From Saururus chinensis (lineage: Eukaryota; Streptophyta; Magnoliopsida; Piperales; Saururaceae): 64,000 bases of DNA. Of the stretch, positions 1 through 64,000 are shown one piece after another (within the stretch, counting starts at the first letter, position 1; each line of letters starts with the position of its first letter). Both the position numbers and the translations under genes were made by a program. Below the pieces are notes generated by a model. That model was given only the letters and a program-made list of their open reading frames with translations, ran no database searches and was not told where the DNA came from. The DNA is taken from assembly GCA_035235625.1 (NCBI GenBank), contig CP141148.1, forward strand, positions 10,101,001 to 10,165,000, read 5' to 3'.

Positions 1-1404
1 TAAACTTTATCTTGTCTTTATTTTTAACATTTATTCACCAAATTAGAGCTTTCCTAGCTTTTGATTCCAAGGAAAGGTTATCCCCTCCCATCCATCCACA
101 TCGGAGCAGCATATTGACATCCCTGTCGGTGGTGATTCCGGCAAGGTGACTTGGTGCTGATTCCAAGTCTTCTACTTTTCTTCCGTTTATCCTCCACCAT
201 CCACTGGTCCTCCTTCAAGTTCCATTGCGCCACTGTCTGCCACTGTCCATTAATGTGGACCCCTTGCTGCCCTTTACCACCACTGTGATTGCATGTTCTC
301 TTTGAGAACCACAGTGATGTTCCTGCCCTTCTGTTGCTGAACTCCTTTCACCACCAAGTTTCCGGTGACTCCGTTGTGCAGAAGTTGGAGCTGCCACCTT
401 CAGTTGACTGGTTCTGGAGTTGTGCTTTGCTAGAGCTAAAGCTCTCCTTCTGTCATTCAAGATAAAGTAAAGCCAAAAATCAAACACTAGTTTGGTTCAT
501 TGTTTCTGACGCCCTATGGTCCTAGCTCTAGACCCACTGAAACCTCTCTATGGATTGACTTGTGAAAGAATAGACCTATCGTCCTTTCGTACTTGCAGTC
601 TAACTCACTTAAAATATACACTTTCCCTGAACTTTCCCTGATCACTATTATTTAGTCTGAATTACGAGACTGTCCTGCATCATAAGGTAATCTGGAAGGC
701 ATTAATTAGAAAACATATATAAAATTTGTTAACAGAGAGCAGAGTCCAAATATGCTGCGAACACAAACTGTAGATTGGGGTGTGGATAGGAAAATAGGGA
801 AAAAAAAGAGCTGTTGGTCAACAAGATACTTGATCTTTGTCATTCTTATAATTTGTTGATATGCAAGATACAAACACTGAAATACTCTTGAGGTTTATCT
901 ACACATTTTATTTCCTTTGAAAATTGTTTTTGCTTTCTTTGGATTAATAATTAAAAAGCATTATCACCTACCTGTATACAAGTGATGATAGTATATTTGC
1001 ATATGTTATAATGCTTATTTGCAGGGGTCTCTTATTTATAATCTGAGTTCTTTGACTGGCCCTAAAAATAGGGATAATGTGATGATAATGATAGGATTGG
1101 GTTTATTAGAGTAGCTGCCCGCTGTTGTTCAAGGCTGACTTAGCAACTAAATTCAATGCAGTTACATCTTTTCTTTTTGGGATTACCCTTTTTGTTTTTT
1201 GTTTACATTGATGTTTTACTTTCTTATTTTGTCTTTTCCAGATATTTATTGTTTATTCTGTCTTTTTTTGTCAGCTAAAAGAATTGGTCCTTTCTATTTA
1301 ACGTAAAAAAGTTCAAGCTAGAAATTGCAAAACGATAGTTTTTTTTTTAAGATTTGATTTGTAAAGCATTTTTAGTCATTGACGTCTTGAAACTTTTTCT
1401 GCAG
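1..1404. other. Non-coding sequence upstream of the first visible CSC1-like exon
   Basis: No exon of the CSC1-like gene is visible here, although the family needs roughly 200 or more further N-terminal residues. The stretch is therefore probably a long intron, with the 5' exons beyond the left edge. It ends in a pyrimidine-rich tract and the acceptor CTGCAG just before 1405. The 90-residue minus-strand frame near 215-487 has no recognisable domain. Confidence 0.6.
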
Positions 1405-4400
1405 AATGATATGGATAAGATTTATAGGAAATGTTTGCCTCTGAAATCTGCATCTGCTGACCAGAAATGTGGATCAAGTAGAATAAGATGTGGTATTTGT
1501 GGTTTTACATCCGGCCCATTTAAACTATACTCTGATGAGCTTCAGCAGAATGTGAAATTTCCTTGTTTTGCTCTTCCAGATTCATTTCTGACTGATAAGG
1601 TTTACATCTTTTTTTGTTATTTCATGGCACTCTTTGTCACCATTTGTTACATATTGAGGTGAGTCAATGGTGTATACATATAAATGCATGATTTTCTTCC
1701 TGTAGGAATGTGGTGCTGCTTTTGTTTTCTTTAAAACACGCTATGCTGCTATTGTTACTTCACAAGTTCTTCAATCTTCAAATCCAATGTTATGGGTCAC
1801 TGAGTTGGCTCCTGCACCAGATGATGTTTACTGGTCTAATCTGTGGATCCCCTACAAACAGCTTTGGATTCGTAGGATTGCAACTCTTCTGGGTTCTCTT
1901 GTGTTTGTCATTCTGTTTTTTCCTCCCGTTACTTTTGTGCAAGGCCTGTCACAATTAGAGAAGTTACAGAGAACATTCCCTTTCTTGAGGGGAATTTTAA
2001 AAAAGTATGTATCAACTCACTCAGTAAGAAGAGTGGAGAATGACATTTGTTTTTGGCTGGATATGGCCTAAATAACAGTGTATTTATTGTCCATCGCAGG
2101 AAATATGTCGGTCAGCTGGTTACAGGATATCTCCCGAGTGTAATTTTATTATTATTTCTTTTGATTGTACCTCCAATAATGATGCTATTTTCAGCTGTCG
2201 AAGGGTCTGTTTCTAGAAGTGGAAGGAAAAGGAGTGCTTGCTACAAGATTCTGTATTTCACAATTTGGAATGTGTTTTTTGTGAACGTACTGTCGGGGAC
2301 CTTCATTGATCAGCTGTACAGTCTTTCTAGTCCAAAAGACATTCCCCCGCGGCTAGCAAAAGCTGTACCAAGGCAGGTGATTATTAGTGTAGAAATTTAA
2401 GCTTTTTTTTCAAAGATAATTTAGTAAGAGTTGAGTGGTTTTGTTAGTTTTAATATTTATAGTAATCTCTTCTCAGACAGACTATGCCTAAAGGGAAGTG
2501 GTTTACTATAGCTTTCTAAGAGGTTCTGGGTCCAATTCTGGTTGAGAACAGTATTTCCTTTTTTGTGCTGTGCATAGTAGGTGTCAATACTAATAATTTG
2601 TTCCTTCTCTGACGATTTAAGCTTTTAGGGGTAGTGGTTAACCCACATATTTGAGTGTCTTTCTTCCTTACATGATATATCTATATCCATATATATATAT
2701 TTGTCACATGAAAGGATCTCTTTTGTATGCCTTATCTGTGCCATTTTTTGTTAAATTTGTGGTGCCTCTTTTAAGTTGTGAAATGTCATTTTTTTAATAT
2801 GGTTAGCTTAAATTGAGCAAAAAAATAAAATGGTTAGCTTAAGTTGACTACTTGAATGTACCGTGTAATCCTGTTTCTTGTCTCGAGTTGGTCTGATCAT
2901 TGTGATTTTCTAGTAGGCTTATCCCGAATTGGGTGAACTTTTGAGCAAACTTGTGATGCAATTCTAGTCCTTCAGCAGGATTCTGTCTCAGCTCCCTCCC
3001 AACAGCAAAGAAACCTTCCGATTCTTATTTTCTTTGCTTTATATGTTTGTGGAATTTGTAACAGATGTAATTATGTTTTAAAACGTTTAACTGGCTGTGA
3101 TTATATTTTTTGGACGCAGCATTATATGTTGCAGTTAATGGAGTTGTCTTATCCTATGCATGCAGGCTACATTTTTCATCACCTACGTTCTCACGTCAGG
3201 TTGGGCAAGTTTGTCTTTTGAAGTCATGCAACCTTTTACCCTTTTGTGTAGCTTATTCCGTAGGTTCATACTGAGGGGTGAGGCTGATCAGGCATCAGTA
3301 CCATCATTTCCATATCATACAGAAATTCCCAGAGTACTCCTATTTGGGCTCCTTGGCTTTACGTGTTCCATTTTGGCACCTTTAATTTTGCCATTCTTGC
3401 TGGTATATTTTCTTCTAGGCTATGTGGTATATCGCAACCAGGTACTGTTCTGTGCATGAATGATATCATGATTTTCCTTACATAGTTGCACTTTAAAACT
3501 TGCTTTTTTGGTGTCAACTTGTGTTTTAGGATTGATTTTTTCTGTTTCTTTCCTGCTTGTTACTTGCTGGTCAATTAGGTAGTCATTCTCTGCTCTTCCA
3601 GTGGTATATCAACTGTCTTGACATCAGTTTATCTTAGAAAACATTTATCCTTGTAAGAGAAGGCATCAAACAGATGTCTTTCTAACAGAAATTAATTAAT
3701 TACAAGCTACACATTTAAATAAGAGCTGTTATACACCATGAAGTTTTGGAAAACATTAGTAACACCCGTGAGTTCAAGTTTCCTACTAGGAGTGATTCAA
3801 AACGAATATCAACCTAGATCTTATTGGGAATACTGTTTAAACTGTTAGTGCGACCTACATTTCTATCAGAACTTTATTTTAATTTTTCTTTGTTTGAAGT
3901 CAGATGCCAATCAAAACCTCATATCTAATTTATCTGACCAAAATGACTTTCATTAATACTAATCAGCGTTGAATATAAACCGTATATCTTAAAAGCCCCC
4001 TCAATCTTGGATGCATCCTGGTATTTTGAGTGAGGCTGCACTTAGGATACCATGATCTGGGTATAAACTGCTATAGAAGTGTCATAGGACCATGCTATGA
4101 AAGCTGACAGAGACAAGTGGATGTTACTAATTTTTTCTCTTAAAATTTCAATTTAGTTTTAGCAACTACTTGCTTTAAAATATCGGATGTGCACATTTCT
4201 TTTAGGCCCACAGCTCCCTGATGAGTAGGTTTGCCAACACTCTGTTGTACATCTACAAGCTTGCCTGTTGTGTCCACTTATGAGCTTGACAATTTATCAA
4301 ATCTTTTAAAAGTTATACGCAAACATTATTTTGCATCTCTTTTCCATAATTCCATCTATACCTGATGGTTTTTTCCATAGTCATAGTTTATTTTTTAGAA

Positions 4401-5277
4401 TTGAGTTTAAAGAAATTTTACCATGATATACATGTATAACCACATATTGGGACATTTGTAATAAAACATATTGTAGGTTGACATAGATAAGATTATTCTG
4501 GTAACCGCCCATGTTTGACCATGTTTGTGTACAGTATATGAATTACTTGGGTAGAGACTCAGGCAAGGGATTGTTTGAAGTCCGTCTGTCAAACTGGATA
4601 ACGAGAAGCTTAAATTTTTTTAGTACTTTGGTATTTAATCCTGCTTGTTGAAGAATGATTACGATTGCTTTGTAATAATTGTTTGGCGCAGATACTTAAT
4701 GTTTATATCTCAAAGTATGAAAGCGGAGGACTGATGTGGCCTGTTGTGCACAATACCACAATTTTCTCATTGTTGCTTACGCAAATTATTGCCCTTGGAG
4801 TCTTTGGCCTAAAAAAATCTCCAACTGCATCGGGCTTCATGATTCCGCTTATAATATTAACTCTCCTCTTCAACGAATATTGTAGGAAGAGGTTCCATCC
4901 CATATTTAAGAATTTCAATGCAGAGGTAGGTGTGCATTATGTAGTTTTATCTTAATTTGTTTAACCATCATTATTCATAGTTTTGATCATTGTCAATTCT
5001 TTCTTCTCACTAGGACTTGATTGACATGGATAGAGAAGATCAATCACAAGGCCATATGGAGGGTATTCATCAGCAATTGTTGTCTGCATATTCTCAATTC
5101 CCTGCCAGATCACTAGAATCATTGGAAAATGGAGAAGAGGGCTCTTCAAGTCGAACTTCAGAAGCAAGAGGTTTGCTTCAACTTCTGCTTGGAGGTTTAT
5201 CTATATCTAGAGTGCAGGGTGTGTTTACGCGGGTGTCCATGTTAATTACTTTACAGGGGAGCAACAGGTTAAAGTAG
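1405..5277 (+). CDS. CSC1/OSCA-like hyperosmolality-gated channel, RXW8-type (3' six exons; 5' end outside window)
   Basis: This is a multi-pass membrane protein of the DUF221/RSN1_7TM family. Characterised plant members are mechanosensitive, osmotic-stress calcium channels. The coding exons read as 1405-1599, 1706-2004, 2100-2376, 3166-3441, 4692-4925 and 5014-5277. All have GT/AG borders and matching phases, giving 514 residues. The first exon is the end of the cytosolic domain, with the CGICG cysteine motif. Exon 2 has the conserved MLWVTELAPAPDDVYW run and the first core helix. Exons 3-5 hold helices around LPSVILLLFLLIVPP, ILYFTIWNVFFVN, ATFFITYVLTSGWASL, LAPLILPFLLVYF, IFSLLLTQIIALGVFG and GFMIPLIILTLLF. 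Exon 6 is an acidic, serine-rich cytosolic tail. Close relatives have about 700-800 residues, so roughly the C-terminal two thirds is present. The stop at 5275-5277 is the simplest end. A donor at 5171 would give a different tail. Confidence 0.93.
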
Positions 5278-6597
5278 GAAGCTGTCCATAGGTTATACAT
5301 TGTACCAACAAAACTACAAGATTTTGTTCTCTCTGCAAATTCTTTTGTCTAGGCCTACATACATGTGTCTGCTCCTATTAAAAAACCTTGGTCCTTCACA
5401 CCCGCCATGGTTACCATACTATTCCGAACTAAGCATCCCCCAAGGAGTTGAAGAAAGTGAAGCTCCACATGGAGTTTGTGTTTTTGACATTGCGCGCAAA
5501 GCAGACCCAAGGCTGTGGCTGTGGTGGATATAAATGGATGCATATATGTCTCTTCGTGGCAGTAACATTTGTTAATTATGAGGATAATTATGAGGATGAG
5601 AGGGTGGGTTGTGTTCCCAATATATATGTATTATGTATATGTATTTGTTTGTAAGAATATATGTCCTTTCAACAAAGAACGAATTATAGTATCTTCAGTG
5701 TTGACATGGAGCGAAAAAAAGTGTGTATATTTGTTCTGCTAGGTAAGCATAGAGTTGTATTAAGCACAAATATCAACGGTGAGTTACAAACATTTCGTCC
5801 CCTCATGAAAAGAAATCACCTAAAATCCCGCTTAACAGGGGTAAACACAAAAACAAATTAAATCAACAATTTTATGTATTATGAAACTTAAACGGAGGTC
5901 TCAGGTTTGAGTCGAGCCTGTGGCACCTAAGCTGGACGGGGGGAAAGAGCAGTTTCCTCTTCTCAATGCTAGAAGAAAACAGTGGCAACCCCGGAAGGGA
6001 TCCATCCAAGGTTGCCGGAAGAATTCTCAGTTATCATCTTATCAAGGGACTGTCATCCCTTCTTCCAAACCAAATGATATTAAAGACGACTATTATTCTG
6101 GCATTCAGTTGCTGCCCCTACATTTAGTGGACTGAAAATGCTACCTTACGCTGTGCTCACCTATGAGGAAGACATGGGATTTGCAAGGTGGCATGGGGCC
6201 TGTGCATAGCGCCTGAGCATTAGGCCTGCATAGCATTACACTGAGTGTAGTAGCACTCTCTGAGGATCCTGCTGCTCTAGATTCTACACGAGCACGAATT
6301 GTGTAGACATATTCAATTACATAAGAGGGCTATGATGTTGGGAACTCCAAGTCTTCTCTTTCTGGGCAATATCTGATCATGGAACATGAATGGAGCTTGT
6401 CCTATTTTGAATGTAAGCTCACCTGCACACTTCAGAGTAAAATTGGGGCCATACGGGCAGGAAGTTGGCTTGGTTTAAGATGAACTGAGTGTGAGGGGAC
6501 ACTAGTGGAAGTATCGGGAACGAACTAAATCTCCTAAACTGAAAGAATTACCTAACTGAACTTAATTTCTTAGAATACTCAAAATATTACTAGCATA
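5278..6597. other. Intergenic region between two convergent genes
   Basis: This holds the probable 3' UTR of the CSC1-like gene and the region beyond the stop of the minus-strand plastid-protein gene. A 71-codon frame at 5920-6135 follows a stretch resembling a polymerase III B box (about 5904-5920), but no A box is visible and I do not recognise the protein. Nothing else can be supported. Confidence 0.5.
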
Positions 6598-8284
6598 TCA
6601 TAGTTGATTTTTTTCAGTATCAGAGACAATATTGTTCACAGCCTTGTTAGCGGCTTCATCCTCTTCAAGCCAAAATTTCTTCCTCAACCACAGAACTTTC
6701 AGTAATCCCCCATTGCTAACATGAGAAATTAGCATCTGTCCTCGGTTTGGCACATAAATGAGCTTTAGAAGCACAAAAAGGGATGCAATGCTCACCAAAT
6801 GCCAGAGAAACTTCTTTTCCTGCAATATCACAATCTAGTCAGAAATTATAGCATATTGATCTGCAGTGTTCCCGTGTGTAAAATGAACAAATAATCACCT
6901 TTTCTTCCTGAAACATTGCTTGTAAAGTTTCTTTAAAAAAATCAGCTAGTATGAAACCGATAGAGAGCCCCAGAGGAATCATCAGTTCTCCATTTTTTGC
7001 AACTGAGATAACTACATCCGACACACAATTAAAAACGAAGAAGGAAATCATAATCCATTTGAATGTCTTCTTCAAAATTTCAAATAACTTGTTGACAAAT
7101 ATGTCCCCAGCCTTCTTCCATGGAAACTCTTTTATTGGTTTGGGAAAGGTATTCCAAAATGCTTCAGTTGCACTCTGAACTCCAATCATGACTCTATCCA
7201 ATTCTTTGAAAGGTTTCTCATTTGGCACACCTACAGCGCAACACAAGGAAAGGCTATGGTGTTGAGACTCCAATTTTTTATGGTACCTCCTCAAGAATGC
7301 ATTCCTTGGGCAATTCACCAATTTTATCTGTTATAATACGGCAGATGAAACAGTTAGCATATGACCATCGACGAATTCAATTGGGAAAATAATCGAGGAA
7401 TGAGATTGAATCTGCTAACTGAACTTAGAACACAATGATATCAATGGGATTCTCACAAACCATTATCATGGTGCATCTAGATATAATGTGTTTCCTCTTT
7501 TCCTTCTCCCTTTTTATACTTTCTAATCTTGAAACAGGAAAAAACTTTTGGCCCACTGTTTTTGCCCATTGTAGTTTTCTCAAGAGATTATCCTTTTTCT
7601 TAGTAGGTTCTAAAGAATATCTGAACGACGCACATTAATGAAGGACCTTATTTCTTGTCGGAAAGGAATATAACACACACCTTCAATTGTGCTAGTTTAT
7701 GTCAAAATTGAGCAACTTCCCTCTTTCAACTTTCTAGCTTCTATATCACAGTAATCCCATCTTTTTCAATCCGATTTAACGTATTTCGTTTGTAGAGATG
7801 ATATATCAGTAAATATGAAAAGAAAACCGAGGACATTTCATCTGTTTGCTGGAAACCCAGGAATTCGTTGATTTCTGTTACTCATTTCTGGTCAGTGACA
7901 GCATGAAAGTATACCTTTAATCAAGGAAAAACTGCTCTGATACTTGTTCTCTCAGTGATATGCGAAATTAATCATAGACCAAGCTGCCTACTCAAACTGA
8001 ATCCAGCAGACCAACAAAGGAGACATTTTTCCGACAAATTACGCATAACCCAGATGATATCCACCCACATGCATTCAAATCCCCAGCCAGAAGCCCTCCA
8101 AATCCCACAACAGAAGAAACAATTAACAATCCCTTGTCTACAATCAAAGAAATACCCGCGAAGCAAACCATTACACAGAAAAGACTAAATAAGTAGGGAG
8201 TAGGAACATAAACAGGAACCGTACCCGGCGTTCTAAGGCCGGCGGCCTCGCCCACACAGCAACGGCAGCCTCCACCGCCACCAT
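6598..8284 (-). CDS. Predicted plastid-targeted membrane protein, possibly EMB1273-like (3 exons, 236 aa)
   Basis: Three minus-strand exons join in phase 0: 8284-8225 (start codon, 20 codons), 7327-6899 (143 codons) and 6819-6598 (73 codons plus stop). Donors are CGG|GTACGG and AAG|GTGATT; acceptors end in AACAG and TTGCAG. The N-terminus is basic and poor in acidic residues, and SLCCAVGVPNEK resembles a chloroplast transit cleavage region. The mature part has an amphipathic segment (EFPWKKAGDIFVNKLFEIL) and then three hydrophobic stretches: WIMISFFVFNCVSDVVISV, LMIPLGLSIGFILADFF and FLWHLVSIASLFVLLKLIYV. It ends in a charged tail. From memory it resembles the small plant family that includes Arabidopsis EMBRYO DEFECTIVE 1273, but that name is unverified. 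The gene converges on the CSC1-like gene and is divergent from the 7SL RNA gene about 150 bp upstream. Confidence 0.8.
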
Positions 8285-8368
8285 GGATTAACCCCTCCTT
8301 CCTCCTCTCCCACCCTCACCACCTACTGCCCATATCACACCCAGCCACATGGTTTCGTACAATTTTTA

Positions 8369-8410
8369 GTCCCACATCGGTTACAAATCTTGCAATAACT
8401 GGTTTATATT
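8369..8410 (+). promoter_or_regulatory. Plant snRNA-type Pol III promoter: USE and TATA box of the 7SL gene
   Basis: GTCCCACATCG at 8369-8379 matches the plant upstream sequence element (RTCCCACATCG). A TATA-like box (TTTATATT, about 8403-8410) lies about 24 bp after the USE. In plants this short spacing marks polymerase III genes such as U6 and 7SL, while polymerase II snRNA genes have about 10 bp more. The RNA start follows about 30 bp after the TATA box. Confidence 0.88.
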
Positions 8411-8433
8411 CCGCTGGTTCACTCACACACATC

Positions 8434-8747
8434 GCTGAGTTGAGTCGCGCCAGCTTGTAACCCGAGCTCCGGGGGCATTAAGGTGGTGAGGACGGTTAAA
8501 CCCGTTTCTCGGGGTCGGGTCAGTTCTGCAATTTCTGGCTCGCCCGTTCCAAGTCGTGCAGTGAACTTGTGCGGTCTGGGCGAAAGCTTGAATCGTCCCG
8601 GCTCTTACAAAGGAGGGAACCGCGTCAGGCTGGCTTCACAGAGCAGCGACTACCTCCCGCTGTCGACAGTGGAAGGATAACGAGCCGGCGCTGGTCGAGC
8701 CCATTCGTGACCCTGTGAACTGGTCTCATTCGAACCGCCACCTTTTT
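8434..8747 (+). ncRNA. 7SL RNA (signal recognition particle RNA) gene
   Basis: The RNA scaffold of the signal recognition particle directs secretory and membrane ribosomes to the ER. Plant 7SL landmarks appear in order: AGCTTGTAACCCGAG (8452-8466), GGGGGCATTAAGGTGGTG (8471-8488), GTCTGGGCGAAAGCTTG (about 8574-8590), ATCGTCCCGGCTCTTA, AAAGGAGG, then the SRP54-binding helix region GTCAGGCTGGCTTCACAG (about 8624-8641) with GAGCAGCGACTACC. The 3' part contains AACTGGTCTCA and ends at a T5 run (8743-8747), a normal polymerase III terminator. The 314-nt length suits plant 7SL. With USE, TATA, start spacing and terminator all in place, it is probably functional. The small insertion after CCCGAG (TCC before the G run) and the exact start are uncertain. 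Confidence 0.9.
8743..8747 (+). terminator. Pol III T-run terminator of the 7SL gene
   Basis: TTTTT directly follows the 3' domain (GAACCGCCACC), where plant 7SL transcripts normally end. Confidence 0.75.
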
Positions 8748-9539
8748 GGTTTGGGCTCAATTACATTAGAGGTATTTTTTTATTAAAATACTCGTTACAG
8801 TAGATTTCTCAGTGAAAGGGTAATATTTCTTCTGTCTTTCTAGTCACCTGTTCCTCTTTATTATTTTTGACTTCATTTCTTTTTTATTGTCCTCATTTTG
8901 CCGTGATCTTGACCTAGTCTCAATTGCACTGTTTCATCTTGCCTTCCCTTTCACTGCCTTCATTTGAAGGTATATTTATTTATAAAATTAATATATTTGC
9001 CAATGAAATTGGATCTTTTCTGCATGTACCATACATGATATTATATTTATTTAATTTTGTTTATATTTGTTATATTATTGTGACTATCACATAATTTATT
9101 GAGAATAAAGCATTAAGCTATTATAAATTGTTTGTTATGATTAGTATATAATAATTAATTTTTTTATTTTTTGGATGATTAAGCATGAATTAGTCTCAAA
9201 TTGACCGTTGTGACGAAATTGTCTGATAAATATTACTATGAAACTGTGAACTGAAAAACTACAAAACTATAGAATTAAAAAATTGGAAATTGTCAAAAAA
9301 TTTACTGGTTATTTGCCTTAAAATAAGTGAAAAAGTATGAAACTGAATAATTAGAAAAATATAAAACTATATACTAGGAATTCCACGTATAACTAGAAAA
9401 CTGGATAATAAAGAGCTTGATCAGTGAGAAATAATTTATTTTTTTAGGCATTATCTTTTTCATATATTAATAGCTTTATTATACATTATATGTATATTCC
9501 CTTTTGATTGATTTTTAATTAAACATCTTTGTATAGGAA

Positions 9540-9641
9540 ATGCCAAAGGCTGTAGGAAAAATAATCAAAAAGGGGAAACTACCGAATAAGCTATATGAAG
9601 AGGATGACAACGCCCTTCCAGAGACAAAGAAACAAGCATAA
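9540..9641 (+). pseudogene. 33-codon relic of the ULP gene: start fused to end by internal deletion
   Basis: ATG at 9540 opens MPKAVGKIIKKGKLPNKLY, matching the start of the ULP gene (ATG at 17374, minus strand). It then joins directly to EEDDNALPETKKQA and a stop, matching the last exon of that gene (14572-14521). It is a truncated inverted copy, not a functional protease. Confidence 0.75.
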
Positions 9642-9663
9642 ACAATCAAGTATGCCATGCGTT

Positions 9664-10018
9664 GAAGGGTGGGCAGGATACAGTCTAACTTTGAAGCACC
9701 AGGACGCCTACATTATCTCAGCTTAGCTATCATGCGATCAACTGAGGAATCATAGTAGGTGGGGCACGTCTCAATTGAGAATTTTCCTTACGGACGGCAA
9801 CCGATTGGTCTATGACAATTTCTCTCAGTGTAGCATAAAATTATGGTGCACTGATAGGAATTAGCATAGGCCATTCTCGCTGACATCAGTGAGGAAGATC
9901 CCCAGTTTAGACATTCCCCACCTAATCTGATCCCTCAGTTGATCGCATGATAGCTAAGCTGAGCTAATGTCTAAGCTTCCTAGTGCTTCCAAGTTAGACT
10001 GCATCCTGCCCACCCTTC
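9664..10018. mobile_element. Foldback (hairpin) element inside the MULE left arm
   Basis: Two near-identical inverted arms of about 100 bp (9664-9764 and 9916-10018) flank a loop of about 150 bp. They begin GAAGGGTGGGCAGGAT and end with the complement, and share ATCATGCGATCAACTGAGG. The right side of the MULE lacks it, so it inserted after the arm was formed. No clear target duplication or coding frame is visible. The family is unknown. Confidence 0.75.
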
Positions 10019-10749
10019 CTCGTGACCAAAGTAGAATTATGAAATTTATCTTTGATATAAACAGAATTGAATGCTTTTTAATTATCTTTGCCGTCATAAA
10101 ACTTAGTTCAATGTTTTTGAATTATGTTCAGATGGTTGTCTTATGTTGTATTAAAAATACAAGAAATTCAGTTCTTGTTCGTTTCCATTTTCTATCACAC
10201 AAATGTGCAAATTAGAGAAAACCATACTAATATAATGAGATGTATCCATGGACCTAGTATAAATTGGAACTGGAAAACTTAAAGTTGGTAACTGAAAAAC
10301 TGCAAACATAAAGTGGGGAAACTGGCAAATTGGAAACAAGAAAAGTTAACTGGAAACCTGAACAGAAACATGATAACCTCATGCAAAAACGTAATATAAA
10401 CAAAAAATTATCCTTGTACACCTTTCATATCCACAAAAATATAATTTTCTCTAAACATGTACCATATTTCAAGGAGTTCTTGTATTTTTCTTCTTTGTTG
10501 AAGGGAATTGTCTCTTTTCTGTATGATTTCTAATTGCCTGAGGTTCACCTATATCTATTCTACTACTGTCTTCATTGTCTTTGTGTTCATGATGCCTAAC
10601 TGGGAACTGACAAGTAGCCCTATTATAGTCAAACCCCTTACATTTACTATACTTCACTATTCTTTTTTCTTTGTCGTGCGAGAGTATTTGCTTCTTCTTT
10701 GGTCGTTCGGCCGGAATCCTTAAATGTGGAGGCTTCAGTTGAATTGCAC

Positions 10750-13700
10750 TTATAAAATCCGGTGTTTCCCATTGACCTTTATGTAGAACAAGGTATATGC
10801 CGTACTTGTAAACCTCCTTATATGTATCAACCCTGTAAAATAATGAACAATAGACATGATAATCAATGTATTTTTTTGAGCATGCAGCTTATGCATGTTC
10901 ACATGGTAGACCCACGGCCTGGAATTTCCCATAGGTGCATGTCCTAGCTTCCAAATCAACTTCATTATCATATGGATACGACTTCGTATAAAACTCATGT
11001 GCACTGATAATATAGCATGGAAGTGCACATGCTTCCTTAGCCATTGCCTCAATCTCATTTTTTGCCCACAAGGTTAATTCACTAGTCCACTTCCCTGCAC
11101 ATGTGATATGTTGATACCACATATCTTGCATCTTTAAGCGTATACCCTATAATATGGCTAAAATTAGATATTCCCGATGCTCTTTAATCATTGAGTTAAC
11201 CCATTAGAAGTCACAGTATTATAACTCTTCCCGGGAAAGTATACATTTGCCCATTTTGCTACATTTATATCCATTAACCACTTGTGCACATCTGGATTAA
11301 TCCGTTGTATGATGGTCATTTGTTCATCAAATACCTGCTGCCGGTTGCAATGTAGAAGTGGGGGGAGAGGCCTGAATCTTTGAATTTTGCATGCATATTA
11401 GACTACACATGATAAGCACAATACCCATGTACACAGTTCGAAAATACTTTTTGAACCTATGAAATGATTGAACGCTTTATGTCAGATATAATAATCAGCC
11501 CTTCAATGTGGCCTAGGACATGCTTCAGAAGTTTAAGGACCCACACCCATGGGTCGTTGTTTTCTGATTCTCCTATCTCCAATGCAATGGGGTACAAGTG
11601 ATTGTCACCATCCAAAGTTAATGCCATAAATAAGACTCCTCTGTACCGTCCTTTTAAATGTGTGCTGTCTATGGCAATTACCTTACGCACGTGCCTCTTG
11701 AAATTCTTCACGCACACACCAAATGATATAAAACACCTTTGGAATGATTTGTCTCTACTGTCATATTGGATATTTGTGGTAGTCCTTGTATTTATCCTTT
11801 CTAATTGGTGTAGATATGCTGGAAGGTTCACATAAGACTCCTCAAACAGTCCCCTCAACTTCTCCATAGCGGCCTCTTTAGCCTTCCAAGTCTTATGGTA
11901 ACTTATGGAAACTCCATACTTGACATTAATATCTTTTTAAATATTGTCTAGTGTGTAAGACCCACGTCCCCCCATACGACTATATATAGCATGAGCGATA
12001 ATCCCACTTTTTGCTTGACAATGATCTTCACCAAGTAATGCCTTCGAAAATGTATGTACTGAATTCATTTCATTCATTTCATTCACTTTGAACATGAAAC
12101 ATCCATTAATTCTCAAGGCATGTAGTCACCACGGGCAGTCCTCAACAACACATTTGATTGTATACCTTGATTTATTTGAATATATAACCTTGAACTGAAA
12201 CTTGGTGTACATGGCCATGTTGTGAAGGTGAAGTTGAAGCATGGCTTTGTCCTTGATCTGTTGACTAATTTCTATCAATTTTCGATCATAGACCTTCCCT
12301 AATTGAACACCAAAGTCATTATTTACATAGGGATCCTCCCCATTAATGTCTATTTTGTAGGTCAAACTTGGGGGTTCTTCATCAAGTCTCCATCTCTAAT
12401 TCTTCCTGAAAATTACAAGTGTAAATTATTGAACTAGAAACTACCAAACTAAAATAATGCCAAACTTAAAAACTGCCAAACCAAATAACTGCCAAACTGA
12501 AACACTGCCAAACTAAAAAACTGCAGAACTAATAAACTTCCAAACTAAAAAACAAACTTACCTTCTTTTAATTGATGTAACTAGAACTGATATTTTTGGA
12601 CTATCTATGTTTTCCACTTCTTTGTTAATAGCCGGAGGCTGACTACAGTTGCTTCAATTTAATCTACACAATATATTTTGTATCAATAGTCTCATACATT
12701 TACATACGTAATACAAACTGACAAAATATATTTACAATATTGATTGTACCTTTCATCATTAGGACAAGGCTGATCTTTAGGTGTTGGAGATCTCATATCA
12801 TGTTCTTCTACACCATTATTCTCTTCTCCTATAGGATCATCTTCATATGCTGATGGTGAAGCATAATAAGGATCTTGCCCAAATTCAAAGTCATCTATAT
12901 TCGTGTTTGGGACATACTCATTAATGCTTGAATTGATATTGAACTCTTCCTTTACACTTGCTAGGTCATCATGTGTTGCTTTTGACTCAATATAAATTTG
13001 GGATGTTTGTGTTTTCTTCATCCTACTCCTCCTCTAAATGAAATAGCCATCTAATTGGATTTTATCTTCATCACAACTGAGATTGACAGTTGTGTTGTAT
13101 GGTACACTAGAAAATGTGCCCTTCTCCTCCCACATGGCTCATCTTCTTCCTATATTCTCCTCCCATTTTGCACTTTTTCTTCTCATCTCCTCATGCCATT
13201 TCGGCACTTTGACACTAAAATTCCCTTCAGTAATATTCCCTTTTCTTATTTTAGTTATCATCAATGGTATTCCATTCGATCTTAGCTTATTCTCCCGAAG
13301 GAAGCAATAGAGAGTTCCATTATCATTTATTTGAGAAGGTGGAAGGTCAAGAGGCACTGCAATATGATATATAAAACTTAACTTTAATAAGTACTCTTTC
13401 TTTGACCATTTACACACTTCATACAACATATCCAAGAGAGCAACATAAGTTGCATGGAACTTCAATTAATTTTGATTCTGCATTGTCGCAATTATATTTC
13501 CTACAACTTGCATCCCAAACACAGAACAAACTTTGTATATCCCGTTCCATGCTCTTTGCATATCATATTAGGAATCCAGTTTTCTATTTTCCCAGTTTTT
13601 CAGTTATCCAGTCTTCCATATTTCCAATTTCCCGTTTCTAGTTTTTCAGTTTCCCAAAAATCATATTAGCAAAAACTATGTAATGACCAATATATAACCA

Positions 13701-14069
13701 ACCCAAAATACCATTTATCATTGAGTAACACATTTCTCATCATCCCAAATCCCATGAATGAATCTTCTACATGGAAGGACTATATAGAGCTGTACGTTGA
13801 GGCATGCCAAAGAAAAATCATAAAGAAGGAAACAAATGCGCAAACAAAAGTAAGTCGAAAGATCAACCAACCTAGGTAGGAAGCCTTACAAAAGATAAAC
13901 CCACTGCAGGATGAAGTTGCATCGGAGAAGAAGACAACATTTTCCTGGACTGAGAGACTGATGTAGATTTTCCTGTCGGGTTGTCATATGATGGAGACTT
14001 GCTCACGTGGGAACTTGCAAATGTGTGAAGGCTTTTAATTGAACTACCCTCTCCTTCATCATATGACAT
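10750..14069 (-). pseudogene. Degenerate MuDR/mudrA transposase
   Basis: The frames run on the minus strand. At 13465-13139 is the mudrA N-terminal domain (MKFHATYVALLDMLYEVCKW). At 13021-12692 is an acidic linker. At 12365-12126 is the region before the DNA-binding domain, ending IKCVVEDCPW. At about 11960-11457 is the MULE DDE domain, with first Asp in VIAIDSTHLKGRYRG and second in LIIISDIKRSI. At 11131-10889 and beyond is the SWIM zinc finger. It would move MULE DNA by cut and paste. It is decayed. A stop lies just before KDINVKYG (about 11937), the frame breaks after the second Asp so the catalytic Glu region cannot be read, and the SWIM motif reads RTCTYGKFQAVGLPCEHA, with Tyr for the second zinc-binding Cys. 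The short 14069-13872 frame may be an N-terminal exon. Confidence 0.87.
12433..12560 (-). repeat. Degenerate AACTGCCAAACT minisatellite in mudrA non-coding sequence
   Basis: There are about seven imperfect copies of a unit of roughly 17 bp (AACTGCCAAACTAAAA-like). Similar clusters lie elsewhere in the same MULE at about 9235-9415, 10260-10370, 13570-13665, 14190-14265, 15220-15300 and 17495-17745, on one strand or the other. Confidence 0.7.
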
Positions 14070-14520
14070 CTTGACGGGAAAAAACCATTGGTTATATTAC
14101 TTTTATAATACATTAAGAGAAAAATGTATTTTTGTGGATATGAAAGGTGTACAAGGGCAATTTATCTTTTTAGGTTTATAGTATACTTTTGTAGTTTCCA
14201 ATTTGTCGTTTTCTCTGCTTGCAATTTTCTAGTTCCCAGCTTTCAGTTTCCCAGTTGTCGTCATTCCCGTTCCAATGCATATTATGTCCAAGTTGCATCC
14301 TATTATGTTAGTATGGTTTTCTCTAAATTACTCATTTGTGTTATAGAAAATGGAAAAGAACAATAACTGAATTTGTGTTATAGTATTTTTAATACACCAT
14401 AAAATAACCATATGAAGACAATATCCATCTGAACATAATTCAAAAACATTGAACCAAGTTTTATGACAAAGAATAATTAAATAAATTAAGTTCTATTTAT
14501 GCTTCAACACTTGGCAGGGT

Positions 14521-17374
14521 TTATGCTTGCTTCTCTATCTCCGAAAGGCCATTGTCATCCTCTGAAAAAAAGGATTCAACAGATGCCTTAGTAAAGCCCT
14601 CAATTAAATGTTATGAAAAGAAAACAATTAATGAATTATTAAATTCATACCATAACCCTTTTTTGTCCAAAACTAGTAAGCAAGTAACATCCTTAGCTGG
14701 GGCATGTCCTCACCAGTGAAGTCAAAACCATTTCGATGTGACAAATACCACATGTATAAGCATAAAAGAACCCCACACTCATGACAATTAATCTGTTTGG
14801 GGTGACCTACTACCTCCACAGTATCCATCGTCCACCATCTGGTGCACTCTAACCATCCAAACTTATAGAGGATTAGAGGTATAAGGACTTGTAGCTTGCC
14901 CACCTCAGTTCCATACTTTTCCAACTTATGTCCTGAGGTAAAAAATCTAAATATCAGCTTCCCATATATGGAGCACCACCAAAATCCAATGATTATTGTT
15001 GACATGGAGTGAGAAATAATGATGTAAATATTCTAAAAATGGTTTTCCATTGACACTCAACAAGCTTTTTAAAGAGTCTTGGACTGATGTTCACATGTTG
15101 GCCCATTCCTTTAACTCTGGCAGCTTGCCATGTGCATCTTTGAATTTCATCCACTTATCTAATGCATCCTTGTAGTCACACAAAAACAATCTCTGCAAAC
15201 ACATTACAAATAACTTTTAACTTGATAGTTATCCACTATTCTATTAATAGTTATTCACTATCCTATTCATAGTTATACATTTCACAGTTCATAGTTTAGT
15301 GTATTAAAAAAATTGATAAGACTTACCAGGAAATGCACTGAGTGGAATGTTTGGTCTCTCACCCATCGAGGCCTATTGTTGCACATGAGTGTCACATAAG
15401 CATCAATGTGCTATATAGAAACAAAACACATTAGATTAATACATATTCCTTCCTTAGCTCTTACAAACATATATTAAAACAAAATAAATCAATACACATA
15501 CTTCATCTCCTAGCCATCTCCGAGGGTTTGTAATACCCTTCAATAATATTAGGGTTATAAGAGTGCCCCCAAGGTCTGCATATTTGCTTATTACAAATAC
15601 CAACCCTTAAAACAAATACAATGCCAAGTAAATAGTATTAAAATTAACCCTCAAAACAAATACAATGCCAAGTAAATAGTATTAAAATTAAAAGGTCCCC
15701 GTTTGGAATAATAACAAGCCTCTAATAACAAATGAACTCACTTCTTCGCACCCTTCTCTAAAAACTTATTTAACTTCTCTTCCTCTGTTGCCCCAAATAA
15801 AATCAGGTTAGTAAAATCCAGTTGGGCAACCTCACTTAGCATGAGTAATTTATTGATCTTCACCTTCTTCGTGGAAGATGTATCAACCTTTAGGGGTTCA
15901 GGGCACATATCCATATCCTTCTCAGTGACCTTTCTTTTTTTGCCCTTTTTCTGTGGGTCTGTGTAGGGGTTTTTTTATATTTACTCTTAGCCCTCACCTT
16001 CTCGCTTGTGCAAGTTCCAATTTATGCTTACTCAAAGACTTGTTATCCTCTTCTTCATCCTAGATAAGAAGATAAGAAAAATATTAGTTCTTGTTATATG
16101 CAAGTATATTCTATAAACAAAAAATATATGTACCTCCACAGCAACAATAGCCCACACAACACCATCTCCTCTTCTTTCTTTTTCTCCTCCTTCTCCACTT
16201 CCATCTCCTCCTCTTTCTCTTCCTCTTCCTCCTCCTTCTCTTCATCTTCCTCTTCCCCCTCCCCCTCCTCGTCAGCCACTGCCTCATCGTCCTCCTCTTC
16301 ATCCTCCACATCCACTGCCTTTTCTGCCTCTCCCATCTCTTTAACCACATTCTACATAAACAAAATGAAGAAAATTATTAGAATAGTTTTATAGTTTTAC
16401 AATGATTCTTTTCAGCTTTACATTATACTTCATCAACATGCGGCAAATCGCAATCCATTTGACAAGAAAATTTTTCTTCAACAACAGGCACCTAAAACAC
16501 ATCATTCTAGCTCATTTTAATTCAAATATAAAAATTGACAAATTTGTAATGAAAACTTATCCATCAGAGCCTTTTTACCTTTTTCTTAGATGCCTTGTTC
16601 ATAACCTCTGACTTCAATCTATCTACTTTATTTTTAATCCTTCTTATGGGAGACAGTATATCGAGCAATGTGGCATGCAAACCCTCATCCCCCACTGTAT
16701 GTTTCCCCTTTCTATCCTCCTTCCAATTGGAAGTCTCAACTTGCTATGGGCCACCACAAGGAGTCTCCCCAGCCACTCTGCTTTTTACGATAAACTTCTC
16801 ATCTACATCGTCCTCTAAAGAATCAGCCACCTCTTGGAAATTCCAATCCCACGTAGAGTCATTATTGGAGGTAGACTTCCCATCAACATCCTCACCATCA
16901 GAAGTTGTTTGAAGACTAACAAATGATGTAAATGTTACTCTCTCATTCATAAAGGACTTCAAACTTGCATCTTCATGAATAAGTGCCTTAGACTCTTTTT
17001 CTTCCATATCTACAGTTATAGCCTTTAAAACCTTTACCTACATATAAATACATATAGCAAGGTAAATGTATCATGTATGTGTATAGCATAAGTCATTCTA
17101 AACGAAGGAAAAGTTAATATATACCTTCCTACTAAAAACCACATCATCAAGATAATCGAATTTCGGCTTCTTGTAAGATGCCCAGCTACAAATAAGAGGA
17201 AAAGTTCTCCTCGTTTTGTTTGCACAACCTTGACAACTTTTTCTGCACTTTGTGCCTGTCAAAGTGCTCTTTTAATTACCAATATAATAATAACTTCACT
17301 TGCATTGGGGGTCCCCTTTATATAGCTTATTTGGCGTTTCCCCTTTTTTATTATTTTTTTGCAGCCTTTGACAT
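14521..17374 (-). pseudogene. ULP1-like (C48) cysteine protease gene of the MULE, probably broken
   Basis: Exon-like frames run from an ATG at 17374-17372 to a stop at 14523-14521. Near the start is a lysine-rich VVQTKRGEL segment. At 17007-16744 is an acidic region. At about 16330-16140 is a glutamate-rich low-complexity stretch. At about 15860-15720 is KINKLLMLSEVAQLDFTNLI. The C-terminal protease domain at 15005-14673 has the catalytic-core context QINCHECGVLLCLYMWYL (Gln and Cys of C48 proteases) followed by GFDFTGEDMPQLRMLL. Cellular ULP1 enzymes remove SUMO; the role of the transposon copies is not established. An early stop after MSKAAKK and frame changes suggest that this copy is damaged or that splicing is complex. 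Confidence 0.82.
15602..15689. repeat. 44-bp tandem duplication
   Basis: Two adjacent copies (15602-15645 and 15646-15689) differ at only one position, T or C in AACCCTTAAAAC / AACCCTCAAAAC. They lie in non-coding sequence of the ULP gene. Confidence 0.85.
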
Positions 17375-18102
17375 ATTTCCTATACAAATATGTTAGATTA
17401 AAAATCAATAAAAGGGAATATAAAAATATTGTATAATCAAGATATTAATATATGAAAAAGAGAATGCTCAAATAAAATAAAGAGAATGCTCTTTATTATC
17501 CAGTTTTCCAATTTTATAGTATTCCATTTTTATAGTTTTTCAATTTTATAGTTATCTAGTTTTATAGTTTTCCAATTATTGTGTTTCATACTTTTCCACT
17601 TATCCACATATTTTATGTCAAATAACCAGTAAATTTAATTTCAATTTTGATTTCTTTCAGTTCTATTTAATTTAATTTAACCACATAAATTTAATTTAAA
17701 TTTTAATTTTTTCAATTTCGTAGTTATTCAGTTCATAGTTTAATAGTAACATTTAACCGAATTTCTTCATAGTGGTCAATTTGAGACTAATTGATGCTTA
17801 CTCATAAAAAAATATAAAATTTAGTCATTACGTACTAATCATAGCAAGCAATTTGTAACTATTAATGCTTGATTCGTAATGAAATCCAAAATTTAGTTTT
17901 TATGTAATAGTCACAATAATATGGGAAATACAGGCAAAAACCAAATAAGACCAAATGAGAAAATTTGTTAACCAATCACGTATGGGAAATGTAGGCAAAA
18001 TCCAATGACTAAAATTAGCAAATATATCAATTTTTTTAAAAAATCATACTTTTCGATGAGGGCGAGACCCAGATGTCATAGTGCAGGCGAGGGCGAGGCC
18101 GA

Positions 18103-18235
18103 GAGGGCAGTGAGGGCTAGGGAAAGATGGCCAAAGCCGAGATGAGGGCAGTAAGGGAGAGGGAAAGATGACTGAGGCCGAGATGAGGGCAATGAGAGCA
18201 GTGAGGGCGAGGACAAGATGAGGGTAGTAAGGGTA
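18103..18235. repeat. 41-bp GA-rich tandem repeat in the MULE right arm
   Basis: Units starting at about 18103, 18144 and 18185 share GAGGGCAGTGAGGG, GGAAAGATG and GCCGAGAT, with decay in the third. The left arm has only a weak, diverged counterpart. Confidence 0.65.
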
Positions 18236-18357
18236 TTGAAGGTGAGGGCAAAATGATGGCTCCGAAAGGGAATGAGGCCCAGAAGACTAAAAGCGATATA
18301 GGAGCGAACGGACAGATGAAGTCAGAAATGGCAAAGAGGATGCTCTCCAGGAGGTGA

Positions 18358-18707
18358 TGTTGTGGACGTTTGTCCACAACGGCGTGGTGGCCGGCATGGG
18401 TGACGGGAGTGGCGCAGGGAGGCCGGGAAAGGGGAGAGCGGATGGCATGGCCATCAGACAGAAAGGGGAGAAGCACAGAAGAAAGGGGAGAAGCAAAGAC
18501 AATTAATCATTCACTAATTCACTTAGGGCGCAGCCCTTACATTTAAATAAGCAAACTAATGGGCTCTCTAACAGATGCCTAAGGCCCGTTAACATAATTA
18601 AATAAAATACTAATTAACCTAATTACCCCTATTATATAAAAAGCCCTAAATACCTAAATACGTGGCCCCAGTGGCACCCCCTAGCAGCCCCTAGGACGTT
18701 CACAACA
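18358..18707 (-). repeat. 3' LTR of the nested retrotransposon
   Basis: A 350-bp terminal repeat, almost identical to 21117-21474. Its outer edge carries a perfect 9-bp inverted repeat, GTTGTGGAC-GTTT-GTCCACAAC (18359-18380). Confidence 0.95.
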
Positions 18708-19008
18708 TTCCACCATGCTTCGCTTGCGCATCACCTCGTCCTCGAGGTGACCTAAAACTCTAGGCATCGGGCCCACCAAAGCTCCACTGTGAACAGCGGG
18801 TCCAGAACTGTGGATGAGACACGCCAAATGATGGAGATAGTGGGTCACTACTCAAGACGTGCAGAAGCCAGCACAAACATGATGGAAGTGCAGATACAAA
18901 ACCCAAGGGGAGGACAAAGGAGCGGCCCGACTTGTTGGTTGCAGGACAAAATAGACTATCCACATAGGTCTCCAACAAGCGGGGTCATCCCAATGACTAT
19001 AGAGCACC

Positions 19009-20847
19009 CTAAGACTGCCCATAGAGGGCATCAGCAGACAGGAGCACAGTCGGCCCACAGAGGGCATCAGACAGCACCATGGTTGGCTTGTGCAGCTCGT
19101 AGAAGGCAGGCAAATGCGTAAGAAGTGACAAGAACCAGTAGATATGGGTGGGGTCTGGTTTGGATGTATTCAAAACCTGTTGGCCTAAAACACCCCAATA
19201 AGGTCGACTTCCCAAGTTGGACTCACATCCTGCACCATTTCCAGCCCGGTCAGGCCAAATCCAAAGCATACCTACAAGAAAATTCAGGCTGCTCTTTAGA
19301 TAGAAAGAAAATCCCATAACAAGTGCAATAGCTGGTTCCACGGTGATCCAGGACTCATCTCCGAATCCATCTGCAGTAGAAAAGAGGAGCTGACAATGGA
19401 GCAAAAGTAGGGACCCTCCCGTGACCAACACCCACCACAGAGAAATCTGGCACGCTTCATAGCCCAGCCAAAATTGTGGTGCGTACTGCTCAGGACATAG
19501 ATCTTGGCTGGATGGATTTTCCGAATGGCCGCTATGCATGACAGGGGAAGTTTGCCAAGGTTCCAGGGCCCTCCAACTAAGAGCCAAACCCGCATGCATC
19601 TGTTGCCCGAAATTTCCTGCCCATAACTTCAATCTGTCATCGTGCTTGGGAAGATTCGGTGAGAGGAGGGTGAGCCAACGGTCAACCGAGAAATCTTCGG
19701 CAAAAATCTTACAAGTGAAGATTTCATGATACGGCAGGGGAGTTCCAAACATGAAAATCAGAATGAGATAGCAATGAAAATCCCCTAAGATCAAGGCCAT
19801 CCGCAGGAACATCCCCGATTGCTCGTAGTTAACAAAGCGGGAGGTGGCCGGAGCCGGCAAAGAATCCGGCGAAAATTTTGGGAGGCAGATTGAGGCAGTG
19901 GCGGAAATCCCGGCAACCCAAATCCGTTCGTCCGGCAACCTACGGGAGGAGGTGCAGTGCACCGGTGATTGGAGTGCAGGCTGCTCCGGCGGCTGGAGAG
20001 CAGGCTGTTCCGACGGAATAGGCGCTCGATCTCCATTCCGATCAGATCCAGCGGCAGGCATATCCCCCACCGCGGTTGCACAGAAGCTTCTCCCTCCTGC
20101 TATCACGTCCGACCCGAAGGTGTAGGCGGAGAAATGGCCCGAGGCCGGGAGAATGATGTCAGCTCTGGCGGAGAGCGAGAACAGGGGACCGGTGAGCACT
20201 TCCCAGCGCGGGCGGCGGAGGAGGCCGGTGGTCAGGCTGCTGCAGCGCCTGCAGCAACGCCTCTTCTGTATTGGCGCCGGCGCGGATTTCAGCCCCACTG
20301 GCCTTCCTTCAGAACCCATCTTGTGCATCCTATCCTCCGGCAGTGGATTCGAGACCATCCGGTGCGACTCCTCCTCCGCCGCGTATGCCTCTAGCACGGT
20401 TGCTCCAAACACCTCTTCTATCCACTCCATCACGGTGGCCATCAGGGACAACCTTCTGCTCCAGATGAATCGGAGCATTGGGTACTCAGGCCAAGCGGAT
20501 GGGTAGGACGCGAAGTGCCAGTCCAGAGAGAAGGTGGTACTGTGGCTGAAGGCCCGTTTGAACCATGGCCGGAGACGCAGTTGCTCCCTTCCCAGCAAGA
20601 TCGTCTCCTTCCCTATGAACAAATGCAGACGCTCGTGCAGAACGCCCACCAGCAATTTCTCCCACAAATCACTCTTCGGTTGGAGGTGCGAACCATCCTC
20701 ATCCCTGTCAAAATCCCGGAAGAATTGCAGCGGAAACACTAGCGGCATCCCCTTCTTGTACTTACCCAGATCGGTTGAGGCGGCCCGCTGTTCCATTGCT
20801 GACATGTCCAGGTCCATGCTCCAGTAGACCAGGTCGAGCAAGAGCTT
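19009..20847 (-). CDS. Unrecognised long open frame of the nested retrotransposon (about 612 codons)
   Basis: This frame is open from just after an in-frame TAG (20850-20848) to a stop at 19009. Its first ATG is at about 20817. It is in the same frame as the gag-like ORF upstream. The N-terminal quarter looks globular: VFPLQFFRDFDRDEDG, LWEKLLVGVLHERLHLFIG, RPWFKRAFSHSTTFSLDWHF, YPMLRFIWSRRLSLMATVME and EWIEEVFGATVLEAYAAEEE. A proline-rich middle contains a short duplication (EQPALQPPEQPALQ). The C-terminal part is rich in Trp and Leu. There is no zinc knuckle, protease, polymerase or integrase motif. It may be a gag-derived protein, a captured host fragment or a chance GC-rich frame. I do not recognise it. 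Confidence 0.45.
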   Translation of the reverse strand, partial: KLLLDLVYWSMDLDMSAMEQRAASTDLGKYKKGMPLVFPLQFFRDFDRDEDGSHLQPKSDLWEKLLVGVLHERLHLFIGKETILLGREQLRLRPWFKRAFSHSTTFSLDWHFASYPSAWPEYPMLRFIWSRRLSLMATVMEWIEEVFGATVLEAYAAEEESHRMVSNPLPEDRMHKMGSEGRPVGLKSAPAPIQKRRCCRRCSSLTTGLLRRPRWEVLTGPLFSLSARADIILPASGHFSAYTFGSDVIAGGRSFCATAVGDMPAAGSDRNGDRAPIPSEQPALQPPEQPALQSPVHCTSSRRLPDERIWVAGISATASICLPKFSPDSLPAPATSRFVNYEQSGMFLRMALILGDFHCYLILIFMFGTPLPYHEIFTCKIFAEDFSVDRWLTLLSPNLPKHDDRLKLWAGNFGQQMHAGLALSWRALEPWQTSPVMHSGHSENPSSQDLCPEQYAPQFWLGYEACQISLWWVLVTGGSLLLLHCQLLFSTADGFGDESWITVEPAIALVMGFSFYLKSSLNFLVGMLWIWPDRAGNGAGCESNLGSRPYWGVLGQQVLNTSKPDPTHIYWFLSLLTHLPAFYELHKPTMVLSDALCGPTVLLSADALYGQS

Positions 20848-21081
20848 CTACAGTCGAGGACTGGCCGGAGCCAGCAAGGGTGGTGATGGCAGATCAGCGA
20901 AGGGCAGAACATCGGGCAACCGTGGTGGAGGAGACGGGGCGGCCTGGTGCAGCACCTTGGCTGCTTGGGATGCTGCCAGGGACATTACCATCCTCTTCAC
21001 ATCCTCGAGCCTCTCCTCAACCTTCGTGATCAGAGTAGTCATCGCAGCCATCTCTGTCTGTAGATCCGGCGGCTCTGGCAT
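20848..21081 (-). CDS. Gag-like N-terminal ORF (77 aa) of the nested retrotransposon
   Basis: The ATG at 21081-21079 lies about 20 bp after the primer binding site. The protein starts MPEPPDLQTEMAAMTTLITK, continues with a predicted coiled coil (VEERLEDVKRMVMSLAASQ), then a proline-rich stretch. That order is common at the start of plant retrotransposon gag proteins. It ends at TAG (20850-20848), and the frame stays open for about 612 codons beyond. The TAG may be a single nonsense change or a readthrough point. Confidence 0.55.
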   Translation of the reverse strand: MPEPPDLQTEMAAMTTLITKVEERLEDVKRMVMSLAASQAAKVLHQAAPSPPPRLPDVLPFADLPSPPLLAPASPRL

Positions 21082-21102
21082 GTATAGTGGCCAAGGATTG
21101 AT

Positions 21103-21115
21103 GGCTCTGATACCA
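21103..21115 (-). promoter_or_regulatory. Primer binding site complementary to initiator tRNA-Met
   Basis: Read on the minus strand this is TGGTATCAGAGCC, the standard plant tRNA-iMet primer site, one base inside the 5' LTR. It fixes the element's orientation. Confidence 0.93.
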
Positions 21116-21116
21116 A

Positions 21117-21474
21117 TGTTGTGGACGTTTGTCCACAACAGCGTGGTGGCCGGCATGGGTGACGGGAGTGGCGCAGGGAGGCCGGGAAAGGGGAGAGCGG
21201 ATGGCATGGCCATCAGACAGAAAAGGGAGAAGCACAGAAGAAAGGGGAGAAGCAAAGACAATTAATCATTCACTAATTCACTTAGGGCGCAGCCCTTACA
21301 TTTAAATAAGCAAACTAATGGGCTCTCTAACAGATGCCTAAGGCCCGTTAACATAATTAAATAAAATACTAATTAACTTAATTACCTAATTACCCCTATT
21401 ATATAAAAAGCCCTAAATACCTAAATACGTGGCCCCAGTGGCACCCCCTAGCAGCCCCTAGGACGTTCACAACA
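21117..21474 (-). repeat. 5' LTR of the nested retrotransposon
   Basis: 358 bp; it has an 8-bp tandem insertion (TTAATTAC) relative to the other LTR. A TATA-like TTTATATAATAGG lies on the minus strand near the centre. Confidence 0.95.
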
Positions 21475-21604
21475 GGTGAAGGTGGCGAGGGAGATGAATA
21501 GTCACTACTAAGCAGGAGGAGACATGACTGAGCAGGAGTAGACATGAAGAAGCGGGAAAAGGCATTTGGGGAGGGTATTTCAGTCAAAAGCGCTCTTACA
21601 TATA

Positions 21605-22214
21605 CAAGTTCTCACGTGAGTAAGTCTATTTTGGTAAATAGTAGAAACTTGCTCACATTTCGGTTATTTAACCAAAATAGGTCAATTCCTCGTTACATTA
21701 TTAGGATGATCCACAAGTTATTGACTAGCTCTTTGACAGCGCGAGTAATCCTAATAGGAACGACCCACCAAGTTATGTATTTAGTGGGCCTCCAATATTC
21801 TTCTTGGGCATTTGTAGTTTCAGAATGAGGGGTAATAGTGGGTATTCACTTGATGTCAAATAGGTAAACTAGTTGTGGGTCTCTTATCATAATATGATGG
21901 ATGGCTGCCCGATTAAGTATAAAAAGGGAGATGGGAATGTTATGAAGTTTAGTGGTTGATTTTCTTTCAGCCTTTGTGGGTAAGAAGGTGATCTCTCTGT
22001 GAGATGTTCTGTGGATTTAGAATGGGTTGCAAATTGGAGGCGAGTTGACTCTGATTCAAGAACTCAATTCTATATCTAGTTTTTTAATATAAATTTCCAT
22101 TTTCCATTCAATCTATTCGTTGTTTGTTTTTGTGTGGATTTTTTGAATTTGGTTGGATCACCTTTGGCTCCATCATTTTGCCAATAGATAAACTGAGGTA
22201 CGTAAAAGAGTTTT
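21605..22214. other. Unassigned sequence beside the MULE
   Basis: No coding frame is recognisable. TATAAAAAGGG near 21920 and a following T-rich leader-like stretch would fit part of an LTR, but I find no partner repeat. Confidence 0.35.
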
Positions 22215-22610
22215 AGGTAATTTATTGCATTGCTCATAAGGGACAAACCCAATCAATGGGATTTGTCCCCTCACAAGCCAAATTTGCTTACAACTCATAT
22301 GCAACAAGTCCACAGACATAACCCCTTTTGAAGCGGTGTATGGCTTTACACCCCTGCACCTTTTGATCTTTTACGAAAGCTGGACAGAAGTGAAGGCCAC
22401 CAAACTACCCCCCAAATTTTAAGTCATTGGCATTCACCATGACGTTCGCGAGAAGCTGCAAGCGCCAAATGAAAAATATGCTAGCAAGCATAGACGAGAA
22501 AATTGATGTTGGGGATCTAGTAATCGTATATCTGCATAAGGAAAGTATCCGTGCTGGTTAGTATAACAAGATGTCGCGAAAGAAAGTTGGGCAATATAAA
22601 ATCTTTAATG
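22215..22610 (+). pseudogene. Ty3/gypsy integrase C-terminal relic
   Basis: The translation in shifting frames gives FVPSQAKFAYNSYATS, then a gypsy-like VYGF segment, then EKLQAPNEKYASKHRRE-like codons and IDVGDLVIVYLHKESIRAG followed by NKMSRKKVGQYKI. These match the end of the integrase core and the GPY/F-type region of Ty3/gypsy polyproteins. Several stops and frameshifts interrupt it. No LTRs are visible nearby. Confidence 0.8.
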
Positions 22611-22863
22611 TCTCTTATTTTTCTATAATTTTATGTGATATTTTTGTTATTTTTTTTACTCTTTTTTAATGGGAAAATTCAATGCTTTGGCATATTGATT
22701 CTTATATTTTACTTCGGTATTCATACTTATAGGGTTGGGTGAGTAACTTAGTCACAAGTTGTGGGCCTCGACATACGATAAAAAAATTTTGTAAAAAAAA
22801 TAAATAATAAATAAATAAGAAGAAATAACAGAGGAAAAAAAATTAAAAAAGGGAAACGAATAA

Positions 22864-22893
22864 GACCAGGTGCATTAATTGCGCCTGGTCTAT
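22864..22893. repeat. Short perfect-looking hairpin
   Basis: AGACCAGGTGC and GCGCCTGGTCT pair as inverted arms around a 7-base centre, with one mismatch. The hairpin follows an A-rich stretch, so it may be the end of an old inserted element. Confidence 0.55.
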
Positions 22894-23298
22894 TTCATTT
22901 TGCATGGGGGGAAGCCCCCACCCCCTTCTGTTGGTTCCCCTGTGTGCAACCGCCATCAGTGGAATCCAGTGGTGGGAGCTGGACTCTATTCCGCCATAGC
23001 AAGATAGAGGTTGGGCCGCTACCTAGGGCTAGCACGGCTCCCCCCTTGTAGCCCTTACGCCCTTAGGTTTGTGTCTTCCACCCCTTACTGGTCTTACCAG
23101 AGGAGCTTCAGACCACTTTCACCGGTTTTGCCTCGGGTTGTCGACGACAAGTGTCCACCCTCTAGGGCCCCACTCCTCTGTCGTTGAGAGATAGACTCCC
23201 CCCACTTTTTGTTTCTCCCATGGCGGCCAGCGTCAAAAAGCCTACATTCGACTTGCCACATCGGCTCTGCCTTTGGCCGACGATGGCATGAGTTAGCT
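22894..23298. other. GC-richer unassigned sequence
   Basis: No coding frame, RNA or repeat is recognised. Composition differs from the AT-rich flanks, so it may be old transposon DNA. Confidence 0.3.
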
Positions 23299-23306
23299 GC
23301 TCTTGC

Positions 23307-24386
23307 TAGGGCTGTCAATGGGTAACCATTTACCCGCTTCACCCACTCACCCGATCCGAAATTCGTGGGCTGGTAATTAATAAATGGGTAAAGGGTAAAC
23401 TAAGTGGGTAATTTTACCTACCCATTTATTACGTGGGTAGGGTATGGGTAACTCCTTATCCATACCCGTTACTCGATACCCGATTTAATATATATAATAC
23501 CTATCACCATTCTTATGTTTAATTATTTATATATACTTATAATTTACCCACAACCACAGTCCCCAGCCCAATAACCTGTCCAGCCCAAATGCCCAAGCCC
23601 AGTAACCCGCCTAGCCCAACTCAAATGCCTAAAGTAAGTACCCACTACCCACCTAACAAACCCTAAATCATAAGTGACATTGACTGTTTTCTTTTGATCG
23701 ACAAGCCACAAACTTGGGGATGGCAAATGGGGCATAGGGCAGTGGCGGCTTGGCACAATGTTTCTTCTCTGTTATTTCTCTTGCTCCTTTCTCCCGGCAA
23801 CTAACTCGGCTTCCTCTTAGTCTCTCTTGGCAATTGACCAGCCACTGAGTGATACATTGGATAGAAGGCTTTTGAGAAATATATATAAACTTAAAATGCA
23901 AACTTCTTATAGAGAAAATTGATGAGAACTTGGTAAATCTTTTTTGTCTTTGCTTTTTATATAAAAAGGGTGCATCTTGTAGCATTTTGGTATAATGAGT
24001 CAGTAAATTTGGAATAATGAAAATATCTTTGAGTCTTAGTTTTTTTAATTATCTAAGTTTATATAAGGTGTTAGATTCTTAATATGTTTTATTTTTTTAT
24101 ATGAATTGTGAGGTCCTTATAAGTTTATATTAGATTGATTTTTTTGTATTTTAAATAAACTTTTAACATATATAATAATTATTATTTTTGTTTATTAATT
24201 GGTTAGTCATTTACCCATTACCTGCTCATTTACCCACCTATTTACCCGATGTAATGGGTAATGGGTAGGATATGGGTAATAAATGTGGAAATAGGTAATG
24301 GGTAGGGTATAGGTAAAATTTCTGGAAGCAGGTATGGGCATGGGTAAAGCCTTACCCGACCCATACCCTACACATTGACAACTCTA
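23307..24386. mobile_element. Non-autonomous hAT element, 1,080 bp
   Basis: The ends TAGGGCTGTCAATG and CATTGACAACTCTA are imperfect inverted repeats of the common plant hAT type. They are flanked by 8-bp duplications GCTCTTGC (23299-23306) and GCTCCTGC (24387-24394), which match at seven of eight positions. Both subterminal regions are packed with ACCCATTTACCC / GGGTAATGGGTA words, the usual multiple transposase sites. The interior is AT-rich with no transposase frame. Confidence 0.9.
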
Positions 24387-24394
24387 GCTCCTGC

Positions 24395-24930
24395 CTAGAT
24401 CCACCCTATACCTCTTTTTTCCAGTCACGCGATGAGGGAAGCCCAGGTGCGATCTAGATGCCCAGCGCAGCCCTTTTTTGTATATACATTTGTGACTATT
24501 GCCGATGGCCAAACTTGACCAATCGGCTGCCATGGTCTCTGCCCCTGCCCGATGATGGAAGTGGACTATCATTTCTAGTCCAACTCTGTCCCCTTCCATA
24601 TTTCTCTGGCAGTCCATCTACTCCCACTCCCCTCATGTCCACTGTTAGGCACAAATTGGCCACCATAGGATTGTTTCACTGTGACCGTGGGCTGTTTCCG
24701 GCCGGCCCTCCACCCCATCTCTGGAGTTGACCTCCCTTCCCACACCTCCCTTCCCCTTCTTTAGCCTTGTACAAGCTCCTCCCTTTCCATTTTACACGTC
24801 GGGACAACTCGAACATGCTCTCTGATGACCAATTTGCCCTGTCATCAACCTTACAACCTAGCGGCATTGGCTAGGGTCACTGCCGCGCTACACTTCCTTA
24901 CCTCCTAGCTGGTACCCATGCCCCCTAATT
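24395..24930. other. Unassigned sequence between two hAT features
   Basis: GC-moderate sequence continuing the unit that was split by the hAT element. No gene is recognised. Confidence 0.3.
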
Positions 24931-24932
24931 TC

Positions 24933-26830
24933 TCAATTGATGGCGTCGACCTCCGAAAGCTCCGCCGTGGACTTTTGTCTAAGGTGCTTCCCAACTTCTG
25001 ACGATTTGTCGGAACACCCAAGAGCCGATTGACTTGGGTAGTTTGTAGTTTTGCATAAAACACCGATAATATTTACTATAAACATCAATTTGAAGAAGAA
25101 TTGATGAACATAAATGATTTTTCTAGATGTTGTCGCTAGTGCTAGTTGGAGACGATGGGCTAAATAATGAAATATAATATGCACATGAACAAACATTTAA
25201 AAATAAAGCTTGTAATTCATTCCATTAAACTCTTATATTGCTAAATTCATCATAACCTTAACCACAAATATTTTAGATAATGAGATTACAATGAGAAAGA
25301 ACCTTTGATATTTTTTCTTTCAAAGTCAAAGCCATTGTATCTCGGATATGAATCAGATCAAAGAATCACTCACGTACAGAACCGCCTTTGTCAATAAATC
25401 TCAAAATAAGTCATTTGTTCTCTTTTAGCTTCATCCCTTCATTAACAATTATAGAAAAATTTTCATTACAAATTTTATCACGAATTTTACTTTGGATTTT
25501 CCTCCCTATAATATGTAGAATTTCCTTTTAAGTTGTAGAAGTGTATTTAGCATTTATAGGAGCATTTTCCATGACTTTGACTACATTTTCATTGTAGGAT
25601 CCTAAAATCTTGATTAATTTAATAAAGTTACCGTGACTTTTTGAATCAAGACATTCATCATTGCCTCTAAAAGCACATGCTTGATACCCTAACCCTTTAA
25701 TGGTGTCAATTGATGTTTTTAGTCTAAGATGATTATGTGCAACTTGTCGAGATGTTTGCTTCTCAATGATCTTTTAAGTATGTTGTTGCTAATTCATTTA
25801 ATTAATGGAAGAACATTCAACAACTTTATGTGTTGAGTTCGGGCCTTTACCGACGTGGCTCAAGAATGAACAATTTTTTCCATCATTAGCTTTCACAAAT
25901 TACACAATCCTTTAATAACAAATGCATTTAATTTATTTGAGTTTTTGCTGAAAGTGTAACACCCCACTTTTTCGATTATGTCTAACCAAAGATGTTAGAA
26001 GTAATTATATTATTTTTCATAAATTTTAGAGGTTTTCAGAGGTTAAAACCTCCTTATATGTGTAAAGCTTGAAGAACCAAGCATTACAAATCAAAGAACG
26101 CGTGAAACGGGGGATAGAAGTGAAAGTTATGACCTTGGGAAGCATGTAATATAGGTAAAACTACGTTCAGATCCTATTGTATTGGAATAAAATTTTGAAT
26201 GTTATCCAATACGTACGTAGGCAACCAATGGCAAGGCAATGTTGGCCCAATCCAATCCAATTTAATTATAATTATAAGTTTTATTCTGATTTACACGCGA
26301 CAAACTATGAAGCTTTGTTGTGTGTATGTAAATGTTACAACTTGAATCTATGCACAGGGAAGCTTTGAAGTTCCGTAGTGGGTAGACGAACATTATACCT
26401 CTCGCACACAAATGATGATTGCTTGCTAAGGAAGAAAATTTTTATTCAAGATTTTCTTTAACCCCGGCTCGGTTCGGGGCATTACAGAAAGGTAGCTAGG
26501 TAGACAGAATGTTGCATCCTTTGAGGGAGAATATTCTAACCAAGTAGAAAATAGTTCAAACCAAGAATATTTAAATCTTTGATGATGCTTTTCTGACCCA
26601 GATAATGGATACTATGAGAGTTCAATTCTATAAGGCCTTAATTTGATATAAGCATGTTGAATATCATCACACTATGTAAGAGGATAATCCCACATTGAAG
26701 GATGTAATTGTGGATCAGCTTTAGAAGGATGACTTTCATAAAGTGTTGAACAATCAAGATTACAAGTAGAAGCAGGAGGTTCACTAGTTTTTGCATTATG
26801 GGTATCTTTTTTCTAAAAAAAATGCATCAA
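24933..26830 (-). pseudogene. hAT transposase of the TTF-finger / ZMYM1-like type, broken
   Basis: Read on the minus strand, this follows the order of the plant ZMYM1-like hAT transposases. An N-terminal TTF region at about 26800-26492 has DPQLHPSMWDYPLT, FKYSWFELFSTWLEYSPSKD and ATFC. Then comes the DUF4371 part (about 25950-25390) with LKTSIDTIKGLGYQACAFRG, SYNENVVKVMENAPINAKYT and KEILHIIGRKIQSKIRDKI. Near the end, at 25196-24933, is AHRLQLALATTSRK with FIVNIIGVLCK. Stops and frameshifts occur throughout, and the C-terminal hAT dimerisation domain is missing. A solo LTR at 25955-26486 splits it. Confidence 0.88.
25955..26486 (+). mobile_element. Solo LTR (532 bp) inserted in the hAT transposase
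   Basis: It begins TGTAACACCCC, ends CGGGGCATTACA, and has perfect GAAAG duplications on both sides (25950-25954 and 26487-26491). It shares CAATACGTACGTAGGCAACC with the LTRs at 29487 (inverted) and, less closely, 38086. The TGTAACACCC start and long related LTRs fit a gypsy lineage such as Tekay/Del, but no coding part confirms this. Confidence 0.93.
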
Positions 26831-29800
26831 TTGTATATGATTTAACCATGACTACCCCTTAAACATAATAAAATTAAAATTAATAAAATTAAAATCTGAA
26901 CAAAAATTAATCTTAATCTAAAAGTTGATAAAATCCCAATGCTACACATAGGTTCAACATAACACAATAATTCATCAATATAACACTATCAATAGAATTC
27001 TACAATAATTAAGCAACTAAGCTAAAAAAACTTGTATGAGAAATCTTATAAGCAAAGAAATTACATGTGAAGTACCTTATTGTCACACCCTGACACCCAC
27101 CAACCCCGAGCCAACCCTGGTCTAAGGGGAGGATGAAGCGCGATTCTACGAAGTAACGTACGATTGCGAAAGACTTAACCAATAAATCAGGTAATTTATA
27201 ACGGAGAAGTGCACATTAAGCTTTGTAAAAGAGAAAATGAGAAAAAAAAAGACGACAATTTAAGTATTAGTCCACGCAAAATCTACACCATTAGTCCAAC
27301 ACAACCCTCTCATGGCTTAAGTAGTAGAGTCTAAGCCTACATAGGCTAACAAAAGTCTAGTCCGATCTCAGCAAAATTGAGTATGAAGCATAATCAAATA
27401 AAAATAAGTTTCAGCACAGCATGCTATGTAAACAATCATCGAGCACAAGATCTCTAAATGTCCCCTCCTAAGCAAGACCATCCCCCACACGCTCCTCATA
27501 GAGTCCATCCTGTCCACTTGCATGACACGTCATGCAGCCCCAAAACTAAACAAGAGAAAGAGGGGTGAACAACAAGCTTAGTAAGGGTTTTTAAATTACA
27601 GAAAGTAAATCCAAATGACATCACATATAAATCACATAATGTTCATCATATAATCAACCATCATACCCATTCATCATGCGATATTCTGCACAACTTGTGC
27701 ATTCATATCATGATTCACCATCCATAAGCATCTATTCATATTAACATTCTCATATCACCTACATACCATACTATATGACATCACATCACATCACATCATT
27801 CAAGTAACATGCATATCATGTTATAACCCATCACATCTCATCATAAACTTCATATGCCACCTGCACATCATGGGTTTAGCATATTATGGCATCAATCATA
27901 TACCTCATGTATAACATAATCACATCCTGCATAAGTAATTTTTCAACATGAACATATCATGCATATCTATTCTCAATGAAAAATATTCACCCTGCATGAA
28001 AAATATTGTCTCAAATACACTATCCATATCATGCATATTTATTTTCAATTAAAACATTCACCCTGCATGAAAAGTGTCTTAAACACACTAGCCCTATGCA
28101 TCATATAAGTTATGCCATAACCACATGTGCAACATAGCTCCATCATCCCTACACAATCTATGTGAATGAGCATAATATCATATACACACTTATCAGCAAC
28201 CATGATAAATATCTCATTCATAAGAGAGAAATAAACAATCATCCTTCCTGCCAAGGACAAGGTCGGACGTTGGGAGAGTTAGCCCCTCTGCTCACCAAGG
28301 AAAATCCAAAAAAGGAAGGTCTGATTTCCTCAAAGGAAACCTAGAGTAGTCAACTTGCTAAGGATGGACTTGGCTGAAAACATCCAATCTCTAAAAAGGA
28401 AACCTAGAGTAGTGTGCTCTATAAGGATAATCTTGTAATATCTGTAGTTTTTAAATAATTTTTTTTTATAATTTTGATGGTAAAATTTAGTGTGTTGATT
28501 AGAGCTTCTTGTGACAAGCGTAATGAACCTAAGAACACACAAAATGGAGGTCGGGAGCGAAAGTTACGACCTTGAAAAAGTATGTCTTATGGGCGGGACC
28601 CACTTAAAGTGTGAGATAAACTATCCTTGTGGGGTCTAGTTTCAAATGGCTTGTCGATACAAGTCCATCGATACTAAGAACACGTGATTCTGACTTTGGG
28701 ATAAGAAATTATCACGTTTTGAAGTTAGAATTGTATTTGATTAAATAATATTTAAAAAATAAGAAAATGACAAAATAACTGGAGTCATTGATGATGCAAG
28801 TGGCTTGAGCCGAGCTGCGGCTTGGGAGTAGTGTCGCGCATTCGTGTTTGCACAAACCCGCACAACACGCGCGTATTAAGCGTTGTGCCGCATTTTTGGC
28901 CTGTTAATGCGCAACTCGCTGTCACCTCGCAATTTTCTCCTATAAATTCTCATCCTCATTCATTCTTCTAGGAGAGTTTTTGGAGTCGTTCTTAGTTCAT
29001 TTTCTTTCATCTAAGAGTTTCTACCTAAATCGAGCATGCTGGACGTCGTGGTAGGATTATTTTTCTATTTTGAGATATATACAGCCCAGAAACATGACAT
29101 CTAATTATAGGGTATCCAGCATATTATTTATTTTCTCGCTGGGAAGCAAGGTAGGGGATTTTATCCACTCTTAAGACATAAATACTCACATTGGTTGTCT
29201 TTGAAAGTTTATAATTCTAGTTAAATACTAGAGTAATTTTTGTATATGTTTTGGATTGCCTCATATACTTGTTTTATTGAGTGTTTATCTCTTGAATTTA
29301 ATTATGAATTAGTCTTTATGATATATGTGATATAAAGAAAATCTAGTTTTGCCGTTATTTTAATTATACTTAAGTATATTAAGATTGTAAGACGGTTTTA
29401 TGAAATTATTGCTCTATCAAAATAATTTTAGAAATGCATACAATCATGAAAACCGAGTTGCTGAGATGAGATAGAGAAGGGGTAACTGTAACGACCCGAC
29501 CCAAGCCGGGCCCACAAAATCACTAATAGAAAAATTTTCTTTTCTTTGAGCTAGGAATCAACATCTGTGTGCGAGAGGTACAACGTTCGTCTACGCACTA
29601 CGGAGCTTTAAGGCTTCCTCGTACGTAGACTTGGGTTGTAACGAGCATTTACACACAACGAAGCTTCATAGTTCGTTGCGTGTAAAACAGAATAAAACAT
29701 ATATTTATAATGATTTGGATCAGGCCAATGTTGCTTTGCCGTTGGTTGCCTACGTACGTATTGGATATTATTCCAACACGATCGGATCCGAACGTAGTTC

Positions 29801-30050
29801 TGCCAAATGGCTACTACATACAACAAGCATCACAAAATCATACGTATAAAATACATATCTCCGAATATTTAATCGGAGTATACAAAAACTCGTCATATAT
29901 CGGAGTCAAGCGGAAGTTAATAAATTAACGGAATCGTACATCTCACTCTACCACAGAGCGGGATCTAAATCACATACACATATCTCGCTTCATTACTAAA
30001 TCGAGATTGAGCACATCAACCAGCTCGCTCTATCACTGAGCCGAAACCGG

Positions 30051-30070
30051 ACACACACACACACACACAC
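30051..30070. repeat. (AC)10 microsatellite
   Basis: A perfect AC dinucleotide run inside the solo LTR. Confidence 0.95.
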
Positions 30071-30439
30071 GTCTCGCTCTACCCTAGGGCGAGACAACAC
30101 ACATCATGGCATATAAGTACACATTATGGCATATAAGCACACACCAAGTATATGGATCAGAGCATAGCACACACGTCATTTTATAATTAAAACGAGATAT
30201 TAGAAAAGCTTACTGCCCTCATGTCTCGCAAGGTAGCGATATTCGGAGTTGCTTGTATGAGCATCCTCCCATTCGGATCCGAAGATATAGACGGAATTTC
30301 CTCTAGCCTCCATACGTTCATCGTTTTGTGCTAAAGGACCACGTATAAATGTTCTCCTTGCCGGAGACTCTTCTCATTTTCTGCGCCCATGAGCAGTGAA
30401 TAGAACCTCCCTTACTATGGATTACTTCTCTTAATGTAG

Positions 30440-31030
30440 CCCGGCAACTTCGGACAGAACCCCGTCTTGCTCTGGGCCCCTAATTCTTGTTCGGTGCTTG
30501 AGAATAACGAGTGGAGCCTCTCCTTGTCTCGGGATATTTCTTCCTTATATGGTTGCCGAATCAAAGAATGAACCTCTCCATCGTGTAGAACATACTCGAT
30601 TCAGTCAAGAATGCCTCTTGGATCGACTAAATCGGAGTTAGGATGCTTAAGAACGGGAAGAAAGAAGCTTGTCAACGCCCGAGGACAACAGGCAGAACCT
30701 CTCCTTATCTTGGGGCATTTTCTCTTTATATGATCGCCAACTCAAAAAATGGAACCCTCCACAGTGTAGAACATACTCGATTTAGTCAAGAACACCTCTT
30801 GAATCAACTAAATCGGAGTTAAGATGGCCAGAAACAAAGAAAACGAAGTTGGTCGGTACATGAAGATAACGGGCAGGACCTCCTCTTGTCTTGGGATGTT
30901 TCCTCATCATATGGTCTCCAACTCGAAGAACGGACAGCTCCATTACGTAGAGCATACTCGATTTAGTAGGAAATGGGTCTTGAATGGCCTTAATCGGCCT
31001 CAGAACCGTCAGAAACGGGGGTGGAGAAGT
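30440..31030. repeat. Three tandem units of about 180 bp within the solo LTR
   Basis: Recurring landmarks at a spacing of about 180 bp: the CCTCTCCTTGTCT-type motif at about 30516, 30697 and 30878, and CATACTCGATTYAGT at about 30590, 30771 and 30953. The units are clearly diverged. Confidence 0.75.
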
Positions 31031-34000
31031 TCTCGGTGAAGAATGGAAAGAAATGGGGGTATAAATAGCCCTCGAGCCGCTGAAACCGCGGCGCCGCAGT
31101 TTCGGGCGGCAGCGCGCCGCGGTGCCCGCGTGCAGCACAACAAGTGCGCGTACTGCATGCAGCGACCGTGCGTCACGGCCGTATGTTACGCGCGCCACGG
31201 TCACGCGTGCTGCGCGTGCGTCGCGCGTGCACCTTAATATTTATTATTATTATTTTTTATTTTTAAATCAAATCTTCAAATGCGCGTATCTCCCTACCCC
31301 GGAATCGGATTCACGCGTTCTTGGTACCATTGGACTCGTATCGACGAGCCCTTTGATACCAACCCACTTAAAGCAATAAATCGTGATCTTTCTAAGTGGG
31401 TCCCACCTATATTGCACGTTTATCAAATATCGTAACTTCCGGTCCCGACCTCCGTTTCGCCCGTTCTTCAAATCGTTATACTCGTTTCTTCGAGCTCTAT
31501 TCAAATACAAGGTTTCAACAGTTAAAACCATCCATAATTTATTACAAAAATTACTAATTACCTCTAACCCCCTTGGTTAGACGTAATCGAAAAGCGAGGT
31601 GTTACAGTAACTATCTCATTGGAATGAATGACTAACCCTATCTTTATAATCGTTATTAGTAATATGACCATGACTTGTAGAGGTGAGGCTAGGACTTTGA
31701 AAGGTTGATCTTTGTGGAAGATTGTTTAAAGTAAAGAAAAAGAGAAGAAAATTCTCATTTGAGTCAGGCATATAAGAGGTTTAATTGTCTGGAGCTCAAA
31801 TTGGTAGACATACTGATGGAGTTCCATAATTGAGAGTACACAGGTATAATCCGGTTCAGAATCGGATACACGGTACACACATTATCCTGGTGAGCCCCTG
31901 ATGAAGGGCAAGACCCCTGATAAACCCCTAATGAAAAGCAACTATCAAGGCTATGCGCGCTAGGGTAGAGAGTATCATAGGAAAACTCTTTGCTCTCTAG
32001 ATCCCGGCGCCCCATGAGCACGGGTGGCTCTTCCCTCTACCAGCACAGAGTGTTTTACAAAAAATCTATAGAGGAATAAGAGGCCACTGCTTTGTTCCCG
32101 CAGCAAATTCTTTATAATAGAATACGTGTCTGGGACATTAGTAGTAAGCCATGAGAGCTTACAAACCCTAGAAGCACCTTCGATACATAGGAAGAAGCCC
32201 TAGGGAAGTTTTTGGGTGAGAGGCACACCCTTATTGCTTCTTTGAATAATATTATCTATTTACTTGTTCATGTGATTTAAAAAACTACCAAATGTTATAT
32301 TTATGTCTGATAGGATAAGTACTCCTACTGAGTATTTTAAAATACTCACCACCCCCCAGACCTTATAAAGCCCGGTGTGAAATAGACGTGAGTAGAAGAG
32401 AACAATAAAGGCACTTTTTGGGAGCTTCAAGCGGTGACCAAGGAGTCTACGATTGAACCAGTAGTTTTCTAAGAACATTTTCATTCTTTTGGCTTGAAAA
32501 GTCTTGTTTATATCTTTACTTGTGTATTTGTACACAAATAGTGTATTTCTTGGGAAATGAAGTATATTATGTTATATTTTATAGTCATATATTTCTAGGT
32601 TGCAACCCAAGTAAGCTCTTATTATAGTTTTTAACTCTTTATATGTTTTATAAAATCCCGGGTTGTGACAAATCTCTTGCAGGGGAGTCTGATTTCCACA
32701 AAGGAAACCTAGAGCGCAAGGTAATTGATGCACGCAGATATACCATACTGGATTCTCAGGGTCCAAATAACTCAAAAAATAAATTCAACCACAATTAACT
32801 CATCTCAACCTGGGGAGGTACCATATTCCCAACAGAACTCAAAACAAAATCATGTCCTTTTGGACCCAACTGATTTCCATAAGTCTTCAATAGATTAATC
32901 TGACAACCAATATCATCCCACCTCATCTAATCGATCAAACGCGGTTAATCACAATTAATCTAATTCGTAAACCATTTCCATGATGTATGCAATATGCTAC
33001 ATATGTGAGCAATGCTATATGAGTCCTAATACAAGTAATATGCTCAAATCAGTTCATATATGCATCATTCCTAGTCTGTTTATGTTAAATAATCACCACA
33101 AGTACCTTCACAAGTGTGTATATAATAGTAGTGTTCAAGTCTAAGCAAAGACTTATGCAACATGAACAACCCATCGTCCATACTATACACATGCATTCAT
33201 GATTTTTTTATCATAGTTCCTCCTTACTAAAATCATGATTAAAATATGGTAAAAACCTTGAAATACAAATCCAAGTTAATTATAATGTCATTCTAGACTT
33301 AGGCAAGAACAATCATCAATATACTTAAACTAATCATGGAACATAATTCACCAATAATTAGCACAACATGTGCAAGTATACGTGCCCATCCATATAATTA
33401 AACTTACTCGAATCATAAATAGAAGATGGAGAATTATCAAACATGAAAATAAGATAAGGAGAATATCCTGTTAAAATCCATCAATATGTAACCTAATTCA
33501 TGCTTGAACTACATCATAGTTTTCAAGATAGTGTTCATGCCTCATAGTAGCATTTTCAAGTAAAAATAACTCATCATAGTCATAATAAATGAGATTTATG
33601 AAAGACGAACAAGAAATGGACAAAGTACTCAAGAAGGCAAACAATAAAAAATTGGTTCATCTTCAGCCTTGCGAACCCCAAACCCAAAATACATAAATTC
33701 GACAAGAAAACCCTAATATCACCTCCAAACTTCATAATATTGAAATACAAGCTTAAGGCATGATAGATCTAGTCATTTCAAAGCTAAATCAAAAGATAAT
33801 CACCAAAAAGAGCATGCTTTATTTAACCTACCATTAAAGTACAAACAGAAGCAAAACTTATTTAAACAATTCCAAACCTTAAATTCAAAACATAAATCCA
33901 TTTAGGAAGAAAGCCCTTTACCTTTAGCAAGCTTTTGAGTCCAAATTGAAGCTCTAATTGTCACGAATCCCTACCTAAAGTTATGGTTTAGTTAATACCT

Positions 34001-37000
34001 CATAAAATTTGAATGTTAAGCTTAAACCACTTTGAAAACATGTAGATTTAGGGTTCTCTTTGTTTAAAAATGAAAATACCTAAATTAGAGTTTGAAATAG
34101 AGATTAAAAACATCATTTTTAATGGGGTAAAACAAGAATCAACTTTGGGTGAAGATAAGATTAAAGAAAATCCAAAAGGTTATTGAAAATCAAGGCTTAA
34201 ACATATCTAAATTGATTTTCCTCCTTTGGTAATGGGGATTAGGGCACTTCTCAACCTCCAATCTTAGCCCTTTCCCAATTAGGAATGAAGCTGAGACTTT
34301 CCTTTTATAGTAAGTCATTGGGGTGTAAATACTAAAAGCTAGGGTATAAATAAAATTTAGTAATTTGTTGAAAATCAAGTGGAGCCCACAACTATATTCC
34401 CTTGACAAGTCACAACAATAAAGAAATAAATTAGTAAGAAATAAATTAATTTTGAATTTTAATCATTAATTAGATATGCACTTCGTGCACATGTCCACGG
34501 GAGAAGATGGAGAAAGAGCCTAGAAATAGGAGTTGATTTTCGCAAAAAAAAAATCCCTTACTGTGCAAAGAAATGAGGACATTCGTGAGATTTCAATAAT
34601 TTGTAGGACAATTGAGACTTTGTCCTGAGAAAAAAAATATAATAAAAAAACCTTATTTTATTTTGAAAAATTTAGAATTGAATGCTTATATCAAACTCTT
34701 TTCTACATACCTTGCTAACTTTCTCTAATGGAGATTCCTTAAATTTTTAAATGGTGCTTCATAGAATCACAATAGTCAAGAAAAAAAACCAACACATGCC
34801 AATATGCCGGACAAAAAGGACGCATCCAAAAGCTACAAAAGAAGACAACTCAAGCACATATTTTATTCTCAGAAACCCATGTTATATAACTCATCCTAAT
34901 GTTTAATTAGGGTAGACATGTAGAATCTTTATTTAGTTAAGGTAGGAGTAGGACATATAAATTCCTTATTTGGGTACAATAAGTGTTCTAGACACCTATG
35001 GCAACCAGAAAGTACTTTCTAATTCCCACTTCTCTGCGTCATGTGGTTGCCTTGTAATAGTAGGTTGGGTAGGGGAATGGATCATAGGAAGGCGAATGGG
35101 TCATAGATGGGTTGTGTAAGAACTCTAATTTATTTTCTTTTTAATCATGTGAATTTAGTTGTTTGTCAGTTTGATTTGATTTTCTTGGGATAATAAGCTA
35201 GGTTATTTATAATTTCTTTTTAAAGTTTAATTTTACTTTAGTTTAGAGTATTAGTGTCAAACTTAATTAACCCAAATTTTTACCTATTTAAAGTTATTTT
35301 TTATTTTTTCTTGGTCAAATGAGGGGGCCCCACTATGGTATCCACATCTGTGTGGGATTGCGTGCTATCCATTTTAGTCTTTAACCTTTTATTAATTTGT
35401 CTCAGTAGGTTTGGGTATGATTAAATTCTTTTTTGAGTCAAAAGTGCACTTGAATGGTTATTTAGGGTATTTTCACTTATTTTTCAGCCAAACAATTCAA
35501 TTTTTAGCCCATAAGCCTTACTATAAAAGGAAAAACTATAGTCATTTGCCAAATAGGGAAATGCTGGGAATAGGAGGGAGGCTAAGCTCTACCCCTATTT
35601 CCCATAGGAGAAACCCTTCTTAAGGTAAAGTTTTCCTCTTAATCACCCATTAATCTTCCGATTTTTGTTTTAATCATCTCTATCTTCACTTCTCCTATTT
35701 GGATTTTTAGTTTTCTTCCATCAAAATCATATTTTTAATTCCAATTTAGAACCCTAATTAGGTTATTTTTATCTTTAACCTAATGAGATTTTGAATTTAT
35801 CATTTCCTAGGTTGATTTGAGTTTATTAGTTAGTTTTGATTATGATTAACTAAAAGCCCTAATTTTGGGGTAGGATTTATTGAGGTTGAAGCTCGTTCAA
35901 GGGATTCACAAGCTTGATAGAGGTAAGAAGTTTCTTTCCTTGAAATGCCATTATTGTGGGTTCCTTTGAGCTTTCATCTTGATGTGAAATGGTGATTCAT
36001 TCAAAACATGTGATTTATGATTATTTTTATATGTTTAAGCATGAAAAATGTTAAATCTATCATATTTTAGGCTTCGGTAATGATTATATGAAGTTTCATG
36101 TAGTTTTGAGAATTTTTATTGATTTTTAGAAGAATTCCAATTTGGTTTCATGAGGAAGAAGACGACTATTTTGACAGTTCTATCTTGACTGTTCGATCGC
36201 CTATGAGCCGATCGAACGATCAACCATTCCAATGGACCACAAGGTCATTCAAATAGTCCAAAATAGCTCTCTATTTTGGATTCACAACTATGTTTTAGAT
36301 AATTTTACTTTTACTTTTTCTCTCATATTTTTATGGGAATAGATTATAATGTCTAGATTATATTTCTATTTTTTAATATTTTTTTAGAATAATATATATA
36401 TTTATTATATTTTTAAAATATATACTATACAGTAAAATAGCTCTCTATTTTGGTGTTTAGAAGCATGTTTAGGGATAAAAATATATGTTTTTTAGTTCCT
36501 TCTTTTTATAATAGATTGATATACGTGTTATGAGCATGATATAAAAATTTCACATTGCTTAGAGCACGATATGCCAATGGAATTGTCATAAATTTAAGGG
36601 TCGATGATTCTGGAGAACTGCATAGTCTCATTAATTAAATCACAAAAATTATTTTTTGTACTTAGATTCATATGATAATTATTTATATGTCAATTAAGTT
36701 TACAATGTAGGTTTGTGTAAATTTTCAAATTGATTAAAGTTTATTTGCTATTTTTCTAAAAATGTACAAGTTGCATATATTGTGATTATGCTAAAACATC
36801 TACTTAAGTTAGTAAAGGATAAATGAGTAAATGCATAATTTTAAGTGAGATTTTGATGATTTCTTTATATTTACTCCATGATTCTAGTAGATTATAACTA
36901 TGATGAATCATGAATACTTGCACATATCACATTAATTATAGATGAACTATGTTCCACATGTTTTAGCTCAAATATAAACACAACTATGTAAGTATCTTTT

Positions 37001-38085
37001 TACTTATGCTTATATAATTTTATTTATTACAATAGACCATATTTCATGCATATTAGGATTGATTAGAGTATGTTTACCCATGCTTGCATTTATTAAACAT
37101 TACTCACGCATGTATCATGTCGTATGCATGATGAGAATGACTTGTAAGTGAAGATTACTCGTGTTTAATTGTGATTAATCGATTAGATACCATAGTTTTC
37201 CAGAATAGTTACATCATAGGTTTATTGAAGTGGTTTTACATCCAAAATGATGAGGTTTTACGTCTATTCGATGTGGTTTTACGTTCCTTTGGAGACGGGT
37301 TTCCTCCGTATGTGAGAAGAGTGAAATTCTATAATAAGTTTTGATGAGTCATTTTGGACATGAGAATTGAGGCTAGTTTGTTTGTGTGTACTACGAAGAG
37401 TACTTTCCTCATTAGGGATTTACCCAAATTGCTCTAGTATTCTTTTCTAGGAATGCGGACTTTCTTGTTAAGATTTATAGGGTGAGCAGGTTTACTTATG
37501 ATTTGGCCAGGTTAAGCAAAATTGTTTTCTCTATTATGAGATATTCACCAGATTATTTTTGTATGTGTGTAGATTATAATGCTCTTTGACACAGTTTGTG
37601 TAAGGACAATGATACTTATATTATACATGATGTGTATAGACTATTTATACTTAAACATGCATGATGAAATGTGCTTTGATACACTTGATTATGTAGCATA
37701 AATGTGAATATTGATACTTCCTTCATGCAGGATGTAAATAAACCACGAAACTTAAATAATTGCACATAGTGTATATGTGTGTTATGAATTATAAATGAAC
37801 TTATGATGCGTAGGTGGTGTGAATGATAGATGGTGTGAATGTGTATATAGAATATGATTTATCTCATGATATACAAGTATAGAGAATGGATATGTGATAT
37901 ATGTTTAAATTGACTTTTATGAGAAAAATGCATGTGGTGTTATCATGAGCTTATGTTTTGTTTTAAAAATTCTTACTGAGCTAAGCTCACCCTTCTTTTG
38001 TTTGTGGTTTTATTTTGGGCCTGTATACTATGTCATGCAAGTGCTTCAGATGGTCTTTATGTCGAACTCGAGGATGAGCATGTAC

Positions 38086-41000
38086 TGTAACGTCCGGGAA
38101 TTTTCTAAATTCCCGAAGTCGTACGTGTAGAAATTAGGGTGCTAGACCCCTTGACATTTCTGTTGGAATAAATTAATCCATGCTTAGATTTGGTGGCTAA
38201 TATATATATATATATATGGATGGAAAGTAGACAGAAAGAGCTTCGAAACGCCACCAAGAACGCGCGAATCGGAGTCCGGATGAGGGAGATACAACCATTT
38301 GAAGTTGACTATAACGTGCAGGACCCGTTTACCCGAATTAAACATGCAACTAGGCCGTTTAAGTCGTTTTGAGGGCCCGATTATTTAGCATTCCGAAATT
38401 GGGTTTTTTTGGGACTCAATTTTTCTTGGGATTAGGGCTCCTAATCCCATGCCTATAAATAGAATTAATTAGGGCTTTTTGGGGGTCTTTTGCCCGATTG
38501 GGGGAGCTTTTGGGCGGGAAGGAAGGGAAGAAATTTTCCGGCGAGACTCCGGCGAAGCGTTGGCGACAGTGGATCGACAACAACTCGGCCATTTGAGGTA
38601 GGATTTCAAGTCAATATTAGCAGAGATTTGTAAATTATAATATAAGTCATATTCATAAATTAGATGAACAGTGACTGCAGAAATCACTGTTCATGTAGTT
38701 TTGTTTTGAGATGTTTCTTTTATTTTACTGTTCAACTGCCGGCGGCCGGCCACCGGCCGACTGCTGGTGGCTGGATACATTACGAAAGAGGTGCGCCGGC
38801 CCTAGCTCTGGCCGCAGCGACCCTTGCTCCGGCGGGGCCTTGGCAGCGGCGGCTTCGGCTGCCGCTCTACAGGCCACCAGGTCTGTTAAACAAAAAGAAA
38901 AATTAAACAAAAATGAGAACTTGTGGCGGCGCAGCGCAGCCGCCGGTCGGAGGATGGACCAGGGCTGCCGGAATCGCCAGACTATGACCATCGGCTCAAG
39001 CCCGGCCCATCGGCCGGCCGTGGTGGCCTACCGTCGTGACGCCACCGCTGGGTTAAAAAAAAAAGGGACAGAGAAAGAAAGGGCGGCCTTTTGGCCGCCG
39101 GCTGGCCACCGGGCGGCGGCGGAACCGATGCAGTCGGTTCCGCCGGGCGCTGGCGGTCCAGGATCACCTGGGCCGCCCCTCCTCCGCCGCAGTGCTGGCA
39201 GCGCCGCCAGAGGCCGAACGGCCTCTGGCCGAACGCGGGGAAGACGACCCGCGTTGCGGGTCGTCGACCCAAACCGACCCGGTCTGGGTCGGTTTAAAAA
39301 AAAAAGGAAATAGAAAAAGGGGGGATCGAACCGGGTCCGGTTCAAGGGTCTTTACTTGTTCTAAAAATTTATAAAAATTACCTGTAGACTTTGAGAGGGT
39401 TGCGAGTGTCTTGACTAAGTTTCAGGACCGGTAAAAATCCCAGAGTCTCTAAAATGACCTTTTTACCCCTGGTAGTTAAATCATCGTGTGAAAACCATTT
39501 ACCCGACTTCGGGGCTCCGGTTCAGGGGCCTATGAATTGGTGTAAAACTTGGGAAAATTCTCAGTGATAGTTTAATGAGTAACCTAATTATATACCAAAC
39601 CAATAAATGAGGAAAAATCCCAGTGATTAGATAATTGACCCGTTTGCCCTTAGGGTTAATTATAAACCGTTAGTCAAAACCTGGTCAATTCAAGGGGTTC
39701 ACGACCCCGTCACACGCCAGGAAAATTACACTAAGGCTATGAAGCCTAGTAGTACCCTTGAGTTCAATTTAAGAGTCTTTAAATGTCATTAAGGCCTTAA
39801 ACCAAATGACAGAAATACCCCTTAGGGTGGACCCGCCCACATTCGTGTGAATGGAAGCGTGAGTCGGTCTGAGAGTGGAGCCTTGTGAGAGGTCAATGAC
39901 TTAAATCAATAGAGGGGCAGTAAAATGACTAGAATGACCCAAGGGAGGGTATCATACCTTAGGTGGTAAAATTACCCTAATGCCCTTAGGGACAATTTGT
40001 TCTGTTTCTGATGAAACAGATGACCTAGTGAATCAAGAGTTAAGATACCCTATAAATAACTTCAAAAGGAAGGGGTGTGACCGGTAGGTGACACGAAGAC
40101 CTTGACAGGTCACAGTGTCATGGGAAACCAATGGAAAACCTTAATTCTCAGGGTTTAGGGCAGTGTATTGCACGTGTCTGTAACACAGCGCATAAATCCA
40201 CTAGGGCATCATATACGGCACTCGTGGAATATGTTAATTTACTTATTGGGCTTGAAGTCTCTGAGCCCTGGCCTTGCGAATGAATGCAATGGGCCTCCAT
40301 TTATTATTTATACGTTTGTATGATTACATGATTATTTATGCTGATGCATGCTTTTGAAATTAATGTTTTAAGTTATATCAGTAACTTAAGATTAATGAAG
40401 ATTAATCAAGAGACATGGGTTGTTGTTGGTTTGAGGGGAGAACACCTAATAAAGATAATGACTAAAATACCCTCTTTAGGGTTGGGACCAGTTCATGGAG
40501 TGAACGGGGCCCTGACATAGAATTTGACCTTGGTTAATGAACCAAGGGTGATTTTGGGTTGTTCTCAGAGTCATAGCTCAGTGGATGAGCTATTTATTGG
40601 GCCGATTCACAAGGTGAAGAGGACCCAAATGGTTGAGCGGATACTTGACTGGATGATAATAATCTAGTCTAAGTTTCAGATGTTTGGGGGAGTCAATGGT
40701 CATAGGACCTAAGGCTTCTATTGATACATTAGCAATGTCTTATAAGACATTTTCTCCCAGAGTGGGGAAGGTGGAGATTGCAATATGCATCTTCATCGCC
40801 ACGATGGTTTGTGTATTGACCAGAGGGTCTTTACCGCGGGTCTCCCGTAGGTCTTCCCAGGACTATTTAGTACGTACGAAAAGCGGAGTTATACGAGCAT
40901 CATGGAAGGCTTGTGTTTCTTGCCAATCTGTGTCCATGAGCACAGTTGGGATCCTCTTCCCCAGATTCGTGGCAGGCTATTGAGAGCCCTGGGGATTTGG

Positions 41001-41793
41001 GTCAAGCTGCTATTAAGCAGTCGACTCCAAGGTTGGAGTCCTTTGTTTGGAGATTTCTCGAGGGGCGAGATATCTTTGAGTTATAGATTTGGTAGTATTA
41101 ATTGTCGAACAAGAGTTGTGAGATAATTAATAATAATGTTTGATATTGCTTATTAATTAGACAAGTGGAACAGTTAAAGGACTTACTAAAATGTAGGTTG
41201 AAAATATCTAAGCATTGCATGTGTGATGCTATGCTTCTTAGGATAGAGTAGTTTCTAGGCAGAACTACGTCTGGATCCGATCTTGTTGGAAACATTGGAG
41301 ATGTTGTCTAATGAATACGTAGGCAACTAACATCGGGTGATGTTGGCCTAATCCAAAAAATATTAATAAAACCTTTTGTCCTTTGGAAGCTCTTCGCCTG
41401 GAGGCGGAGATGCTCCATTGTGGTTGTAGTTGTTGTGTGGTTTGCTGTGATGCAGATTCTCCAGGCGAGGACAAGTGAGATCAAGGCAGGCGTGCACAAG
41501 AGGTCTCCGCGTTTCTGTAACTCCAGTATGTAAGTGTACCGTAAGCGTGAGAGTCAACTTATTATTTATTTTCAGACGGACGATGGACTTGTACTTAGAT
41601 GGATGAGCTGGTCTTTATGAATTTTCAGACGTTAAATAATATCGTATGATTTGATATTCGTATTTGTGAACCTCAGTTATCATGACCTGGATATTTAATC
41701 GAATGATTTGTTTTGTATTTAAAGAAAAAAAATATTCTCACTACTTACCGTTCGTGCTATTTAAAAATGCTTTTAAAAATCCGGGTCGTGACA
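38086..41793 (+). mobile_element. Solo LTR (3,708 bp) nested in a related LTR
   Basis: It begins TGTAACGTCCGGG, ends CCGGGTCGTGACA, and has perfect TGTAC duplications (38081-38085 and 41794-41798). A CCTATAAATAG TATA region lies at 38450 and a strongly GC-rich island at 38740-39290. The AGAACTACGTCTGGATCCGA and TACGTAGGCAAC segments near 41260-41325 tie it to the shorter solo LTRs. The 200-codon frames in the GC island overlap on both strands and are not taken as genes. Confidence 0.92.
38201..38217. repeat. (TA)n microsatellite
   Basis: A short perfect TA run in the solo LTR. Confidence 0.9.
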
Positions 41794-42210
41794 TGTACTA
41801 TGAGAGGGGGCTAAATGTTTGGGTTATTTTAGACTTGTCATGTGATACGATGATCTTAGACTTAACTTTATTTCATACTTTGGATAGTTTATGATGACTT
41901 TAGATATGTTGCAACTTTAGGCATTGAGATTATGTTCATTATAGATTTTGTGGGTGCTCTGTTGGACTAAGATGATTAATTAATTTCTTTTACCTTTCAT
42001 TATTTGATTTTTGCACAAAGACCACATGTTATGTACATCTATGAGAACCCAGGATGGGTTAGTCTTCCACTATGTTATGCCGTGTCCCACTTTATTGGAC
42101 CGGGTTTGGGTCAAGGGGGGTGTGGCGGGGCATGACAAGTTAAGGCTATATTTATCTTTATATATTATAACTATATAGTAAACTTATATAGAACTCTAAA
42201 AATTGAGACC

Positions 42211-42229
42211 GGGGGGGGGGGAGGGGGGG
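42211..42229. repeat. G-run (11 G, A, 7 G)
   Basis: A nearly pure guanine tract just outside the end of the long LTR. It is quadruplex-capable and also prone to sequencing error. Confidence 0.9.
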
Positions 42230-42527
42230 AACACCAATTGGGCTATTTTTTCATTGAGTTGAGCAACAACTTGCAACACAAGTAGGGCCAATAAGGTGGC
42301 AATAAGGGTTCTAAAGCAAGCTTGTAATTCGATTATAAAATTAAAATCTAATATTAGTTTATTTAATTTTTTAATCTATACCTTGATTATGAACAAAATA
42401 TAAATTTGGTTAACATGTTAGAAGTCCCAATATTTACATTTTTTTATTAAAGTAATATATTATATAATAAATTAAGCTAAAATAAATTGACTTTGAGCTT
42501 ATAAAGTTTAATTTGACTCGGCTCATT

Positions 42528-42716
42528 AGTACCCCTTCGGTGGCAAGGACGGTTGAACCGCTCTCTCGGAGGTGGGGTCCAGGTAGCAATTTCTGGCTTG
42601 GCCATTCCAATTCGTGCGGTAAGCTGTATGGTCTGCGCCAGGCTGGTTTCACAGAGCGCAGGTCGGTCCCAATAATACCCTGTAAACTGGTCTCAACTCG
42701 GACTGCCACATTTTTT
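42528..42716 (+). pseudogene. Truncated 7SL RNA pseudogene
   Basis: Segments align in order with the 7SL gene at 8434-8747: AAGGACGGTTGAACC, GCAATTTCTGGCTTGGCC, TTCGTGCGGTAAGCTGTATG, CAGGCTGGTTTCACAGAGC, TGTAAACTGGTCTCAACTCG, then CTGCCACATTTTTT. The first 55 or so nucleotides are lost or unrecognisable, and a block equal to about 8580-8621 is deleted. No USE promoter lies upstream. The 3' end is closer to what I remember of canonical plant 7SL than the intact gene is, so it probably derives from a different 7SL copy. Confidence 0.87.
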
Positions 42717-45700
42717 GGGCCTAGGCTGCACGGTGTGTGTTTCACGAGAAGTGATTGGGCCATGGGCTTAGGTCCACATCCTGCGAGCCGATTTCGGTCA
42801 GATCGCCACATTCTTTAAGACCTGAGCTCAACTGGCCCATTTACAAATTCTAACTAGTTCGTGTGAGATTTCTTGGGGAAGTAATTGGGCCATGTATGCC
42901 ATAATCAGGCTTGCCGAAAGGAATGACCAAATTGGACGGTCCGCATTGAATGTATCCAAGTGGGCCTTATTTTTATTTTTGGTTTGTTATGTATTAGTCT
43001 CTAAGTAGCCTTTTAGCAATTTAGCTGATGAACGATAATAACAGCTTCATTTAAGCAAATTTGCCGACACTTCTAATATGGGCCTGGGCTGCGAGGCTAG
43101 TTTTTAGAATGGACTGGTTTAGCAGGTTCATGTTCATCTTGGTAAAAAGATTTAGAATAAACAAATATAATGAAAAGTTTTACAAATGTAATAATTAAAC
43201 CTTTTTAATCAAACTCTTATATTTTTCATATTCATAACGTAGTTCCCCCAATTTATGAATTTTTGTACTTCAGCCTTCACCTTTACATTAAATGCATGCT
43301 ATTATTTTTTATAACAAATGTCTGTTCTTTTCGTTAACAATCTTAATTACATGATTTTCAACAGTAAATCTTAGCAAATGGTCTTGATTGTTTCACACAT
43401 ACATTAAACTACATGGGTATGATCCTTGTGAAGTTTGGGTAACTTATCAACGTCAAAATTTTAACCTTAAATCAACAGCTAATTTTTGATGGGATTAAAT
43501 AAATAGGCTTCATGCATTGGAATGCCCCGAGTTTTAGTAAACCATTGTCACAAAAAAAAGATCTTTTAAGTCTCAATTGAATTTACACCTATCTTGTACT
43601 TCTCGAACCCTAAATTAAAAATATAATATCAACCATTAATTTGGAAATAAGACTACATTGCCTTGATTGAGGGGGCTAGCATGTCTAAATAGGCCTAAAA
43701 TTTATGGGCCCCTCTTTTTATGATGTTCTATTAATTATCCTTGGTCCTAAACTATTCAAATATTAGGAGTGTCCACATTTTAAATATCTAAGTTGATAAA
43801 CTCTTTCTCACGTTGACCTGATATTATATTTTTCTATTTTTATTTCTTTTTTATTTCACCTATATCTCTAGTACTCATAATAAATGAAAATGTTACATAC
43901 GCTCGTGACTACTTAGAATTACTCTTGAAGTATTATAAAAAAGAAAGAAATAATTACTCTTGAAGAAATGGGTCTGATGCTAATTAGCTATGAAGTTTTG
44001 GGCCTTCCCAAATTTTGAACCCGCTCTGATTAAGAAAACACATGAGCCAAATTACGGCTAGGAATTGGAAGGACCTTCATCTTTCATGGGAATTGCACTA
44101 ACCATGATATCCATTTGTTTTTTTTTTCAACTAATGGCCATGCTTGAATCACCTGTGTTGTATTCGAATACTGCAAGTGTGGGATCCACATCCCATAACG
44201 TTCAGAAACAAGTGTGGGATCCGGTGCAATCAAAATGATAAAGTGAAAAAAGGGAGCCGGCTGCCATACTGTTGCAGCCAATGGCCCTCAACTTGGCCGG
44301 AGGCTAACTTGGTCCCTATAAGCTGCCGGCAAAACGATCAAGTCCCCCCCTCCCTGGTGAGTTATGAAAACAAACATGCATGTCAACTTTAAACAAACAA
44401 TGGCTTATGCTCTCTTTTTCACATAATAATTTGTTAATCGCGTTGATCGTTGTCGCGACATGGTTTGATTCGCCTGCAAGAAATCGATGCATATAATGTG
44501 ATTAATCAAATGAACTGAGCAGCCATTAATCTAATGGTCTTAGTCTCTTAGAGTAATTTTTATTCCACGAACTATCTTTATCCCAATATTCCTCCTCACT
44601 TGGCACCCCAATGTACATGAGAGGGAGAGAAATCCCAACATCTTCTTCTTGGAAAGAGAATAGACAAGGAATGGATTGCCACTTTATCATCTCCTCCTCT
44701 GATGCAAAGGGTGTATTATATTATGACTGATTGAGAATTTCTGGCCTAGTGAGTGTCCCTGTCATGAAATAAAGAAATGGGGTGTTGGGATTATTTTAGT
44801 GGACATGGCTGGAAAAGTGGTGCTGAGGATCGTCGCCTGGCCCTTGTCATGTTTGAAGGCAAAAACCCTCAATCACGGACCTCTTTGGTGTTTATCCTCA
44901 TTGAGTTGACAGAACATGGCTTGGCAAGTCAATACAAGAGGGCTTTGGTGCTTAGCTTGGGGCTCTTTCTAACCTTCACCTTCTAGGAAGGGGATATTCC
45001 ACCCCACTTTGGGGCAATACTTAATTCCAGTGTAAGCCGCTTAAATCTTTTAAAATCTCCATGCTTAGTGCAAAAGAACATTCAAACAGAATGTACACAG
45101 ATTATTTTGTGCTTGTCTCATGTCTTACATGTTATACTTAGATAATTAAAAAAACAAGGAAAAAGAATGCATGAATCTGGTACAGAATATTTATGTTTTT
45201 TTAATTTTATTTCTTGCTGAACATGAATATGGGGAAGATGATAATGGGTGCACCTGGTTTTCTCTAATATGCATTATTGCATGGTTTTCCATAGTTTGTG
45301 CAAATGACATCTATCAATAATGATGATATACACTCTGCCTTAGCGCTTTTGCTTATTATATACGTACAGTGAAATGTAGACTATAACCGAGGATTCTACT
45401 TGACTGATGATGTCAGTGATGACATAAACCTTTGTGTTTGTCTACTTGTTTTAGGGTTTTCTCAAGTGTGCACCGGAGCACGGTTTCCAAAGCTAGGGTT
45501 TCCTTGGATTTTGCATGGGCCTGTGAGCCATTGCCGACACATTAAGCACTCCTTTACGATTGACAATATTCAAAATCTTTCGACTTTAGACCTGCAAAGC
45601 AAAAAAGTTTATAAAATCTTCGTTTCAGATTGTAGATTAATGATTGTTTTATCTAGGATTGTGTATCTGTGTCTATAATGTAAAGCACGTTGTTCTTCTC

Positions 45701-45847
45701 CACCACTCTATTTCCAAGACGTTGAAGTGAGGGACAGACTGTTTTCACTTTTTCTGTTCAATAACAACAAACATCGATGGCTCAAACAACTTACAAATGA
45801 TACTGAAATCTTGTGCTTCTTCACAGTCATTCACATTCATAACTTAG
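42717..45847. other. Gene-poor intergenic sequence
   Basis: Only short, unrecognised frames occur. A 13-bp word, AAGTGTGGGATCC, is repeated about 35 bp apart near 44173 and 44210. No gene or element can be supported. Confidence 0.5.
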
Positions 45848-46217
45848 GGCCTGTTTGGCAACCGGTCTAACTCAAAAGTGGCTCTATTTTAGGGTTCAAA
45901 ACCGTGTCATAGGCCGTTAGTTTTCTGCCCGGTTTTCCTTGGAAAAATATTGTCACCACTTATTGTGATCACATTACATGATCAAAGTACATATGGAAGG
46001 AGGGAACCCCGGGAATTCTTAGATCATGTTCCCAAGTCTCACTACTTTCTTGTGATATGGTAGCCTCCTATTGTTAGCCACCAAACGTTGGTCATAAAAA
46101 CTCGACCAGTTAGACAAGTCCCTTTTCTTTGAACTCTTTTCATAAGAAGAGTTGCGGAAAAAGCATGCAGAAAGCACCTTTGCTTTTCCTTTCTATCATT
46201 TGCCAAACGGCGCCTTG
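45848..46217. mobile_element. Possible hAT-type MITE
   Basis: AGGGCCTGTTTGGCAA at 45848 is a common plant MITE end, and ATTTGCCAAACGGCGCCTT near 46198 is its imperfect inverse. No matching target duplication is visible, so this is tentative. Confidence 0.4.
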
Positions 46218-47971
46218 GTGGAGAACAAGTGTTCTGACTTTGGAAGAAGAGGTTCGAAACACTTGAGTCACACTATCTTGCTAGAACATGTTCATGGTTC
46301 ATTCTTATGTGCCATGCACACCAACTCATTACCATCAACTTGTATGTCAACATGCAACAAATCTAGCAAAATCACAAGTCACAACATTCTATGGAGGACC
46401 CACATGGACATGCGACATCATTTACCACTAATATCTTCACCAACTCTATGGTCGGTACAATTTCATGCCTGTCTCTTCATTACTGTGGAGCATGGAAGAG
46501 TCAAACTCACTTTACTCATTATGGAAAGCAATTAGGATAAGAACTGGCCAACAACAAATCCTTACTGCGAAATAATGCTAGTTATATGTTAAATTAATTT
46601 GAGGATTTGTTTGATCATTGCAGCCAAAAATTCACATCCACCTGAAAGTCGTGGACTCTATTAAACCATGTCAACCAATTCTAACAAATCAAGACCTTTT
46701 TGATTACCAAATCCGGTTATCTAATCAAAAGTCAGCATTCAAACAATATACTATCTCAAAAACCGAATGGAAGTAGTTGTGACATAATTTGTCCCGGTTG
46801 GCCTCAGCCCAGTTCACATTTGAAATGATCATGACACAGGTCAAAGGGGTTCTGTACTTGCATTTGGTTGCATTCTAGGCATTGAAAAAGCCATCAGAAT
46901 GTCAGATCTAGTTAAGGACAATGCTAAGGGAAGAACTACCCAACCCAATAATTCTTCTTTTAGGGGCATGCTTTGGATTCTGAATCTCCGTGGAATATCG
47001 AAAATTCTGATAAAGATGCCAGCAATGAGCAATAATGTGTTACTAAAATGCAAATTGGTTCGTTTTGCACAATTTTTTGCTAATTTGGAGAGTGATTGCG
47101 TGAAGTTATAGTAGTATATCCTACATTAAGAACTTGCTTCCATTTTCAATTAGTTATCAACAGAGATTATATCCCAACTTACCGGGCATGTGTATGATGT
47201 GGGTGTCATATGTGTCCGAGGGGTATATGGTGCTCTAAGGGGCCAGTTGTCTTACACCTTGTAGTCTGATCCTAAAAACTTGGACACCCCTTGTTAACAA
47301 AATAAGAATTGGCTTTGTTTTAACAATGTTATCATTGTAGTTCTTTCTTCGTTGTTGTAGTGATTCGTATTTCTATTACAATGATACTACTTTTTTACCA
47401 TTGTGGACGAAGATCCGGGGTAAGATTTACATTTTCTTGGGAATGAATTAAAAGCAATTTTGTTTGGTATTTCCGCCTCAATTCTTTTGCTCCCAATAAT
47501 TGTGTTCACTTTTTTATCTATTGGTTTGCCAGATATTTAAAGTTAAAAAACAGATTACATGTTCTTCAATGAGGAATGTCCGGGTTGTGAAAGCTACTTT
47601 TTGGCTGTGTGCATCCCTCCATCCAATGGAGTTCTCCTCTAAACCGTTGGTTTCTTATAAAAATGTGCATGCCAACTGAATCCAATGCGTTAGCAAACTT
47701 ACGTCTCCTACACGCCTACCTTTTATATCTGTTGCCCTTATATTGTTTCCTTGTAAAGTCTCCAATATTCTAATGGAACTTCCAGCCTCGCAATGTCATC
47801 GAAGGATAGGCACCCATTTCAAAGATTTTAAAAGTTGCCATGTTGCTTTTGAACTTGTCACAATTTCACCCTTTACAATTTCGAAGTTTAAAACATCGCA
47901 AAATTCTTGGAAGGGCCATATAGCCTATATTGATGCATGAATAGCAGGCCCAGCTATACCATATAAGGTGT
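46218..47971. other. Intergenic sequence without recognisable features
   Basis: The longest frames are under 75 codons in this part and resemble nothing I know. Confidence 0.5.
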
Positions 47972-48041
47972 TTGTGTTGCATCAAACTTAGCTCTTTCCA
48001 TTACAATTGTGTTGCATCAAACTTAGCTCTTTCCATTACAA
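47972..48041. repeat. Perfect 35-bp tandem duplication
   Basis: Two identical adjacent 35-bp units (47972-48006 and 48007-48041), each starting TTGTGTTGCATC and ending TCCATTACAA. Confidence 0.95.
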
Positions 48042-48166
48042 ACTTAGGCGTACAAACGTTAAGCTTGTATTTCCCATTTTTTCGACCATTGGGTATTTGT
48101 ATTTTATCTCCGGATGTATGATCATGCAAGGATGCATGCATATCGGTATTTTTGAGATATAAATGA

Positions 48167-48374
48167 TATACTCCTTCCTTCCGTCCCATATTAATAGCTT
48201 CATTTGGAAGATAAATGATTCTTAGTAAAATGTAGGACACACAACCAAGAGAATGAAAAATAATTTCTGAAATACATTTATAATTCAACGACTTAAATTA
48301 GGCTAAATGAAACTATAATACAAAAATAGTTTTTTCTTCAAATACAGTTATTAATATGGGATAGAGAGAGTGTA
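48167..48374. mobile_element. Stowaway (Tc1/mariner) MITE
   Basis: The left end CTCCTTCCTTCCGTCCC plus ATATTAATAGCTTCATTTG and the right end TATTAATATGGGATAGAG form the usual inverted ends of plant CTCCCTCCGTCCC-type elements, with TA at the borders. It is about 208 bp and non-coding. Confidence 0.85.
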
Positions 48375-50050
48375 TGTACAAACGTCTTTTTTTCCGAAGA
48401 CAGCTTCATCTATGTATAATACCAAACTTAAAGCCTTTCACTTGGACAAAGGCGAATTGTAATTCTTACTTTCAGCCACATGTGAGAAGGCCTTCAACCG
48501 ATGGCTTCTCCATTGGCAGTACTATGGACTAAAATATGGTGCTCAAAATATGGAAGCTGATTAGGAACTTGAATAAAATTAACCATGAACCAGATCATGA
48601 GCCTCCACTTTTGATTATTGCCTCTTTATGTACCTTTCTCCTACTAGCTTTTGCCCACTCATTGTTAGCAAACAACGTGGAAACTGGTCCGGAAAGTTAA
48701 AACAGACTTAAGTGACAGGGTTTTCTTTAGAAAACATGCTCAATACCATTGCTAGGTAGCCAGATGAACAAGGAAAAACCTTTTGGAGGCCATAGGTTGT
48801 CTTCTTGTCCTCCCTTTTCTTTTATGTCAGCCTTATAATTGTCTTGGTTTACAATGAAACTACGAAGAAAATGGGCAACTGTGTACTATTCTTAAAGATA
48901 GTGCAAATGATATGAAACAAGAAGTCATCGTGAGCACGGTACCTAAAACGGTCTAGTAATGCATCGTATTTCCATAACTGCTAATTCAGAAAGTTTTCCT
49001 ATTAATTCTCGTGTATGAACTTCATACAAGAAGAAGAGTAGACTGGAAAATATATAACTGAAAATACGATGTCTAAAACTGTTGCAACACATGCAACCCC
49101 CATGGGAAATTTTGACGCTGTATGCATGCTTCCGATATATGTGCCCATCATCAAAGAAAGTGCAGCAGAACACACAACTTTCTGATGACATTGTCTTGTC
49201 AAGAGAACGTATTAGCGAACTAGACATCAGACTGCTGGGACATTAAGAATGCCTTTGCATGCAAAGCTCCTCTCCAGTCACAGTGCATCAAATGAAGTAG
49301 AGGATGACCACGATCCAAGAAAAAGCTTATCTGTCATCCAAGAATTACTGTTGGCCAACTAGAACTGAGTCCAAGAGCCATGGGATCATAAAACAGACTT
49401 CTCGAAACTTGTGAAAGTATCTACTGAGCCAAGAGTTCATGGTGTACAGGGACGACACTTAAGACTTATCATCATCTAAAGCAGTGGAAGCTGAACCTGA
49501 TGAGGTCTTTGCATAATGCTAGTCTAAGAGAGGAGACATATGGAAAATACTAAGGAAATGGAGACACTCTTGGATGCCCTAGTGACTAATTCCGAATAAG
49601 ATCTTGCCAAAATATGGAGACCCCTTTTCCACTTTTTTGTGCTTTGAGAAAACCTTTTATCAGTTATAAACAGTATTTAGAGATTGACAATATTTACCAA
49701 CACATTAGACAGTTAAACCTAGTCAAATCACTATTTACTTCTCTATTCAAGTTAAAACTGTACACTTGTACTGACAGCAGGGACAGGAAAAGGCAGAAGC
49801 TTTTGTTGTCTCACTTTCCTCAGATTCTACAAAATTTTTCTCTTTGTTCTTGGCTAACTGTAAAATCATCTACATAAAAATGATGCAAACATAATGTAGA
49901 AGGAATCAACATGAAATTGACACATGAAAATGATAAAATACAACAGCAGATGTCTCAAAATAGTATATTTATTTTTTGGGTCCTCTCAGAATCCCACACC
50001 AAATCAACTACTAGTACAGATTTACACTAAGAATATACATCCATGTAAGG
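48375..50050. other. Intergenic sequence downstream of the MYB gene
   Basis: It contains the probable 3' UTR of the MYB gene near 50050. Frames up to 94 codons occur on both strands but resemble no protein family I know. Confidence 0.45.
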
Positions 50051-51274
50051 TTACTGCAAACCAAGGTACCTTGTTTCAGTACTAAGGCATTCTTGGAACA
50101 TTCCTTGTTCATAGTTGGTGGATACTACAGAAGGATGAAGCAAGGAGCTCATATCACCCCAGCTGATGCTCTCGCAACTCGTCCCACAGCTCTCACTAGC
50201 CACTCCAGGTCCATAGAAGCAATCCAGGCTCTCCATTCTATGTGGGTGGTTGCTGTATATAATCTCTTCAAGTTCATTGGAGATATCATTGGGAGTTTGC
50301 ATCATGTTATTGCTACTATTGATCAATTGGTTATCAGGCAGCCAAGAACAACTCCCACTGAAAGAATTCATGGGAGCAGAAGATGAGATCAACTTGGCAG
50401 AAGTACTCCCATAGAAATTCTCAGTGGAGGCAGCATCAATTGGAGCATAGGAGTTCAGTACACTAGTGTTGGGTGTCTCATCATCAGCATCTGAAAACCT
50501 TCCACCCAGCTTGATCAGCAATTTCCTTAGTGAAGCCTGATCATTATTGGTACGAGGACCTTGTGCTGGATAAGGGATTGAGATTGGTAAGGACTGCTGA
50601 GGGGGCCAGTAGGGAGTCTCAACTGAATTTCCTGCCAACATAAGGCCTCCAGTCTCTTTCTTGGTCTCCTGCTTGATAGCACAAGCTGCCCTCCTAGATT
50701 GATGATCCTTCCGCTGCTTGCCTAAGAGTTTCTTCTTCAATCTTGTGTTCCAATAGTTTTTTATATCGTTATCAGTCCTGCCGGGCAACTGCGCTGCAAT
50801 GATCGACCACCTGATCATACAAAGGGAAAAACAGAAATTATAAGAGAGACCAATTTATAATGAATTTGAATTATATGTGAAGTGGATCAAAGATTGGTAC
50901 CTGCTTCCTATGCTGATGTAAAGGCTGCAAATGATGTTATCTTCTTCTTCAGAGAACCCTCCATGCTTGATGTTAGGCCGGAGATAATTCAGCCACCGAA
51001 GTCTGCAGCTCTTCCCACAGCGTTTGAGGCCTAGACGGCAAAAGACCCATTTAGCATAGATCAGTGGAAGTGAATCTAATGGAACAGAAAGAACAAAAAA
51101 AGACATGGCGTGGATAAGGAGGTGGGTTGTTTTGATACCAATTTTCTGTGGGAGAGCAATCCAATTGCCTCCAGTTCCATGCTGTTCGATGTAGGCTTTC
51201 AGCTTGGTATCTTCTTCTGGCGACCAGGGGCCTTTCTTCACGTTGGCTTTGTCACAGCAAGGAGCTCTCCCCAT
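50051..51274 (-). CDS. R2R3-MYB transcription factor, subgroup 14 (RAX / MYB36 / MYB68 / MYB84-like), 341 aa
   Basis: Three minus-strand exons, 51274-51139, 51030-50901 and 50810-50051, have matching phases and canonical GT/AG borders. They follow the standard R2R3-MYB pattern, with introns in both repeats. The protein starts [21 protein letters not shown]2 and R3 are complete with their regular Trp residues ([40 protein letters not shown]). [19 protein letters not shown] ends the DNA-binding domain. The first intron falls before LKRCGKSC. Subgroup 14 members act in axillary meristem formation (RAX) or root endodermis differentiation (MYB36); which applies here cannot be told. The C-terminus has an [14 protein letters not shown] motif and a Ser/Asn-rich, acidic activator-like region. 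No damage is visible. Confidence 0.97.
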
Positions 51275-51362
51275 AATCTCTGCTCTCTCTCTCACCCCTG
51301 TCTCTCTTGTGAAGTAGGTTTGAGCCCACCTCTTTTATCTCCTTCTAGAGGGTGTAGCTCCT

Positions 51363-51368
51363 ATATAT
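51363..51368 (-). promoter_or_regulatory. Likely TATA box of the MYB gene
   Basis: Minus-strand ATCATATATAGGAGC lies about 90 bp before the start codon, allowing a leader of roughly 60 nt. Confidence 0.6.
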
Positions 51369-51413
51369 GATCAGAGCTCCGTCTCTCTTCTTTCTGGGTG
51401 TTGGACTTTATAT

Positions 51414-51434
51414 GAGAGAGAGAGAGAGAGAGAG
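51414..51434. repeat. (GA)n microsatellite in the MYB promoter
   Basis: A 21-bp pure GA run, about 140 bp upstream of the MYB start. GA/CT tracts are common in plant core promoters. Confidence 0.9.
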
Positions 51435-52773
51435 GTGGAAAAGGAGGGAGATGGGGCTTAGAGATGTGGGTAGTACGTTAAAAAGAAATGAAAGAATTGA
51501 AAATGCCAGAACAGGAGAGAGGTTTTTCTCCTTGTCTTTCTTAGACAAGTATCTATGGATCATACACTCATCAGCAACTCCATTCCCTCATGCTGCTTTC
51601 AAGCCCCCATTATATAATTCAAGTTCCATTCCCAAAGATGGATTAGTATAATTTATAAAGATTTTAAATACAATCTACAGCCGGTTCATATTCAACCATA
51701 TCCTATATGTAACTTTCGAGGATCTAATTGTTCCATCATCATGATTCACAAAACCAAGAAACAGATCATGACATCATCAGTAGTTTTTCTTTTTTTTTTC
51801 TTGCATTAATGGGCCATTTATTCCTTTGTAATTAGGTTAACAACATACCAATTACACTTCTGACATACCGTTGCTAGTATTGACACTTAGACGACATCCA
51901 TACTTCAGTATCTCCCCCCAGTTTCATCTCAACTCAGGATGTACAAAGATAAAGGTTTCAATTATGTGGGTTAAATTTGGGTATGTATGATAGAAAAACT
52001 TATCTAGTGGAACCGTTCCATAAGCCAGGTGGTAGATACGTTCAATCAATATTGTTGGACACGTTTTACCTAATTTCTGCATGTTTGAACAAGTAAATTC
52101 AGGTTTTAACTTAAGTGTATATATTAAAACATGAATGGACCTATGCACGACGACACGGTAAAATAATTCCACTGGATAGCTTCTTCATAGGTGGGCGTGG
52201 TACATCCTTGAGAGGATTGGCAAGGAGATACGGTACTCTCTAAAAGGCCGATGGGTGCCCCTTCAAGTAGGAGACAGTACCCTTCAACAAAAAAGGTGAT
52301 AACAGAACTGTACTTGAACAACACGGCCCAAACCTATGATCACATGGCCGGCCGATCATCAAACAAAAACATGCCCGGGAAACAAGCCGTGACTTCAGTG
52401 ACTTCATGCCAAACATCTCATATAACATTAGGCTGGATAATATGTCCCCACAAGAGAGAGAGGTCTAGTGTCACATTCATAGGGCGTCATTGTCTTGACC
52501 AAAGTTATGTATGAAAGTTTATTGTCTATAAAATCATAAGGTAGTGGGACCTATTTTGTGTTCATATGAATGGTGTATTACTATGGGGCAGGTCCCAACA
52601 TTCCCTGGTATGCAACGGTCTTGTGGGGGAGAGAGACTTGGCTGGAGAGAACCACGGTAAAAGTCAAAAAGTGAGCTTTATGATCCACTTTTTACGTGTG
52701 GAAGGAAGATACTGGCGTTTGATTTTTCCTGCATAGTGTCTTTTTTTAATGTAGATGATGCCAATTTGCCATG

Positions 52774-52774
<1 letters not shown>
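51435..52774. other. Upstream region of the MYB gene
   Basis: AT-rich sequence with no other coding feature. Some MYB control elements probably lie here, but none can be named from sequence alone. Confidence 0.4.

Positions 52775-52822
<48 letters not shown>
52775..52822. repeat. (TA)24 microsatellite
   Basis: An uninterrupted TA run of about 48 bp, likely length-variable. Confidence 0.95.
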
Positions 52823-52825
<3 letters not shown>

Positions 52826-53475
52826 AGACTAATGAATGCTAGCTTTCCTTTCTTATTGAAGGTTATATACCGTATATCTTGTTAGATTGAAGTGCATTCA
52901 ACATGAGTTTCATGCGAATCCGTGACCAGAGCACTGTGATTATGCCACATAGAGCTCCAAATATAGTGCATAAAAGGCAATTATACATAGATGGTGAGTT
53001 ACCATCTGTATATCATGTTCAGACCTGGTCAAGCTAGACGCGTTTAGTTTTATGCAAATTTGTTGACATCAAGAGTTGTAATTGTTCAAGTACAAAAAGG
53101 TTTGGTGGCATTGTCCGGCCTGAGGTGGTAATTTAATACAGTAAAGCAGAAGGTGGTTCAAGGAGAAGAAGACTGTCTACTAATGTGGGTCACCAGCATT
53201 TCCCAATTTCCACCCTCCACTTATTGTGTTTTACATCTCTCGCTTTCTTTCTGCTTCCATTTTGTCTTTGAGCCTGAAGTTTGAAAAGTACAACCTCGCA
53301 TTCTTCTTCATCCAGCTCAATCCAACTTTTATATATCAAGGCTTTTCTTAGCAGCTTTTGACAGAACTCAGAGGGACCAGTGTTTCAAAGGAAACACTTT
53401 GAAGAGAAAACTTGGTACTACTCTTTACTAAACAACTAATAATGACCAAGTCCAAAGTTTGGGCGGCTAATACAT
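52823..53475. other. Intergenic sequence
   Basis: No feature recognised. Confidence 0.4.
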
Positions 53476-53483
53476 CTCACATA

Positions 53484-53631
53484 CAGGGACGGAGGTAGGA
53501 AAAAAACACTAGGGGGGCCACCTTGTTGCACAAATGAAAAAAATTCATTAATGCATTATAGTTATAATGAAAATTTTCATGAGTTGGGGGGGCCATGGCC
53601 CCCTCTAGCCCCCCCCCTAGCTCCGTCCCTG
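53484..53631. mobile_element. hAT MITE, 148 bp, with perfect 8-bp target duplication
   Basis: Inverted ends CAGGGACGGAGGTAGG and CCTAGCTCCGTCCCTG (one mismatch) are flanked by CTCACATA at 53476-53483 and 53632-53639. The interior has G-runs and C-runs just inside the ends and an AT-rich core. The intact duplication suggests a recent insertion. Confidence 0.95.
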
Positions 53632-54887
53632 CTCACATACTTTTGAGAGACGGTAAAATTTTTAATCATGGTATAGTGTCGTTAAGTGCCCTACTAAAAG
53701 GCATGCAACAAATCCCTAATATATGGCTAGATTGCTCATTCAGAGTGACCTAAATCCTGATGCAACCTTAATTATAAGCAAATAAATTTTCTTTTTTTAT
53801 TTGTTCAATAAGCGTCCCCGATATTCATTTCATTAAAAAAAAGGAATACTGAGTGCAAGATGCAGCCTCAAATGAAAAGACTAGAGTTATATTTGCCATT
53901 TTGGTTTTAAAATAGAAGAAGCCAAACTGTTTGAGTCTGAAGCAAAAGTACTGTATTCATTTACTTGAGTGTATGTTCTCAAAGTTGGTTTAGAAAAATA
54001 TCATCCACGCGTCAGGAGGACTATTCTGGATTTCTATGGGGAGTTGCAATGGATTCTCGTTATCACTAAATGCAATAAATATGCAACTATTATGCTTAAA
54101 ACTATTTAGGGGAAAAGAAGAATTTCTATTAGGCTCTCTTCAATAATCATTTAACAAGCTCCTCACATATTAAACACTAGGGGTGTAAATGAGATGAGGT
54201 GAGCCAAGTCTTGGGCTTATTCAGCTTGAACTCAAAGTGTTGAAGTTCGGCTTGAGTTTGACTCGAAGCTCAAATAAGCTTAAAATTTTTAACTCGAGTT
54301 CAGCTCAAATTAAAAATAAAAAACTTGGTTCGAGTTCAAGTTCAAATTGCAATAAGTAAATCATGAGCATAAGCTCGAAATAAAAATAATAATATAAAAT
54401 ACATAAAGTATCACACATACTAATATGCTTTTAGTATTAAATATTAATAAATATATTTCAACAAGACTATACCTTGAACATTTGACTATAGTCACTAAAA
54501 AAGAAGAAAACTATAACAAATTAGTTTTAGTTATGGAAGCTCAAAAAATGTAAATTACCATTTTCCTCTCTTTATGTGCCCATAATCACTAAAAATGATA
54601 CAAAAAATAAAAACTCACTTAGGCAACATTATCATCTACTTCTTCGTATCTTCTTTTTTTACTTATTTATAAATCACCTATAAAATAACTATTCATTAGC
54701 CTTAGTATGCTTCTAAAAAATTCCTAAGTACATGTAAAAGAAACATATTATGTAAGCTAAGGATGGTTCCTGTCATGCTTCAACTTTTGAAAGAATTTTT
54801 TAATCATTCTTTTGTAAACTAAGGTTGGCCCCTTAGTTTCATGTTTCTTGTAGAGAAGTTTTTAGGTATATTAATGTGATATCATGT

Positions 54888-54994
54888 TGACCCTCAGTCA
54901 TATATTTATAGCTCCATCTGATTTTTCAATTAAACTTATTTTAATTCATCTGGAAAAACCAAATATAGCTATTAATTTGGGATAGAAGAAGTAT
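54888..54994. mobile_element. Stowaway-like segment inside hAT copy 1
   Basis: Inverted ends TATTTATAGCTCCATCTG and TAGCTATTAATTTGGGATAG. The same segment sits at the equivalent place in hAT copy 2 (58401-58507). Confidence 0.65.
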
Positions 54995-55373
54995 ATTAGT
55001 ATTTATGTCTTTAATATTTTTATTTTTTTTAAATATATATTACACAAAAATTATATATTCATTACATTTTAGCGGGGATATATATCATAAATTTTTTTTA
55101 TAAGAGTTTGGGCGCACGCATGTTAGTATGAGCTAAAACATCATCGGTCATCAGATTGACATCCAATGGTGCAAGGGGACACAAACTAATTTACCTCTTG
55201 AGTTATATGCATTGTTGAATCAAAATCTAAGGGCGCACGACATCGAAGCATCCATAGTCGTAAGTGAGCATTGTCTCATATAAACGGGTCTTATATATCA
55301 TATAAAATACATGATATTGGTAAATATATGTAATTATGTGTCGTTTTATATACTCATTTGTCCTAGATGAATA

Positions 55374-55437
55374 ACTATTTAATTTTTCAAAATGAACTAA
55401 TCAAATGGAGCTATTAATCTAAGATTGAGGGAGTACG
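55374..55437. mobile_element. Partial Stowaway-like end inside hAT copy 1
   Basis: AGCTATTAATCTAAGATTGAGGGAGTA resembles a right-hand Stowaway end; the left half is weak. Confidence 0.45.
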
Positions 55438-55625
55438 TCATAAATATACATTTAAATTAATAATTATATTTATATAAAATATATATTATTTATATATAAT
55501 TTTAAAATTATATTCGGGTTCGAGTTCGAGCTTGAGTTGAATAGAGTTGAGTTTGAGCTTAATTCGAGCCGAGCTAGGCTAGCTCAATGAGTGAGCTTGG
55601 CTTGTTAATATCCCAATTAGACACC

Positions 55626-57712
55626 CTTCAACTTAAAGAGAAAATTATAGAATATTACTCCTTATTGGTAAACTTTTAGGAAGGTTAATTCTTAAGGGGG
55701 GTTCAACTTTGTGGCTTGTTTTTTCTTGTACTAAATGTGTGGAGGTTAATTCTCTTGTATTTCTCTATTAATAGTCATATTCCTACACTACTTTCTTTAC
55801 ACCCATAGACCTTATATCACTTACGATTAGATAGGAAAAAATAAATGACATATTATTAGGTGGGACCACATTCCCTATCTAATCAAAGGCAGTGTAAGGC
55901 CTAAGATGTGGAGAATATGAAGTATGAATAGCATTTTTCTTTTCGAATCGTAACTTTTTTATTTTTCTATTTAATAAAATTTTTAATTATAAAAGAAATA
56001 AGCCCTCATTCCTAAATTAATAGCTCGATTTAGTAAAAAATTGTCTCATATTAATAGCTCTATTTTGTTCAATTTAAATAATTGAGAACTTAAAAAAATA
56101 TCATGAACTTAATTTTCCTCCTCTAAAAGGTGAATTTTACCATTCAATAAAAATTACTATTTTCTAAACATTGCTATTAATAAATAATTGAGAAAATATG
56201 AAATTTATTATTAATATGAGCAAAAAGCTTAATTTTATAAAGGTAGACTCCATTAAAAAATTTTCGAATTCATCTCCCTCCAAATAAGAGAGATGGTAAT
56301 GTAAAGGAAACTTTTAGGAAGGATGCAAATATTATGATTATTCTTTGAGAAGGTGAGAAAATACTCAATAAGAGAGTGTACATTTCAATAAGGATGATGA
56401 ATATGGAGGCACTAGGAGCCCCTTTCAAGGCAATATTTTTGCTAGATTATTAATGAATGATGCTAATTAAAGAAACTAATATTTTTACGTTAAAAATATG
56501 TAAAACTCATACATGAGTTTTAATTAGTCTAAATAAGTAAGTCAATGAGAATTTTGTGTGAGGCCCACTTGTAAAGACTAGTCAAAACTTTTGTATAAAT
56601 TTTGGTAAATACTTTAATTATAAGATTATTATTATCCCTAATTAGGACTTCTGAAATGTTACCCACTGACCTGAAGCTGAATGTGGCAGATTGATGAGGT
56701 GTCATTGCTGAAGAGAAGGTGAAGTTGGGCATGTGTTAGCAACATTGAAAAGTAGACTCCAGAAAAATTAAGATGTGCTAGGCTGATCTGTACAAAGCCA
56801 GCCAAGCCATCAGATCATCATTTGACGGTGCAGCTAAACAGAGAGTCAAACGGGTGCCTCCAATTTTGCACGTCAGATGATGTGCCCGGCACACACCCGG
56901 TCGGATATATCGGAAACATGTAAACAAAACTCTCATCACAAACTTAGCACCACTCTCATCAAAATTGAGCTGCAGTAGAAGTGAGCTGTGCTAGATTACA
57001 ACCCTAGGTACATTAGTCGTCTATCAAGTCATTTATGATCAGTTGTTAGTCTTGGACACAGACGTCTTACTATCATAGTCCACAGAATCAGTTCGAACAG
57101 ATAGAGGTGCATGAACTAGCTAAGTTGGGAGGTGCATGAACAAGCTAAGTTGTGCATTTTGGAGTTCCAACAAGAAGGCAGACCATCAAACGTGAATGTG
57201 AAGGAAAGAAAGATGCTAAACACATGATAATAATTGTACATACTTCTTCTGTCTTATATTAATAGTTTTATTTAATTTTTAAAATAAATTAATTTTAATT
57301 TATTTTAAAAAAGTAAATAAAATTATTAATATAAAGCCCCTGGTCACAACCCATTGCTGATTGAACGTATGAGTAAGTATTACTCGAAGAAAATTAGACC
57401 AATAAGTAATAAATTAATTTGACCAGGGCTGCGAACAACAAAACCTGCCCTGTCTCAAACACCCTAAGAAGAAAAAGCTAAATGATTCGTCTTAGAGTTT
57501 AACTTAGGGTTGGCGGTACTAGGCCAAGGGCAAACTTCTGATGGACACTGGAATGGTCTAAATACAATGAGTTTCTCCTATGCAATTAAGGTCTGTCAAT
57601 CATCTTGTGTAATGCATGTTTCGCCTGAGCTTTGTCTAGTCAAAATGGGGATTAGTACTTTTCTGCTATCAGCGTGGAAAATGTTTTCTTAACCATTGCC
57701 AGCGTATATAAG
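55626..57712. other. AT-rich spacer with Stowaway fragments
   Basis: Fragments with TTAATAGCTCGATTT and ATTAATAGCTCTATTTTG lie at about 55995-56070, and a partial Stowaway-like copy with TCTGTCTTATATTAATAG at about 57241-57335. No gene is recognised. Confidence 0.5.
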
Positions 57713-57720
57713 GGTCTTAG

Positions 57721-59040
57721 TTAAAGTGTTAACGAGTTGAGCCACGCAAGTCATTACTAAGTCATTACTGAGAGCTTTGCTCAGCTTAAACTCAAATTAC
57801 TCAAGTTAGAAAATTTTAACTTAGAGCTCGACTCAAATTAAAAATTCAGCATTCGGATCAAGTTTGAGTTTAAACTCGGCTCAAAATAAAAAAATAATAA
57901 AATATATCTAAATCTAAAGTATATAAAGTATCAATGTTTTATTATTAAATAATAAAAAATATGCCACAATAAGTATTATAATTGCACCTTGAACAATTGA
58001 CTATAATTACTACAAAAGAAAAAAAAATTATAACAAATAAGTTTTAGTTACATATATTCCACAAAGGCAACTTAATGTTTTTTTCTCTTTATATGTATAT
58101 AATCACTAAAAAAGATACCAAAAAATAGAAACCTACTTAGGCAACATTGTCATCTACTTTTTTGAATTATCTTTTATTTAGATGCTTATAATAAATCACT
58201 CATAAAAGAACTAATCTTCAGCCTTGGTATGCTTCTAAAAAATTTTAAGTATATGTAAAAAGAGAAACAATCTGTGTCCCCAATGCCATGCTTCAACTTT
58301 TGAAAAAATATTTTAATTATTTTTTTATAAATTAAGGCTGGTCCCCCTAGTGTCTTACTTCTTTTAAACGAATTCTTGGGTATCACAGTGTGATATCACT
58401 TTGACCCTATGTCCTATATTAATAACTCAATTTGGTTTTTCAATTGAACTAATTTAATTCATCTTAAAAAACTAAATAAAACTATCAATTTGGAACAAAA
58501 TGAGTATATTAGTATTTGTATATCTATTTTTTTATTTTACAAAAAATATATATTATACTTAGAAATTATACATCCATTATAATTTGATGACGATATATAT
58601 CATGAAAACATTTTATATGAGTTGGAGATTATGCATGTCAACATGAACCCAGGTATCATGGGCCATCGAATCAAGTTTCGAGGGCACAAAGTGACCTCTT
58701 AAACTATCTAAGTCATTAAATCAAAATTTGAGGAAATGCTATGTCCAGGTTCATGCAGTTGTGCATGAGCCTGAGCAATATGTCATAAATATATATTTAA
58801 ATTAATAATTATGTCTATAATATATATATGTTATTTCTTTTATATATTATTTATATATAATTTTAAAATTATATTCAGGTTTGAGCTCGATCATAAGCCA
58901 AGTAGATTCGAATTCGAGTTTCATTCAAGCCAATCTAATTCAAGGAAGTGTATGCTTGAACTCGGCTTGAGTCTATTCAAGCTCGAGTTCAGCCCAGTTC
59001 AAGTTGAGTTGAGCCAGCAGCTCGACTTGTTAACCACCCT
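57721..59040. mobile_element. hAT-type non-autonomous element, copy 2 (1,320 bp)
   Basis: Inverted ends TTAAAGTGTTAACGAG and CTTGTTAACCACCCT, with flanks GGTCTTAG (57713-57720) and AGTCTTAG (59041-59048) matching at seven of eight. It is the sibling of 54179-55617 in the same orientation and has no transposase frame. Confidence 0.82.
58401..58507. mobile_element. Stowaway-like segment inside hAT copy 2
   Basis: CCTATATTAATAACTCAATTTGG and ACTATCAATTTGGAAC form the degraded inverted ends, at the same place as in copy 1. Confidence 0.65.
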
Positions 59041-59053
59041 AGTCTTAGCATAA

Positions 59054-59162
59054 GTACTCTTTCTATCTCACATTAATAACTATGTTTATTTTTTAAAATA
59101 AATTATATTTAATTTATTTTGAAAAATCCAATGTAGCTATTCATTTAGGATAAAGAGAGTAC
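59054..59162. mobile_element. Stowaway-like MITE
   Basis: GTACTCTTTCTATCTCACAT at the left and TTTAGGATAAAGAGAGTAC at the right are inverted ends around an AT-rich core, with TA at the borders. Confidence 0.75.
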
Positions 59163-59561
59163 ATAAAATTTTCCTAATGAACATCCAAGTGGACTCGGTA
59201 GTATGATGTTGGAAGCCTAATCTAGATACAAGTCGGCATAGGTTTCCCACTTGATATAAGTAATTGAAGCAATTTTTTTAATTGAAGCCATCAATAAGGG
59301 GGTTAGGCAGATCTCTATCAGTTCATTAAATAGCCAAAAAAATGCAAGAGGGAGACATAAAACTATAACCCTAAAATATCAAAATCCGATAATATCATAA
59401 CATCTTATATAAATCCCAAATATCTTACATAAACCCCAAAGATGGACACATAAAATGAAGAACCTGTCTAAAATCTGCATTGAATATTTCAATCACTAGC
59501 TTTATCAATTGTGACTATACCCTTTAGATTTTCATATCTTTTGGGATTCAAAACGTAAGCC

Positions 59562-62500
59562 TAGGGGTCGTCAATTTATGGGCCATAGGCCCACACCAGA
59601 GGGCTTGGCCCGACCTACACCGGGATAGGGATTGAGGGTCGTAGCCCAAGGGTGAGGGTTGGGCCGGCCCAATGCTCAAAAACTAAGGGGTGTTGGGGCA
59701 TTTGCTCCAATGTCTATTGATGACAATAGTTGGGGGCTTAGCCCCCAATCGTTAGATGGGGGCATTGCGCCCCTCAATTTTTTTTGATTTTTTTAAAATA
59801 ATTTTGAATTAACTAAATTTTACTCACATTTTTACAAAATTGCACCCGCACATAATTCTAACCTTAATAATAAAAAAATAATACTCATATTCAAGGGTAG
59901 AAGAGGTAAATGTTATATTTGAAAATGTATAAATAAGGGAGAGTTTAACCTTCTCTTCATCCTTCCGTGTACTATCTAGGTTTCTCTTTCTCTCTCTCTC
60001 CTCTCCTCCCATACTCTTAAGTTACAAGCTCTTAATCAATTTAATTTTTATTTTTAATTAAAATTTAAAATTAAGTTCTCACACTCTCAAGCCTCAAGAT
60101 TTCAGTTTTCAATTCTCAAGCTTTCTCCTCCTCCACCAAGTGGGCAACCTGCAACACAAGTCTCAACTCTCAAGAATCAAGGTAAATAAATTTAATTTAG
60201 TAATTTAATTTTTAGTTTAATTTGTCTCTTTTTTCTTTTTTTTTTTGTTTTTATTTTAAAGAATATGACATCCCAATCAACCTATAATACCTCCTCCTCA
60301 ATCACCCCCTATGTTCAACTACCAATTTGCCCAAAGGAGGAATTCCCAACATAAACGAAGTCCAGTATAAGGAAATTCACCAAGGCTTTCGATGATCTAG
60401 GAGAAAAATAAGCAGCAACCTTCTATAGTGTGGAACCATATGAAAAAAAATTAGGGTAGACGACCCTAACAACACCAACAAGTTCCTCCTCAAAGCCAAA
60501 TGCAATCATTATAAAAGTATTCTAAGTGTGGGAATTAGGGGAGGAGTGAGTACCAGGCATATTCTTTGACATGCTAGATAATTCTTAGCCAAGCATAGAC
60601 CGAAGGACCCCAAATAAACAATAGTTAAGTATTATGACTACTTCTTCTACCTCTCTTAGTACTTTTTCTTTAAATCAAAATATAAATCGGAAGGAGCTCA
60701 TGAAGTACATTGTGAGTGTTGAGTAACCATTCTCTTTCATCAATGATTCTAAGTTCGAGACGTATGTGAGAGAAGCTCTCAACCTGGCCTTCAACAAAAT
60801 CTTGCGCACCACATTGTGGAGAGATATTTTCAAGTTACACAAAGAATACAAGGTAGAGCTTATGAAAACCCTACAAACAATTCGGGGTAAGAATAACTTC
60901 CAATATTTGGACTAGTATCCAAGATATCGGCTACACGTGTTACTGCTTATTTTATGGATGAATCATGAAGATTAGAGAAGAGAATAATATATTTTAAGAT
61001 TCTAGAATATCCTCATTCTCCTTCAATTTATGAAAAATCACGGATGTATGCTTTAAATGAATACTCAATTAAAGATAAAATTGTCTATTACTTTAGATAA
61101 TGTCTTTAATAATAATTTAGTAGTAGAACTTTTAGAATCCCATTATGATCACATTAGTTCAATAGAAACAAATATATTTCATATGAGATGTGCATGTCAT
61201 ATAATTAATTTATTTGTTCAAGATGGTTAAATATAGTAAAAGGAAAATAATATTTTCACATTAAAATTAAACATCAAAAACTCACACATGAGTTTTGATT
61301 GGTCTAGATTAGTGAACTTTGTGTAGGCCCTACTTGTGAAGTCCAATCTAAACTCTTGTGTGAGTTTTTGTGTGTGTTTTTGTTGTGGAAATATCACTAT
61401 CCGTAGTAAAACCTTATCTTTGATTAATTAAAAATATTCAACATAGGTAGATAACACATATTATAAAATTTCAATTAGATATTTGTCATAGGCATAATAG
61501 CATATATTTAATGTTATAATCTTGTGAAGGTTTAGAAAGTTTAATTATATGTTAAGCTACAGAAAAGTTACCTCATCTAGGACTTAACAAGGGTCATTCT
61601 TCCATATCTATATGTTTGATATATTTTCTATGCATTTTTTATAATATTGCAAAAAATTTATATGAAGTTTACTATCATACTTCTTATACAATTCTAAACT
61701 ACAAATATGACATAACTGATGCTATTGCACAATTTAAAGATAATGAAAATTTTGCATATCTTGTAAAGGAAATAGAAATAAAATTTAATGAATATTCGTC
61801 CCTATGTTGTAATGGATCACATGATTGGATTAGAAGGTGTACAAATTTTATTGGATGGTATACGGGAGAAAATGAGTCCCTATGTTGATCAAATTGAGAC
61901 TATATGAGATTGTAGAAACTACTTTGTATTCTTTATATAATACATATGACATAACCTAGGTCAATACGAAATCAATCAACTTCTTCTTCTTCTTCTATTC
62001 CTATGGCTCTTCCACATAAAACTAAGTCTTCAATGTTACTTCAAAAAAATAAATAAAAATTTAGTGCTAATATTAATGAATTAACTAACTACTTACATGT
62101 TGATTTGAGCCTCATTATGTCATATAAACAACTTAGTTATCTAGATGTTTTAACTTGGTAGCAAACATATGGAAGTAATTATCTTGTGTTATATGCCTTA
62201 GCTCGTGATTTACTAACCCCCCCCCCCCCTAATATCCACAATAGCATCAGAATCTACTTTTTGTGTAGGAGGTAGGGTGTTGGACAAAAGGCAAAGTTGA
62301 CTAATACGTGATGTAGTGGAGGCATGCATTTTCTTGAAGGATTGGTTGGATGCAGAAGAAATGACACAAACTCCAAATTTTGAAGAGGAAGTAGGAGAAT
62401 ATATAGAAAACTTGATAATTAATAATTAGTTAATTATGTAATTTTTATTTATTTTTTATATTTAATATTTTGTACTATAATTACAAATGATAGATAGGTG

Positions 62501-62772
62501 AGTGGGTGTCAACCTAGTTGGGATTTACTCATTCTATAGTGATGCAATTTTAACTTGTACTTTGCAAATTATAATCCTATTGTATAATTTTATAAAAAAA
62601 AGTTAATAGATATTATTTTTGAATTTTCTATTCTTTTTTTTAAAAAAATAATTACAAAGAGGGGGGAGTGGGCATAGTTGGCCAACCCAGCCCAGAACCC
62701 GGTATAAGAGGACTGTGGGCCAGACCCAACCTGTTCAATATGCAGGCCCCAATAGGCCCATGCCCACCCCTA
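59562..62772 (+). mobile_element. Decayed autonomous hAT element (Ac/RICESLEEPER type), 3.2 kb
   Basis: The ends TAGGGGTCGTCAA and CATGCCCACCCCTA are flanked by CGTAAGCC (59554-59561) and CATAAGCC (62773-62780), matching at seven of eight. GGGCC/GGCCC words crowd both ends. A TATA-like GTATAAATAAGGG near 59926 and a CT-rich leader precede the transposase remains. Confidence 0.88.
60265..62375 (+). pseudogene. hAT transposase (zf-BED, RNase H-like, hATC) pseudogene
   Basis: Recognisable pieces in order: the BED-linked region (60360-60640), REALNLAFNKILRTTLWRDI (about 60770-60830), ILEYPHSPSIYEKS with EYSIKDKI (about 61000-61080), a DNVFNNNLVVELLESHYDHI and HMRCACHIINLFVQDG segment (about 61090-61230), then YYHTSYTILNYKYDITDAIA and VKEIEIKFNEY (61660-61800). 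The hATC dimerisation region LARDLLTPP with SESTFCVGGRVLDKR-like codons follows (about 62200-62350). Stops and frameshifts are frequent and a C-run (62218-62229) interrupts the hATC domain. It is inactive. Confidence 0.88.
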
Positions 62773-62780
62773 CATAAGCC

Positions 62781-63161
62781 TAGAGGTATGATGAGTGGAC
62801 ACAAATCTAGTAAGATAAGTGGTCACACAATTTGCTTTTCTATAAATATGTTAAAGCGACAAAATATGTTGAAATAGAATAAACTTTATTTCCTTAATGA
62901 TATACACAAGGGACCACATGATTGAAGCTTTACTAAGAATTGTATCAACCAGAATAGAAGAATTTGATTCAATAAAAAGTAGGATGTAGTTAAATGCTAT
63001 AGCTTATCTCAAACCTCCAATCAAAGCCAATGTTTTTACTATTATACTAGTATTATGGCGATAATAATGATGATAGATGAGATAAACAATATCACGATTG
63101 CCTCTAGTGACTCCACCATGCACCTCCATAAGGACCTGAATTTCCTTTTGAAGTCTCATCC
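62781..63161. other. Spacer between hAT and CACTA elements
   Basis: No feature recognised. Confidence 0.4.
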
Positions 63162-63164
63162 ACG

Positions 63165-64000
63165 CACTACAAGAAGCAAAACCATTAGCAAAACTTTTAA
63201 GCATTGGTAATAGTTAAAAAAGCATCGCTAATAACTATTAGCGATGTTTACAAAGCATCATTAAAGTGTTGATAATAATCCTGCTGCAACCGCTCATTAG
63301 CAACACACATAAAAAGTGTCGCTACTAGTACTATTATTAACATCACTAATATAAGTTTATTTGTGATGTTTTAAAATGTGTCGCTAATAATAACATTATT
63401 AGTGACACTTACTACAAAGCGTCACTAATAGTATATTATTAGTGATGATTTTTAAGCATTCTTAATATGAAAATTTTATTTAAAAAAATAAAAAAATATA
63501 TTAGCAACATTTTTTAAACGCTGCTAAAAGTTTTTTAGCGACACTTGAAACAAAACATTACTAATAAAATAAAAAATGTGTCACTAATTATAAGTTAAGT
63601 TATTAGTGATGCTTATTTACAAGCATTACTAATACAAAAATTTTGAATTAGTTGAAATAGTGGGGACACTATATCATAAGAGTCACTACTACTTGTATTA
63701 TTTGCAACGATCATAGTATAAAGCCTTTTTTTAAGAAATGGTACTTTTTGCGACACTCAATTTAGAGCAAATAGTTATAATAGTTGTGACGCTTCTAATG
63801 AAAAGTAAATAGGTTTAATTTTTTAATCTCTCAATCATTTCTCTCTCTTCACTATTTCTCTCTTCTCTCTCTTCTACCCCTCTCTCTTCTCCTTCTCTCT
63901 CTCCTCTCTCTCCCTCCCTCCCTCCCTCCCTCTTTCTCTTCCTTCCCTTTTTGCGAAGTTTCAAATGAAGGGTTGAAAAAATGGGGTGCGGGCAAAACTT
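63165..64000. mobile_element. Left end of a CACTA (En/Spm) element running out of the window
   Basis: It begins CACTACAAGAAGC, the canonical CACTA terminus, preceded by ACG as a possible 3-bp duplication. Many short direct and inverted words (TTAGCGATG, GTCGCTAATA, TTAGTGACACTT) between 63200 and 63760 are typical subterminal transposase-binding repeats. No coding part lies within the window. Confidence 0.88.
63838..63950. repeat. CT-rich simple repeat
   Basis: Runs of TCTC and CCCT tetramers lie inside the CACTA left end. Confidence 0.9.

Follow-up and report, generated by a model that had tools for sequence, protein, structure and literature searches.

An LTR retrotransposon in the genome of Saururus chinensis contains a long reading frame that is a mosaic of captured host-gene pieces and a 3' module common to other copies. 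It lies in a stretch of 64,000 nucleotides, hereafter referred to as the window (assembly GCA_035235625.1, contig CP141148.1, positions 10,101,001 to 10,165,000), and its frame had been singled out in a preliminary description as a novel gag-like protein, a captured host sequence or a product of stop codon readthrough. The observation is genuine, and captured host sequence is the best reading of it. The more interesting fact lies outside the coordinates of this frame: among related elements the long frame recurs, while the cargo does not. What the family seems to preserve is a leader peptide and, for the most part, an open frame, with little regard to the encoded content. Taken as a whole, our proposal, which we hold to be probable, is that of a non-autonomous retrotransposon of the Ty3/gypsy type whose interior consists of captured host pieces, coding for parts of a plant organelle RNA recognition (PORR) protein and of an oxalyl-CoA synthetase (AAE3), together with modules swapped with sister elements.

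The element occupies positions 18358..21474 of the window on the minus strand (3,117 bp) and displays the hallmarks of an LTR retrotransposon, i.e. near-identical LTRs with TG...CA ends, a target-site duplication GGTGA on both flanks (18353-18357 and 21475-21479) and a primer binding site. In sense orientation, the 5' LTR is found at 21117..21474 (358 bp, minus) and the 3' LTR at 18358..18707 (350 bp, minus), while the primer site TGGTATCAGAGCC (21103..21115, minus), which we take to be of the initiator-Met tRNA type, directly follows the upstream LTR. As previously noted, the two LTRs differ by two substitutions and one indel, the latter of 8 bp. The resulting Kimura distance of 0.0057 marks a recent insertion, presumably about 0.2-0.4 million years old at commonly used plant rates. 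Just outside the element, purine-rich 41-bp direct repeats are found at window positions 18103-18234.

On the minus strand, the frame runs from 21081 to 19009 and comprises 77 codons, a TAG at 20848-20850 and then 612 codons up to a terminal stop at 19009-19011. The start after the primer site and the single TAG after codon 77 are as described before; instead of almost reaching the 3' LTR, the frame ends about 300 bp ahead of it, and upstream of the supposed start it is open as well, beginning with an ATG in U5 (21211-21213) and continuing through the primer site. This upstream part corresponds to a predicted U5-encoded leader peptide (21109..21213, minus) that is in frame with the main frame and open through the primer site, followed by a shared gag-leader-like N-terminal segment (20959..21096, minus), whereas the C-terminal tail, likewise common to relatives, is located at 19012..19095 (minus). 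The 612-codon frame is longer than chance gives: in 300 mononucleotide shuffles of the element interior, evaluated in all six frames, the longest open stretch averaged 143 codons with a maximum of 282, and the two remaining sense frames of the real element contain 19 and 24 stops from leader to tail.

A Pfam search of both frame pieces with E values up to 10 returned no Retrotrans_gag, pol domain or zinc knuckle, in line with the preliminary description; PORR alone exceeded the cut-off, besides one weak spectrin-like match. On these grounds a novel gag domain was rejected, and of the gag-like option there survive at most about 45 residues after the primer site, which are common to relatives. 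TR-GAG is a class of gag-only elements, and the window frame has no Retrotrans_gag. LARD and TRIM elements are without coding capacity between their LTRs, unlike the family described here, in which the window copy has its 612-codon frame and several relatives have long open frames too, with 600-800 codons in several copies. In other respects these elements are alike (for TRIM, see the available part of PMC4717578), with LTRs, a primer site, no pol and a presumed mobilization in trans.

The cargo begins directly after the TAG with a captured PORR fragment (20542..20847, minus; Pfam E value 6.6e-8), followed by a captured AAE3 fragment (20281..20526, minus) that covers approximately residues 268-346 and was recognized by a PDB sequence match. 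A second AAE3 fragment (20104..20259, minus; residues ~195-249), whose PDB alignment is weak when taken by itself, is supported by a DNA match to the locus L054. For the whole protein, the match to PDB sequences reaches 3.7e-20. The two AAE3 pieces are permuted, as the later residues precede the earlier ones. The frame further contains a segment common to the tandem elements of the L040 complex (19858..20280, minus; 78-80% amino acid identity, 93-94% DNA identity over the core) and the 3' module (19033..19872, minus), which shares 58-87% of its amino acids with six other fetched copies. No Pfam domain was detected in this 3' half, although it is common to other copies. By eye, the 3' module was suspected to be a homologue of the post-pol part of L044, the helper candidate discussed below, which the comparison did not confirm. 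The 3' module also occurs elsewhere in the genome, within open frames that are 746 and 840 codons long, and further matches at G000:C3:19022287-19022616 and C6:3742359-3742694 sit in open frames of 1,063 and 887 codons.

Possible sources of the host pieces can be traced to different extents. The PORR fragment shares 83-84% DNA identity with an uninterrupted PORR-like genomic frame (L053, C7:29119400-29120300), in which 391 codons are open without interruption around C7:29119690-29120061. For AAE3, five matches cluster on C11 and likely represent host AAE3 genes, yet their identity to the window cargo is just 63-65% at the amino acid level, so that the donor is not pinned down. Another sequence at C2:28356300-28357600 contains both pieces in native order; it adjoins LTR-like sequence and looks like a second carrier, for which reason C2:28356984 was rejected as the donor. 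The option of a captured host sequence is thus borne out by the PORR and AAE3 fragments.

Relatives were collected by an LTR search in which the best 40 out of 1,243 candidates were scored, yielding 41 matches; all family counts therefore refer to the nearest copies. From 20 fetched stretches and the window, 16 LTR pairs were obtained, two of which derive from the L040 complex with its three LTRs. Four stretches (L046, L047, L048, L050) were left out, as no paired LTR of the window element's family was used within them, and the 10-kb pair L044/L045 served only as a helper candidate. A 5-bp duplication flanks 14 of 15 insertions, counting the L040 complex once, with L033 as the exception, and the motif TGGTATC is present in 13 of the 16 pairs (absent from L040b, L042 and L043). 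Past the LTR, DNA likeness to the window element persists until position ~510-570 in eight of the 15 other pairs and is lost between ~310 and 410 in the remaining seven. At the opposite end, ten of the 15 share the 350-380 bp that precede the 3' LTR, and five share a shorter part; this stretch includes the 3' non-coding region of the window element (18708..19011, minus). Between these related ends, the middle region differs among the LTR pairs. The L040 complex itself (C3:17307400-17313500) is a tandem arrangement of three LTRs and two interiors with the middle LTR in common; its outer duplication reads TTCCT, and both interiors carry the AAE3-derived segment of the window element.

The variety of the cargo is also evident from a Pfam scan of the relatives' frames, which covered six members and then ten further frames at an E value of 0.01. 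TPP_enzyme_M (L033, L034), Cpn60 (L035) and PA (L049) were found above the cut-off, DUF1005 (L031), Pyr_redox_2 (L035) and TPR (L041) below it. Nine of the ten further frames gave nothing at E 0.01, and L038 gave two weak hits below the cut-off. Matches to solved structures identify acetolactate synthase (4e-30) and CPN60-type chaperonins (up to 1e-86) among the cargoes. In three copies, the CPN60 cargo is contiguous over 234 amino acids, while a host gene at C5:10402519-10403957 matches it in six separate pieces. The cargo thus lacks the host introns, which indicates its capture from spliced RNA. The same observation bears on an alternative in which the cargo was captured as DNA, for instance by a nested insertion or by a Pack-MULE or Helitron within an LTR element. 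This is compatible with the window's PORR and AAE3 pieces, whose genomic matches are uninterrupted stretches, so that intron loss is not judgeable for them; but given a CPN60 cargo that runs without a break across the splits of host genes, as well as regular 5-bp duplications and primer sites, we regard capture as DNA as very unlikely.

How modules may be exchanged is illustrated by the closest sister, L031. It is 98.6% identical to the window element over element positions 1073-3069 and hardly aligns over positions 311-1072, where both cargo and leader are abruptly replaced by others; the leader of L031 resembles the one of L044. This sharp breakpoint fits strand switching between co-packaged RNAs. 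Differences between the two copies are unevenly distributed: the frame has eight in 1,391 bp, while 606 bp of downstream region and LTR have 19, 17 of them transitions. This may reflect a strand switch in recent times or else stronger cytosine deamination close to the LTR. Family RNAs may be packaged together with RNAs of a helper element and of the host, and jumps of the reverse transcriptase could then generate the mosaics. The putative helper would be a chromovirus with related LTRs. L044, which sits in a 10-kb LTR pair, has LTRs related to those of the window element (84-88%), and L044/L045 encode Retrotrans_gag (3e-17), Integrase_H2C2 (8.5e-19) and SH3_Tf2-1 (2.2e-19) above the cut-off as well as a protease (3.8e-4) and Chromo (0.0018) below it. 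A Pfam search for reverse transcriptase was negative in the window element and in six scanned frames of L044, which was therefore rejected as an intact helper.

The in-frame TAG, raised in the preliminary description as a possible site of readthrough and as a feature that might be fixed in the family, or else unique to this copy, turned out to be neither. Among four other copies that span the position, three have a sense codon (L051 on C7, L052 at C1:35192548 and L061 at C1:32253291), and one, L062 (C8:7503234; stretch C8:7503200-7503620), has the window's TAG at the same codon. L062 is a decayed copy: its 365 aligned bp contain two additional in-frame stops, and its matched part contains four stops. 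It is no closer to the window copy (12.2% divergence) than L051 is (9.6%), and a tree groups the window copy with L062 at weak support (54/77); descent and repeated mutation are equally possible origins of the common TAG. L051 carries a stop of its own at another place, and the length differences among the window copy, L051 and L052 near the TAG are multiples of three. Programmed readthrough would link a short gag with a second, long product; in its favor, the unchanged frame on either side of the TAG and the presence of this TAG in L062 could be cited. With sense codons in three of the four copies, further stops in the fourth, and other members such as L033 and L034 that reach the tail with no stop at a comparable place, readthrough was rejected as a feature of the family and is very unlikely.

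The long frame, too, is not confined to the window copy, but recurs with other cargo. Leader and tail could be anchored in 12 of the 16 LTR pairs, albeit weakly in L036, L038 and L049, and they lie in one frame in eight of these 12; in L033 and L034 the frame is uninterrupted from leader to tail. Disablements, i.e. stops plus frameshifts as counted by dynamic programming between the anchors, amount to 0-3 in 11 of the 12 pairs and to six in L038, compared with 8-16 each on the reverse strand. These counts exclude L035, L041, L042 and L043, which have no tail anchor; the first three of them have frames that span 749-807 codons, and in L043 no piece is longer than 290. Across the 12 anchored pairs, 23 disablements were observed versus 29.7 expected if every element was fully open at insertion and then decayed neutrally at its own LTR rate (P of so few 0.11). 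Therefore, the elements taken together look open at insertion and seem to have had no special protection thereafter. In this respect the window copy is exceptional, with two disablements versus 0.45 expected for its age. Each of its stops recurs, the TAG in L062 and the tail stop in L057, and a stop-bearing lineage may therefore have moved.

Whether openness is maintained at all can be judged from stops and indels that separate the copies. Between L033 and L034, no stop was found versus 9.7 expected, and stop depletion is significant in this kind of comparison for one of 11 pairs; window and L051 show none (2 versus 2.2 expected). In the 3' module, stops are below expectation in all 21 pairs, with P values of 0.03 or less in four, where the compared pairs overlap and share branches and the copies came from a protein search that favors intact frames. 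As to indels, across seven pairs nine of 11 within the frame are multiples of three versus four of 20 downstream (Fisher P 0.0017), compared with two of 13 in LTR pairs, and 17 of 24 gaps of the 3' module relative to the window copy are multiples of three, events being counted once per pair. An open frame might also be a mere by-product of sense, in-frame exon capture and youth, with nothing that maintains it. Several elements are indeed young (LTR distance 0.006-0.03), captured exons bring open frames with them, decay after insertion is neutral, ten of 11 pairs are without significant stop depletion, and the two stops of the window copy recur in other copies. Such a by-product would, however, not be expected to leave frames open across junctions and segments without detected host origin and between copies about 20% diverged, nor to keep leader and tail in one frame in eight of 12 pairs despite different cargo lengths, nor to confine the preference for multiples of three to the frame. 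We thus consider it unlikely.

The dN/dS test between copies that had been suggested gave a divided result, in which the leader fell below the null and the body did not do so significantly. The N-terminal leader segment has a pN/pS of 0.39 versus 0.69 under the null (8 copies) and the U5 segment 0.49 versus 0.80 (13 copies); none of 60 star-tree simulations was as low for either segment, and third codon positions vary most. Judged by these substitution patterns, the leader alone looks constrained in its amino acids. For the body, omega ranges from 0.37 to 0.64 in 11 pairs, versus 0.56-0.86 under a neutral null that uses a context-free spectrum taken from LTR differences. No pair is below the null at P<0.05 (lowest P 0.055), and ten of 11 are below its mean, so that weak constraint on the host-derived parts is possible. 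A plain dN/dS below 1 was rejected as proof of protein function in the body, since the neutral null alone yields 0.56-0.86. In the 3' module, omega is 0.50-0.95 versus 0.55-0.74 under the null (none of 21 pairs below at P<0.05), and differences are spread evenly over the three codon positions. In sum, the body looks free of significant amino acid constraint, but depleted in stops and frame-breaking indels.

These data also bear on a reading in which the chimeric protein is functional, as a gag-like partner or a domesticated host protein, and selection on its sequence keeps the frame. The constrained leader segments would agree with this, as would the omega values of 0.37-0.43 in five of the 11 pairs, the tendency of ten pairs toward values below the null mean, and the scarcity of differences between window and L031 within the frame, which is likewise explicable by a more recent strand switch. 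Yet the cargo varies between copies, the 3' module evolves at the neutral null, the pair L033-L034 with acetolactate synthase cargo has an omega of 0.63 versus a null of 0.65, and the frames, once inserted, deteriorate at a roughly neutral rate, from which it follows that host domestication is not general. A functional chimeric protein therefore appears rather improbable.

We tentatively favor selection on the frame only, while granting it less than an even standing: any host sequence may be carried as long as the RNA can be read from the conserved leader to near the 3' end, which would make translatability in cis a pass for mobility. Mostly RNAs that are open from the U5/gag leader to the tail would then transpose, with a constrained leader peptide and the remainder of the protein as filler, and an element with random cargo would move mainly when this cargo leaves the frame open. 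The pattern suggests that translatability, and not the protein itself, may matter for the spread of the family. Why open-frame RNAs should transpose is the least certain part of the proposal, and the causes considered here are possible rather than probable. A long untranslated remainder after a stop has a role in RNA surveillance, and one candidate cause is that nonsense-mediated decay or RDR6-type silencing spares transcripts whose translation extends to near the 3' end. According to the accessible part of PMC12535099, nonsense-mediated decay targets early-stop transcripts, and transposon RNAs with poor translation enter RDR6-dependent silencing. Against this explanation, the 3' UTR behind the stop of the window frame would still comprise about 300 nt and a portion of the LTR, which is not short. 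Alternatively, translation in cis could be needed for packaging, or the tail might have another role. In yeast, a pool of non-translating RNA is required for packaging (PMC12786077, as far as available), which calls for caution regarding a simple cis-translation model.

Gene capture by LTR retrotransposons has precedents. Bs1 of maize has captured three host genes and contains a chimeric frame that is translated (Elrouby and Bureau, cited in the available part of the review PMC13317346). Like Bs1, the window element has several host-gene fragments, PORR and AAE3, within its LTRs, and these are fused into one chimeric, putatively translated frame that continues in register across the TAG. Unlike Bs1, for which that review reports one set of three genes, the present family combines varied cargo with shared modules and a recurring frame. 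A survey of rice, sorghum and maize counted 672 rice and 1,343 sorghum genes captured by LTR retrotransposons (Jiang and Ramachandran 2013, PMC3726574) and, in the portion at hand, considers many of the rice genes neutral pseudogenes and neutral decay frequent. These captures resemble ours in that LTR retrotransposons carry host gene sequence, while constant ends with exchangeable in-frame cargo, as found here, are not described for them in that portion. Captured genes are usually in sense orientation (PMC7264820, in part). The 2026 review, which in its accessible sections also covers surveys of captured genes, further cites the long form of Veju and BARE-1, mosaics that arose via abnormal template switching between co-packaged RNAs; our element is likewise a mosaic, and a frame kept through host cargo is not described for those elements there. 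In the literature searched, with most subscription papers outside it, no description was found of a family that combines constant ends with exchangeable in-frame cargo and with conservation of the frame only. Gene capture of the Bs1 type is known, and exchangeable in-frame cargo between constant ends is, as far as could be searched, new.

Capture by LTR elements as such is already known, and much of it is called neutral decay in the rice survey (PMC3726574, in part). If selection indeed acts on the frame only, the family would amount to a natural exon-shuffling machine whose products are filtered for open chimeric frames, and new chimeric proteins would be screened for translatability before landing. 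It would also raise a question that is testable by sequence alone, namely whether RNA surveillance decides which retrotransposon RNAs move. Elsewhere in the window, positions 8434-8745 of the plus strand contain a plant signal recognition particle RNA with a full-length Rfam match of 205 bits.
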